Of a stretch of 64,000 nucleotides of DNA, positions 1 through 64,000 are shown one piece after another. A program made the position numbers and the translations under genes. The DNA comes from Stenocarpella maydis. Taxonomy: Eukaryota; Ascomycota; Sordariomycetes; Diaporthales; Diaporthaceae. Each line of letters starts with the position of its first letter. Position 1 is the stretch's first letter. The notes beneath the pieces are model-generated. The model was not told where the DNA came from. It did no database searches and saw nothing but the letters and a program-made list of their open reading frames with translations. The stretch is taken from the NCBI GenBank assembly GCA_002270565.1, contig NQMI01000019.1:434001-498000 (forward strand), in the 5' to 3' direction.

Positions 1-903
1 AGGCTGAGAAATGTTCATGGTGCTATGGGATGTGACGGCACTGGCGTCACCGTTGTGCCCCGAGACCCTGCAGGCCAAGTCAGGAAGAGAGATGCGAGAT
101 GCTCACTATGGGACTGACCGGCACAGCACCACCGCTGAGTTCGACACGGCCGGATACCTTGCAGAGAATCGGCTGGCGAGCTGGCGAGGTGGTGAGCAGA
201 CAGACGGGTGGGATGGTAGCCGTCGTGAAATTTTCCCTTGGCCGACCACCGCCGACAAGACGAGACCCAAGCGAGAAAAAATTTGGCGGCGAGCAGCGGC
301 AATTCAAGGGGGCTTGGCGGAGGTACCACCATGCCTAGGTACTACCTATCGAGGTACCTAGGTAGGTAGATATGTAGGTATACTGTGCAGTTAGGCAGGC
401 CGCTATCGATAAGACGCGGTTTGGGCGTACCCCACTCGCTATGCACTCACTCGGGTACCTCTGGACCCAAGCTAGCCACCCAAGTGTCACCCAAAGTGTT
501 TCCGAGACAAAGCCGACCTCCATTCTCCCTCTTGCCCAATCCATCATCACTGTCGCCCTCGTACATCCGCACTCTGGTGTTCCTCGTCACCTCATCGTCT
601 GTCAATGCCGCAAGCTGGCAGGCGTGCAGCCCAATGCTGAGCCGAGCACAAACTTCTACGCCTTCTCTCCTCCGCACCCGAACCTGAAAGCTCGCCGCAA
701 ACGGTGCTTCGTGACTCCTCAGACCAGTCGCGCTTGCGGCCAATGTCTGCTGTCTGTCCTCCCGCCTGCCTCCAGCCTGCGCCTTATCCATTGCAGTTCA
801 CCATCAAATCCTACTGCTTTATCTTCAACGCACTCCCGCGCCTAGCCCGACGTAGCTAATCCTGCCTTGCCCTCCTTTCCCTCCCGCCGGATACGTCTCC
901 ATC
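1..903. other. intergenic / 5' flank of PRP3
   Basis: No gene is supported here. Short ORFs on both strands lack recognisable domains. The CT-rich stretch just before the PRP3 start looks like a normal fungal promoter and leader. Around 340-370 there is a small run of GTACCTAGGTAGG-type palindromic sequence, of unknown meaning. Confidence 0.5.
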
Positions 904-2373
904 ATGGACAGAAACCAGACCCCGCCCGCCAGCGGCCTTGGGCCGCGTCTTGACGCCTCCTCGCGCATCCAGAAACCAGAGTCCGCGGCCGACAGGATGG
1001 CTGCCCTCAAGGCGCGTGTGGCCGCTGCTATCGATGGAAGCAAAGCCAAGGGGGGTCTCAATGTAGGGCTTCACCCAGCCTTGGAAGACCTGGGCCAATG
1101 GAGACCATCGCCCTCCACGCCAGCCCACCAAAAGCCCGACGCTGGCCCACCAGCACGGCTACAGTCCGAACAAGTAAAGCCCTCCATGAACAGGAAGAAC
1201 CCTGCTATGCGCAACGCGCGACTTGGGGGCTCAGTGGCGAATCCATACCTGGCACCGGCCGAGTCGACCGCCCCTGCCGGGAAGCAAAGAATGCCCCGCC
1301 AGCTCGTCTTCAACCAAAAGGGCAAATACATACAACAGGCCAACGCCCTCCGGAGGCAAGCTGCCCTTGAGGCAATGAAGAAGAGGATCGCAGAGCAGAC
1401 AAGGAAGGCAGGCATAGACGAGGACCTCAGCGAGAAGAACTTTGTGGTAGAGGCCCCCCCAGAAATCGAGTGGTGGGATGAGGCGCTGGTTTCTTCATAC
1501 GAGGCCCTGGATGACCCTTCCTCGATCAAACTCGGCATTGAGGACAGTATCGTGACAAACCTGGTCCAGCATCCTGTGGCACTGGAGCCACCCCAGGAAA
1601 AGAATACCCCGGCCCCGAAGCCTATGTACCTTACGTCTAAGGAACAAGCCAAGCTCCGACGGCAGCGCAGGATGGCGGAGCTCAAGGAAGAGCAGGCAAA
1701 GATCAGACTTGGCCTTGTTCCGGCGCCTCCCCCAAAGGTCAAGAAGGGGAATCTCATGCGCGTGTTGGGCGAGGAGGCTGTCAAAGATCCTACCGCCGTC
1801 GAGGCCATGGTGAACCAGCAGATTGCTGAGAGGCATCAAAAGCACCTGCAGGCTAACGAGGAGCGGAAGCTGACCAAAGAACAACAACATGAGAAACTCG
1901 CAGCGAACCAGCAACAGGATGCGGCCAAGGGTCTTCACATCCTGGTCTTCAAAATTGGAAGTTTGGCAAACGGTCAACACCGCTTCAAGATCCACAAGAA
2001 TGCCGAGCAGTTGGCCCTCACGGGGGCTTGCATCATGCACCCGAAATTCAACCTGGTCGTAGTAGAGGGTGGCCAATGGAGTACCAACAAGTACAAGAAA
2101 CTCATGTGCAACCGCATCGACTGGACCGAGAACGCCCCGTCCCGGGACGCCCAGCCAGCTCAGCAGAAGCAGTGGCTCATGGCCGAAGACGAGAAGGGCG
2201 CCCCCAGGGACATGACCCAAAATTACTGCAAACTCGTCTTCGAAGGCGAGGTCAAGGCCAGGGCGTTTAAGCGCTGGACCTCCAAGGTTGCCGAGACAGA
2301 CGGCGAAGCCCGCGACATTCTCGCCCGGTCCAAGATGGAGAATTTCTGGTCCCAGGCGAGAAGTATGGCTTAG
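904..2373 (+). CDS. PRP3: U4/U6 small nuclear ribonucleoprotein Prp3
   Basis: Single-exon gene, 489 aa. Prp3 binds U4/U6 snRNA in the tri-snRNP and is needed for spliceosome assembly in the nucleus. Residues about 125-330 carry the Lys/Glu-rich PRP3 domain, including the segment starting FNQKGKYIQQ and the stretch MYLTSKEQAKLRRQ. Residues about 345-485 form the C-terminal DUF1115 fold, with the hallmark FKIHKNAEQLALTGACI followed by HPKFNLVVVEGG and a CNRIDW motif. The N-terminal 120 residues are low complexity. The ATG at 904 follows a CT-rich leader and is the first in frame. Length fits the shorter fungal orthologues, which lack the PWI region of animal PRPF3. A long antisense ORF across it is a codon-bias shadow. 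Confidence 0.93.
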   Translation: MDRNQTPPASGLGPRLDASSRIQKPESAADRMAALKARVAAAIDGSKAKGGLNVGLHPALEDLGQWRPSPSTPAHQKPDAGPPARLQSEQVKPSMNRKNPAMRNARLGGSVANPYLAPAESTAPAGKQRMPRQLVFNQKGKYIQQANALRRQAALEAMKKRIAEQTRKAGIDEDLSEKNFVVEAPPEIEWWDEALVSSYEALDDPSSIKLGIEDSIVTNLVQHPVALEPPQEKNTPAPKPMYLTSKEQAKLRRQRRMAELKEEQAKIRLGLVPAPPPKVKKGNLMRVLGEEAVKDPTAVEAMVNQQIAERHQKHLQANEERKLTKEQQHEKLAANQQQDAAKGLHILVFKIGSLANGQHRFKIHKNAEQLALTGACIMHPKFNLVVVEGGQWSTNKYKKLMCNRIDWTENAPSRDAQPAQQKQWLMAEDEKGAPRDMTQNYCKLVFEGEVKARAFKRWTSKVAETDGEARDILARSKMENFWSQARSMA

Positions 2374-4268
2374 AAGAACGCTCAGCAGGCTGACATCAGT
2401 GGCTTGTTCCGAGTCCACTGCTTCTTCCAAGAGGATGGGTATGAGCTCTGAGCCTGTATTCAGCTGACTTCGTCTGAGCCGGGGGCTGTCCGATCAGTGC
2501 CGGAGACACGACACGACGCTGAAGGCTCACACAGCTCACGGCGTACCGTGAGTCTTCCCTTCCAAGCAGCTCAGGTCTCTTTTGCGCTCTAGTTGCATGT
2601 ACCCCGCAGACCTTTCGCAATTGTGCGGATATTTAGAAATTGCCGACGTCAAGGCGTTTGGTTCCTAGACGGCCAGCTACATCGCCGTGCGTCTTCCGGT
2701 TCATCTCGCTCATGAGCAACGGAACCGTCTCAGACTGCGTGGGGATTTAACAATCCTCACTATGTTGGAAGGAAATTCATATCGCCGTCTTCTCGTGCGG
2801 AAGCGGCCGAGAGTTACTACCGGTACCGAGGGTCGACCACCAAGCTGCTTAAGGAAGTGGGACTATATCCAGAAAGCGTGTTCGCAGCGCCCCTGGCTTG
2901 CAAGTCATCCTGACTGGCAGATGGTTTGGTTCTATAGGTGTGAGGTTGAAATACGTTTTGTGGTCTTCAATTCCAATGCGCACATCACGAGAAGCGCTCC
3001 GGACTGGCGCCCTCCTTCGGTGATCTACTGTGATCCGCAGGTCGCGTTTTGGTCGCGGCTTAACTGACGCCGAAGCGCTGGAATCATGTCGAACTGGTGG
3101 TTACATATTATCAGAAGTAGATGAAAACCAATCACAAGAAGTCTTCTTTGTCGACTGCCTTATCATCCTCCCATTCGCCACCCCGAGAACGATTCCTGCA
3201 TTTCAGACGTGTACTCGAATGCTGTAATTGGCAACCCAACTGCACATTTCCGGCCTACCTTATGTCCAGTGCCCCGGATGGCTTGGGAACTCCGGCAACA
3301 ACGGGCGTGGAGTACCCCAGCATGTGTACTCGGCCCAGGAAGCCGAGTCATTCGTGGAAGGGCTGCGAGCGATGTCCTATTCCTGGTTGCTGGACAAGTG
3401 TTGTATGGAGTGGTATATAGTCTAAGTGCGTGTTGGCTGCAACTGGCTCGTCCAACGGGTGCTTCTTGACCAATGAATGTGTCTGAATCGGGAGCCCTGT
3501 GCAGCTGGTTGAATCCTTCCTTATGGTGCGCCGCAGGGCTGACTTTCCAAAAACCCCTTGTCACCCTAGGGTCACACCCAGCTGTAACCACTTCTACACA
3601 CCCCTCCACACCCCTACATAGCTAATAATTTAATATTTACATCTATAATCAAACGCTAAGTCTTTAGAACCATATAAACCTCTATAGAGTGGTCAGCCAA
3701 TCAGAGAGCTAAAAAGCCCAAGTGCCTTACTTATTACAGCAACAAAGCCTATTTCTAGCCCATTAGACCTTCCCTTCCCTCCTTCCCACCAACCACCTAC
3801 CAACACCCCAAACGGTACATACTATATAGCCCTACACAATACTCTACGCTACCTATAACTATAATCAATCAATTCAAAATAATCATAACTATATATTTAT
3901 CTCTGATGAATTGTGCTATAAAATAGCATTCAGTTCAGTGTGTGTGTTTCGGCAGGGTCGCAGTATGGTGCTCTGAGGCGAATTGGGACGATTAACAATG
4001 GTCTGGACAACTTTGTATTGAATTAAGTTTGGGCTTCTGTAAGCCCTCCTTATATACCCTCCGACGTCGTCTCACCCCTGGGCACGCTGCGGTAGGCTCT
4101 GGTGCAAATTTGCAAATGCCGGAAAATTCGCCCTTCCAACACACCATCTTTGGTTCCAAGCAACCAGCCAACCATGGCCCTAGCAATGCCCAAATTAAGT
4201 ACATATAAACTTCAGAAATCAAGCTATCCAATGCACTAAGTTATATACTTTTTGGGTAAGAAATAAGG
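2374..4268. other. gene-free stretch left of the assembly gap, partly AT-rich repeat relic
   Basis: No convincing gene. 3600-3910 is AT-rich and shares the string AGCCAATCAGAG and a similar following layout (ACCAACCACCTA, CCTATAACTA) with the left subterminal part of the Mutator-like element near 10340-10490. It may be a truncated relative. 3905-4268 has a different composition, with a short minus ORF that matches nothing I know. Confidence 0.4.
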
Positions 4269-4274
4269 NNNNNN
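4269..4274. other. assembly gap (6 N)
   Basis: Six undetermined bases separate ordinary sequence from a telomeric array. The array orientation suggests this gap joins two contigs rather than marking a few unread bases. Confidence 0.95.
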
Positions 4275-4460
4275 CCCTAATCCTAACCCTAACCCTAACC
4301 CTAACCCTAACCCTAACCCTAACCCTAACCCTAACCCTAACCCTAACCCTAACCCTAACCCTAACCCTAACCCTAACCCTAACCCTAACCCTAACCCTAA
4401 CCCTAACCCTAACCCTAACCCTAACCCTAACCCTAACCCTAACCCTAACCCTAACCCTGA
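4275..4460 (+). repeat. telomeric repeat array (CCCTAA)31
   Basis: Thirty-one tandem hexamers of CCCTAA, the complement of the TTAGGG telomere repeat. The second unit is TCCTAA and the last is CCCTGA; the rest are perfect. Reading CCCTAA rightwards on the plus strand is the arrangement expected at the left end of a chromosome, so sequence to the right should be subtelomeric, as its transposon content suggests. Confidence 0.97.
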
Positions 4461-5474
4461 TTCGATAATAATGTATATCCTTCCTCGGTTATCTTTTTAA
4501 GTAAGTTCTCTGCCTGTAGCACTATCTAACGCATCAATATGACTTTGAATTCTTTTTCTGGGTCTGCTTCCTTAAGTATGGGGTTTTTTATAACTTTATT
4601 TTTAAGTATTTAAAAAGCTTATTATTTAGTATTTATTTATCTAAAGGTATAATCCTTCTTAGTAAGGTTTATTAGTAGTTTTGCAATATTGCTATACTAT
4701 GTAATGAATTATTAATAGAAGTTGGTATATTTAAGGAATGCTCTGATGTTCTTAACGTTTATAAGGGTTGGCTCTTCCTTAATCACTTTAACCTTTCCTT
4801 CTTATATCTTCATTTTTCTTGGTTTGATTATGTATTTAAGGTAGTTAACTTTTTATGTATGTTAGTTGCATTTTTCTAGTTTTACTAGGAGATTAGCGTC
4901 CTGAAGTTTTTAATGAACCTTTTTAATATATCTCTTATGTATATTAAGGTTTTCAAAAAAAAAATAAGGATATTACTTAGGTAAGTAATAATAAAGATGT
5001 TAAGGTATTTGCTTAGGACTTAGTTCATTATTTCCTAGAATAATATAGGTGCATTAGTTAATCTAAAGGGTATAACCATTATCTTATAATATATATAATA
5101 TATTCTGAATGCTGTTTTTCATTCTTCTCCTTCTTTTATTTAGATAAGGTTATATTTATACTTTAAGTTAAGTATTGCAAAACTATTTTGCTCCCTAAAC
5201 TTAATCTTATAGTTTTGTAATGAGTAAGAGAGGATATTAGTTCTTAATTGTAATATTATTAAATCATTAGTAGTTAATATAAAGTTGTAGCTTGCTATTC
5301 TTCTCTAGTATAAAGATGATTAAGTATCCTACTGGTAATTATAATAGTCTTATGAATCCTTTTTTAAGGTTTTCATTAAGGTATTCTCTGAGTACTTTAA
5401 GTTATTCCTCATTAAGTCTGTAGATAGGTTTTAATAGTATCTTATAGTACTATTATATATATTATAATAATATA
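4461..5474 (-). mobile_element. RIP-decayed Ty3/gypsy retrotransposon fragment (reverse transcriptase to RNase H)
   Basis: Conceptual minus-strand reading, ignoring many stops, gives the usual Ty3/gypsy order. Near 5430 is PIYRLNEE followed by LREYLNENLKKGFIR and a VGYLIIF segment. Near 5170-5040 is KYNLI.IKEGEE.KTAFR followed by MVIPFRLTNAPI. Near 4800-4680 is NVKNIRAFLKYTNFY and IAKLLINLTKKDYTF. Near 4580 is the RNase H entry, ILKEADPEKEFKVIL. Stops fall where CAA, CAG or TGG would be expected, the pattern left by RIP. The element is cut inside RNase H by the telomere array and ends at the Fot1-like element on the other side. No LTR, integrase or gag was seen. Confidence 0.85.
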
Positions 5475-5519
5475 AGTCAAAGGGCCCACATTCGGACTAC
5501 CCCCTGATTCGGACCACCC
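5475..5519 (+). repeat. left terminal inverted repeat of the Fot1-like element
   Basis: 45 bp starting AGTCAAAGGGCCCACATTCG. It matches the right end with one C-to-T difference, itself a RIP-type change. It contains two copies of ATTCGGACYACCC, a direct subrepeat that could be a transposase binding site. Confidence 0.9.
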
Positions 5520-7287
5520 GCCAAGACCACTACCACCACACATACCTCTTCATTCCAACTTGTCTTCCTCGTTGCCATCACCCACCACGATGCAGGAAGC
5601 CGTATCTATGGTATTTTCAGACCCGCTGGATGCATCTATACTATCGTTAAGCTCGCTGGCCTTGATTTTAGCCCTTTGTATATGCTTGATTTGTATGAAT
5701 GTGGAGTTAGGGCTGGTTTCGACCCTCCTCCTCTTTTGAGGTATTATGGCCTTTAATTTGTTTTTAAGAGCCTGGTTTTCTCTTATAAGTATTACTACTT
5801 CCCACTCTTTCTCATCATATGCTTTTTATACCTTCCTAAAGAGGACTTATTAAGTTATATCCGAGTGTTCTTGGGTGGGATAATTGGTAAGAATAGCCTG
5901 TATCTCTCGGGATACCTGGGGAGTTAACTACTTTATTACCTCTGGTAAAATTGGTACTAGAGTGATTAATTCAACCCCTCTGATTTGATTTTCCTTATTA
6001 GATTTAGTTCTAGTGGTTGATTTATTAGAGTTTTCAAGTATAAGAGCACTTAATAGTGGCTTAGCTATATTTATAGGCTATAAACCTATACTATGCTACC
6101 CAGATTTAACGTAAAGTAAGTCTAAACCACTTAGTTGAGCCTTCTGATAGTAGTAAAGGAATAATTATTTACTAGAATGGGTATCTTTAAAGCATAAGTT
6201 GATAAGACTAGCCTCTCGTTAATAAGCAGCCTTTAAGCTTAAGAAGACCCCTAGATCTAGAGGTTGTAAGATGTGTGAGGTATGGGGTGGTAAATAAAGG
6301 CAATATATCTTATTTGAGAAGCATTCCTATATGAATTTAAAGGTTATATGGCTTTTATGCCCATTCATTACTAGTAAATGCTACTGATTTGAGTCCTTTG
6401 GCTTGGTCTAAGGGATAAAGACTTTTTAAAGCCACTTGAGCGCTATATTATTATTAGTTTATCTATTTAGTATTACTATAAATTCCTAATTCTTAAGACC
6501 CTTAAGGGTCTTAAACCATTATTGTTATATTAATTTCCCCTTAAAAATAATAAGAGGAGGGCATGATTGCCCTGTAGTGGAGATATACTTAAGAAAGGAG
6601 GTTTAAGTATGAGAGGCATGGTTTTTTTAAGTAATAACCTTCCTCCCTTCCGGCCTAAGTATCATTCTATTTATTCCCTTGCCTTTAGCTATACTGTCTT
6701 TATTAAGGTTGTGATGATTTTCGGCTAGAATCTTTTTGATTTCTGGGAGCTGAAGGAGGTTAAATTATTCTTTAATTATAGTTATATTGGCCCTGTTTGC
6801 TTGAGAAGAACTTATCTGATGGCTTCGTATGCTTTGGATCTCAGGATTCTTTATTAGAAAGCCCCTTAGCCATTTGTGGCCGAAGGGTGGTTGGCGATGG
6901 TGTGGGCAGGCGACCTGGGCGGTGAAGGACCTTATTTTAAAATGGGTTACCGGCAGCCCCAACTTAGCCTGGGTAATTGCCTAGCTAGATAGATGTACTT
7001 CTTGAGTTCGTGATAGCTTCATTTGAGGCTTAGTAGTATTAGAATGGCTTTGGGTACTGGCGAGATGATGATGAAGTGTGGTCCTTGGAATGCCCTAATG
7101 CTGGGCGACCTCTTGTATACTAGCGCCTGCTGAGATAGCCTTAAGGCCTGCAGCTATATCCAACTTAGTATATGGCTTTATTGGTAATTGAAGATGATAT
7201 ATTTAAAGTTTGAAAAGAAGAAAAAATTTTGTTGTAATGATATTGCGGTATTTATGATAGGGTGGGTCTGATGCGTATGCGGGTGTG

Positions 7288-7332
7288 GGGTGGTCCGAAT
7301 CAGGGGGTGGTCCGAATGTGGGCCCTTTGACT
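7288..7332 (-). repeat. right terminal inverted repeat of the Fot1-like element
   Basis: 45-bp inverted partner of the repeat at the left end. It is followed immediately by the TA target duplication at 7333-7334. Confidence 0.9.
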
Positions 7333-7334
7333 TA

Positions 7335-8086
7335 GCATTGAGCTAGATTCATGTCGTTAGTCCCCCCCAAACCAAACCTCTGTATCAAGGCTTATTATAC
7401 AGATAGGCATAAAGTAGAAATGCGGCCCACCTAGGTACTTAGCCAACCATTGACGGATTGCTAACCATTAAGAATCCAGATTTGGAGTATTCTGATGGGT
7501 CTTGTAGTAACTCTGAGGTGCTTGGTGCCTTTCTTTTTAGTCACACGAGATGGGTTACTCCGGGGCACTGTTTAGAAAGAGGTGTAATGGAAGAGCAGAT
7601 AACATGGTGGGGACTGATTGGCCAGGATGAGGCAACTAATGGTTGGCTGACCAATAAGGGTACCCTTCTATGCTAACTATTAAACTGGGCCCCGGTACGC
7701 TGCTATGGCAGTATACTTCATGCTGGGCAGTACTTACAGGAGCGGATTTGAAACCGTGCTGGTGTCTAAAACTCATGAGGCCAGCAGGGCTAGTACGTCG
7801 CCAAAGAGCAACTGGTCCTAGGTACCCTTACCTATCGTTTATCTACCAAGGTACGAGGGAATTGCCGAGGTCCCGGGTAGCGGCAGTACCTACCTAATAG
7901 GGAAGGTTTAGCCACAGACAAGGTCTGAACTATACCAACCCCCCACAGAGTATTTAAGTGACTTGCTCGAACTGCAGTGACGCGGAACTCTTAACGCCCT
8001 CGTTTCCTGTCATGTAAAGCATGTTGAGCTCCAGGTTGAGCCGGCCTATTCTCAACTCATTCATTCGCAGTAGACAAGTTCACAAG
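7335..8086. other. intergenic, upstream of the amidase
   Basis: Normal base composition with no supported gene. Two short plus-strand ORFs (72 and 75 codons) show no known domain and overlap repeated GGTACC-type sequence. The last 100 bases probably hold the amidase promoter and leader, with GTATTTAAGTGAC near 7949 as the nearest TATA-like string. Confidence 0.4.
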
Positions 8087-10191
8087 ATGACGAATTCAAG
8101 TCCTAATGCCTGGACGGCTCGAGCCGCCGAGAAACGAGCACAGTGCCAGAAGGGGATACCAGAGGCCTGGAAATTGCCATCATCGCTCGTACAGAGCCTC
8201 TCACATCCACTCGAGTCATCAAAGAACAACCTTATCGAGCTGAACATTGTCCGCCGCTCAGGTCTGCTCACAGAGAAGGAGCTCAGGATCACGGAAGCGT
8301 ACGATGTGCGGGGCCTCCTCAATGCGCTGGCATCGGGAGAACTTACATCGCTCGAGGTGACGGTGGCATTTTGCAAGAGGGCAGCCATTGCTCAGCAGCT
8401 GGTCTGTTCGAGCCCCCCTTGCCGTTGCACTCCCGAATATTCGCAGCTGACGCCGACATGCAGACATCCTGCCTCACGGAGATCTTCTTCCAACAGGCCC
8501 AGGAGCGCGCTCGACATCTAGATGAAGTTAGGGAGAAGGGCGAGGCGCTCGGACCGCTCCATGGACTGCCGGTCAGCCTCAAAGACAGCTTCCAGGTTCG
8601 CGGTACCGGCGCCACTCTAGGATTCATCGCCTACCTCGATAATGGCCCTTCTCAAGAGAATTCAGACATGGTTGACACCTTGCTGAACCTGGGTGCTGTT
8701 CTGTATTGCAAGACCAACGTACCGCAGACACTCATGGTAGGTTTTTCAGCCTTTGTCTCTACTCTCAACGCGCCACGTTTGCTCTATCTCCTTGCTCGCG
8801 CTAACTGTGCCGCTTTCAAAGACGGCCGACTCGCATAACCATGTCTTTGGCCGAACCCTCAACCCTTGGAATACCAGCCTCACTGCAGGAGGCTCCACTG
8901 GAGGCGAGGGTGCACTCATCGCGTTCCGGGGCTCACCGCTGGGTGTGGGGACCGACGTTGCCGGTAAGTAGTTCCTAACCGGGTATTCCGGACGGGGAGG
9001 ACAATATTCTGATACCCTCAGGTTCGATCCGTATCCCTTCTCTGTGCTGCGGATTGTACGGCTTCCGGCCTTCTGCAAGCAGAACCCCGTCTGGGAAGCA
9101 AGCCCTGTGCGACAACCCAAGCCTCGAGACTATTCTCGCCACCAGCGGCCCCATGGCAAACGACGTAGGCGCCCTGGAAGTCTTCATGAAATCCGTCATC
9201 AACTCCAGGCCTGCCCTAATGGACCCAACTCTGACAGACGTGCCCTGGAGGAATGTCGGACCCCCAAAGTTGAAACTCAGGTTTGGAGTCATGGCTGAGG
9301 ACCCTCTGCTGCCTTGGCATCCTCCAGTCAAGAAGACTGTTTCTGACACTGTAGATTTGCTCCGAGCACAGGGGCACGAGATTGTGTTGCTGACTGCCGA
9401 GGAGTGTCTGACTGCAGCGGTCTACGATGTGGCCACCCAAATGTTCGGGCTTGATAAGACGGGGGACGAGATCCTCGCCAAGGGTGGCGAGTCCATCATC
9501 CCATCCTTGGTCTTCATTCATAAGGCGATGAAAGAAGTCAAGTGGGACCGGAACTTCTTTCCCGACACGAGGAATATCAAGGATGGATTGCAGAGACTCT
9601 GTGTTCTCAAACAGAAGAGGTTTGAGATACAAGACCTCTGGAAGAAGATGTGGGTAGCTCGTGGGCTCGATGCCGTCATCGGACCCGGCGCGCCGACCAC
9701 GGCAGTCGAGCATGATATGTATGCGCTTGCCCCGTATACCTGCCTGTTCAACTTCCTTGATGTGAGTATCACCCAGTTCCTGGTCTCCTGAGAGGTTGCG
9801 TGGCTTACATTCAGACAGTACCCTGCATGTGTACTCCCTGTGGGCCGGGTTGGGAAACCGAATCCAGCGGAACGTCTGGTAAAGCGCCCGGGTCAGACTG
9901 TGCCACCGTGTGAGTGACCCTGATGAAACCCCTTATTTGCTTGCCCTTTGCTCTGAGCTCCGCACGCCCAGGCTCTCCTCTTCATTGTTCTTGGCGTTGA
10001 AAAGACATGAAATTGAAACTCGGTTAATTAACGATGCAACAGACAACCCAGAAAATCTGGAGGGTGCGCCGACATCCATTCAGATTATCACCACGACGAT
10101 GCGAGACGAGGAGCTTTTGGAAATTGTCAAACTTGTTGACACATACTTAAAATCAGAAAGGCGGCGTGGCGCTAGCACTCCCAATCTGTAG
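8087..10191 (+). CDS. amidase signature family protein (acetamidase-like)
   Basis: Six exons by splice signals and frame: 8087-8401, 8464-8736, 8822-8963, 9022-9761, 9819-9909 and 10043-10191, giving 569 aa, close to fungal acetamidases (about 550). Amidases hydrolyse amides to acid plus ammonia. The Lys-Ser-Ser catalytic triad is complete: Lys145 in GLPVSLKDSF, cis-Ser221 in TAGGSTGGEGAL and nucleophile Ser245 in GTDVAGSIRIP. The 24-residue Ser-Ser spacing is the same as in FAAH. The C-terminal YNPENLEGAPTSIQ is restored across the 133-nt last intron. An in-frame ATG at 8021 would add 22 residues. The gene lies between two RIP-killed transposons yet shows no stops or frameshifts. The true substrate is unknown. 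Confidence 0.9.
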
Positions 10192-10274
10192 ACATTTTCG
10201 TGTCATGAGGGGCTTTCGATGAGTTTTAGACTGTTTCGCGCTCGGTTCTAAGACGTATCTGATATTATTAAATA

Positions 10275-10322
10275 AGAGAACGGATATTCGCACCGAGGAA
10301 ATCGGCTGGTACACCGATACAT
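10275..10322 (+). repeat. left 48-bp terminal inverted repeat of the Mutator-like element
   Basis: Starts AGAGAACGGATATTCGCACC. It is identical to the inverted copy at the right end over 48 bases and diverges abruptly after it. Confidence 0.93.
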
Positions 10323-13156
10323 TATTTACTTAATCGCTACAGCCAATCAGAGCGCCCCATTCAACCACACTCAACCACGTACACCACCCCAACCAGGTGC
10401 TTTTGGTGCCCTCACCTGCAGACCTGCCAAACCCCCTTCACCTACCAAACAATACTCCCTCGCCAACCACCTATAACTAGTGATATAGACTAAATTCCTC
10501 TTGTAATCGATTACTCTGCTATTAGAAATATATCTTTATCAGTTAGAATTAAGTTTTCTAGTATTATGGTGATATTGCTTATCTCTGATTATACCTACCT
10601 TAAGGTGTAGTGGCAGGCGGATTGTTATACTTGGAATACTAACATTACTGCTGCAAATGGTTGCCGACTAGTACTTTCTAATCCTTCTGCCTTCCTAAAA
10701 CTTTTCCATAATGGATATGATACCTTTGCAGACCTTAAGGCAGAATTAGATATTGCTATGAAGTCTGCTGGATTCCTGACTGTAATCCGAAGGTTAGGGC
10801 TAACTTGGGTAGTGTTGATGTGCAGCTGTGGTAGTTAGCGACCCTTAACCGCTACGTCAAACAATGCTACAACGATTAAAGCAGGTTGTGAGTGGCAAGC
10901 GCTCGCCTATATAACCAAATCAACAGAAGGCAAGTGGCAGCTTGTTCTATAGGAAGAGAAGCATACTTATTACGGTCCCCAGGAAGTTGAGGGCGCCTAG
11001 TGTGGCTAGGCTAAGCTGATAGACCCCTAACGAGAATTCCTCTCCCATATGGCCTGAGATCCCTCTATAGCTAAGCTGAAGAAGCTGGAATAAGCACTCT
11101 GATAATAGTACTTAGATATATAATTGGGGCCTAATATGATGAAGAACTAGCTTGCAGACTAGCGGAAGGAGAAGATCGGAATCTATACTCTAACTTAAGC
11201 AACGTTAGATCTACTTAAGAAGAAGAATTACTGGTACCGCTAGGCAACTAACGCTAATGGTAATGTTACGGGTATCTTCTGGTGTATAAAGAAGCAGTTA
11301 GCATAGATATAAGAGAATCGCTTTATATAGTGCCTATCCATGGACTATATATATATAATAAATAATAAGAAGATGCTATACTTTTAAGGCACTTATATAA
11401 CCTATATAAGGAAGAACTTGCCCTTATTTTAAGGCATTATTAATAGCGAGAAGGAACCTAACTTCCGGTGGCTTCTTAAGCAAGTTTATAACCTCCTTTA
11501 TTATTGCTAAGCTGATAACCCGATGGTTTATATAACTAACTATGATATTGCTCTGATTAATGCCCTTATATATGAATTCCTCTAGGCATATTACCAACTA
11601 TATATCTTCTATATTAATGCGAATATTACCCTGAATATTAAGAAGAAGTGGAAGAAGCTGCCGGTAGTAGTGGGAGAAAAGGAGGATGAGGAAGAGGAGG
11701 AAGCTAATGAGGATTTAGAAGCAGAAGACCCGGTGATGGCTGTACTTAATGTGCCGGGGAGAAATAAGGCCATAATACCTGCTAAGGTCCCTGATTTGGA
11801 GGATATCCCCTATACCCGCCAAGCTTTATTTAACCTCCTTAAGTTTATAGAATACTCTACTAATTATAAGATCTATAATATAGCTTAGCAGCACCTTTAA
11901 GAGAAGTTCTTAGACTAGGTAGTGATTATTAACTACCTTTAGACCTAGTATATTAATGAAGGAGAGAAGATTATTACTAAATGGGCTGGGTATAAGACCT
12001 GCAAGATCCTTAACTTTAGCTTATATGTAACTTTATTAATAGAAGCCACCTATTGCAAATTTAAGGTCTATCTTGGCTATAGGATAGGCAATATTCTCTA
12101 CTTAGTTAAGGCTGCTAATAAGATAATTATGGATAGTTCTTATGCCCTATATTTAGAAGAAGCTTGTTAGAAGACCTTATTACTAGAGAAATTCAATGAG
12201 TAGAAGTGGCTAAGAAAGCTTTCAACTTAAATCTTATAGGCAGCCCTTAAACTTCTCTCTATAATGAGGAGTTCCGCAATATATATGCTTAAGAAATAAC
12301 TCCCATAGGGTAATTACTTGCTAGTAATATATAATTATCCTATCTATACCTAATATAGCTTGCCTTGCGTAAGCTAAATTACTGATAGAGAGGAAGCTAG
12401 TTATCCTCTTTAGAGAGAGGATATCCATAAGTCTTACTGGCTGGATTATAACCTTTCAGTTGGAAACCCTCTCTTAGCAGTCCTCTCGCCCCAGAAGGTT
12501 ACTATAATAAAGGGAAGACCTTGTAATAAGACTACGTTTGATGTAAACGAAGATGGCATCCTTACAGCCCGTGGGAAGGCCGTAATGGGCAAGAAGACAG
12601 CCTTAATAACCACTAGTCTGGGTAGTAGGGTAGGTAATAAGATAAGGGTGATAACGGCTTCTATATAATATATCAACTTAGCATTTAAGTGGAATAATAA
12701 AACCCTCTAGTTGCTCAATAAGGAGGACTCCTGTAGCAGGAAGAACTAGCGAGAAGCTATCCGACAGGACGAGCAGTTGGCGGCAGGGCTTACGAAGCTA
12801 CCCACTCGCCAGCTTCTAAAGCGACGTTCTGCAGAGACAGCCTTAACACCAGGGCTAGCAGCTAAGAAGCCCCGTATAAGGGCTCATGAGACCATTAACC
12901 AGCTGCTACGGGTGGAGTTAACTATGGAAGACCTCGTTGGCAATGAGAAGGAGACCCAGGAGGAGATTCAGGTGCTTAGTTATGAGGTGGAACGGCCCAG
13001 GCGATAAAAAAAGTAGCAAAACACCAAGGCCAGAAGTCACGATAGTAGTGAGTAGAAGCGATGATGATGTGCAATAGATGTGTAGTTAATGACTGTATAT
13101 TTCTGTTATGTATAGCAGACTGGTGGTGCAAATTAAGGTTGGCGCACTGGGCCAAC

Positions 13157-13204
13157 ATGTATCGGTGTACCAGCCGATTTCCTCGGTGCGAATATCCGTT
13201 CTCT
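13157..13204 (-). repeat. right 48-bp terminal inverted repeat of the Mutator-like element
   Basis: Exact inverted partner of the left end. It is followed by TAAATAATAG. Confidence 0.93.
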
Positions 13205-13650
13205 TAAATAATAGCAGTCACTCATGCCAATTAAGTATTATATGATCACATTACTAAATTGACAAGGCCGGCTTGATCACAGAGAGATTATCACAACATC
13301 AGTATCGCCCGTATTCTACATGAGATTCCCGATATGGCACACTTGTGAACTTCAAAGGCCTATGAAAAGCAGGAATGGGGTATGACTGACAACGAGTAAG
13401 CATAGATCTTTAATGGATATTACTTACAAAGCTCAGGAGACACGTGCACCTGTACGTACAATATAGTTTCACAAAGAAGTTTGCTGAGAAGTGATTCTTA
13501 CTAATTAGAATAATTTGACACGTATCTACTTGGCTACCGAGTAAACTATTCAAACCATCAATGTTCGCCATTTGTCAACTGGGATCGCGAAATCCCATAC
13601 CCGGCGGCGATGGAAAACGCCGCCACGTGTAATATACAACACCATTTCAC
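13205..13650. other. intergenic between transposon and monooxygenase
   Basis: AT-rich sequence with no gene supported. It probably holds the 3' untranslated region of the monooxygenase on the minus strand. Confidence 0.5.
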
Positions 13651-14904
13651 TCACTGGGGCGGGCCAGCCTCAAAGAAACTCTTCATGAGATCCGCTAGGG
13701 CCTGAGCCCCGTCCTCCCCAAACATCATCTCAAGGTTCCGCCACGTCTCCTCAGCCTTGCCCTGCGCGCGCGCAAACATGGCCTCCTCGAACCCCCTCAG
13801 CAGCGGCGCCAACGACGTGGCGAAGTGCCGCCCGCCGCCCCCCGGCGCCGCCCACGCCCTTGATACAGCCTCGGCGAGCTCCAGCGCGTCCCGCATTGCG
13901 AGGTTGACGCCCTCGCCCGCAAATGGCGTCATCAGGTGCGCCGCGTCCCCGATGAGCGTGGCGCCTGGCTTCGCCTTCCACCTGTGGCCCACGGGCAGCA
14001 TGTACAGGGGCCTGAGCGGGATGGGAGCCGAGGCGTCGTGCTCGTCAAACGCCGCCGCGATGAGCTCCTTCAGGGCCGGGGCCCAGTCGCCGTAGCTGTC
14101 CTGGTCGCTGAGGAAGTGGGCCTTGAGCTCCGGGGCAGAGAGGCGAGAGAGGGACTCGGCTATTGCGGCCTCGTCGCCGCCGAGCGCGTTTGTGAGCAGG
14201 TATATCTGCGCCGAGCCCTGTGCTGCGCGGTGGCTGTCAAGGCCGTGCTTGTTGCCGAGGGCGAGGAATGTCCCCTTGCCGACCATGGATGCCAGGTGCG
14301 GGTAGCGCGTCGCGACGTCCCTGATGAGGAGGGTGATGTACTGTAGGCCGCTTGGCTGTGGCTTCACATCGCTGAGGATGGGCCGGACCTTGGACCAGGC
14401 TCCGTCTGCGCCGACGACGAGGTCGTATGTCTCAGCTACGGCAGCACCGCGGCCTGAGTTGGGCTGAAGCCTCAGGGTCACTTCTCCGGTCGTCGAATCT
14501 CGGTCCGAAGAGAGCAGTTTTGTGCCGTACTGGACTGAATCCTCTGGGATCTTGGAAAGGAGAAGCTTGATGATATTGTGCCTGGAGATCTCAGGCCGGT
14601 TGGCCACTCCACCCTGATCCGAGTGCAAGATCTTGCCATGTTTATCTGCAACTATCATCGCCTCTTCGCACTCTCCAGTGAGAGGCAAAAACTGCTCGTA
14701 AAGTCCGCACGCGTGGATAGCCGCGAGGCCCGACTCCTCGTGCAGGTCAAGCATCCCAGACGGCTCGGCAAGCTCCGCTTCTGTTGGACGTGGCCGAATT
14801 TCATAGATTGTGAATGGGATTTTGCGCTGGTGCAGCAGGGCACCAAGGGTGAGTCCACCGGGACCTCCACCGACAATTGCTATTCTTGGTTGCATTTGGG
14901 ACAT
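13651..14904 (-). CDS. FAD-dependent monooxygenase (TetX/salicylate hydroxylase-like)
   Basis: Single exon, 417 aa, a usual length for this class. It should use NAD(P)H and FAD to hydroxylate a small molecule. The N-terminal Rossmann motif IAIVGGGPGGLTLG lies near residues 8-21. The middle DG motif is VVGADGAWSKVR, and the C-terminal GD motif is LIGDAAHLMTPFAGEG followed by NLAMRDALEL. Residues such as DLHEESG after the first helix resemble TetX-type enzymes. The ORF stays open upstream to 15192 but the first ATG with the GxGxxG at the right distance is at 14904. Substrate cannot be read from sequence. No partner biosynthetic genes adjoin it. Confidence 0.9.
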   Translation of the reverse strand: MSQMQPRIAIVGGGPGGLTLGALLHQRKIPFTIYEIRPRPTEAELAEPSGMLDLHEESGLAAIHACGLYEQFLPLTGECEEAMIVADKHGKILHSDQGGVANRPEISRHNIIKLLLSKIPEDSVQYGTKLLSSDRDSTTGEVTLRLQPNSGRGAAVAETYDLVVGADGAWSKVRPILSDVKPQPSGLQYITLLIRDVATRYPHLASMVGKGTFLALGNKHGLDSHRAAQGSAQIYLLTNALGGDEAAIAESLSRLSAPELKAHFLSDQDSYGDWAPALKELIAAAFDEHDASAPIPLRPLYMLPVGHRWKAKPGATLIGDAAHLMTPFAGEGVNLAMRDALELAEAVSRAWAAPGGGGRHFATSLAPLLRGFEEAMFARAQGKAEETWRNLEMMFGEDGAQALADLMKSFFEAGPPQ

Positions 14905-16204
14905 GGCGTGTAGTAGTGAGGATTTGTAGGTGGGAGAAGCAACTCCGTTTTGCCTAGGCACCGAAAGAGGAGGAAGAAGAGCAGTCCCGTGGCTGAAATC
15001 TGGCGTATAAATGCTCCTTAGCGTGTTCTGTGACAGAAGGGCAGTGACTCTACCAATCACCTTGCTAGGAGATAAATAGTCTAGAATCCAAAAATGTGCT
15101 ATGCTGATAGCAAAGATGGAGGTCTGAAGACTCCTGAATACACTTCCAAACGAGAGGAAACGCCGTGGCTTATATAGTCGGCCATCAGGCAAGACTATTT
15201 GCCTACATTTTCTGCATACCCAAATACGGAACGAAACTTGTCCGTAATCTATCCGGCTCCTAGATCTTGACTCTGTCAGGCTGGTAAATCAGCGCGAGGC
15301 GGCCTGTGTCACTAGCGACTCGGGAGATTCGGAGAATTCGGCGCTTCGGACACAAGCGATGCTGACAGAAAGGGATCCAATGTACTCTCGGTCACGAGAA
15401 CCGCCCGCTGGCAGCTCGACTATGTGTGGGATGACTGGGTGGCTCCTGCTGAAGAGGAGTTAGGTATTTTGTTTGCCGAGAGCAATTTACAAATCAGAAG
15501 CCCAATTGTGTACGGCACTTGACATGGGAACGAGGCTGTCACAAGTGCTCGGTCCTCCCGAAGTCTTTGCCATTCTTGAATCAGACGTAATAACCACACC
15601 TGGCTCGGCGACGTAGCACAGCTCAATGCTATTTCTAAACAGAGATCAATCCCTCCATTACGAAATGATACTTATTAGTCATGAATGACTACACTTTTGC
15701 GTCCTCAGCGTGGGCATAAAAAGCTGCCACAACGCCGAGTCACGGGTCTTCCTTCCCAAAGCCTCAGACTGATGGCAATCATTGTCCGGCCAGGCTTGCA
15801 CACATCTAATCCGAGCTCAGAAAGGCTGCGCACTCGATTTTGAGGGGCCAGGGAGGATAAATTTGACGGGAGCCTGCCGGCCCAGCATCCATTGGACTGC
15901 TCGAATGAAGGCAGACGGGGCCCAAAGGCCTTGTTGAATGGAGCATACATATGCAGAAATTGTGCGTTCCGTCGTTATTCTTGATGGCCAAACCTCTCCT
16001 CTGGAAGACTTTGAATTCGGCACAGGATCAGCGGCAAACTTGGTAAGGACATAGCGTCCTTAATCTTGCTCGTCAAAGGCCTCAATGAGCATGGCCATGC
16101 CGAGTCAGAGGTCGAGACGTGAGCTGGTGCTGTCTGCAAATTGCAGTTTAATAGTATGATTCCAACTTGGACCATCCACTACAGTGGTCGCTAAACTCCA
16201 GGCC
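14905..16204. other. intergenic, monooxygenase promoter side
   Basis: No gene supported. The reading frame of the monooxygenase continues open for 96 codons upstream of its ATG without a start codon, so this part is read as leader. Short minus ORFs between 15420 and 16175 show no domain. Confidence 0.4.
15169..15177 (-). promoter_or_regulatory. TATA-like box upstream of the FAD monooxygenase
   Basis: CTATATAAG on the minus strand, about 265 bases before the ATG at 14904. It is the best core-promoter match in this upstream region and would give a leader of about 235 nt. Confidence 0.4.
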
Positions 16205-18544
16205 TCAACGTTGGCGTCCGGACACAGCATCTCTCAGTATCTGGAAGCCGTTCTCCATTATACTGACACGCTTACACAATGAGTTAATGGCAGCAAGAGT
16301 ATCGTCCTGTTTTCCATTTTGAAGAGTGTTCCAAGTCGTATGGAAGAGGTTGTCAGGCCCAATGTGGTGTTCAGTTATGTGATTTTTGAACATACTGTCC
16401 AGCGTCGCTATCCTTTTGGACAGGCTCTCTGCCATGTCTCTAAAGGAAGCAAGGGCAACTTTGGTTTCGCCTCTTGGTGAGTTGGGGTTTCTTGCTTGGT
16501 TGAGGGCCGTTTGTGCTTGGGATAAGACCTCGAACTCAGATCTTAGAGTTTCCACGTCCTCGTGACTTGCGAGACTGCGAATTGACGCCTCCAGTGACTG
16601 AAGGGATCTGGACACCTCATCGATGCGTGATGACTGGTCGTGTAACCTGAGAGCATCTTGGGCCGCCTCTATGTAGTCGAGCCGCTTTGCCGTTTCAATG
16701 CCGTGCTCTTCGAGTTCTGCAATCCCGGTCTCCAACTTGGAAAGACGCTCAGCAGTGGTTTCCAGGAGATCGGGCAGGCGTTCCGCATCAAGTATGTTGA
16801 GCCTCTTCAGTGCCCCTCTAATCGATTCCCTCAGGGCTATCTGGTCTTGCTCTATTACAGACAATCCAGACTTGACTCGGTATATGTCTTTGGCCATATC
16901 ATCTCGGCCGTCAAGAGACGTGATTCTAGCGTCGTGTACGGTGGCCATGTCTTGGAGAGCGGTAACTCCGTTGGAAACCATGTGGCTCGCTCGCCCTTGC
17001 CTCTCGATCTCATCCTCGACGGCTCTCAGCCTCGTAATTATGCCATCTACGGCTTCATCTTTGGTAGGATCAGGTATAGGAGACGCCACTGCAAGCTTCT
17101 GGTCTTTCTGAGCCGTAAGTTCTGCCCTCAGCTCCCGCACGTCCTGGTCAAGGTCGTTGAGGACGTCGCTTTTTGCTTCCAAAGACTTTATCTTGACGTG
17201 AAGCTCGGACACCTCTTTCTTCATTGCTAGCGCGTCTTCTCCTGTTCTGGCCTCGGCAGTGGCCGGCCGTGCTCGGTGTCCGAGTTCCTTCTGCAGCGAC
17301 AAGATTGTGGCCTGCATCTCCTGCGCAGCCTTATCGCTAAGCTCCAGTTGTTTCTCCATCTTTTGCAGCCTTTCAGCTTGGGTACCGAGCTTGTTTACCA
17401 GCTCCCGCACCTCCCGGAGGAGTTTGTCGTTGACTGATGACTGGGTGGCCGCAGCCGCCGTGGTAACTTTTTCGAAAGTTGCAAATTTGGCCTGTAGCCT
17501 CCTAATGGCATCGTCTCTGTCCTTCTGAGCCCTTGCGGCCTCAAGCCTCTCCTTCTCGAGGAAATACACGCGGTCTCGAAGCTCGGTGTTGGACGGTCCA
17601 AGCGCCTGGCCGTCGTCCGTGTCAGGCGAGTGCTGGCCTCGGTAACCAGGTAAATTGCGGTTGTCATTTTGAGCTTGACCGAGGGTCGTCGTCACCTCAA
17701 AATCTGGTTCGTTCAGAGTTCTCTTGCAGGCTTGACCCCTTTTGGAACGGACACCAGTTGTAGGCGTGCCAAAGTCCGTCTCTTGAGACTTCTGTCCCGG
17801 CTGGATCGAGGAGGGCGATACACTTCGAGTTCGTCCAGATGGTGGGTCATGTGTGGTCTCATCTTTGCCCTTGCAAGTAAATCTTCTCTTTGCATTTGGC
17901 GTCCATGGATCAGTTGGGGATGGCGACCGTTTTCGAGCAGCACGAGTCGCAGATGGAGGGTCCACATCGGCCTCTTTTGAGAGAATGCATGCGAGGTCGC
18001 CATTCCTCGACTTTTGTTTGGCGAAGAACCTATCGACTGCGTCATAGACCATGGAATCCGGTACTCGCACCCGAACATACGGCCTTTTGCGGAAATAAAC
18101 CCATCTGTCGGCCCAATCCGTAGCCTCTGTCCTCACTGGATTGGCGTTGTCCACGGTGTTATTGCTAAGATAAACAGTACGTGCCTCAACGAAGAGGTCG
18201 GCTACGGATTCGGCAACATCAGGCCTCACTGAAAAGACACGAGAGATAGCAGCCCAGAAGCAGCGGTGGCCATGGAACATGCAGAGTTCGCAACACGCCT
18301 TCAGAAGTAGAGTGATGTTATTTGCATAGCGGACTTCAGTTAGGCGGCGCTCACGGGCGTCAGGCTCCTCGGCTGCCAAGCGCACCTGGAGAGACGGATC
18401 GCCGTCATGGGTAAATGTCCTTCTGAGCCATCCAGTTGCGAATTCGAGAGTCGAAAATCTCATTTCAAGTTGGGGTTGGCGAGCAAAACCAGGGAGGAGG
18501 ATGGGCTGCCTCCTGGCTGCTGCTGCTTCCGTTGGACAAGCCAT
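16205..18544 (-). CDS. coiled-coil protein of unknown function
   Basis: Single exon, 779 aa from the ATG at 18544; a GTG three codons earlier is not used. I do not recognise the family. Residues 1-200 are a compact, probably folded part with several Cys (LLLKACCELCMFHGHRCFW). About 200-310 is disordered, basic and Ser/Pro-rich, with clusters such as RKRSPSPTDPWTPNAKRR that look like nuclear localisation or phosphorylation sites. From about 330 to the end it is almost continuous heptad-type helix (repeated LEKE, LRAELTAQKD, LETTAERLSKLE), predicting a long coiled coil. It could be a structural or scaffold protein, nuclear if the basic clusters act as signals. Confidence 0.75.
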   Translation of the reverse strand: MACPTEAAAARRQPILLPGFARQPQLEMRFSTLEFATGWLRRTFTHDGDPSLQVRLAAEEPDARERRLTEVRYANNITLLLKACCELCMFHGHRCFWAAISRVFSVRPDVAESVADLFVEARTVYLSNNTVDNANPVRTEATDWADRWVYFRKRPYVRVRVPDSMVYDAVDRFFAKQKSRNGDLACILSKEADVDPPSATRAARKRSPSPTDPWTPNAKRRFTCKGKDETTHDPPSGRTRSVSPSSIQPGQKSQETDFGTPTTGVRSKRGQACKRTLNEPDFEVTTTLGQAQNDNRNLPGYRGQHSPDTDDGQALGPSNTELRDRVYFLEKERLEAARAQKDRDDAIRRLQAKFATFEKVTTAAAATQSSVNDKLLREVRELVNKLGTQAERLQKMEKQLELSDKAAQEMQATILSLQKELGHRARPATAEARTGEDALAMKKEVSELHVKIKSLEAKSDVLNDLDQDVRELRAELTAQKDQKLAVASPIPDPTKDEAVDGIITRLRAVEDEIERQGRASHMVSNGVTALQDMATVHDARITSLDGRDDMAKDIYRVKSGLSVIEQDQIALRESIRGALKRLNILDAERLPDLLETTAERLSKLETGIAELEEHGIETAKRLDYIEAAQDALRLHDQSSRIDEVSRSLQSLEASIRSLASHEDVETLRSEFEVLSQAQTALNQARNPNSPRGETKVALASFRDMAESLSKRIATLDSMFKNHITEHHIGPDNLFHTTWNTLQNGKQDDTLAAINSLCKRVSIMENGFQILRDAVSGRQR

Positions 18545-20015
18545 AGATGACACTGTGAGCGAGCACTTAGCTAGATAAAGCGGTTGCCCCGAGGATGTCT
18601 GCAGAGGATAGAATGGATTTGGGTTTGTGGCGTGACATTAATAAGTGGCGGGCAGTGCCACAAAGGTCTTCTGCCCATATGCGCACGCAGGTGACGTGCA
18701 AGTTTGCCAGCGAGGTTCAGTGTGACACGCTAAAGGGAAAGGAGGGGCAGGCGACAAAGGGGCTTAAGTAGCCAGAATGCTGAAGTTCATTGCCCCACTA
18801 TTTGTGTCCCTTCGCATCGATTAAAATGATGGAGCTGCATGGCCAAGGACGGACCAACCATGCACAGGTGGAACACAGACAGACGCTCAGTCCACTACCT
18901 AAGCAGTACATGTACATGCAGTCCAGCTGTAAATAATATTCAACACTCCAGTGTTGGTAGACAGCAGGTGGGCATATTAACACGGATCTGCGTACAGCCA
19001 GCAAAAAGCAAACCGATCAGTCAGCTGACCCAATCGCCAATTGAGCCAAAAGAGTATTGGAAGTTCGTAGCTGCACTAGGTATACTCCGTGTAGAGCCGT
19101 CGGTCACACATTTCAAAGCTGACTGAACGTGTGCCAGAACAAAACCAATCCATTTAAGCTCAGCCCAAGGCAGCTAGAAATCAATCTCCTGGTTGTAGTG
19201 TGACTTTTTGGGCTGCATTGCACGCACTTTATTGTATGCCTGTATCAACTCCGGCACATTATTGCAACTATAGAGCTGTCCCCTGGTGAACCACCCCTTG
19301 TTCCTAAGACACAAGAGACCGACCAAGCCACAGTCACAGATATTCCATGTCCAACGGCAGGACCAATGCATTTGAGATGAAAAAAGTGTTCAATCACCAC
19401 AGACATGCCAGTATATGATTTGCCGAGCCTCAATTTTCTAATAAAAATGCCCTGCCTATGATAGATGTTTCTTTACACAGCATCAAGTACACGCCCTCAA
19501 ATTCGCGCCAGATGTCTCCTCTTCTCCAGGCTCGTGCCCAAGAGTCTGATCGATTGTCATCACAAACTATATTCCGGAGAAGGCTGGCTTACTAAATATT
19601 TCACACAGTTGTTTGTTCTGTTACACTGCAGGCAGCGCAGGGGCATTTTCGGTCCATTGGTACAAGATGCAGTGCTCAAGATGGACAAGCACATCATAAA
19701 AAGATACAGGGTGGCCCCGCAGAGAGAAGGACCCTGACGGCGCTAACATCTCGCGCTAGCGTGAGGGGCAAGGGTTTTGCTCAGATTCAAGGGACCTTGT
19801 ACACTTTTTTCCTTTCCTTTTTTTTGGAGTGGTTGACAACGTCTAGACACCGACGTCATTCTCTCATTCTAGGCAGCCCAGCCATCCTCACCCGAAACAA
19901 ACACACTTGTTGGCTGGGAGAGAAGGACGACTTGAACTATTCCCCCGACCCTAGGTTTGTCTCTCCCCCGCTGCTGAATATTGCCCACCCCCGTGCTCAC
20001 CGAGTCGGCTCCAGA
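18545..20015. other. intergenic between divergent genes
   Basis: No coding potential that I trust. This is a shared upstream region of the coiled-coil gene (minus) and the next gene (plus). The reading frame of the plus gene is open from 19761 but has no ATG before 20016. A pyrimidine tract with a T8 run lies at 19806-19828. Confidence 0.45.
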
Positions 20016-20963
20016 ATGGCCTGCGGAAAGCCTGACGACATCCCCACCGACCTCGTCAGAGTCGGCGCGTTGACCGATTTAAGTGCCACAGGCACAGCCA
20101 CAACAACAACAACAACTATCCCACCAACCACCATGGCGCCCTCCAAAGACGGCCAGTCCAATTCCTCCTCCGACCCTCCCCCTCCCCTCCCCAAGAGCCT
20201 CGACCAGCCCACCCCGGACGAGGACCATGCCCTCGACCAGTGGATCAAGCGCAACACCTCGTACCTCTCCACCATCCCCTGGCACAGGTACGCCAGCCTG
20301 CCCGTCCTCGCCTGGGTCTGGGGCTACTCGGACGCCGAGTTCCGCAACGAGTGCATCTCCACCTACATCTTCTACACGCGCGCCACCGGCCGCAAACTCA
20401 CCGACGACGAGCGCGACGCCGTCCTCGAGCCTGTCACGCGCTCCAACGCGGCCGCTAGCTACGACCGCCCCATCGCCCTGGGCCTGGGCTCGTGGCTCAT
20501 GGCGCGCAGCTGGGCCAAGACCGGCGCCCGCGAGACGGTCAGGAAGGCCGCCGAGGCTGCGGCCGCGGCTGCCTCGCACCCGGCAATGGTGGGCACGGGC
20601 ACCCTCGGCGCCGACGGCCACATCACCCACTTCTCGACGCCCCAGCACCAGCACCAGCACCACACGGGCACTTCGGGACGGTTCAGCTTCGGGGCCGGGG
20701 TCGGGGTCGGCGGCAGCCTCGCCACCAGGAGCAAGGCGCTCGGCCAGCTGTTCAGGAGGGCCGGCCGCGCGTCCGTGCCTGGCCTTCTGTGCTTCGTGGG
20801 CCTGCAGGTGCTCAGGGAGCCGTACATGATGTACCTGAGCGACAACGAGACCTGGTCGATGCACCAGGACCTGCGCCTCATGAGCCAGGCTGAGGACATG
20901 GAGAAGAACCTGCACAGCAGGGTTGGTGATATAGAAGATCTGCTACGCCGGCGGGGCTTCTGA
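20016..20963 (+). CDS. conserved hypothetical protein
   Basis: Single exon, 315 aa from the first ATG. A second in-frame ATG at 20133 has a better context (ACCACCATGG) and would give 276 aa. I do not recognise a named family. Residues about 25-75 are Thr/Ser/Pro-rich and disordered (a run encoded by ACA repeats, then PPPPLPKS). About 80-185 look folded, with WVWGYSDAEFRNECI and LGLGSWLMARSWAKTG. About 205-225 is His/Gln-rich. The C-terminus has a hydrophobic stretch (VPGLLCFVGLQVL) and a charged helix ending LLRRRGF. Strong GC3 bias over the frame supports real coding. Antisense ORFs here are shadows. Confidence 0.72.
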   Translation: MACGKPDDIPTDLVRVGALTDLSATGTATTTTTTIPPTTMAPSKDGQSNSSSDPPPPLPKSLDQPTPDEDHALDQWIKRNTSYLSTIPWHRYASLPVLAWVWGYSDAEFRNECISTYIFYTRATGRKLTDDERDAVLEPVTRSNAAASYDRPIALGLGSWLMARSWAKTGARETVRKAAEAAAAAASHPAMVGTGTLGADGHITHFSTPQHQHQHHTGTSGRFSFGAGVGVGGSLATRSKALGQLFRRAGRASVPGLLCFVGLQVLREPYMMYLSDNETWSMHQDLRLMSQAEDMEKNLHSRVGDIEDLLRRRGF

Positions 20964-21861
20964 AGTGTCCGGCAGCAAGCCGCTGCAGAACAACCACACA
21001 GATGTGGGGCGGGACACGTTGCCAATTGCAACCTGGGTGGTGTTGGCTGCCCATCAGCAACAGCAATTGGATGAATGCAACGCCAGAGGAAGACGGCTGA
21101 TTGGTGAATTGAGGTGTGCGGACCTTTGGTTTTGGCTTTGAATATGTACAAATACGGGGGTGGTTGGACATTGTTGTTTTGGTTGAGGGTGCCCGTGAGC
21201 ATGTGCGTGAGGAAAACTCCCATCACCACACGGGCATGTGTACAGTCAAGGTGGCAAATGCGTAAGAGAGATACCCAGCAAAAAAAGACCAGCAAGGAGT
21301 CTAGGAAATCAATTTTGCAGATGGAGGGGAGCTGCACAGGACAGGGAGGGTTTAGAACCACGCCTTGATACTCTGTACAGTAATAACACTAGTCACAACA
21401 GTCACCCAGTATCAACTCGTGCAATGCAAGCCATTGATGGGAAGCAGCCACCCAAATCGGGCTTCATGTCTTGTTATTCAGTGCCCATCAGGCTCCGTGG
21501 CCGCGGATGTGTCCCGTACGGCCAGGGTGAGGTCTTCCTTCAGCCATCAAGTAGTGTGTCCCAGCCCCAATACATTCCAAGGTTTCCATGACCATGGCAT
21601 ATAGTATAATGGTCCTATTCAGTCCTGACCTCCGGACCAAAAAAAACGCCGTTTCTCCCAAAAGTCATAAGCCATGTCATAAGTATTCCCAAGCCAGAGG
21701 ACATTTGTCTAGTCCTCTTTCATCCAAAATTGCAACGCCAGATGCGGGTAAAAAGTCAGCGGGTGGACGAAACAAAAAAAGATGAGCGCATATACAACGG
21801 CAACCAGGCCACCACATCTAGTTACGTTTTCGAGATCGCAAGAATGTTAATGAAAAGCACA
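20964..21861. other. intergenic between convergent genes
   Basis: 3' flanks of the plus gene ending at 20963 and the minus Tvp38 gene ending at 21862. Short ORFs only, with no domain. Confidence 0.5.
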
Positions 21862-23327
21862 TTAGATGAAGTCCTTGCCCTGTGCCGGCCTGCCATTCTC
21901 AAGGCTGTCGACCTGTCGCAAGGGATACCTCGGCGGTGAGGAGTAGCCGGGTGGGCCGTACGAGTCGGATGTGCTGAGGGCCATACCGACGTCGCCCGAG
22001 TTATCGCCGTGGTAATATGTGTCCTGGTCGTAGTGGCCATATGGACCGTGTAGATCGCCGTTCGGTGTCGGCCCGGCGCCGTACGTCTGGTTGGGCTCGG
22101 GCCGATACGGCATGTATGCCTGCGGTTGTTGCGGCTGCGGTACGCTGAAGGACTGCGTCGACGGGTACGAGTGGTAGACGGCGCCGGCGTCGACGCCTGC
22201 TGTGGGCATGGGCTCGTGGAGGCTGCCGCCCATGGCGACGCCAGCGGTGCCGGCCCCCCCGTATCCGCTGTCGTTCCTCAGCAGGCCCAGGCGTTGGGCC
22301 TCCTTGTTTGCCTGCCTCTGAGCCTGCTCCGCCAGCAGCTGTTTCTTGTATTTTGCCATCTTGAACCAGATCCAGACGCCCGCCAGCACGGTGATGACGC
22401 CGGCCACGGCAAATAGGGCGTTCTTGACCGTCGCGCCGTCCTGCTCCTGTACCAGGAGCACGCCGAGGTAGACCAGGATGAGCTGCTTGGGCAGGGTCAG
22501 GAATGTCGAGACGGCGAAGTGCCAGAACTTGACGTCGCAGGTCGAGAAGACAGCGGTGGACAGGTGGGAGGGGATGACGGAGAATCGGATCACGAAGACG
22601 ATCTAGGTGGTGTGTTAGCCGCTTTCCTGCGTCAGGTCACGTCAGGGCGGAGCAACATACCCAGAATCCACCATCACGACATAACCTCGCCATGGCGCCA
22701 TATGTGAGATTGGTCCGCTCCATCTTCTCGGCCTTCTTCCGCAGGAACTTCTTGAACGCGAACCATGTTCCGACTGCGCTCGATTGTCAGTACTTTTCTT
22801 ATACGGGACACAAAACAGCCACAATACGCCGCGCGCGACAGGACAGGGCAGAACTCACTCTCGCCAAGAAATGTCCCCGCCGAGACGACAGCAAAACCGA
22901 TCCACAGCCCGTAAACGACACCGGCCAGCAGCGCGACGACCTCGTGGCCGAACAAGGGCGGGAAGGAGATAATGACCAGGACGGCGACGAAGATGAGCCA
23001 GCCGGCGGGGATGTTGCGGACCTTCTCTGCAAACGGCCGCAGCGCGCTCACGACTTCGTCGTGCTTGAGGGTTATGATGGCGGTCAGGACGGCGACAATG
23101 ATGAGGATGATCCACATGGGTATGTATTTGGGGCCGAGGAAGACCCTCTTCCAGTCTATGGGCTGGTAGTTCGGCTCGAGGTCGTCTGGCGCGGTGTTGT
23201 CGGGCTCTGTCTTGGCATTTCGTCGTTTTGGGTCGTTGGCGTTGCTGCTGGCTTCTGATGACGTCGAGTTCCACATTCCTTGGCTCCCCATCTCGATGTC
23301 GTCGGTTCTGTCCTTTCTGCCTCCCAT
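21862..23327 (-). CDS. TVP38: Tvp38/TMEM64 family Golgi membrane protein
   Basis: Three exons on the minus strand: 23327-22859, 22773-22661 and 22602-21862, giving 440 aa. Tvp38/TMEM64 (VTT/DedA superfamily) proteins are polytopic membrane proteins of Golgi or endosomal vesicles, linked to lipid scrambling. After a polar N-terminus there is a membrane segment at about 70-90 (IPMWIILIIVAVLTAII). The core VTT block follows: ISFPPLFGHEVVALLAG, then GLWIGFAVVSAGTFLGEIGTWF, joined across intron 1, and IRFSVIPSHLSTAVFSTCD after intron 2, with LTLPKQLILVYLGVLL. A last membrane helix (AGVITVLAGVWIWFKM) precedes a Gly/Tyr/Pro-rich cytosolic tail of about 120 residues. Both introns have good donors, and joining them restores the conserved block. 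Confidence 0.9.
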
Positions 23328-26300
23328 GGCCGCATGTGTGGTGTTGTGTGTTTTGGTGGCTTCGGCACGTTCCTCGAAATCGATGCGCCGGCTTTCTCCT
23401 TCCCGGGATCGCTCCTCGTATTATTCCCAGCCCAAGCGATGGTTCTCGGTCCCACCAAGGTTGTCCAGTAGCGAGAAGACGTTAGTCGCTGGTTAATTGA
23501 TGTGGTGTTTGAGGCGGCATGTGTTGTATATCGAGCGTCGCGGAGTACAGAACGAAGTTGATATGGAGTAGTGCGAGTATGGACGATGGCCAAAGGGAAC
23601 TCTAGAAGACAAGACGGGTCGGGTGGGTGAGGGTAAGAGAGAGGGGGGTGGGATAATGTTAATCAGTCTAAATTTGGTAGGCGAATAAATCGAATGCAAA
23701 GAAACAAGTGGTTGGCGGTGGTGGAGGATGAGAAGTCGCAGGAAACAGGCCAGGCTGCCAGGGTGGGCTTGGGAGCGTGGAACCTAATGATATTACATAT
23801 GTATAGTATGGGGTCGGCTAGCCCAGGAATCCACAATGCTAGGTATGTGTACACTAGAGGAGGTTGAAACCCTTTCCTCTCTGCTTCGGTGGGGCCAGCA
23901 GTGCTGGGCAGAAGTGCAGGACTGCAGGAGGCGAATGGAACGAGCGTGTATGGATGAATGGATGAACGGATGACTGAATGCAGACTGGGCGACGACGAAT
24001 GGATCCGGAATTGGGAATTCAAGGTGGAGCGGTAGAAGGGACATCCTTTTTTTGCCCCCAGTGATGCCGCCACCCCCAAGCAGCCAGGGCCAGAGGGTTT
24101 GGGTGGGGTCTGGGAGGACGAGGACGGGACAAAGACGGGACCTGAAACTCGAGGTACGCTAACGCTACGCTGCGATGGCTGTGCTGGGCTGAATGGTCCG
24201 TTCCGGCTGCTGATCAGTGTACTATAGCGTAAATACGTACCTATAGGTAGGTAGCCGGAGGTTGACGACCACTGAATTTGGTTGGGCTCGACGGCTGGGC
24301 TGGATGGCTGGGCTGGAATGGCTCAATGGCTGAGCAAGGCAGCTGATGCACACGCAGAGAGAGACGGTTGAAGCAAGACCGTCGACAACACACATCCCTG
24401 CCCCCCACTATAGGTTGCAATGTGACGTACACAATGCCTACACTACAATAATGTATCTCTTCCCATTCCTTGCCCCCTGCAGCGCTTATTTCCCTCTTTG
24501 ATTCGCCTTGGCAGCCGAACTCTCATTTCATCCTCCTCCTTTTCGGCACCTCGAGGATGGACGAGGGCATGGAAATTGCAACGCCGAGAACCCAGCTGCA
24601 GACACTGTCAATCGCAATCACTACGATGGTCATTCTTGGTCACAACCTATGTACACGTAAGAGCTGTATCATGCCCACTAACCAGCACCAGCACCACTAC
24701 CAGCGCACAACAACGACCAGATCGCGATGCGATGCACCGCCCACTGACTACTGCTATGTACCATGTGTGTGGGTGTGCCACCTTGGGGGCTGGGACGCCC
24801 ACCCTCCACGACAGCTCGTGTAAAACACCACGAGCAGGCCGCTGTGACGGCAATGACGGTATCACATCAGAGGTTGACTCGGTGTGGCAGCGCGCTTCCG
24901 AGTGCTAGTAAGCTGTTTTGGGCTGGGGCTAGGTGGTCCAGATGGTCCCGTCCGGCTCAGCACTGCCACATCAAAGCGCCAATCCGAATCCCGCAGATCA
25001 ATGCAAATCAACAGTGTCAGCCAGAACAGCCCGAACATGCTCGTCCACTCGTCCACGCTCCATCAGGGGGATACACTACAGAGAGCGAATCCACACTCCT
25101 CAGCCCGCTTTGTGCTGGGTGTAGTCTGCGTACAGCACAATTGTGGTTCTCATCGGATATTTTGAGAATTGCAAATGGCCTCCCGTGGGCCGGAATCACG
25201 GCCTGGCCAAACCTCTGACAGCCCAGGGCGGCTCGCTACCATGCCACGATGCCGACTGAAAACCGCTTCTCGCTCTTGTCCCCTATCCGCGACACGCCCA
25301 GTTGGTCGCGGCCAGGCCCCGACATCACTCCTGCACTCCAGGCCTACCAACGACAGGTCAAGTCCACTGCCGTGCCGCGGCCCCTGAGTCGGCCAAGCAG
25401 GCCAAGCAGGCCAAGCTACTGTCCCTACACGAAGTTCTTGTGTGGGTGGCAGTCAAGACTCAAGACAAGCTCTTGGCCGGCGCCGGACCGGTTCGTGAGC
25501 ATACCCTGGCCCCCCCCCCAAACAATCCGTGAGCAATAAGTGCGAAAGACAAAATCTATGCAAAGGAATAAACAAATACGGCTTGCCAGCCACAGCCAGC
25601 TAATGCGCTACGACGTTATCGTCTCGCCGAAACATATTCTGCGCCAAGCAGCCTGAAATGTGCAGCCATCGCGAGAGTCATCCCAACTCTCGTCCACAGG
25701 AGCTATCAAGCTTTGCCGCCAGCGCCAGTGCCTGTGAAACCCTATGGAAACCAGTCTACGTCGGAGCCTTGGCAACCGGTGATGCTGCAAGTGCACAGCC
25801 TGCCTGCGCAACCCAAACAAAACTTGTGTGCTGCTGACTTAGCAACATATTCAACCAATGTCACAGCAGAGAACCCTGACCAAGCAGGTTCGTCTACTGG
25901 CTAACTCACCCATGGATGAAATAATCATCCTGCCATTATTATCGAAGCCGTCCAACGATAGCTAGCTAGCTCTTTGAGCTTGGCCGCGAGGCAAAAGCAT
26001 CGGTTTTTTACGGGGTGGTGGTGCAAGGGCACTGATGCAACTCCGGCGTCCCGACGGCGGCATCGTGCCGTTGACAGCACTCGGTCGTTTCACATCGGAT
26101 GCCGGGTGTCCGGCCCCAAACCGCTCAAATTGCGAACCCTGGGTGGGGTGGGGTCATGATTGCTTTCCCACTTAGCCTTGCGCATGGGCTGCCTGGCAGG
26201 CGAGTTCGTGATTGCTCATGTGTGTTGTGTGCACAGACTCGGACACCCACGTAAGATACTCAGGCCACTGCCAGAGCGAACGGCATTCTGTGCAAGACGC

Positions 26301-26992
26301 CCATGGTGCCCTCCAGGTCAACCTCAAGGGGATTCTTACGGCCCCACCATCGGGTCACACTTTGCCGCCGATCCGATCCTCTGCTTCTTGGTCCTCAGGT
26401 CCTATGTATTGACCACCAGCGTCTATCTTCCCAGCTCTGCTGGATCTTGGGAGAGATTGGGTATGTTCCAGACTAGTCGTCGCTCAAATACTTCCCAGAT
26501 GAACTGTTTCACGCAGATTGGTCTGGTGAGGATCGGTCCTCCAGACCGACAGAAGCGCAACGCTCTCTAAAGATACATAACACCGTGAGTGATGTCACTG
26601 ACGGCCAGCGTCAAGGGAGCCTGTTGTTAGTGGACCTGAAACGTCCGAGTTCGCTCTGCTCTCCGAACATCCAGGGCATCCCGCCCCGGGCCGTGATGCA
26701 AGAACATGTTGATCTTAAATCTCATCTAGGGCGCTAGATACCAAGTCGCTCCCCGGAACGAGGAGGCGCGGTGGTGAAAGGAGTCATTGGCCCAAGTCAG
26801 TACGTGTCGCAGGAAGTGACTACACTTCAAACCCGCAACCTGCGTGGTAAAGTACTTCAATTCCCCAGGAAAGGGATTAGGGGAAGCAAAGGGCTGGTGG
26901 GGAAATGTCGTGATCACCCTTAATCCTTGAATGATAATGTATATTGACCTCGAGATATCAAACCCACATTCATCCGACCAGATAAGACGTCT
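23328..26992. other. long gene-free region
   Basis: 3.7 kb with many short ORFs on both strands but no recognisable domain, no consistent codon bias and no convincing exon chain. The part near 23328 is the Tvp38 promoter and leader. Near 25395-25420 there is a small CCAAGCAGG tandem repeat. Confidence 0.5.
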
Positions 26993-28057
26993 TCAGTTCG
27001 CCCTCCGCCCGATCAGCATCTTGACCTCCGGGCACCACTCCTCGATGTTTGCCATATTGGCCGCCTGCCACCTCTGCGGCTGGTGGTATCCCAGCGGCGT
27101 CTCGTAGTACATGGTCTCGACGGCAAAGGCCATGGCGGCCTCTACGGTGGGCAGCTCGGCGCCGGCCTTGTTGAGCTCGGCGTAGAAGTACTGGTCCTCG
27201 AACTTGTGGCCCGACGACGCAAAGTCGACAGTCCGCGTGATGTTGAGGAACACGCGGGGGTTGCGCACGCTCAGCCCGCCGTTGAAGCCCTGCCCGTACT
27301 GCTCCGCAATGGGGGCCCCGACCAGGTCGTACTTGAAGTAGTCCTCGACCCTCTCCTCGGACCGCCCGCACAAGATGCTGTCGCTCTGGAACAGCAGCAC
27401 CCGCCGCGCCACCGACACCTGCTCCCACAACCACGGCGACGTCAGGAACCGCGAAACCGACGCGGAATCGGCCAGATTCGTCCCCTCCGGCAGGAACCTC
27501 ACTTCGAGCATGCCCTCGTCCTGCAGCCGCTGGAACGGCGCCGACAGTGGCTCCACCCAGTCCTTCTTGACTGTAAACAGGATCATCCCCCACGCGGGCC
27601 CCAGCACCGCCGCGAAGTGCAGCATCACCGGGATCAGGTTCGGGATCATGTTGGTCTCGATGATGATGGCCTTGGGACGGTCAGCCGCCGGCCGAGGCGG
27701 GCCTTGTTGTTGTTGTTGTTGTTGTTGTTGTTGCGGCGGTTGTTGCTGTTGTGATATCCCGTCGGACGCCGGGGAGCCGCCACTGCTGCCGGCCATCGGC
27801 TGGTTCGGAGACAAGCCGCCGTTATCGTCGACCAACGGCGGCGATGTGATCCCCGACACATCATCGGCGGACCCACCGCCCCCCACGGGGGAGAGATGCT
27901 GGAAATCCGCCGCCGAGGGGATGCCGCCACTGTCCCTCCAGAAGAAGAAATAGACGAGAACAACCAGGGCGGCCACGAGCGCGTACGTGTACTCCTTGGA
28001 GCGGAGCCTCGGCCAGGCCGGCGGGGACATGTTGCGGGGTGAGGCAGGCCGCGCCAT
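26993..28057 (-). CDS. DUF5672 domain protein, type II membrane (glycosyltransferase-like)
   Basis: Single exon, 354 aa. Residues about 24-40 form one membrane anchor (YALVAALVVLVYFFFW) after a short basic N-terminus, so the catalytic part should face the secretory lumen. Residues about 45-130 are a disordered linker with a poly-Gln tract. From about 130 to 350 is the DUF5672 fold: KAIIIETNMIPNLIPVMLHF, RVLLFQSDSILC (DxD-like SDS), YDLVGAPIAEQYGQGFNGG and YYETPLGYHQPQRW. The family is glycosyltransferase-like by fold but I cannot name a substrate. The poly-Gln is encoded by about ten CAA codons (TTG repeats at 27704-27733) and may vary in length between strains. Confidence 0.88.
   Translation of the reverse strand: MARPASPRNMSPPAWPRLRSKEYTYALVAALVVLVYFFFWRDSGGIPSAADFQHLSPVGGGGSADDVSGITSPPLVDDNGGLSPNQPMAGSSGGSPASDGISQQQQPPQQQQQQQQQQGPPRPAADRPKAIIIETNMIPNLIPVMLHFAAVLGPAWGMILFTVKKDWVEPLSAPFQRLQDEGMLEVRFLPEGTNLADSASVSRFLTSPWLWEQVSVARRVLLFQSDSILCGRSEERVEDYFKYDLVGAPIAEQYGQGFNGGLSVRNPRVFLNITRTVDFASSGHKFEDQYFYAELNKAGAELPTVEAAMAFAVETMYYETPLGYHQPQRWQAANMANIEEWCPEVKMLIGRRAN
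27704..27733 (+). repeat. (TTG)10 trinucleotide repeat inside the DUF5672 gene
   Basis: Ten perfect TTG units, read as CAA (Gln) in the minus-strand gene. A microsatellite in coding sequence. Confidence 0.95.
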
Positions 28058-29956
28058 CTCGAACGGAGAGGAAGCCTGAGGTGAACTGGTTTTGCTTGGT
28101 CCGAGCCCCCCCCGCTTCCGGGTGCGAAAAGAATGACAAGGAGTGAGAGAAAGGAGGAGCGGTCCAGATTAAGGCTCTGATGCCCACCCACAAAGCCCTG
28201 CGCGCCAGACTCGTGTTAGACCTTGAATGCCAACGCGTCCCTTCTTTTGAGAAATAACGTTCTGACAGGTTGGGCGGGAATCCCCCCTTGCCTCATGCGC
28301 GCCAGCTACTATCGTACCTGCAGGCGCCTGGGAGCTGAGGATGGCGGAGCTAAACAAGGGCATTCACTCAGCTCGGGCCGAGGTGCACTGCTCCCTTCTT
28401 TATACTCAGCAATGAAGGGTGCACCAATTCCAAGACATGTTCCGCCTGGCAGGCACCCGAGGGAGGAGGGCTGGACAGCTTTACGTTACTCCAAGGCCGC
28501 TAGGCCACCTGGCCAGTTGTTAGTGCATGGTTATCACATGCCTTCTCAGCGTATTCGAGGACAGCTAGAGGGCTGGCTTCACTTTGCATGACCAAACCGA
28601 TGCAATGCAAGCAGGATTATCAATGCGCGCGGCAAAACCCAACAATTATTGTCCTATGCTCGCGCTTTTGAACATTCTAAGTTCCGCGCGCCCGGTCATT
28701 CGCGCCTGCAAAAAAAAAAAAAACGGTTGGGGGGTACACCGGTACCATGGCGAGAAACTAGGTCAAAATACCGACACCCTACATCCAACAAGCATAACAG
28801 GCGATATTGAACCAATCTGCAGAGTTCTACGGCAGAGCTTGAAGAGACTGAAGGAAATAATCATAAAAAACTTCGCTGGCAGAAGGCAACGAGGCGCGGT
28901 AAGGTGAGGGCAGCAGGGAGCCCGATTCTGGAGACGTCAATTCCTACCTCATCTGGAGCATTTGAACAACCCACTTTAGGGTTTACTTTAGGATACACTT
29001 CGTCGACCTTCTTCATGATTTTCACCACGAGTGTTTTCAATTAACTCGTCTAATAGACCAAATGCCGTGGTCTTCGTTCGTACCTACCTAGCTGGCTGCT
29101 TTGTTAATCCGATCACGAGATGCGCATGTCTAGTCAAACCTTTCGCTGGGCGGAATTGGGCCGCTGGTGAGTGGTTCGAAGCCAGTTTTGGAAGAGGTTC
29201 AAAGCGGCGGCCTGGGTATCTCCGTATCAAATCCGTTCTTGGGTTACACAAAATTGCTTTTGGGCCATTACCGGGGCAGTCTTTCCTTCATCAGCTTCAA
29301 TGACTTGACTTTTCAAGCACGGAAGCAGCTTTATATTGCTGCTGGACACACTCAAGTCTGGGTGCTTGAGGCCAAACGCCAACATGTTGACACTCTACCG
29401 ATGTGCCGTCGGAAGTAGTCCGCCCTGCACATATTGGAGGCTTTCATTCTCTGTAGGTATCAACAAGTGTTCGACAACTGAGGCTCCTGAGTGGCCACTA
29501 CCTCCGAGTCTCCTTCCGCCGGGGGATCACTTCCAATCCGTAATATCGAGTTTCGCCGAGGCTTCGCTCCGAGACCCAGAATGACACTCAAGGGTCCAAA
29601 ACGAGTAGAGCCGCCCATCGTCCTAATCGGAGAACATACCAACAGCAGCAACCCTTCAACCAAAGAAGCTCGGACCGGTGTTGGCCGGTTTTATTGTCCT
29701 CCACCCAGTCTTAGCAGTGATCCACTGGGGCGCCACTACGTTCTGCTGGTGGACTTGCTCAGGAAAGGCGCCCGTCAGGGGTCGCCGCCGTTTTGCTTAC
29801 TTCAAAAATCCTCCGTATTCAGGCAAACCCATTCAGGTCGAGAATTTCGAAGAGCTCAAAGAAATTCAAAGTCAACTAGGACCAATTCCCGAGGAGGTGA
29901 GAGGTTTTCATGTACCTTGCGGTCGCTGCTGGGGTCGGAGACCGTGATTGGAAGGT
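28058..29956. other. intergenic with unrecognised coding-like fragments
   Basis: 28058-28900 looks non-coding (an A13-type run near 28710). Between 29160 and 29900 several plus-strand stretches have coding-like composition (for example GGLGISVSNPFLGYTKLLLG near 29210 and SGKPIQVENFEELKEIQ near 29820), but they lie in different frames without a workable exon chain. They may be remnants of a decayed gene next to the methyltransferase fragment. Confidence 0.35.
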
Positions 29957-30311
29957 TTATATCACCCCGAGCCTCGGTCTGTCACGTTCTAATTGAGCAG
30001 CGAAGAGGCGGTTGGGCTCAAATGCCTTGTACTTGGTTATCTCGTTCCTCAGATGTCGTGGGAGGTAGCTGAGCAGACTGACAGGACCTGGGCCGACTTC
30101 CAGAACTGACACACCAGTGCGGGATTCGAAAAGAGGGCCTAACATCTGTACCATGTGAGGGATGATGAAGTCTTCGTACGTAAGCCACCCCGTGCCTTGC
30201 TTGCGGATATCCAGACCTGCGCTGTACTGTTCATCTGGCAGAGGTTGTCGCTTTAGCTGTGCTATCACTCGCCCTGCTGCCTGAATGAGGGCTAGCTTGA
30301 GCACGATCAAG
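29957..30311 (-). pseudogene. fragment of a fungal SAM-dependent methyltransferase
   Basis: A 117-codon minus-strand reading without an ATG start. It contains AGLDIRKQGTGWLTYEDFI and the SAM-binding motif I SVLEVGPGPVSLLSYLPRHL, followed by YKAFEPNRLFAAQLE, as in fungal class I methyltransferases. It stops right after motif I, where some 150 further residues with motifs II-IV would be expected. The possible upstream exon with an ATG near 30322 is in another frame. No downstream continuation was found on the minus strand, so it is best read as a truncated relic. Confidence 0.6.
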
Positions 30312-30744
30312 TGTGGCCATTTCGATTCGGCCCAGGGTCGGAAACGTCAGCACACAAGTAGCCGTTTCGGTCAAGGAGATAAGAATGGAGTTGACTGTTA
30401 TGCGTTCCGCGGTGGAATACCATCGGTAGAAGGGATTCGAAGATGATGAAATGAAGATATTTAATAGCTAATTCCCTGCAATTCATACCCGATATTCCAG
30501 GAATAATCTCAGCTGCGAAGTCACTATTTCAGGTTCACACGCTGATCTCAGATACGGATGTACAAACAAGAGCACAATGCGGTGGAATTATCTTTATTAT
30601 TCAAACGATCGCAGCCTGCAAGTGGAAGAAAACTGTCTATTTCCGTTTTTCTTGCCACAGATCCTGCCTTTCTAGTTAAAACCTTCCCCAGTTTAACAGA
30701 TACAACCATTATCTCCATGTAAACCATAGATAAAAAATAAAATT
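30312..30744. other. intergenic, AT-rich, 3' of the tRNA gene
   Basis: No gene seen. AT-rich toward the tRNA. Confidence 0.5.
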
Positions 30745-30750
30745 AAAAAA
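30745..30750 (-). terminator. RNA polymerase III terminator (T6)
   Basis: Six T on the minus strand, 25 nt after the tRNA 3' end. A second T6 lies at 30732-30737. T runs of this kind end Pol III transcripts. Confidence 0.7.
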
Positions 30751-30774
30751 TAGTAAAGAATAACATTAAGCTCG

Positions 30775-30919
30775 GGGTCTGGCCGGGGATTGAACCCGGG
30801 ACTACATGACCGTTAGTTATGGTGTGAAGACCCAAAGACGGAACAGAAGCAGCTTACCCTCGCGCAAACTGCTTTAGGGTGCACCCTAAGCGCGAATCAT
30901 ACCACTAGACCACCAGACC
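30775..30919 (-). tRNA. tRNA-Pro(AGG) with a canonical intron and a second, spliceosomal-like insertion
   Basis: Minus strand. Acceptor stem GGTCTGG (30919-30913) pairs fully with CCAGACC (30782-30776); the discriminator is C at 30775. The A-box region GGTCTAGTGG and D arm match tRNA-Pro. The anticodon stem CGCGC/GCGCG is perfect, with the loop beginning TTAGGG and anticodon AGG at 30887-30885. A 17-nt intron at 30883-30867 follows position 37, the canonical site; its CCCTAA can pair with the anticodon loop, as tRNA introns do. The T arm is CCGGG-TTCAATC-CCCGG. The variable loop AGG|TC is split by 56 nt at 30857-30802 that start GTAAGC, hold CTAAC and end TAG. Without both inserts the RNA is 72 nt with every stem intact and a 5-nt variable loop. 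Confidence 0.85.
30802..30857 (-). other. 56-nt spliceosomal-intron-like insertion in the tRNA variable loop
   Basis: Donor GTAAGC at 30857, branch-like AACTAACG with CTAAC at 30816-30812, acceptor ATGTAG ending at 30802. The branch A lies 11 nt before the end, normal for short fungal introns. Excision at exactly GT...AG yields a canonical AGGTC variable loop. No bulge-helix-bulge pairing was evident at its borders, which argues against removal by the tRNA endonuclease. Confidence 0.7.
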
Positions 30920-31629
30920 AGCGAATCGGATTGAGATGGGGCGAAATCTGGGGCATTATATTGTCACATTTTTTTCAGAGAAATGCACAAACGCTAACTT
31001 GTCAATTGGTTACACCTCATCGTTCCCATTCGTAATCTTGCCCATTCGATACGTGCTTACCTTCGTCTCTGAAACCATGCTAGTGCACCGAACTGGCTTG
31101 AATTGCCGCTCGTACGTTCACCATGAAGATCATCTGTTAACTTTGCAACTCCCAGTCCTTGTTTGTAACACTACAGCTTGCGAAGACAGAAAACCAAATT
31201 TGGACGAAACTGCTTGGAGGAAATTCCAGATTCGATTTCATGTTGAAATGGGCTGGCAGGTGAGCCGGATAGAAACAAGTCAAACCTGTCGTTATATACG
31301 AAGCATGTGTGTTAATCCAACCCGGCCGAGAGGTGTCTTACAGCTGCGTATCCTACACTAGGTAGGTATCATAAGGAAGGCCACACTGCATTGAGGTACT
31401 TCACACGGTGATATTTCAGTGAAGGGGATATTGGTTGAGTTCATTCGAATATTGGCGGCACTAATATGTAATGGACAGCACACACATTTCCAATCTGTAC
31501 AGCGTATGGCTAGACATGTCACGATCCAGGCCATAATCGGATGAGTTTCCATGCTTAGGCACATCAAAATAAGGCCCCGCAGTAGCTCGTCACAGGGCAC
31601 CTCGTGCCCTCTCAGCTCTGTTCTCCAAA
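30920..31629. other. intergenic
   Basis: No gene supported. A 141-codon plus ORF at 30936-31361 has no recognisable domain. Confidence 0.45.
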
Positions 31630-32995
31630 CTAGAGTATCAATGATGCAAGAGCAACAGCAACAAGCCCCGTCAGAAGACCATTGATACCGACACCCATGT
31701 TAGCCTCAGACACCTGGACAGAAGTCGGTGACCCTGCGCTGCCAGTGGTGCCAGTTGCACTGCCTGCCCCACCGGCACCACCTGCTGGACCTGAGCCAGC
31801 CGTCGCACTGGGACCGCTCGTGCTCCCCATGCCACCCATTCCACCTGAGCCGCCTGTTGCTGTGGCATTCGTGCCTCCCATTGTAGGTGAGGCCGAGGTA
31901 GTTGCTTTTTGTGGCTCAACAGCAGGTTCATACTTCTCACAGACGGCCCCCCCTGCCAAAGGGCACTGCCATTGTAGAAGTTGAAGTTAGTTTGAGTTAT
32001 AGGTGTGAAGAGGAATTTGACATAGTTAAACCTGAAGGGAGCATTGGAAACCGGCACACGAAAGTTGCTTACAGTTTCTTCGATGCAAATTGACTGCAGT
32101 TGTGGGCCTTGGGCCTCGATGACAGTCGCTGGGGGCAGGCATCTGTAGTTGAACATCTTGTCAAGGATTCCCGCAACAGTAGTGATATCATCCTTAGAGA
32201 CTCCAAACGACGAGGCAGCAAGGCCAACCTGCTGGATGAAGTATGAAACCTCGTAGTGGTTTAGATCCACTGTACCATTTGGAATTAGCTATCAAGGTGC
32301 TGAAGTGGTTTGGTACCAGTATGGGAGGGGATGGTGTCCGCCAGCGTGTTTCCTATGGCCTGTATGACGTCTGCACCTCAAGGAATTCGGGTCAAGGGCT
32401 ATAAAGAAGTGCACTAGAAAACTGCTTACTGAACTTGTGGACTTGGTATTGGGACGCGAACCCATCATATGCGGGGAAACCGGGCAGGCCATAGGTCGTG
32501 CAGCCCAGAAGAGACCCAAAGTATGCGTACAGGTGTGTGAGTAGGAAGTATTGATTCGAAGTATTTGAGTTAGCGGGCTTGCCCATCTTTAGTGGCTCCG
32601 CACCACCGCCATCGAGGGAATTGATGGCCACTCCCGAGGAACCACCACGGTTGGAGGAGGCAAGAGAACCATCGAAGTATTGCAGGAGGTTTACGTCTAC
32701 TCCGTCGACTTTCCCTGGGGCCAGGATCCCAGGAACCTCGATGCCGACGTTCGGGGTGGTGTCTGTTGGATATCGCATCAGCCATCTTTAGTCCCCGACT
32801 GACCACAAATCTCTACTGACAGTTTCCGATCACCACAGTGTTGACAAGTCCCGTCAATATCGCTAACTGATTCTGTGCGGTATTGTTCTTCAATATGGCT
32901 GTCGTGTAATAGTCACACATGGGTACGTCTGGCGGCCTCTGGGCAGAGACAGCATAGGTCGCCGACAACGCGATGATCGTATTCTTGACTTGCAT
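31630..32995 (-). CDS. GPI-anchored secreted fungal protein of unknown function
   Basis: Four exons: 32995-32821, 32762-32430, 32269-32073 and 31965-31630, giving 346 aa. Residues 1-18 form a signal peptide (ending AVSAQ). The conserved part runs from PMCDYYTTAILKNNTAQNQ through IGNYTTPNVGIEVPGILAPG (joined over intron 1) and YFDGSLASSNRGGSSGVAI to HKFMDLNHYEVSYFIQQVG (joined over intron 2). Then come EAQGPQLQSICIEETCPLAG (joined over intron 3), a Ser/Thr/Gly-rich stalk and a hydrophobic C-tail (INGLLTGLVAVALASLIL), the usual GPI signal. The first intron uses the acceptor at 32763, not a nearer AG, because only that restores the conserved GNYT. I know the family only as fungal-specific and uncharacterised; cell-wall or surface location is inferred. 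Confidence 0.85.
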
Positions 32996-35474
32996 GATGG
33001 TAAGAAGGAAGATAAGACTGGAGTCCAGTAGGCTTCGTGAGGAAGTCAATGCGTGTGAGAAATATGGCAAAGATTCACAACCCACGAGTGGCTTCTTAAA
33101 TAAATGACACCCGTACAACGCCCAAGCCACCTAGACACATTGCTTTATCATGTTGATCCACTACAACCTGTAGTCACACTATCTTCGAGAAAGCCTGCAG
33201 TCCTTGCTTTAGGTTCAGATTGGATAAAATCCCTGACTTCCTGCCGGAAGCCACCACATCCGGGATTTTATTCTGCTGTTTTCCCTGTTTTATTGGGGCT
33301 GATCGCGGCGTCATTCCAGAAGATGCGCCTGGAATGGCTCACAATATCCCATTGCCGTGCGCTCCACCGTTACTAGGAAATACGCTAGCTGCATATTCCC
33401 CTTAGAGTAAGAAATAAACATCACGACTAATACCCCTTGCGGGTTGGTTCACTCCATCATCGTTCGCTTCCTTCTGGGGTTGGGATGACGATCCCCACGC
33501 GGCTGGTCTCACATCCGGAGCTAAGACCAATAGAGTTGTCGTGTTCAAGTTGGGGGCGCGGAAAGATACTTGCCAGCCACTCATGGCTCAGCAAGTAGCA
33601 AAGCGACAGCATTTCATCATTTGGAAAACCATGTTAGGCATGTGTGGCAACGCGCGACGAGACCAGTAGGACCAAGGGTGATGGCTGAGAATGGCGGAAA
33701 GTCGGAACATATTTAACGGCCCCTTGCCAAATGATCGGATCATGACCATGCCGAGTACCATGGATCGTCACATGACTCTTCACAATCGGCAACTACAAAG
33801 CAGCCAGTGTTGGCGTTGGGCCCCATTCGACCGCGTTGCTAATAAACCCGCCCGCCCAAAGCTCCACTAGCGCCGGGGCAGATTTGGTTGACCGTTCCAG
33901 GAACAGACAAAGCTCAAAAATAAAAGTGCCCAAGTGACATCTGCAGGCTGAATTGTCAATCAAAGATACGCAAGCTCCGTTTCCGCGGTGGCTCATTGCG
34001 ATCATGGAGCTGTCATTAGCTTGCCAAGGTGGCCTGGTCAGATATCGCAGACAATGGCCTTGATTGTAAATTCCCGGGCGCTCAAGCTTTGAGTTTCCTT
34101 TTGCATTACTTGTTTACAACATGCCCACAAGCCGAGCCGTTCTTACCTTCCTACTGTTCCCTACAAAACTTGCGGGATAAGAAAGGGCTATAAGACGGGC
34201 GAACTATCTTTTGGGCAAGCTTCGGTAAATCGAGATGCAGTACGTCGGTGGATCATCGTCGCTACTGCCATAGGCCATGATGCGTAGCAGACCCTTGTCA
34301 GTTGGACTAGACATCACGCCGGTGCAACGACACGTACTGTAACTCTGAATTGGTATCAACAAGTACCTATTTCACCAACCAGAGGTATAATGGTATTTCA
34401 ATGGCCCCTTTATATTAGTTTCATATGAATCATCCACTGTCCTCAACCTGATTTAATTTATGGCTATTACTCACCACGGAGGACTGGTCCAAGAGAACGA
34501 CGCTGGCAGCACGACAATTTTAAAACCAAGAATAAACAGGGAAAGATGGGATGCCGAGCAAACTGCTGGGGGATATATGTTGCCACGCTGATGTTCGGAG
34601 TTCATGTAGAACGAGCGCGTAAATGAAATCCATTACATACTGCTCGTACATATCTAGCTTTTGGTTCCATAGGTCGGCGCGACGGATTGTAAAATACATT
34701 ATATTAATGTCGAGCTCTTTCCAGTCGTGAGCCGCGCAGGGTTGATTAGTCGTCCCGATGGTATGGCTTCATTCAACTGTCGGCGTGACTTCAAGATTAT
34801 TGCGATATCTGAAGCAAGCAGTTTGAGGGTTGGCTTGGATCAGGAATCATCTCCCGACGTGACCGCAGTCAACATGACTGCCCTAGTCAAGGAGCTGGTC
34901 TACTAAATTTAATGTTTAGCATTTTCCGCGAAGGGAACAATTACAGAGGCGAGTCTCAATTTCATAATATCGCTATACGGAAAATGGCAGCAAATACTCA
35001 GATCAGAGCAAGCTGCTAGAAACTTGGCAATGGATTTTGCGAGTGTGACAGAAAGCGGGGTTTTAGGAGTATAAGAAGGCTAACGAAACAAGCAATTATC
35101 AGCACCATCTTGGAAAGTAGATCTGTTGCGCTCTCGATATTGACCGCCTTTGGGTCCCTCCTGGTCATTGGTTTTGTGGTGGCCCAGCTGGTCAGAAGCT
35201 GCCAGTCAGGCCAGCCTACGGGCTGTGGGCTGTAAGGGTGTGGACGTGTGAGGATGAGGTAATCCCAGCGGGCCACAATTGGCTGGCGGCCCACCAGAGG
35301 GAGCGCTGCGGCTGTGCTCGACCCCGCTGAAACTCGATGCAGGTCCAATTGGACGGAGCGTTTCCGCTCATTTGTATGTAGTCTGGGCAACGTAAAGCGC
35401 CTCTCACTCCTCAGCCCATCAGTCGCAATCTCATTCTCATTCTCAACCGTCACTCCAGATATCAGCCATCCACC
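32996..35474. other. long intergenic region
   Basis: Divergent upstream regions of the GPI protein (minus) and phospholipase C (plus). No gene supported in 2.5 kb; moderately AT-rich between 34300 and 35050. Confidence 0.5.
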
Positions 35475-37235
35475 ATGGCTGAAGGCTTGACCTCGACCCT
35501 GGCCAGCCTGAACCCCTTCTCCAGAAAGGGCACCTCACCAGAGGATGACGAGAACGGCGAGGAGGTCGACAACACCACCATTGCTGGTGGGGGCCACGGC
35601 GCTCGCCTGACCGACGTGACTCAGCACCAGCTGCGCGTCAGCCATGCGCTGAAAGCCTTTCTGGTTGACCATGGAGTGCTCTCCAAGCACGATCTCCATG
35701 GTGATACAGACGAGGTACAAGGTGCGGCTCTGCACGCACTGGTCAAGAAGCCGCATATTAGCGTTCCACCGCACGTCACTGACCGGTCGCACCCGCTGCC
35801 CGAGTACTTCATCAGTTCCAGCCACAACACATATCTCTTGGCGCACCAACTATTTGGCACGTCATCCGCGTCGGCCTACGAGACCGCCCTGAAGGCAGGC
35901 GCCAGATGCGTCGAGATCGATGCATGGGACGGTGAGGAAGACAAGGACGAGCCAAAGGTCACCCACGGCTACACTCTGGTGTCTCATATCCCATTCCGCC
36001 AGGTCTGTGAGACCATCCGCGATGTGGTCGACCAGGAAGCCGCAGAGGCTGTCAATGAGCAGGGGTACCGGGCTGCTCCGGTCATGATTTCCCTTGAGAA
36101 CCACTGCGATGCCCACGGCCAGCAGCGGCTAGTAGATATCATGAAAGAGGTCTGGGGACATCGCCTGCTCAGCAAGGCCATCCGAGAAAAGGGCCACGGA
36201 GAGCAGCAGGGCGGCGACCACGTCACTCTCCAAGAGCTTGGCTCCAAGATTGTCGTCATAGTCGAGTTCCATCTAGAGGGGGAGAAGGACTCGGACTCTG
36301 GCACCAGTGACGACTCATCCGATGACGAGAGCAAGGAGGCACGGAAGAAGTACAAGGAAAAGAAGACGACGACCGGCGCAGGCGTAATCATACCAGAGCT
36401 CGCCGAGCTCGGCGTCTATGCCCAGTCGGTCAAGCCCATCGACAACTCATGGTTCGAGCAGCCTCAGATGACCAACGGTCCTCACCATCATCTCATCAAT
36501 GTTTCCGAGACCGGCCTCCTGAAACTCATGCCCAAATTCAACGAGAACATCGCGAAGCACAATGCACATCACCTGATGCGTGTATTCCCCAAAGGAACCC
36601 GTATCTCATCCAAGAACCTCAAGCCGGTGCCCTTTTGGGGCATTGGCGCGCAGATCTGCGCCCTCAACTGGCAGACTTTTGGCATCAGCATGCAACTCAA
36701 CGAGGCGCTCTTCGCGGGCACAGACGGATACGTCCTCAAGCCCGCAGCGCTCCGAAGCGGCGGGGACGGCAACGTTACGACTGGGCAAAAGAAGAGCCTC
36801 CGCGTCCACGTCGCGGGAGCCACGGATCTGCCACTGCCAAAGGGTAAGGAAGCGGACGAAATCAAGCCATATGTGACGGCTTCTCTCTACCACCCTCTTG
36901 ATTTGAAGAAGGACGACACTGCGTCCAATAAGCAGAGGACGTCGCCGTATCGGCAGCACAAGCTTGGCTTCCTGCATCGCGGAGAAAACCCGCCGCCGAC
37001 GGAGCCCCTCTGGGATGAGACTCTGGAGTTCGAGTACGAAGACAGTGAGCTGGCTTTCCTGAGGATTCTGATCAAGAGCGACGATTCATTCGCCGTCAAC
37101 CCGATCCTTGCGCTTACTACCGTGCGGCTTCTTTACGCTGCAGAGGGCTGGAGTTTTATCCGGTTGCTAGATTTGAAGGGGCGGGAGACAAAGTCCTCGC
37201 TGCTGGTCAAGTTTGAGATCCAGAACGCTGATTAG
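35475..37235 (+). CDS. phosphoinositide-specific phospholipase C (delta-type)
   Basis: Single exon, 586 aa. It cleaves PIP2 to inositol trisphosphate and diacylglycerol at membranes, with calcium. The X domain spans about 108-265: His117 and Asn118 in ISSSHNTYL, Glu147 and Asp149 in CVEIDAWDG, His164 in THGYTLVSHIPF and Glu208 in ISLENHC. These correspond to the catalytic His pair and calcium ligands of PLC-delta1. An acidic Ser/Asp/Glu linker at about 270-295 separates it from the Y domain (about 315-425, with RVFPKGTRISSKN and LNWQTFGISMQLNEALF). A C2 domain follows (about 435-583). No PH domain is visible and the N-terminal EF-hand part is degenerate, as in many fungal PLCs. Confidence 0.94.
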   Translation: MAEGLTSTLASLNPFSRKGTSPEDDENGEEVDNTTIAGGGHGARLTDVTQHQLRVSHALKAFLVDHGVLSKHDLHGDTDEVQGAALHALVKKPHISVPPHVTDRSHPLPEYFISSSHNTYLLAHQLFGTSSASAYETALKAGARCVEIDAWDGEEDKDEPKVTHGYTLVSHIPFRQVCETIRDVVDQEAAEAVNEQGYRAAPVMISLENHCDAHGQQRLVDIMKEVWGHRLLSKAIREKGHGEQQGGDHVTLQELGSKIVVIVEFHLEGEKDSDSGTSDDSSDDESKEARKKYKEKKTTTGAGVIIPELAELGVYAQSVKPIDNSWFEQPQMTNGPHHHLINVSETGLLKLMPKFNENIAKHNAHHLMRVFPKGTRISSKNLKPVPFWGIGAQICALNWQTFGISMQLNEALFAGTDGYVLKPAALRSGGDGNVTTGQKKSLRVHVAGATDLPLPKGKEADEIKPYVTASLYHPLDLKKDDTASNKQRTSPYRQHKLGFLHRGENPPPTEPLWDETLEFEYEDSELAFLRILIKSDDSFAVNPILALTTVRLLYAAEGWSFIRLLDLKGRETKSSLLVKFEIQNAD

Positions 37236-37602
37236 GGCGCAAAAAGTGCGTTCCAAGACACTGGGCAAGTAGTGACAGAGCGGGCCGGCGGGGCAGTTAA
37301 TGGGCCTTGACTTCTTCGTAATTGTTGTATAGTCCTGCGTTCAGGATTCTTGTTACCTGTGGCTCTCGCCCTCTGCTATCTAAGGCGCAACCGGTGATGT
37401 TAATACTGCAGTAGCCCTCGTTTTTCAAGGTTGCTTACTAGCACATCTGATAAGATACACGCAACGCCTTAGGAAATGCTCATGCCTTTTCATAATTTGC
37501 GCCGACATGGAAATTTTGAGAATATTTTGAGTCTTTGGCTAGGACTACCTAGGTACTCTTGACAGCTCGAGCTAGGAATAGATATGCTTGGTTTGAAGTA
37601 CA
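37236..37602. other. intergenic between convergent genes
   Basis: 3' flanks of phospholipase C and the transporter. No gene. Confidence 0.6.
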
Positions 37603-39179
37603 TTAGGCCTGACTCTCCCCATCCCTCCTCGCTGCAACACCTTCCACTACATTCTCATCATATTCATCGTCACTGTCCTTGATGCCAGTCATCTTTGCGA
37701 CCACCTTGGCCGCAAAGCAGTCCCCAGACACATTGACGGCGGTCCTGAAACGATCCAAAAACCAGTCAATAGCTACGACAACAGCATACATCCCAGTGAT
37801 AGGGACGTTCACGGCCTCACAAATCATCACCGTGAGGACAAGTGACGAGCTAGGAATTGGCGAAGCCCCGATTGTTGCCAGGGTAGAGAGCAACATGACG
37901 ATCACGTACTGCGCTGCGTTTAGGGTGATTCCCTGAGTGGCAGCCATGAATGTTACCACGACAGGGAAATAAATAGCCGTTCTGCGATCGATTAGCTTTG
38001 GAGAGTCCAAAAAAAAGGAAGAAGAGTTTATGGGGTCAATGAAAGGCTAATTACAAACCCGTCCATATTTACAAGGCATCCAACTGGAACTGCGAACTTG
38101 GTCACAACCACTGGAACGCCCTGCGCCAGTGTTGTTCGCATGGTCACAGGTAGCGTGGCAGCCGAGCTGGCAGAGCCCCAGGCAGTCATCCAAGCAGGCG
38201 AAATACGCAGGAAGAATTTATAAGGGTTTTCCTTCACCAGCACCGCGAAGATCACTGCCAAGGTGATGAACATATGGATGAACATCCCTGACAGGGCTGC
38301 CCCGATCAAAACACCGAGATTCTGCCCAATTTCTGAGATCTCCAACCGGAACATATTAGGCAGGATGAGGAAGAAGACACCAATCGGGGCGAGCTTAATC
38401 AGGAAAATTATGATCTTAATGACCATCTCCTCGATTTCCTTTACAACCCTAAGGATAGGGCTGTCGCGTTTGAGGAGGTAGCCCACGACGATACTGACAA
38501 CCATCACGCTCAGCAGAGTGTCTTCAGCCAAGGCACTGAAAATGTTCTGAGGCACCAGTGTCTCGAACAGGAGTACTACTGCCTCATGGGGTTGAACCTG
38601 TTCGGTTTCCGGGTCACTCTCCTCCCCGTCTTCGCCCTGGACCGGAACCATGAGGCGCGACCAGCCCAGGGAAACGGTTATGATGGAGAAAACAATGGCG
38701 ATGATAGTAGTGATCAGGTAATAACCCAGTGTCCATTTGGCAATTAGTGCTCCGTTTCCGGAGCCCAGGTCACGAAGTGACTGGACAGCGAGGACGAGGG
38801 AGGTAATGATCAGGGGAAGTACTGCGCTGGCTATTAGTTCATGTCACACCGAAGCTCTGCCCGCACTAATGGTCTTCTACCCACCGGTAGCTCTCAGGGC
38901 TCTAAGCCACGTGGTCCCTGGGATGCCGAGGAGTTCAGGTGCAGCCTCGGGTATGGAGTCGGCATCTGGGACAGTACTGGTAACGGCCAGGCCGATTGCG
39001 ATAGCGACTACCGCAGAAACGACAATCTGAGCTGCAGATCCGGGCTCTTTGATTGGGTGCCACCAGGGCTTCTTGGTCTCGGCCAGTGGGGTTGCTGGAG
39101 CATCTCGCACGTCGACTGAGCGGGATGAGTCTGTCCGCGAGGCCTCGCGCGTTTGCCCCGTCTCGAGTTCTTTGTCCAT
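37603..39179 (-). CDS. sodium:dicarboxylate/glutamate symporter family transporter (SLC1/DAACS)
   Basis: Three exons: 39179-38885, 38821-38059 and 37981-37603, giving 478 aa, standard for SLC1. It should import dicarboxylates or acidic amino acids with Na+ or H+ across a membrane. The N-terminus is polar; membrane segments begin at about 50 (AAQIVVSAVVAIAIGLAV). Conserved parts: the HP1-like Ser-rich turn GSASSAATLPVTMR, transmembrane 7 NMDGTAIYFPVVV, with NMDGT restored exactly across intron 2, HP2 ATIGASPIPSSSLVL, and transmembrane 8 DRFRTAVNVSGD, whose Arg is typical of carriers of acidic substrates. An acidic loop (about 150-175) between early helices is a fungal feature. Intron 1 restores LRATVLPLIITS. 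Confidence 0.92.
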
Positions 39180-41169
39180 CTCGTGGCTGAAAGGCTGTGG
39201 GAGTGCCGGGTGAACGCAATGAAGTCAGTTCATGAGAGCAGAGTGAGAAAAGGACACTCACGAAATCTGTGTCCTCGTGGCACCTCCTGGCACAGGTTTT
39301 ATCTGAGCGAAGGTGGCGGCCTTGTGCGACACCGGTGTTGACCGATATCCCTTCCCACAATTCAGCTTATCGGTAGGAAGCTAGGCGCCAATCGTTCCGG
39401 ACGTCAATGAGAAGCAGAGAGTGGATGAAAATCAAGCCAAGTGAAGCCGGTGGCCTGCCTCAAGCTTAAGGATAAGCTTGAGGATGCCACCCAAGGCTGG
39501 GCGAGATAACCGCCACCTCTCTCGATTTCTGAATTGAGTCCTCCAACAGCTATTTGCCAAGTGATTCCCATCCCTCATGCCCTTCAACTAGGGATTAGTC
39601 TCGCTACCAACAGCTTGCTTCTAACAGGTACTACCAGCTAAATAGCAATGGCCACTGTTTCTTTTTGCTTCGGCACGTTGTTCCGGACCTGAGTTGTTTC
39701 CCAAAACCTGTCTGACCAACTACCTATGCATACCCGGAACGAACAGTTTCTCCACTCATGTGCTTCCAAGACCTTTGCCCAGGCTGACCACAGGTCTTGG
39801 GTCTGTGCCGCCGAGCACCAAAATGGGCGGCCAAGGCTTGGACCTTTCCAAAGTGTGCCATTGATTTCGAATTATGATGTTCGAAGCAGACTCTACTGTT
39901 GAATTCTGTGGGTGTCCGTTCCGCTTGAGGAAAAATTTGGTTCTATTTAACAACTTCATTTTCTCGCCTCACAAGCGGCTCATCTGATTCCATGGAACTC
40001 GAGGATGGGGCCAGTGTTCAATCCGACCATTGTTGGGAGAGATGCAACTGCCAGTGAGTATTAACTGCTCGCATGATCTTGCTTGCAACAACGCGCAGCT
40101 GATACCTACCAGGGGGAAGGGGGTTAGTTATAGAGGTTTTGCAATGCAATTATAAATTTACTAATTATTTATTTGATACAACCTCATTTAAACAAGTCTT
40201 GGAACAATTATTAGTACTTATGTTATAGGAATGAGTGCGTGTTTAATAGGCGTAAGTGTCATGATGAGTGTGATTTAAGTAGGTGTCAAGGTAATGCACT
40301 GACGTATGCTCCTTTCCTTTTGACTAAACTGGAGGTCCTCGGAAACAATTACGGTTCCTTGGATATCGTATAAAACCTTTCGATCGTTGCCAAAGCACGA
40401 TGAGACAGACATCTCGTGATATGATATACCCAGGTACCCTGAAGATGTCACATTTTTTTCTCTTCTCCCCTAGATGCGCTGTATCCATGACATAATTCTG
40501 CGTGTGGATTTTCCATTGTCGTGGGTTTGAGTTGCTTTATCGGAAAGAGGGTGAACGTTTCCATGCGGGCTGCGGAGCACTTCCGGAGCGGATCGATATG
40601 TTTGGGCATGTCTCCATTCACATTAAATTCCCACAGCAGGGTGCTAGATTCCGAGTTCTCGTACATCGCTGCTGTCATAATCTAAGGCCAAGCTTGCAAA
40701 TGGCCCACCTCTGAACATTTGGGTGCCGTGTTGCAACTTCAAGTTCTGTCGCCACATTGGCAGTCGCTCGCAATGGGGGCATAAAAGTGCCAAAGTACCT
40801 AGGTAGCCCGGGCATTATATGTCCACAGACCTATTATCTGATAAGAATGCCCGCCTTCTTTGGAGCCATATCAGCAGAAACCAACATCAGAAAGGAGATC
40901 CGGTGATCGGCCAGTTACGCCGGGTCGGGATCCCCGCCGGAATGAGGAGTAAGTCGGTGACTGGGAGAAAGGGGCCCGTTCAGTCGGGTCACACTCACCC
41001 GCACTGTCGAGCTATAAATCCTGACTGACGCGCCAGCATCCGGACAGGTCTGATGAAAAGGACCAAATCGAGTTGTAGCTCCTGGATATTCACATCAGCT
41101 CTCAGTGTTAGCACCTGCAGGACGTATTCTGCCTCAACGACTGCCGTGGCTCCCCCTAAGGTCCAGACC
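39180..41169. other. intergenic between divergent genes
   Basis: 2 kb without a supported gene. It holds the promoters of the transporter (minus) and the dehydrogenase (plus). 40120-40260 is AT-rich. Confidence 0.5.
41013..41018 (+). promoter_or_regulatory. TATA box of the short-chain dehydrogenase gene
   Basis: TATAAA in GAGCTATAAATCC, 157 bases before the ATG at 41170 and 40 bases before an upstream in-frame ATG at 41053. A start about 30 nt downstream would leave only a very short leader for the upstream ATG. Confidence 0.5.
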
Positions 41170-42206
41170 ATGTCGGGTTCCTTCAGTGTTTCCGGGAAAA
41201 CAGCTATTGTCACTGGTGCAGGGTCGGGTGAGCGGCGGTTTTTTTCCTACACCAAAAATAGCCACGAGACGATGATGTTCAATGCTTGCTGACTCACTTG
41301 ATAATCACCGATTAAATAGGGATCAATCTCTCTTTCGCAGCACTCCTGCTGTCTCGAAACTGCAATGTCGTCTTCGCGGACCTAGCACTGCGGCCAGAAG
41401 CTGAGAATCTCGTTGCCAAATACAGCGATGCAGCAAGCATTCCCCGCGCCGTGTTTGTCAAGACTGATGTCACATCATGGCCTGCTCTCTCAGAAATGTT
41501 CAGCACCACCCTGTCAGAGTTCAGGGGTGTTGACGTTATCTGCCCTGGTGCTGGCGTCTACGAGCCTCACTGGTCCAACTTTTGGCACCCACCGGGATCT
41601 TCCGAGAGCAAGGACGATATGAACGGAGAGCCAGGCCACTATGCACTCCTGGATATCAACCTAAATCATCCGATCCGCGTGACACAACTTGCGTTATCCC
41701 ACTGGCTGCACCCCCGGCCAGGAAAAGCTGCGGTCTCACCATCAAACCCGAAGAGGATTGTACATATTGCCTCAGTGGCTGGGTACTTGCCGAATCTCAA
41801 CTGCCCGCTCTACGGTGCATCCAAATTCGCCATTACAGGTTTTGTGAGGAGCCTGGCGGCTCTGGATGACAAGCACGGCGTGCGAGTAAACGCCGTGGCT
41901 CCAGGTGTCGTCAGAACACCGCTGTGGCTAGAGCACCCGGAGAAAATGACCTACCTCGACACAGCGGATGGATGGGTAACACCGGATGAGGTAGCAGACG
42001 CAATGCTTCAGTGTGTAGAGAATAGTGATCTGGTCGGCGGTACTATTTTCGAGGTTGGAAAGGATAGTACTCGCTGCGTGCAAACCTTCAATGACCCTGG
42101 CCCGGACAGTGACCCAAACAAGGGTCTAGTAGCGAGGAATGCGAAGAACGGCCGCGACATGGTGTGGACGTGGCTCCAGGACAAGAGCATTTGGGGATCG
42201 TATTGA
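41170..42206 (+). CDS. short-chain dehydrogenase/reductase (15-hydroxyprostaglandin dehydrogenase-like)
   Basis: Two exons, 41170-41227 and 41320-42206, giving 314 aa. It is an NAD(P)-dependent oxidoreductase of the classical SDR fold. The intron interrupts the cofactor motif and its removal restores TGAGSGIN. Later motifs are CPGAGVYEP (in place of NNAG), IVHIASVAGY with the catalytic Ser, and LYGASKFAI with the catalytic Tyr and Lys, then APGVVRTPLW. This order resembles fungal 15-hydroxyprostaglandin dehydrogenase-like enzymes; the substrate is unknown. An in-frame ATG at 41053 would add 39 residues rich in Ser, Thr and basic residues that could be a mitochondrial presequence, but the TATA box position makes 41170 at least as likely. 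Confidence 0.9.
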
Positions 42207-43925
42207 GGAAGATTATGTTGGTGAACGATTCGTACGATTGCTCAGTTTCTCTCTCGAGCCGGTGGCATCGCAGGTGGCAATCTGCAGGTTGGGCGTTATC
42301 ACAATATCATTGCATAGCCTATTAGACTTTCGATCGAAAGTTCCGGGATACACAAAATTTGTAAACGAACGGGCTGCCTCAATCAATCGAGAATTCATGA
42401 TATTTTCGAGATAGGATAGATGGTGTCTCGGTTGCACGCATGTGTTGATGGACGACTTACACCGCGAGGCATTTACCTCCAGTGATACCAGGAAAAATCA
42501 ATTCCATGACGAAGGCGAATTGAAGCCAGCCTTCAGTAGCCAACCTTGCAAGCAGGAGCGTTACGTTCGGGTATTGTACCCAGGTTGACTAAACTTGATT
42601 TCACGAAAATTGATCGGAAAATCTGGGCCGCCGAGGGAACATCATGCATCGTGGCGAGGCAAGGGACTTCCCCCGTCTCGTAACTGGCCACATTATGCTG
42701 TACCCGTATCGTTTAGCCCGTTTGAGATCAGCATCAAGTCCGAGGATCGAGTTTCCAGATCATCGATCGCTAGAGAACGCCGAGACACTAAGTCTCCTGA
42801 AGTCTCCTTGACACACGACGTGCATACGGTTGTTGCCTTCGATTCCCCATGCAGTGAGCCGTTGCCACCAATACGTTCCAATGACCGAACACCAGGCTAC
42901 GAGAACCCGCAGCTCAGCCCTGTGAGAATTGACAGGCATTGCACCGGGTACCTCATCCGGAGAGGCAAGTGTCTCTACATGCGGGCTGCTGGTTCCTCCT
43001 GAACCAATGCAGCATTCTGAATAGCCGGCCCTCTCGGATCGAGACCCTTTGCCAACGCTCGCCGCCTTCTCGCAGAATATGCGCCACAGCTAATCAGACT
43101 GACAGGGGCTGTCGTGTCAGGGTCATCGAGCACAACATCAGTCAGAGGGATCAGGAACCCACACAGGCAGAACAGGGCGTGGTGTCGGTGCCATCATGCC
43201 GGGCGTGGGTTCCCAATCCCTCTTATTACTGGGCATTCGACATGTATACGCAGCTTCCACGATAATCGGTTTCGTTGTTAATCCGACCATAATCACCTTC
43301 TTTATTTTTTTAAATTTAAAAAGTAAAAATAAAAAGGAGATAGAATAATCGCATTATAATCATAAATTACAGGAGCATGGCTTTATGCCCTTTATCTCTA
43401 GACTTTCAATGCTTTATCCCAATTCGGTGCCTCGCCCGCACAATCCTGGTTACACCGACTGCGTCTATTGGGATGCTTGCAGTCCGTCCTGCAGTTTGTT
43501 CTGCCAACATAACACCGAAGGCCGCAAACCAACGAATCCGATCCTTCTAACCCTTGCTCATCAATGATCATGTATGTTTGCCTGCACTGACACATTCTCC
43601 GCCCCAGCATTTTGCCAAATCTGCCGCAGTGAGGATTTTAATGAGTTCCCAGTCTTCCGGAACTTATGTGATGTTCCACAAGATGCTCAAGAGAGATGTC
43701 TAGACCGTCCAGCAGGTGGCAGCATTCGAATGCTCCTAAATCGGCGCCCAGCATGTCAGAAACCTTTACTTATGTATCTGCCTTCGTTCTTCTTCACTTA
43801 AATTTCTTTCCATCCAGTTCTTCTCATCGGATCTCATCTATCAGAAACAACGTTGAATCCGTCAACATAACTGCCCCTTTACCCCCAACTCAAATTTTGT
43901 CTTTTCTTTACACACTAAGCAACAA
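42207..43925. other. intergenic with an old dispersed repeat
   Basis: No gene supported. 43262-43440 holds an AT-rich sequence related to one at 48400-48530 (see the repeat entry). The remainder has short ORFs without domains. Confidence 0.45.
43262..43440 (+). repeat. diverged dispersed repeat, copy 1
   Basis: Shares in the same order with 48400-48530: TCGGTTT, TAATCCG, CCA.AAT, AAAAAGGAG, CTTTCAATG and GCCTCGCC. This copy is richer in A and T, possibly from RIP. The type of element is unknown. Confidence 0.45.
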
Positions 43926-45417
43926 ATGGCCTTTGTCCTTGCCGCCCTATGGTGAGTAAATTTGCCGATACTTAAAGTGTTGTTGTTCAAATGTCAAATT
44001 TGTCACTGCCTGCCTAAGCTGAATATCTTTAAGGCTTTGGGGACGCTTCGAATGTAACATCGAGGCAGCACACGAAAAAGCGTACAAACCTTTGCTTCTC
44101 CCGGGAAAACCCTTATACAGCACACAAGATGTCAGCGTTGTGGTTGCCACAATAGATACTCCAGATACTTTGCCTGAATCTCTGTGTCAATGGATTAGAA
44201 ATAATCCTCATGAGATCATCATCGTCACTATCCAACGAGATCTCCCACTTGTTCGGTTTTTGGTCTCACAAGTTCCCTCGGCGGCAAATATCACCCAGAT
44301 TGTCACCTGCGGCATCACAAACAAAAGAGAACAACTTGCTAAGGGAATCCGAATGGCACGAAGCCAAGTGATAGCCCTTGTGGATGATGATGTATTTTGG
44401 CCAGCAGGCACGGTGCTACCGTATCTATTGGCTGGCCTGGAGGACCCAAAGGTAGGAGGGGTTCAGGGGAAGCAAAGGTACGTCAAATGAGTCTTTGTGT
44501 TCTTTCTCTTCAGGTCGTTTAACTTTTCACTCTCGGCAGAAGGGATAACTGCGGACCTAGGTAATTAATCATTTTGGCTGACCTTGCCACAATATGTAGT
44601 GCATATGTCCCAGAGAGCCGACGTAAGGGCAGTGAAATCACCCCCTGGGAGGTGGCTGCAATTCGCTGCATGGAAGTTCAGAATCGCATCCAAGCGGTGC
44701 GATTTGCCGCAGATGAGGGCTGCTTCTGCCTCATAGGTCGCACTATGCTGTTGCGGTCGAGCATCCTTCAGGACGAGGATTTCCTCCACTCCATGTGCAA
44801 TGACTATTGGGCAGGCAATAAGCTCAGCACGGGAGACGATTGCTTTATCTCGCGCTGGATGATGAGCCGAGACTGGAAGTTCTGCATCCAGAACGCTCCT
44901 GAGGCCGAGGTTCTGACGTTGATACCTAAAGACAGCAAAATGCTGTTACAGAACGTGAGATGGAAAAGGAGTTCATTCCAGTCTTGCCGGGCAGTTCTTT
45001 TTCGTTCGCCTGGCTTCTGGCAATATTTTCGGTAATTACGCCTGGAATCCCCTTCCTCGTTTCTTTCGAGCATCCCCAGGCTCAGAAACCCGGGCTGATC
45101 TTCTCCCTGTTCGCAGAACTTACCCTTACACGGCCCGCAAGCTTGTTGAACGCCTTCTCGCCCTCCCTATAACCTGGCTTTACCTCTGGGCATGGATCGA
45201 AAGCTTCCGAAAGTGCCCGATACTGGCGGGGATACTAGTCTTGTGGTACATTAGGACATCGTTAAGAAGCTATGGGGATCTGATGCAAAAGTATCCTTAT
45301 TTCGGGGCTAAAATTTGGGGTGCATTTCTCTTCGACAATTTGTGTCCCCTGTTGGACACTTACTGCTGGTGTACGCTGAACCGTGAGTCCTGGCTGACAC
45401 GGCGAGACTCTGATTGA
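43926..45417 (+). CDS. family-2 glycosyltransferase (fungal Cps1/polysaccharide synthase-like)
   Basis: Best model: 43926-43951, 44034-44477, 44600-45031 and 45117-45417. A membrane-bound processive GT2 in the cellulose/hyaluronan synthase clan. Seen: SVVVATIDTPDTLP, a catalytic Asp cluster in ALVDDDVFWPAGT, GDDCFISRW for the next Asp, and VRWKRSS in place of QxxRW. The last exon adds two likely membrane segments (LALPITWLYLWAW and CPILAGILVLWY) and the end LCPLLDTYCW, restored from FRTYPYTARKL over intron 3. A 21-nt mini-exon at 44541-44561 also fits in frame between exons 2 and 3 and cannot be decided by eye. Exon 1 is only 26 nt and is the least certain; a longer N-terminus is possible. 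Confidence 0.78.
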
Positions 45418-46091
45418 TCCAACCCAGCTCGGCTACTTAAGTACAACTACCAAAAACGACTTGTACAGCGGAAAACGCCTAGGTCGCCCATTGGCCCTTG
45501 TGTGACTACCTGAAACTCGAATCTCCTTCTGCAGGTAGCAGCACCTAGTATAGTATTCATAACACGGATCTCATATCAACTGGTGTTATAATATCTGCCT
45601 CCCCGAATCGAACCGGCAAACGATAATAGAGTAACTTACTATAATGGTCTGCATTGCATGGCTTGTGGTCCAGTTGGCTTTCCTGGATATTGGAAAGTGG
45701 CCTGATGAGGCTCGGTTAGAAATGGCAGCAAAGCCCTGGAATCAATGACTTATACAAGATCGGTGTACTCCTATCAAGTTACCAGCCCGGGGGGCGGGGG
45801 GTTGATGCCTAGCTGGGTAAGAAGAAAGAGGGCCCTGAGGAAGTACGCCAGGAACAAGCATAGATAGGGATGAGTATAAATATGGATCTGCCAACCGAGC
45901 TTTTAGGAACACTTGTTCTTAGCTGTGGTATCCTGGGGACCCTCTAGGAGCCCTCTAGGAGGGGGAGGGAGGGGGGTTGGGAGACGTATAGGCCCTCATC
46001 CCCAACACATATTATGAAATTCAATTTCGGGAAACCTTTGCCGCATAAATAGGCACGGCTCAATTCCAGCGAGTCCTTGATCAGTCAAGAG
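45418..46091. other. intergenic
   Basis: No gene supported. A G-rich stretch at 45957-45980 (GGGGG, GGG, GGGGGG and GGG runs) could form a G-quadruplex. Confidence 0.45.
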
Positions 46092-46704
46092 GTACAAGTT
46101 CCTTTGCGCGGGCTATGTTTAAGGTGGGGGCTAAGCACGTTGTTGCGATCGACATCAGCCAAACCATGTTGGTCGCACCTCGGGAGTTAACAAGTCGTGG
46201 TGGAGTACGAACTTGGGCATGTATTCAAGCCTTTCAAGCTTGCCTCCTGCCCGCTCCTCGTTTAGCCGCGCCTTGACCAGGGGCGTGTGGCATTTAAACT
46301 ATGCTGTAAATCAAGCCATGATGGACGAGGGCTGGCAGAACATCGCTAGGTATCCCAGGCCAGGAGGAAGATTCGTGGGTGACACCCCAAACGATTGTAT
46401 GCCATGGCTCAAAGAGGATGAAAATTACTTTGGTTTCTCGTACAAGAGAATCGATCAGGTCAACGGTGGACATCTCCGTAGGCTTACACTACACACCAAG
46501 AACCAGCCCGTCTCAATAAATAGTTACATAGTAAATCATTCAGTCTTTGAGACGGGCGCGCAAGTCTACTGGCCTAGTTGGTGTGACGTTGCCAGACTTT
46601 GGGGGAACCGAAAATTAAGCGTACCTAGGTACCGGAAGAAGACTCATCCTCTATTCAAGACCATGGCGGCAACGAAGCCTTGGGTGGACCAACCTGGTGA
46701 CTAG
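46092..46704 (+). pseudogene. decayed SAM-dependent methyltransferase
   Basis: 46092-46185 reads TSSFARAMFKVGAKHVVAID then ISQTM, matching the SAM-binding motif I/II region of class I methyltransferases but without the preceding DLGCG. A frame from 46213 to 46704 continues with YAVNQAMMDEGWQNIARYPR, PGGRFVGDTPNDCMPWLKED and LTLHTKNQPVSINSYIVNHS, as in fungal methyltransferases. Around 46550-46640 the conserved reading moves to another frame with stops and then returns. The first part and its start codon are missing. I read it as a pseudogene with at least two frame breaks. Confidence 0.6.
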
Positions 46705-46868
46705 CTGGGGAGCGTGGCAGAAGGAACGATGGAATCCGTCTTCGCCCGGCATTCATTTCAGAAGGCTAAAGCCCAAAAGCTGCATAATCCTATTAAAACA
46801 CCACTCAGCAGAATTGTGGGATTGGCCGTTGCTATCGCAAGCTGTCGTCCTAAGCTGCAAAACCCTGT

Positions 46869-48218
46869 TTAGCGCCAATAACGTGAATTATAATCAGGGT
46901 CTCCAGCCAAATCCCTCAGCCCATCTTGCCTAGCCCCTGCCGACGTCGTGATACCAGAGAAGCCTACCAGCTGAGGGCTCCGCTGGGGTCCGGCCCTGAA
47001 GAACCTCGAAGTCTCCTGTCCTGGTCCGTACATGTCTGGATTTTGCCTGCTTCCGAATGTGTCCTGTCGCCTCAGATCATACACAGTCTCCCTGCCAGCC
47101 GTGTCGAAAGTCTTCGGCCGCGCGGCCTCGTACATGTTGTCAAGATCCTGCAGCATGCGGTCATCACTGATCCCCCGCAGCATGTCTTTTCTGTACCGTC
47201 GCCTGCACTGCCACATATAGACCGCCCAAATGGCCACGGCCATCGCACCCAGCCCGCCCGCTACCGAGACACCGATCATTGCGGGCACCGGGAAGCCAGC
47301 GTCTTGGCTTTTGGAATCGGCTTGCGGCTCAATGCCAGCTGGTTCAGTCTTATTGTTGTCCGTGTCGCTCGGCGTGGCCGTTTCCGTCGGCAGGGGAACG
47401 GCAACGAAGCTCACGCAGCTGCTGGCCGTCTCCAGGTTCCCAGTCGGCGAGCTTCCTGCGGATATAGTCTGAGTACCTGAGAGACTTGGCATGTTTGCAG
47501 CGGAGGAAACCGAGGGTCCAGTTTCCACAGGCTGTGACGACGTCGGTGAGGCCACTGGATCAGAAATCTGATCACTGCTCTGCCAGATGATCTGGAACAT
47601 TGGCGCGAGGAGCGTCACAACGGTAGCAGTCTGCCTGGGAAGGATTGCGAGCCCGGACTCAGTGTTTTCCTCTGCGCCACATTTGGTTGTCGGTATTGCC
47701 AGCGAAGTTGTAGTCTGGACGCAAATCTGTCCTCCAATATTATCACAGGAATATCCTCTAATTTGAGTTAGTGTTGGACGATGATGCAGTGAGTCGCCCA
47801 GGGCTTACCCAGGACAACAGCCCACCGCAGTTTCACTTGCGGACAATGGATACTGCAGAGGCCAGTCACTCTTTCCGAACAGGCCAGCTGTGGCAGAACA
47901 TGCGCTGGTATAACCCGCAGGGCAAGATATGCCGGGCGAATAAAAGCCCCATCCCGGAGTTTCCGTTGAGGGGCCAGAGACATCGCCGCTTGTTGCAGGC
48001 CAGCATGAAGTATCGACTGCACCGCTTCCTGACCCGCAAACCTGGGCTAAATGACCGACCAACACCTGCCCAGTAACATCAGCCACGGCTGTCGTGCACT
48101 CCGGCGGTTGCGTAAAGGTCGTGGTCAATGGCCCTAAATTCATGCGTTCCTGACCAGTAATTGCCGGAGACGAGCTACCCAGAAGGCTCCCGATGGCAGG
48201 GATGAGACCTCCAGACAT
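46869..48218 (-). CDS. single-pass Ser/Thr-rich membrane protein, function unknown
   Basis: Two exons, 48218-47809 and 47757-46869, giving 432 aa. The short 51-nt intron has donor GTAAGC and an acceptor chosen because it is the only one in frame, restoring CCPGGYSCDN. The N-terminal half is Cys-, Ser- and Thr-rich (extracellular style, starting with NLGPLTTTFTQPPECTT and later VQTTTSLAIP). After a Ser/Thr/Pro stalk there is one membrane helix (FPVPAMIGVSVAGGLGAMAV, then AIWAVYMW), a basic stop-transfer RRRYRKD and a polar tail of about 100 residues with several Tyr. This layout suits a surface sensor or wall-linked protein. No classic signal peptide is seen at the chosen ATG. Confidence 0.8.
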
Positions 48219-50450
48219 AGTGTTGAAGTATAAGTGTAATAATAGTACCGGGTACCAGTTAAGTTTGTGGAAATGCCCTGCATCCCATCCAAAGAATTAT
48301 GAATAAGGGCGGCTCAGAGGCGTCGAATCTCGAATCCGAGGACGTCGGTGTTGGTAATTAGGAAATGGAGCGTGGTCATGAGGCGGGAAGGCAATCAGAA
48401 CTTAGTCGGTTTTGTTTGTAATCCGGCCACAATTCCCTTTAAGAAAAAGAAAAAGGAGCTGCGGCGATCAGAAGGGAACCCCTACGCACCTCTTGTCTTT
48501 CAATGTTCTCTTCCTTGCCTCGCCTATATGCAACCTCAAAGACGAGGAACAAAGCCCCCTGATCTCGCCAATGCGCCGATCACAACATTTGTTCTCGAGT
48601 GACGTCGTGATTTGTTCCACCCCCCAATTGTCACCGTGGACTGTTTCAACCCGAATCACGAAGTTCTTCTCTTGGCCATTCAGTAGGGAGAGATCGACGG
48701 GATTGACAGTGTCGATCGGCGACCAGCCGGCTGGTTCGTCAGCGTGATTGGCTACCCCCTGATCATCCAAGTGGTTTTAAGTTTCAAACTCCACATCGTG
48801 CTTCCTTTGGTCAAACATTGTGCTGTTTCGAGCACATATCATTGCCGGTTTTGACGGCGCAACGCCGTCGGACAGGCAGCCAGATTTTCAATTCACACAC
48901 ACGGGACCCAACTTACACCAAAACGCTCAAACTTCACTATCAAATTTCTTGCCAACCATATACTATGCGACGCCATATATTTGTTATAAACCAGCACAGG
49001 AGTAAACTATATCATTGCTATCCATTAATAGTCAGGGGTTGAGGAGTCAATGTGTTAAGGAAGGGTTATAAGTCAGCTAATTAAGCACGATTTGGGTTGT
49101 GGTTTAGTGCCGTGTATGGATTATAATTCTGGCTGCCTATCTGGCGAACGCACAAGTGCGAGGTAGGTTGGCGAGAGTCACGGCTGACTACTGGATGATG
49201 GCTCGTCATCCAGCAACTACCAGCCGAGATACGCATCCGGAACTGGGTCTTCTCAAACATTTGCAAAATTTTGGTTATCACAAGGATTCGCGCAAAGCTC
49301 GTTAATTCTGAGATAATCTCAGGGGGTAGTCATGGAGGCCGAAGACTGGCAGTGAATGGACCGACCTCTCAGTTTCATCAACGTTCGGTGCCTCATTCTC
49401 AGACCCTGTGGACTTTGCGCCACGACACCGCCTGCCCGGAATACAGAGGTACCGCAGCGGCTGGGTGAGGGGTCTGCAACGTGCCATCGGATCAGCAGTA
49501 CGGAGGACTGAGTGTTGCCTCCGAGTACATCCATGGATTCATTCCAAGTTAGAAAGCAACGCCCCCTCCCCCGGTCGACAAATCATCAGACCATCACTCA
49601 GATCGAACCTACTCTCAAGAACCTTATGTCTCAGGGCAACCGTGTTACCTTTAAAATACGGTCCCAATTAAATGAACTCTCAAGATAACAATCAAGTTAT
49701 GAAAGGGCCGGATGGGGCCAGGGCGGATAACGCTGATAGGCACCGCTACGAACCCCTTGAGGCCCAGCCTGGTACCCTTTTTGGTTCTTAAACATGAGCA
49801 AGATCCATTTCTCTGGACGGCTTTGGGGGTCCGAAAATACCATGAGAAGCCCAGATATTTAATAGGTCCGCTAAACTGCTCTGGGCGACGGTCTGATTGT
49901 TTGTCTACAAGGGGGGTTGCTTTTGCATAGGCTGGCATGGCTGGTTGCCTCCGCTCATAAAAGCTACCGTCGGTCTTCAAGTCAAAGAGTGGGAAAGCAA
50001 CTAGGTACAAGCAGATTCGGGTTGCCATCTTTGTTATGGTCAAGAGTTGGAGAAGCTCAGGTTATTTGCCGCGGGGCGGGCCCAGCACAGCAGATCAACT
50101 GTGCAATGCAACCTGAGCTGCATAATAATAAGACAGGTGACCAGCGCTGAATATCACGAACTGGGGAAAGTTCGTTGAGCTGCATGACCTGCCCTCATTG
50201 TGATGGTCGAGGTGCGGGGAAGTGCGGATCGCAACAAGAGATGATGCATCGTCATTGTTGCGGCTTGGGAAACTGCATAACTGCTTCGTACCTATCTTCA
50301 CCCGGGCGGACACGACAGAAACTGGGCCGTAATACTCAGGTTTTCGTCGCCTATTCTGAATAGCTTGATGCAAGTTGAGCCCGTCAAGGTGCAGCTTAAG
50401 CAGGATATTGCCGAACAACCCGATCGAGAGTGGCGAGCAAAACGCAGAAC
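48219..50450. other. intergenic between divergent genes
   Basis: 2.2 kb without a supported gene. It includes copy 2 of a dispersed repeat and the promoters of the membrane protein (minus) and the mannosidase (plus). Confidence 0.5.
48400..48530 (+). repeat. diverged dispersed repeat, copy 2
   Basis: Same ordered words as 43262-43440: TCGGTTT, TAATCCG, AAAAAGGAG, CTTTCAATG and GCCTCGCC. This copy is less AT-rich. Confidence 0.45.
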
Positions 50451-53240
50451 ATGAGGTGGCACCCATTGAACAGCGCCACTTGCGTGGCTGCGATCCTGCT
50501 CCTCAGGCAGGCCTCGGCGCAGGTAGACTATTCACAGTATGTGAACCCTCTCATTGGGGGCAGTGGGCCTTTTGAGGGTCAAGCGTGTGAGCAGCTCTCT
50601 ACACATTTCGCCTAAGCCTCGTTCACGTCCACTAACGACTGGTGAAGATGGCGGGGGGGACATTTTCGTGGGTGCCGCCGTCCCTTTCGGCGTTGTCAAG
50701 CTTGGTATCGATACATGGGAAGGATTCGGCAGAAACTCAGTCACCAATGGAGGATGGACACCAAAGGGCAATGTGACCGCCGTCACGATGCTTCACGAGA
50801 GCGGAACAGGTGGAGCCCCGAAATACGGCATCATCCCACAGATGCCCTTGACAACAATCGAATCTCCCGTTAACGTCCTTGACAACAGGACTTATTTCCA
50901 GCGCCGCGTGGTGGAAGACACCGCCCGTGTTGGATACTACAGTACTGAACTGTTGAACGGAGTCAAAGTTGAGCTTGGCGCCTCCAGACACGCCGGGTTC
51001 ATGCAGTACTCTTTTCCCGATGGAGAGAAACACATCCTGGTTGACTTGTCTCACTACTTACCTAGCGAGTCGGGAGGTTATACTAGCCAGGTGTATCTTG
51101 CTGGTCACATAGAAATTGATGGAGCCGAGTATCGCGGTTTTGCAACTTACGGCGCCGGCTGGAACGAAGGAGCTCCGTACTCTGTTCACTTCTGTGGAAT
51201 TTTTGAGACTCCCCCTTCCCAGATCAATACGTTCAGAGGAAGAAACACGGACCCGATGATTAGGTATTGTTGACTGCCCAGAGAACAAGGAGCTGATGCT
51301 CTGGGCCTAGTTTCATGTTTTAACAACGTATTGCGTATCAGGTACCACACCTTTAGCGACGAGAATATTCCTCAAGCAGTGTTCAGCAACAGCACTGCCC
51401 AGTACTCCGCGTCAAATACGGACTCGAACTATCTCGGCGCAATCAATGACCGTGTTGGCGCAGTTTTCACTTTTGAAAGTGGCGCAGCCAGCACAGTCAA
51501 ATCTCGTGTCGGTGTTTCCTTCACCTCGACTGAGCAAGCCTGCAGGTACAGAGACGATGAGATCTCGAGCTGGTCACTCAATGACACCGTTGATGCCGCC
51601 GTGAGGGAGTGGAATGAAGATGTTTTCAGCAGAATTCGCGTCGATACTGATGATAAAATGACCAATCTCACCAATATTCGGCTTTTATACTCATCCCTCT
51701 ATTTCATGCATCTGATGCCCAGCGATAGGACAGGCGACAACCCATTATGGGAGTCCGAGGAGCCATACTGGGACGACTTCTACACCATGTGGGACATTTT
51801 TCGTTGCACGGTCAGCCTCTACCATTTAATACAACCCGCAAGATACGCCAGCATGATCCGCGCCTTGATCGATATTTGGCGGTTTGAGGGTTTCCTGCCT
51901 GATGGGAGGAGTGGAAACTACAATGGCCTGACACAAGGGGGGAGCAACGCTGACAACGTATTCGCGGATGCATATGTCAAGGGACTAGGGAGAAACAGTG
52001 ATAATCCGTCAATGGCCATCAATTGGACCGCAGCTTACCTGGCCATGGTTAAAGATGCCGAGGTCCAGCCCTACAACACATTCAGTCCCTTGGATCAGAC
52101 AGGCAGTGTCAAAGAAGGCCGCGGCTCACTTTATGACTGGATCCCGCTTGGATACGTGTCGAACAACAGCTCCAGGTCCATATCGAAAACAGTCGAGTAC
52201 GCATTGAACGATTATGCACTCAGTGTTGTGGCTGCCGGCGAAAGCACGCAGGCTGAAGTCGACAAGTATCTGAATCGTTCTGCGGGGTGGCAGAACCTTT
52301 GGAACCACAATGTCACACATGCAGGCTTTACAGGATTCCTGTCTCCCAAGGACGACCAGGGGAACTGGGTGTCTCCTGAGACCTATAACCCGGCAGTCTG
52401 TGGTGGTTGCGAGTGGGACTCTATAAGCTATGAGGCCACTCCATTTGAGTACAGCTTCGTGGTCCCACACGATGTGCAGACGCTCATTGAATATATGGGT
52501 GGCATGACAGATTTTGAGCGAAGACTTGACTATATTGTAAGGCACTTCATGTGTCGCCTCATCTCGTCTCCCGCCCAGTGCAGGTGAGTGTGAGATCAGA
52601 GTGCGCACGTTGACTGACACTCTTGCGCAGTTCATGCCGAACACGTCAGAACAGGACTTGCAAGAGAATGGCGCCGGAATAACTACAATCATGAATATTG
52701 GGTATGTGACAAGGTGGTTTTAGATCTCATAGTTGACTAACAACGAAAAACAGCAATGAGCCAGATTTTGCGACTCCGTATCTCTACAATTATTTGAATA
52801 AGCAGCACAAATCAGTCAATCAAACCCGTGTCTTGGCAAACCAGTTCTTCCACGACGACCTGTATGGCGTGCCCGGGAACTCGGATGCTGGCGCGCTCAA
52901 CTCGTGGCTTATCTGGCAGATGCTAGGGCTGTATCCAGTTGTTACTCAGCCAGTCTATCTGCTAGAGTCACCGTGGTTCACTGATATCAACATGACGATC
53001 AACGGAAATAAGACACTGCGTATCCAGAGCAATGGAGACAACATATCCCTTGGGCAAAGCGGATATTTCGTTGAATCTGTGAAGATCAACGGGCAGGACT
53101 GGGAGAGAAACTGGTTCAACCACGACGATATCATGAACGAAGGAGGCACGATCGAGTTCACTGTTGGTGCCGTGGGCAAAGTTTGGGAAACTGGAGACCT
53201 GCCTCCAAGTCCGGGGCGCAAGGTTACCGATGCCACCTGA
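50451..53240 (+). CDS. secreted GH92 alpha-mannosidase (alpha-1,2-mannosidase family)
   Basis: Five exons: 50451-50586, 50648-51263, 51342-52536, 52631-52701 and 52754-53240, giving 834 aa, normal for GH92. These calcium-dependent inverting exo-mannosidases trim alpha-linked mannose from glycans. A signal peptide ends at ASAQ (about residue 24). Conserved parts: YVNPLIGGSGPFEGQ then YGGGDIFVGAAVPFGVVK, joined by intron 1; GTGGAPKYGIIPQMPL; DGRSGNYNGLTQGGSNADN; YEATPFEYSFVVPHD; and GVPGNSDAGALNSWLIWQML. All four introns have GT-AG ends and most have clear CTAAC or CTGAC branch sites; intron 3 was placed at 52537 because the open frame beyond it loses the conserved PNTSEQDL. Likely extracellular. 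Confidence 0.92.
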
Positions 53241-54597
53241 TGGAGTACCTCCGAGTCCTGAGGTCTTTCGACGTGTCTGTGTATTCAGACCCACACTCGC
53301 AAGCCATGTCGCCTCAAGCTGGGTAGTATGCGGAAGGCACCTTGGAATCATTGGCAGATATTCCTCAAGGGCTGCATTTAATCGCATTCTCCTTCCCCAT
53401 ACTTGCTTCGATCTCAAGTCTGTTCAAGAAAATGAAAGCCGAGATCCTTTCAATCATTAACCCGTCAACAGTTACAGCCTCCCCGATTCCTCCACCGGGA
53501 ACTTTGTCGTTCCTTCTGTGCTGCCTGGCCACTGGCCATAATAGTAGGAGGACGTCGCATACCTAGTTTGGTCCCTACCCAGGTCAACTTGGTCGAGATC
53601 TGGGGAAATGGTAAGTGCCTATAAACAGGATCACGACAAGCCCCACATGTAGAGCCTGCAATGCCCCGATGATGAGTGCACTGTAGCAATGCAAGATGGT
53701 GATGCAAACCGGGCCTCCTTACAACTGATCAATCCCTCAAACCTCGGTGTCTATTTCAGCGCATGCATGCAGTGCTATTTTGCGATCAGGTTTTCAGCGG
53801 CCAACGGACCGAGACTACTGGATACGCTCACCGCTGTAGCGCCGTGACACAATCCTGCATGTCGCCTGCCTGACCGCCGACTGGTCGCTCAGACAGGCGA
53901 GGTTGCTGACAGCAGAAAGCACGAATTCTCCCGATAATTGTGCAGGGCTACCTCCATGCAGCTACGCTAATCAATGGCAGCTCGACCCAGGCCAGAACGG
54001 AAAGGTTGAGACGATCTTGGGAGGGTACATATGAAGCCTCTTTTTCTTTCTTTTTTTCTGTGCCGATCTCGATGCTATGTCACGGAACAGCAATTTCGGA
54101 AATAAATCAGACATTTGCACTCACCAGGCAGGAGGGTATACCAATGCATCCCTCGCTCCCGCTATAGCTGGAGTCACAGAGTATCATCTAGGCCACCAAT
54201 TTATATTCTCATGCATTTGTAAGCTGCGTAATGCATGCGGGTCCTGATCAGTATGACTGTTGGGTGGCTGTTAGTCTGTGTGAGGATGGTGGGTGATGTG
54301 GTGGTCGTGGGTATCCGAACTTGTCGGTGTGCCCTCCGACTTGGCGGATGCGAGGGTTCAACTCCATCGGGAACTCATGAGACGGCTAGAGTCTCAAGTG
54401 CTGTTCATCTCAGTGTAGTTCATTACTTTCCTATAGGCCTCGACAAGTGGGTAACTCGAGAACTGAATATCTCGGGTCTTCAAGTTGTAAATTACTATGG
54501 ATAATCCGTCGCCCACGCGGAGTGGTCGATGAATTCGTCTTCAAGACACATCTCTTTCGAGAGTCTCTGCTCCAGACAGTTCAATTTAGGCTCAATT
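53241..54597. other. intergenic between convergent genes
   Basis: No gene supported; short ORFs only. Confidence 0.5.
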
Positions 54598-55377
54598 TCA
54601 AGGTCCTCGTCGGGACTTCAATACCTTGACAACCACATCGGCGACTTCTTCAGGCACGCTCATGAAAGCGTTGTGGCCCCCTTTGCAGCGGAACTCACGG
54701 ACTTCAACGCCCTCACCCCTCAGCCTTTCAATGCTCATCTCCTGGAACTGGGGCAACATGGCCGTGTCCGCCTCGCAAACCAGATAGCTCGTGGGGATCA
54801 CCCTAAAGGCTGCCTTGCCTGGTGCACAGTCAACGGGTGCGAACTGAGCATCCACCTGGTGAGCCACCAGCATGCCCACCGCCTTCTTGGTCTCCTCGTC
54901 GGGCAGGTCGTTGAAGAAGTAGTACTCCGGGTTGTCCATCTGCAGCGTGCCGTCCGGCTGTGCATGAAACATCGGGGGCAGGACTCCACCGAACATGCTC
55001 GCCATGGACTGGCCTTCGTTCGGGGGACACGTCGTCACGTAGAGGATATCCACGACCCCGCCCTTCTTTGTGTCACCCATGATCGGGTACGCAAACTCTC
55101 CCAGGGCGGCGGTTGACACGGCTCCTCCATAGGAGTGGGCGACGACGGTGAGGCGGGTGCCCTTGGTGATCTCAGACGCCACGATGTCACGGATGAACTT
55201 GACGTCGTCCGCAAAGGTCTTGTTGGGGGGCACGGCGTTGTTATTTGTTGGGAGGGTGGGGCAGATGGTCCGGATGCCTCTCGACTCCAGGCTGTCGATC
55301 AGCTTGCGATAGTGAGCCGGGACGTGCCACGCGCCCGTCACCACGAGCACAGCCTCATGTGCGCGCTTGCGATCCAT
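54598..55377 (-). CDS. alpha/beta hydrolase (AB hydrolase_6 type)
   Basis: Single exon, 259 aa. A small serine hydrolase with no signal peptide, so probably cytosolic. Visible: VLVVTGAWHVPAHYRKLIDS at the first strand, the nucleophile elbow VVAHSYGGAVS with Ser near residue 97, an acid residue in YLVCEADTAMLP, and the catalytic His in CKGGHNAFMSVPEEV. This matches EstC- and salicylate-esterase-like fungal hydrolases. Substrate is unknown. It stands alone with no co-oriented partner within 1 kb. Confidence 0.9.
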   Translation of the reverse strand: MDRKRAHEAVLVVTGAWHVPAHYRKLIDSLESRGIRTICPTLPTNNNAVPPNKTFADDVKFIRDIVASEITKGTRLTVVAHSYGGAVSTAALGEFAYPIMGDTKKGGVVDILYVTTCPPNEGQSMASMFGGVLPPMFHAQPDGTLQMDNPEYYFFNDLPDEETKKAVGMLVAHQVDAQFAPVDCAPGKAAFRVIPTSYLVCEADTAMLPQFQEMSIERLRGEGVEVREFRCKGGHNAFMSVPEEVADVVVKVLKSRRGP

Positions 55378-56498
55378 TTCTTACACGGCAAAACAGGGAG
55401 AACATTGGGAAATAACCGAGATTCCCAATCCAGAATCAACGCCTGCCTACCGACTCTTTATTAACGTCCCCCCCCCCTCCCAACTCTCACGTCCCCCCGA
55501 GGTCATACGGTGAGGGGAGGGGAGATCCAGGGGTCAAAAGTTTTTTCTACTGCAGCTGTGCTGCACGTTGGACAGCCCCGCCGACATCCCCTGCCCATAA
55601 ATGGAGTGATACACAGCAGTAAGTTGACGCAAACTGGGGTTGTGATTGGCAGGCGGGAGTGATTCATGTGCAAATCTGCTTTGCCACGGTAATCACTGGC
55701 TGTTGAGATCCTGTCTCGATTGCCGACATGAATGGCCAAGCAGTGATCCGTGTAGACCCGCAAGGGCCTGTCCTGCATGCTGCAAGACAATGTGATAACT
55801 GACGTTGACAAGTTACAAGAGCCAGCGCGCCCAACTTGCCAGAGTCTTACTAGTTGCTGCACGTGCGGCCCGCGATGCTACCCTCCAAAAGTATTCTCTC
55901 CGCTTGCAATGGGGTGACAGGACTAACTAGAACGTACTTCGTGACCGCGAGTCCGTGACACACAGATATACAAATGTTGGTGCCGCGCAGCACGACGATC
56001 CACGGGCGATTTTGTGTTGTCACAACACGTCAGGATCAACGCTCGACCAGCTGGACCAGGGACGGACAGGTCATTTATTTAGCGCATCCAACAGGGAAAG
56101 GGGGGGGGGACTGCAACAATCTGAGTCGCTCATCCGAATCAATTTTCTGGCAAGCTCATTAACATCCGTAATTTCTCACCTGCCGATATTCCTTCCTCGC
56201 TCTAGAAAACTCGCAACATTAATCTCAACCTCAACCTCTGCCCCCGTTTTCATCATGCAGACCTGTAGCCATGCATATCTGTACATACTAGCCTCGATTA
56301 AAGCACCCAATCTGGTCACCGAAACGAGGATTGGATGTCTGGTCAAGTCAAACAAGACGTGTTGATGTGATACCCTGGTGCGGGATTAGATGAGTGCGAG
56401 CATGCGAACCAAAGAAATAGGTAGCAAACTCCAGGTGACTTGGTTACCTACCCAGACTAGAGGAAAGATTTAGCGTATCATTGCAAATGATTTGGGAG
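55378..56498. other. intergenic
   Basis: No gene supported. Short C and G homopolymer runs occur near 55470 and 56100. Confidence 0.5.
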
Positions 56499-57290
56499 TC
56501 AGCAACACTTACGCCTGAGTCCATAACTCGTGGAAGAGTTTGGTGGGTTTCCTGGCGCACCCGAGGCACTCGGGAGTGGGCTTGAATCCCCTGGTGCACT
56601 GGAAGCAACTGGGTTGGTGCAAGCAGGCCCTGTTGGTATTTGAGCAGCGGGGTCGTTGACGGAAACATCTGGCCCTGGCTGGGGGAACTTGGTGTCGACT
56701 CCCTCTGTGTTCTTGCAACCGTTGATGTTGGCAACGAAAAGGGGGGGCCTGTCAGAGAAAGGAGTTGCTTGGGTTCCATCCTGGCCGCCAGAGATGGTGA
56801 CAACCGCGCAGTTCATGTACATCTCCCTATTGCCTATCTTGTTGAACCAAGTCCAAGCGAACACAGCTTGATCGGAAGCGGGCGCATCGGAGGGGAGCGT
56901 GAAGGGAAATGAGCTCGACGCTGCACCGCTGACCGGACAGCCACCCTCCCAGGAATGGATGACGTGGAAGCTTGCCCCAGCATCTGTGGAAATAGCAGCC
57001 TGGCAGGAACCCCCGTCGTGTGTTGATCCTCCTTCAAGTGTGAAGTTGTAAGTCAGTCCAGCGACCCAGTTGGCGACCGGGGTTGCTTCAGAGGTCCCTA
57101 GGAGTTTGAGGCTGCCTTTGCACGGATAGTCCGACCCGTCATCGTGCAGAGGATTCGTGAGAGAATAGTCAGCATCATCTCCAGAATACGGGTTGCCTTT
57201 GTACCGAAGTGCTGGCGGGTAAGCAAGAAGCATGTGAGAGGCCCCCCCTGAGACGAATATGAATGAAGACAATAGCCTCAGGGCGTACAT
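56499..57290 (-). CDS. secreted lytic polysaccharide monooxygenase-like protein (AA11-related)
   Basis: 263 aa read as a single exon. A signal peptide of 18 residues ends GGAS, which would expose His19 as the mature N-terminus. His91 (STHDGGSCQ) and Tyr158 (REMYMNC) fit the copper histidine brace and axial Tyr of LPMOs. The text HDGGSCQAAIS, EGGCP and AWTWFNKIGNREMYMNCA resembles AA11 chitin-active enzymes and their relatives. Such enzymes cleave crystalline polysaccharides oxidatively outside the cell. The C-terminus is a Ser/Pro/Gly-rich tail. A GTAAGT donor at 56513-56508 near the end suggests a possible further intron and exon, so the last few residues are uncertain. Copper activity is inferred. 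Confidence 0.78.
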   Translation of the reverse strand: MYALRLLSSFIFVSGGASHMLLAYPPALRYKGNPYSGDDADYSLTNPLHDDGSDYPCKGSLKLLGTSEATPVANWVAGLTYNFTLEGGSTHDGGSCQAAISTDAGASFHVIHSWEGGCPVSGAASSSFPFTLPSDAPASDQAVFAWTWFNKIGNREMYMNCAVVTISGGQDGTQATPFSDRPPLFVANINGCKNTEGVDTKFPQPGPDVSVNDPAAQIPTGPACTNPVASSAPGDSSPLPSASGAPGNPPNSSTSYGLRRKCC

Positions 57291-58456
57291 TGTAGATAGT
57301 AGAAATGAGGATAATGGTGTGTTTCGCGAAGGAAAGCTCTTGTGAAATGGGAAATGCGAGGGAGCGATCAGAGGAGAATGGAATAGAGCAGGATTTGAGT
57401 CCTCCCAGACAAAGTTATTATATTATACGGATCAGACTTCGAAGCCCCAGTCACAGAAAGACGTGACAGGACCGGAATTCGCGAGGCATGTGTTTGTCAC
57501 TTCCACATTCCATATTTTGATTCTTGTGGAAGTCCACCATCCATCCACGTACGAATGTGCCGCCAGTTGTCATACGGCGTCGGGCGACACCCGTCTTAGT
57601 ATCACTCGTTGCCCTTAACGATGGAAGAGCAGGCCCTTCCATTACTCTGCCAATATCTCCATATACAGACAGTTGACCTGTGCGGCGTCTCCCAGCCTAG
57701 ATGGGGCCCAAGAAAAAGCCAGATACTGTCTGACGGAACTGGGCATTGCAGCCAACTCTGGAAATTGCTCCTGTGTGCTGGCTCCAATACCAATCAAATA
57801 GAGGTTCCCTCGATGAGACAATGGGGGAAGGAGGTAATCAACATCAAGCTGTTGGGTATTAGCCAGGATACCACATGTGACGCAGTCCGAGTCACCCGTG
57901 TTCATATGTGTCCACCCTGCGTTGATCATGTGGTTTCTGCACAATGACGAGGACTATACAGGAGTACCGAGGTGAGTAGCTGACAATTACACCGCATGCA
58001 AATTAAAGAATTCAATGTGATTATATCACAAAATCACCATTCTGGAGAATCTAGATAATAGAGCCTCGCAAGGGTTCGTCTTTGCTGTGACGAGTTGTGC
58101 TGGGCAGGGCAGACAGTGGACATTGAAGTGAACTTTAGAAGACTCCAAGAGTCCTATGCCTTGTGGGCAGCAGAATTTGGCGTTCAATTGCAATTATTTA
58201 AAATAATACTACACTGGAGAACTATTATGATGAGGCGCGAAGAGGATTTATGAAAAATCTGTTTACTGCCTAGGTACTGAGTATTAATTGATGGTTCGAA
58301 GAATAAGGTCCAGCTGGTGGACGCGACGGGGGCCCCTGACTGCGACACAAAGGTACAAGCTTCAAGTACCGTTCTGACCCCAGGTCTGGACTACTTAATG
58401 CGCCACAGTCAAATCGTGCACGGAGCACCTTGTGACCCGACCAACGACAAGCCACA
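57291..58456. other. intergenic between divergent genes
   Basis: No gene supported. The last 200 bases are the GTPase promoter side. Confidence 0.5.
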
Positions 58457-60170
58457 ATGGACGCCAATTGCCTGGAGTTCCCAACGCTGGTGGAGGGCAT
58501 CAACCCTCTCACCAGCCGACTGCACCAGGACGACGAGGAGCAGCAGCAGCAGCAGCAACAACAACCACCGTTGCCCTCGTCGCCGTCGGCGTCTCCGTTC
58601 CTGTCGCCGTCCCCGTCCCCTACTCTCGTCCCATCCGTCGCCTCCTCGGAGGGAATATTCCCCTTCGAGATGGACGCGCCCTCTCCCCAGCGCGCTCCCA
58701 TCACCATGAGCTCTGCCCCTGCTCCCGCCGCCGCCGCGGGCTCCGCGCTGTCTCCGCCGTCGGAGCAGCTCAAGAAGGCCAAGAAGAGAAAGGTCTTGCT
58801 CATGGGCAAGAGCGGCTCTGGAAAGAGCAGCATGAGAAGTATCATCTTCTCAAACTTTCTTGCCGTTGACACCCGGCGCCTGTAAGTACTTCTCACTCCA
58901 AATCTCACCCTTCCACCGTTTTTCCTCTTCATCTTCCTTCTTTCCTCACCCCTCCGCCGTGCTATTGCCTTTTTTGAACTCTGCGTCCCTTCGTCACCAC
59001 GCGGGATTGTTTTGTTTCTGATGAGATCCAATGTTTGTTTCGCGTGTCGCGCCCCTCGTTGCTGTCGAGCCTCACAGCCTTGGGCCCCTCACTTGCGATG
59101 AAGTCACTGCTGACCAAAACTGCTCATACAGCGGCGCAACCATCGACGTCGATCTGTCGCACGTCAAGTTCCTCGGCAACCTGACCCTGAACCTATGGGA
59201 CTGCGGAGGCCAGGAGGCCTTCATGGAGAACTACATCAACCAGCAGCGAGCACACGTCTTCAGCCACGTCGGCGTGCTCATCTACGTCTTTGACATCGAG
59301 AGCCGCGATGTCGATCGTGACCTCGCCACTTACGTCTCAATCGTTTCGGCCCTCGCCCAGTACTCCCCGGCCGCAAAGGTCTTCGTCCTGGTCCACAAGA
59401 TGGACCTCATCATGCCGAACATGAAGGAGTCAGTCTTCAACGAGCGCGTCCGTCTCGTCCGCAACAAGACCTCCGAGGCCCTGCAGAACATCGCCGGCCT
59501 GGTTGGTCCCGCCAGAGTCGACATCCAGCCCTTCGCAACTTCCATCTGGGACCAGTCTCTGTACAAGGCTTGGTCTTCCATCATCCACGACCTCATTCCC
59601 AACCTCGCCCTCATCGAGCAGGAGCTGGGCGCACTCGGTCGTGCCATCGAGGCTGAGGAGATCTTCCTGTACGAGCGCACCTCCTTCCTCGTCGTCTCGA
59701 CCTGGAAGTCCGAGGAGGGCCTGCGAAACCCGCACAGAGATCGGGAGGAGAAGCTCTCCAACTTCATGAAGACGTTCAAGAACCGACTCGCAATGTGGAC
59801 AGGCACCTCCCGCAATTCAGACCAGTTCAAGGAGTTTGAGGTCAAGCTCGGTGTCCTCTTCAGCTTCGTCATCATGACCTTCACGACCAACACATACATC
59901 CAGCTGGTCCTCCCCCCTGGTGATGCACGCTTCAACGCCGCGAAGCTCAACACGCGCATCGCGGCGTCGCACTTCGAGCGCCTTGACGCGCCGCCGGCCA
60001 AGGATGCTAAGGGCTCCAGTACCGGTTCTGCTAAGGGCAGCGACTCTAAGGGACTCTCTGCGGCTATGAGCGGACTGGAAATCAGCGGCGATGAGCAGGG
60101 GCACGCTCAGGACGACGACCGCGACTTCGGCGCACAATCTGGTGGCCCATCCACCGCGCCTGCCGCCTGA
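58457..60170 (+). CDS. GTR1: Rag-type GTPase Gtr1/RagA
   Basis: Two exons, 58457-58881 and 59132-60170, giving 487 aa. Gtr1/RagA forms a heterodimer with Gtr2/RagC on the vacuole and activates TORC1 when amino acids are present. G1 is GKSGSGKSS at 117-125; switch I ends RRLGATIDVD, restored across the intron; G3 is [11 protein letters not shown]4 is HKMD. The Rag C-terminal domain follows ([26 protein letters not shown]). The order matches Gtr1/RagA rather than Gtr2/RagC. The 110 residues before the P-loop (poly-Gln, then Pro/Ser-rich) are unusual; Met84 (58706) in good context would give 404 aa, nearer the usual size, so the true start is open. Confidence 0.92.
58541..58564 (+). repeat. CAG/CAA repeat in the Gtr1 N-terminal extension
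   Basis: Five CAG followed by three CAA codons, giving poly-Gln upstream of the GTPase domain, if this part is translated. Confidence 0.9.
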
Positions 60171-60512
60171 GCACATAGCTCGACCGCGTCGTCCCACCAC
60201 CCTCCTCTACGGTCTCTACGACTGCGAGTTCTGAACATCACCATCACCCACGAACCCTTCCTGTTACGGCGCAACGATCTCGAATGACCGCACTAGATCG
60301 GATCGGATCTTTTCTTATTGCATGGCGTGGGCATTTCTCGGTTGGCCGGAATTCTACGATACCCCGATTCTCGTTTTTCAGCTCTGCATCACCTCGAAAG
60401 CCCCAGCCCACCCCCCAAACACGGCTTTCGGAGGAAAGATAGAGAGAGCATGTACTGGTACTATTGGTTTTAAGAGCTCCAATCTGAGCCTCTCACACTG
60501 CACAGGGGCGGG

Positions 60513-60543
<31 letters not shown>

Positions 60544-61370
60544 ATAGCAGGATCTCTGGATCCTTCTCACTAAGGTCTAACGAATCAAATTGTCTGTTTG
60601 TCTTCCGTTCTTGTGCTTCCTCCCGCTGAGCAAGTTTGATGTCCCACATGTGTTTCTCTGCGTGAATACAATGCCGTTTCGTGCTGCTGAGCTCGCTGGA
60701 CCCTGTCGGCTGGCTGAAATTGGACGGCCAGACAAAGCTGCCAGCCTAGTGGGCCCAGTTTCTCAGACGCACCACTCACTCCCACAACTAATCTCATTAA
60801 CACTCGCACCTACAACACCCACGACTCCAATGGTGAGTAATGTACTTTTGTATCCTCCGTCCCCGCGAGTGCGAATATCCTATTTGAAATAGAAATCTGA
60901 TTAGTCGTGACACTGACATGCGTGTGTGGTCGAGTACGGAACAGCTTGCCGTAGGACAACTCGACGGACAATGCGGTAATGGTATCACTGCTTCCTCAGT
61001 GGGGCCGTTGTGCACATCGATGATGATACAGCCGGGCTTTGACCGGCTCCTGACGTGACGGACGCTCCAGAGACTTTGTGAATGGGGAACAGCTTATCCT
61101 CATGGAAGTGGAATGAGGCACGACAAGGCGTCAGTCACTCTGCGAGTGTCATTTCAAAGCACTAATCGGGAGAGCGGCCAGGTTATCAATCATGGATCTA
61201 GGAGCGAGAGAATGCGCTCGAGGCAATTCCAAGGCAGCATTTCTCTCCCGAGTTCTCAGTGTCTATTAGACGGTCTATGGAACTGTACCGATGTTTCGCG
61301 CCATAACGCCGACCTTGCTTGTCATGCTGGTTTTTGTCTCGTTCCAATCCCTGCCGTGGGCCATCAGCAC
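60171..61370. other. intergenic between convergent genes
   Basis: 3' flanks of the GTPase and Shp1 genes. It contains a GGCA microsatellite; no gene supported. Confidence 0.55.
60511..60542 (+). repeat. (GGCA)8 microsatellite
   Basis: Eight perfect tandem tetranucleotides in the 3' flank of the GTPase gene. Confidence 0.97.
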
Positions 61371-62771
61371 TTAGGCCCACTTGACTACGGCAATGCCACC
61401 TCGCTTGAAAGCTTCGACATCCTCCAACTTCTGGCTGTGGTCTGTGTAGTCCTTGCTCGGGAAGGTTGACTGGACAATGAAGGCACGATTGCGAGTCTCG
61501 GCCGATGCATTTCGGGCGAATTGGTAGAGATCTCCAATGGTGTGGGTCAGATTGAAGCGTGCGGGCAACCTCGAGCCGTCGGGCATTTGAAAGCGGATCG
61601 CAAGGGCGGGCTGGCTGGGGTTGACATCTGTGGTATGGGTTGGGGCAGCAGCAGGCGCACTACTCGCCGCAGGAGCAGCGGCCGCCTGCGTGGAGACTGG
61701 TGCCGCATTGCCGTCACCAGGGACTGGGCTTCCCAGCCGGCGTCCCTGTCCTCCGAAAGGCTTGTAGATGCGCGGGAGCTGGTGCCAGTCCTCCTCGTGC
61801 TGCTGGAGGCGGACATCACAGCGCTGACCATGCTCCACCTCCATCAAGTGAAGGGGCGCCCGGCCCGTGCGGATCATCTGCAGGTCCATGGCGTGCTCGG
61901 GGTCGTCGTAGCGGCGCAGAGGTCCGTCCTCAACAGAGAAGCCGTCACGCCATAGGTGTAGGGTGCGGGTCACGACGGGCAGCTCCTCACTTCCGCGGGG
62001 ATGAGCGCGGGAGCCTGAGGGGTCGGGGATCGTTCGAGACTCGGTTCCCTCGCCGCCAACCGTGGTACCGGCACCTCGGAAGTTGGACGACCGAGAGGGG
62101 CCGGGGGCATCTTCCTCACTCGGGGGACGCTTCGCGTTCCTGTGCGACTGGAGTTAGTGCCTAAAGGAGGCAACCAAGGGTCGTCGCAATGAAGAAGTGC
62201 ATTACGTACGCCTTTGCCTTTGCAAGAATGTCCTTGATGACGTTCTGGGGGTCTGCGGGGTTTCGGCCAGGGTCTTGAACAGCAAGTCCCGACTTCTCAC
62301 CACCGGCGAACAGGTCTCTAGGGCCCCTGCGATCAGCGGGGTCGTCCTCCTCGTCGTCATCGTCTTCATCATCGTGATCGTGACCGCCTCCACCTCCGAG
62401 CGAACTCAGAGTTGCCAGACCCTTCTTCTTGGCGGGCTTCTTCGAGGCAGAACTGGAAGAGGGGAGGGCAGATTGAGGGGCGGGCCGGCCATCGAGAGTT
62501 CTAGGACCGTTGTATTCAGGCTCCGGGGCGGGCTGGGAAGAAGGCCCAGCACCACCAGCAGCGTCATCCTCATCGTCGGCGAAGAAGGAACCGACAGCAG
62601 CAGAAATGTCCCAGCTACTGGACTCGAGGTATTGCGCAGCCTATTGGGAGTTGTAGTGTCAGTTTCCATGCCGTGGCCCACCTAAGCAAACACCTATTCA
62701 GGACATACCCGGTCGGCACCGGCGCCGGTGAGCTCGCAGAACTGCATGACGAGTTCGTCATGATCTGCCAT
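61371..62771 (-). CDS. SHP1: UBX domain protein Shp1/p47, Cdc48 cofactor
   Basis: Three exons: 62771-62709, 62640-62210 and 62139-61371, giving 420 aa. Shp1/p47 recruits the Cdc48/p97 ATPase to ubiquitin-linked membrane fusion and degradation. A UBA-like domain spans about 1-45 (MADHDELVMQFCELTGAGAD then AAQYLESSSWDISAAVGSFF, joined over intron 1). An acidic region with HDHDDEDDDEEDD follows. SEP domain about 222-290 (TRTLHLWRDGFSVEDGPLRR, APLHLMEVEHGQRCDVRL). UBX domain about 340-418 (IRFQMPDGSRL, HTIGDLYQFARN, IVQSTFPSKDYTD). Two SHP-like Cdc48-binding boxes are visible, FRGAGTTV and FGGQGRRLGS. Both introns restore frame and conserved sequence. Confidence 0.94.
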
Positions 62772-63608
62772 GGTTGCTGTGTCGGGAACGGGTTTGTTGA
62801 TTTCTGTGGCCTGTCAAGGCTCGGTGGGGGTGACTGTGTTGGGAGTCTAAGAGCTCGTCAAAGTTGTGGCAAAGGATGGGAAAGAGGTTGCCGACTTACC
62901 AGGCAGCTGGAAGCAGTCAGTGTGGTGTATCGAGGGCGGCGGACCACCCCGCGATTGACCCCGACTCTCCAAGACGTCAAGACTGCAACTGGCAGGGCGC
63001 CCCACTATGACGAAGCTTCGAGCCTGCCTAGCCGTCAGTGGCTTCTACCCACAATAGTACCCCAGGCGGGCTTGACAGGCTACCGTGTAATGAAATGGGA
63101 TGGAGGCTCACAAGGACGGTCAATTAAGTATGGTAACAGTTGCAAGTAGCCGCCTGAAATGCTCTCTAAGAGCCACGCAACAGCCAAGTCATATAGTGTG
63201 AGAATATTTCTTGATATCGAATATTTATATACTAAGAGAATATTCAGTCCCAGCTCACCACCCCTACTGGCAGGCAGCCAGCAGCCCCAGAGAACGGCAG
63301 GTTACATGGCCCGGGAGCTGGGGCCAGGTCCCCATCAGAGCTCACCTCTCCCGCCCAAGCAGGGCGCCTAGTGTAGGTGCCGGCCGGCTACGCCATTCCA
63401 AGGTCGCTCGGCCAGCTTGAGTGCATGGAAGCACCGCCAGATATCGACGACACCGCTCGCGCTCTTGCATCTCAAGACCAAAACCAACACTGCCCACATC
63501 TCATATCACAACCTGCTGCAGCCATCCCACCGTCAGCATCACTCGCTGAAGCATCGCCGAACCGGACAGTCCTGCCCACGCTCGCTTGCCTTGGAAACCC
63601 CGCTCGCA
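62772..63608. other. intergenic between divergent housekeeping genes
   Basis: Shared upstream region of SHP1 (minus) and MIM1 (plus). No gene supported. Confidence 0.55.
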
Positions 63609-64000
63609 ATGGCGTCAGAAGAAGCCTCAAACCCGATGGCCGAGTCCGGCGTCACCATCCGCTCCGACAGCGAGCAGTACTCAGCAGGCGAGGACATCTC
63701 CACGTCGCCACCCTCCTCCAGCTCCCCCGCGCTGGTCCTCTACCAGCCGCCCACCCTGTTTGGCATCATACGCGGCGCCGCCATCAACCTGGTCCTGCCC
63801 TTCATCAACGGCATGATGCTCGGGTTTGGCGAGCTGTTTGCACACGAGGCGGCTTTCAGGTTAGGATGGAGCGGCACAAGGGTATGTAGATGTGCACCTC
63901 AAGCCCTCCCGTGTGCTCTGACCATGCAGCAGCTAACCGGATGCTTCTTACCCAGGTCTTCCCATTGTCGAGGCGGCAACAGCACCCCGCCGGTCCAGGC
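63609..64000 (+). CDS. MIM1: mitochondrial import protein Mim1/Tom13 (partial, cut by window end)
   Basis: Exon 1 is 63609-63881 and exon 2 begins at 63956 and runs off the window. Mim1 inserts alpha-helical proteins, including TOM subunits, into the mitochondrial outer membrane. The polar Ser-rich N-terminus is followed by the conserved core ALVLYQPPTLFGIIRGAAIN then LVLPFINGMMLGFGELFAHE and AAFRLGWSGTR, joining VFPLSRR after the intron. The single membrane helix with its Gly-rich face (INLVLPFINGMMLGFG) is the family hallmark. The 74-nt intron contains no in-frame stop, so the frame stays open to the window edge. The branch site CTAAC lies 19 bases before the acceptor. Confidence 0.9.
   Translation, partial: MASEEASNPMAESGVTIRSDSEQYSAGEDISTSPPSSSSPALVLYQPPTLFGIIRGAAINLVLPFINGMMLGFGELFAHEAAFRLGWSGTRVCRCAPQALPCALTMQQLTGCFLPRSSHCRGGNSTPPVQ

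Follow-up and report, generated by a model that had tools for sequence, protein, structure and literature searches.

The window, the whole stretch of 64,000 nucleotides that was analysed, contains a tRNA-Pro(AGG) gene on its reverse strand that is interrupted twice (Table 1). The first interruption is a canonical tRNA intron, in which CCCTAA is complementary to TTAGGG of the anticodon loop. The second is an insert in the variable loop with the signals of a spliceosomal intron. A sequence-only reading of the window had described this 56 nt insert with its GTAAGC, CTAAC and TAG, and re-reading the sequence bore out both the coordinates and the letters; the insert edge is ambiguous by 1 nt, the preceding G being the same as the last G of the insert. 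The claim that a 72 nt tRNA results when both inserts are excised also held. In this mature tRNA the pairs of the acceptor, anticodon and T stems and the three D pairs that were checked are all standard, with one G-T among them, and the variable loop is AGGTC. When the insert was excised in silico, a check proposed in the same reading, ARAGORN (introns allowed) recovered the gene as tRNA-Pro(agg) with a 17 nt intron. With this setting the unspliced gene is misread as tRNA-Leu(tag), and no match was obtained from the raw window with ARAGORN (bacterial setting) or with Rfam at its cut-offs. The internal A and B boxes start 116 nt apart because the two introns lie between them.

Table 1. Features of the tRNA-Pro(AGG) gene and its immediate surroundings, in window positions
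Feature	Position	Strand	Description
tRNA-Pro(AGG) gene, two introns	30775..30919	-	145 nt; mature tRNA 72 nt; exons 36 + 9 + 27 nt
tRNA exon 1	30884..30919	-	36 nt; ends with the G 3' of the anticodon (position 37)
Canonical tRNA intron after position 37	30867..30883	-	17 nt; ARAGORN i(38,17)
tRNA exon 2	30858..30866	-	9 nt; 3' anticodon stem and variable-loop AGG
Spliceosomal-type insert in variable loop, between AGG and TC	30802..30857	-	56 nt; 3' end GTAG
Donor-like GTAAGC	30852..30857	-	from sequence
Branch-site-like CTAAC	30812..30816	-	branch A at 30813, 11 nt before insert end
Acceptor-like TAG	30802..30804	-	from sequence
tRNA exon 3	30775..30801	-	27 nt; variable-loop TC, T arm and 3' acceptor stem
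Internal Pol III A box (TGGTCTAGTGG)	30902..30912	-	from sequence; by box consensus
Internal Pol III B box (GGTTCAATCCC)	30786..30796	-	from sequence; by box consensus
TATAAT	30955..30960	-	about 40 nt upstream of the gene
T6 run, Pol III terminator-like	30745..30750	-	24 nt 3' of the gene

The genome (53.5 Mb in 312 contigs) was searched with patterns for the T arm and the D arm of tRNA-Pro, and the matches were then read; the search was mechanical and the assembly may be incomplete. Seven tRNA-Pro places were found, with AGG genes at C2, C56, C93, C100 (the window) and C310, a CGG gene at C200 and a TGG gene at C111. The C56 and C100 places are identical across the 3 kb compared, and a 601 bp piece 32 kb from the tRNA is also identical in both contigs at the matching offset. 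On these identities they are most likely a single locus that the assembly contains twice, in contigs that overlap. The start of C56 and the end of C100 (C56:28811-28937 and C100:464786-464912) appear to be one unmerged region, with an overlap of about 94 kb by extrapolation. Counting C56 and C100 once, the distinct loci are four AGG, one CGG and one TGG.

A variable-loop insert is present in all five distinct AGG and CGG genes, that is, for two of the three proline anticodons. Each of these genes also has an intron at 37/38, of 17-29 nt. The TGG gene has no insert in the variable loop and only a 10 nt anticodon intron. Comparison with the other AGG copies, likewise proposed in the sequence-only reading, thus gave inserts of different sequence with the same splice signals in every other AGG copy found, and in the CGG gene as well.

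The inserts are 53, 56, 57, 54 and 57 nt long. All five have GTAAGT or GTAAGC, which fits GTRNGY, precisely where the 5' exon ends, CTAAC (matching CTRAY) as branch site with 11 nt following the branch A each time, and CAG or TAG as acceptor. In 400,000 shuffles made of each insert, the combination of a GTAAG start, a CTAAC 5-25 nt from the end and a YAG end never arose. The arrangement GTAAG..CTAAC..YAG, found in five of five genes, is far more than chance would give. When the cores that lie between donor and branch site were compared in ten pairs, a shuffle fraction below 0.05 was obtained only once (0.046), the others ranging from 0.058 to 0.362. As judged from these comparisons, the splice signals are kept while the remainder of the insert drifts. 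A fixed hairpin of the kind expected for a long, class II-like variable arm was rejected, as none of the inserts folds clearly better than shuffles (z -0.24 to +2.22). A pairing of AAGCAG with CTGCTT between the anticodon intron and the donor region of the insert, seen by eye in the window gene, was absent by eye in the other genes and was dropped.

The insert of C93:1762-1891 (-) is located 2 nt downstream of the position in the other four genes, between AGGTC and CCGGG, and its excision gives the same tRNA. The anticodon introns of C93 and C310 are 89% identical, while the cores of their variable-loop inserts are no closer than shuffles (0.188). Because the anticodon intron is near that of C310 and the insert core is not, it is possible that the C93 insert has moved (intron sliding), been replaced or been gained independently. 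The upstream flanks (300 bp) of the five loci were shuffle-like in eight of ten pairs, the exceptions being C2-C93 and C310-C93. In the downstream flanks (300 bp) six of ten pairs outscored at least 95% of shuffles, and these are not fully independent by score. The downstream similarity plausibly comes from T-rich tracts after the genes, though common descent may also contribute.

The tRNA itself is constant. The mature 72 nt sequence is identical at the four AGG loci, which are on four contigs, and the mature CGG tRNA has a fully paired cloverleaf that differs from it in 5 of 72 positions. The differences are found in the anticodon, in the acceptor stem (a double change from T-A to C-G), in the anticodon stem (G-C to G-T) and at position 16; two of the five make up the acceptor-stem change, which is compensatory. 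No mismatched stem pair was found among the pairs checked, and this, together with the identity of the mature tRNA at four loci and the kept splice signals, is not the pattern of pseudogenes. By sequence the genes have what is expected of a functional tRNA-Pro gene: a full cloverleaf with a proline anticodon, A and B boxes and a T-run terminator.

The insert is situated away from 37/38 and the genes have a separate intron at 37/38. The bulge-helix-bulge geometry comprises a central helix of 4 bp, in which intron nucleotides 2-5 pair with nucleotides 2-5 of the 3' exon. At the variable-loop junctions of all five inserts only one or two of the four pairs of this helix are available, in either register. 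The tRNA endonuclease is therefore an unlikely cutter of the variable loop, since the central helix cannot form at the junctions; a cut through a bulge-helix-bulge was what the sequence-only reading had named as evidence against its proposal. The letters that are conserved are precisely the donor, the branch site and the acceptor, which to our knowledge the tRNA endonuclease does not read, and no insert is clearly more stable in folding than its shuffles. All this speaks against an ectopic tRNA intron of the kind known from Cyanidioschyzon and the Guillardia nucleomorph, with the tRNA splicing endonuclease as its cutter and GT-AG letters that are incidental. We regard such an origin as very unlikely, even though these genes already have an endonuclease-type intron at 37/38 and, according to passages of two papers (PMC4090602, PMC3978253), ectopic tRNA introns are known in some algae and many of those in Guillardia are without a defined bulge-helix-bulge.

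The inserts can be compared with the mRNA introns of the same genome. A scan of the window that joined open reading frames gave ten intron candidates, and none in the reversed-sequence control; with stricter thresholds one candidate was obtained. A scan for intron motifs alone was uninformative in the window (two found against 1.1 in shuffles; 74 against 90.5 when relaxed). The six candidates that we judged clearest have the donors GTATGT, GTGAGT, GTACGT or GTGGGT and the branch sites CTAAC, CTGAC or CTAAT, with 12-18 nt to the end, the corresponding range for all ten being 7-22 nt. From these sequences the mRNA intron candidates of the window and the variable-loop inserts have one and the same layout of signals. 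Counting against a spliceosomal intron, the GTAAG donor of the inserts is found in none of the ten, and the fixed 11 nt after the branch A is tighter than the spacing among them. The intron of the Gtr1 gene in the window, read by eye, starts with GTAAGT and ends with CAG.

The Gtr1 open reading frame is 92% identical to the protein of Diaporthe amygdali, 90% to that of D. helianthi and 91% to that of D. australafricana among named proteins, and the next named genus after Diaporthe is Cytospora with 84% (among the best 120 of 275 matches). These identities place the window in a Diaporthe-like ascomycete.

The best match to U1 snRNA, at C44:118826-118990 (-), has 38.5 bits and is under the Rfam cut-off of 69.5. 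The 5' end of this U1-like match is ATACTTACCT, which by eye is complementary to GGTAAGTAT.

A and B boxes are present in all five distinct AGG/CGG genes, as are T6-T10 runs 8-24 nt downstream, and each of the seven tRNA-Pro places has a TATA-like motif within -33 to -61. With internal boxes, an upstream TATA and terminal T runs, transcription by Pol III would be the natural reading. The longest T run within the inserts is 4 nt; this TTTT, in the C2 insert, could weaken the passage of Pol III. Splicing by the spliceosome is as a rule coupled to Pol II, and on that ground the inserts could be spliceosomal introns of Pol II transcripts, for example from read-through or a host gene, instead of Pol III precursors. 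The promoter elements and T runs of all five genes, and the shortness of the T runs inside the inserts, make this extremely unlikely, and so does a further observation, that the same kind of intron is found here in U6, which is a Pol III transcript.

Six matches to U6 RNA were found in the genome, two of them above the Rfam cut-off. The copy at C167:53947-54101 (-), with 53.9 bits, is interrupted by 56 nt of the form GTAGTA..CTGAC..TAG, in which the branch A is followed by 11 nt; the interruption separates GAT from TAGCATGG in the conserved core. This intron holds AGTTCAACTC, by eye a B-box-like stretch. Another copy, at C301:645429-645585 (+), has 39.4 bits, below the cut-off, and a changed core; it looks decayed. 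It has a 48 nt mRNA-type insert, also between GAT and TAGCATGG, with CTAAG, 6 nt following its A, and by eye again a B-box-like stretch inside. A third copy, on C1 with 54.2 bits, has no intron and a changed core. Judging by their titles, one paper reportedly deals with B-box-like sequences within the U6 introns of Schizosaccharomyces, and Canzler et al. 2016 with multiple U6 intron insertions in fungi. With an intron of the same type in a U6 gene of this genome, it is plausible that the spliceosome excises introns from Pol III transcripts in this fungus.

It is our reading from the sequences, held with high confidence, that the inserts are nuclear GT-AG spliceosomal introns in tRNA genes that are transcribed by Pol III and also need the tRNA endonuclease. 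Making these AGG and CGG tRNAs would then probably take two different splicing machines. The sequence-only reading had left open whether the window gene needs both the endonuclease and the spliceosome or is silenced by the insert, and the genome-wide comparison of sequences strongly favours the former. In the proposed pathway, Pol III, directed by the internal A and B boxes together with the upstream TATA, would transcribe the entire unit as far as the T run. In the insert, GUAAGY would pair with U1 and CUAAC with U2, and the spliceosome would excise these 53-57 nt, probably as the first step and still in the nucleus, by which the tRNA fold would be restored. The tRNA endonuclease and ligase would then excise the anticodon-loop intron of 17-29 nt. 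The spliceosome is placed first because, according to part of PMC4090602, the endonuclease takes the body of the tRNA as the reference for its measuring, and the insert should disturb that body.

Several searches of the assembly bear on whether AGG or CGG genes without an insert are present. The D-arm pattern with at most three mismatches gave 28 places (control pattern 39), among which there was no insert-free AGG or CGG gene; the seven places with at most one mismatch were all tRNA-Pro. ARAGORN reported, besides tRNA-Pro, only one tRNA-Gly at all 28 loci, in a scan in which it misses or miscalls the insert-bearing proline genes themselves. A pattern for the joined variable loop with at most two mismatches matched 26 places, none exactly (control pattern 68), and no tRNA was found at the 12 of these that were examined (ten by ARAGORN and the D-arm pattern, three by direct reading, one place being shared). 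Another joined pattern matched the TGG gene only, which says little, as it demands AGAGG and would pass over a gene whose stem, like that in the AGG genes, is GCGCGAGG. In the genome search with the Rfam tRNA model 63 of 1343 candidates were scored and gave 57 matches; the TGG gene was not among these, so that absence from them is uninformative. A pattern for the same insert type in other tRNAs, CTAAC..AG shortly before a B box, matched seven places against six for the control, a count that is meaningless by itself. Six of the seven are tRNA-Pro places. The seventh was rejected: it is a tRNA of ordinary build with no intron, by eye similar to tRNA-Glu, in which CTAAC is part of the D arm.

In viral contigs neither the tRNA-Pro pattern nor a pattern spanning the insert gave any match. 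In genome contigs the tRNA-Pro pattern gave one match, an ordinary tRNA-Pro(TGG) that lacks the insert and has the features of a nuclear eukaryotic gene. It lies at approximately 4243-4315 (+) of a contig in a bacterial metagenome bin (Haloplasmataceae) and is probably due to contamination of the bin by eukaryotic DNA.

As every AGG and CGG gene found has an insert, the AGG and CGG tRNAs would depend on the spliceosome. Intact AGG genes that supply the cell, which the sequence-only reading had listed as counting against its proposal, did not turn up in the assembly as searched, though the insert-free TGG gene does exist. The presence of this gene on C111, together with the ability of yeast tRNA-Pro(UGG) to read all four proline codons, would allow the AGG and CGG genes to be dead or silenced, with the TGG tRNA reading every proline codon. 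Such a state is hard to reconcile with four AGG loci, each on a contig of its own, that have kept an identical 72 nt tRNA along with both internal boxes, the T runs and the splice signals, with the compensatory stem change in the CGG gene, or with the use of CCU and CCC for 104 of 235 proline codons in nine open reading frames of the window, and we consider it highly doubtful. Given this codon use, the AGG and CGG tRNAs matter unless the TGG tRNA reads all. The latter might be the case, so the AGG and CGG genes need not be essential. That the whole supply of tRNA-Pro(IGG) and tRNA-Pro(CGG) requires both the pre-mRNA spliceosome and the tRNA endonuclease is, from the sequences found, a reasonably likely outcome, held with less assurance than the nature of the introns.

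Introns of nuclear tRNAs and of mRNAs are usually seen as separate worlds with separate enzymes. If the supply of the AGG and CGG tRNAs does require both machines, this would be the first case of nuclear tRNAs being processed by the two splicing systems together, and the decoding of CCU, CCC and CCG would be coupled to the capacity of the spliceosome. A tRNA with one intron of each type would show the spliceosome acting on Pol III precursors beyond U6, and such genes would show the invasion of a short, structured RNA by introns. The variable-loop introns would have been repeatedly gained, moved or replaced with the tRNA itself fixed. They would also offer a natural system for asking in which order the two machines act and how proline decoding fares under splicing stress. 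Fungal tRNA sets may be incompletely annotated, because ARAGORN miscalled or missed all five genes in unspliced form and the Rfam tRNA model left the window copy unreported at its cut-off. ARAGORN still gave C310, with only the anticodon intron excised, as a 70 nt tRNA-Pro(agg) that extends into the insert, which counts against the spliceosomal reading.

Searches of the open-licence PMC literature gave no paper that by its title or abstract deals with a spliceosomal intron in a tRNA, and as far as those searches go the finding is without direct precedent; an earlier description elsewhere is possible. In the portions of the papers that were available, nuclear tRNA introns are said to be exclusively at 37/38, with exceptions discussed in the same paper (PMC3978253), and eukaryotic tRNA genes to be limited to one intron (tRNAscan-SE 2.0 paper, PMC8450103). 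The ordinary 37/38 intron is present in each of the five genes, and the variable-loop insert differs from it in both place and type. The exceptions to 37/38, from nucleomorphs and a red alga, are treated in terms of the endonuclease in the part seen of PMC4090602. As far as these sources go, the tRNAs of the Guillardia nucleomorph and of Cyanidioschyzon merolae resemble the present genes in being interrupted away from 37/38, sometimes by more than one intron, with the cloverleaf restored by excision, and the archaeon Thermofilum pendens has, by the title of a paper, an intron in the variable loop of a tRNA. The introns of these three are described there as linked to the endonuclease, many through a bulge-helix-bulge, whereas here none can form and the signals of mRNA introns are conserved.

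Closer likenesses in splice signals are found outside tRNAs. In fungal U3 snoRNA genes the introns are of the normal spliceosomal kind according to an excerpt of PMC5832005, which gives direct evidence for two species. These genes share ordinary splice signals in an independently transcribed small RNA gene; the host there is a snoRNA, here a tRNA. The U6 gene of fission yeast has an mRNA-type intron near the catalytic nucleotides, as given in a passage of PMC10484740, and is alike in having splice sites and a branch site in a noncoding RNA transcribed by Pol III. The host here is a tRNA and not an RNA of the spliceosome, and there are five different inserts in one isoacceptor group, each alongside an endonuclease-type intron.
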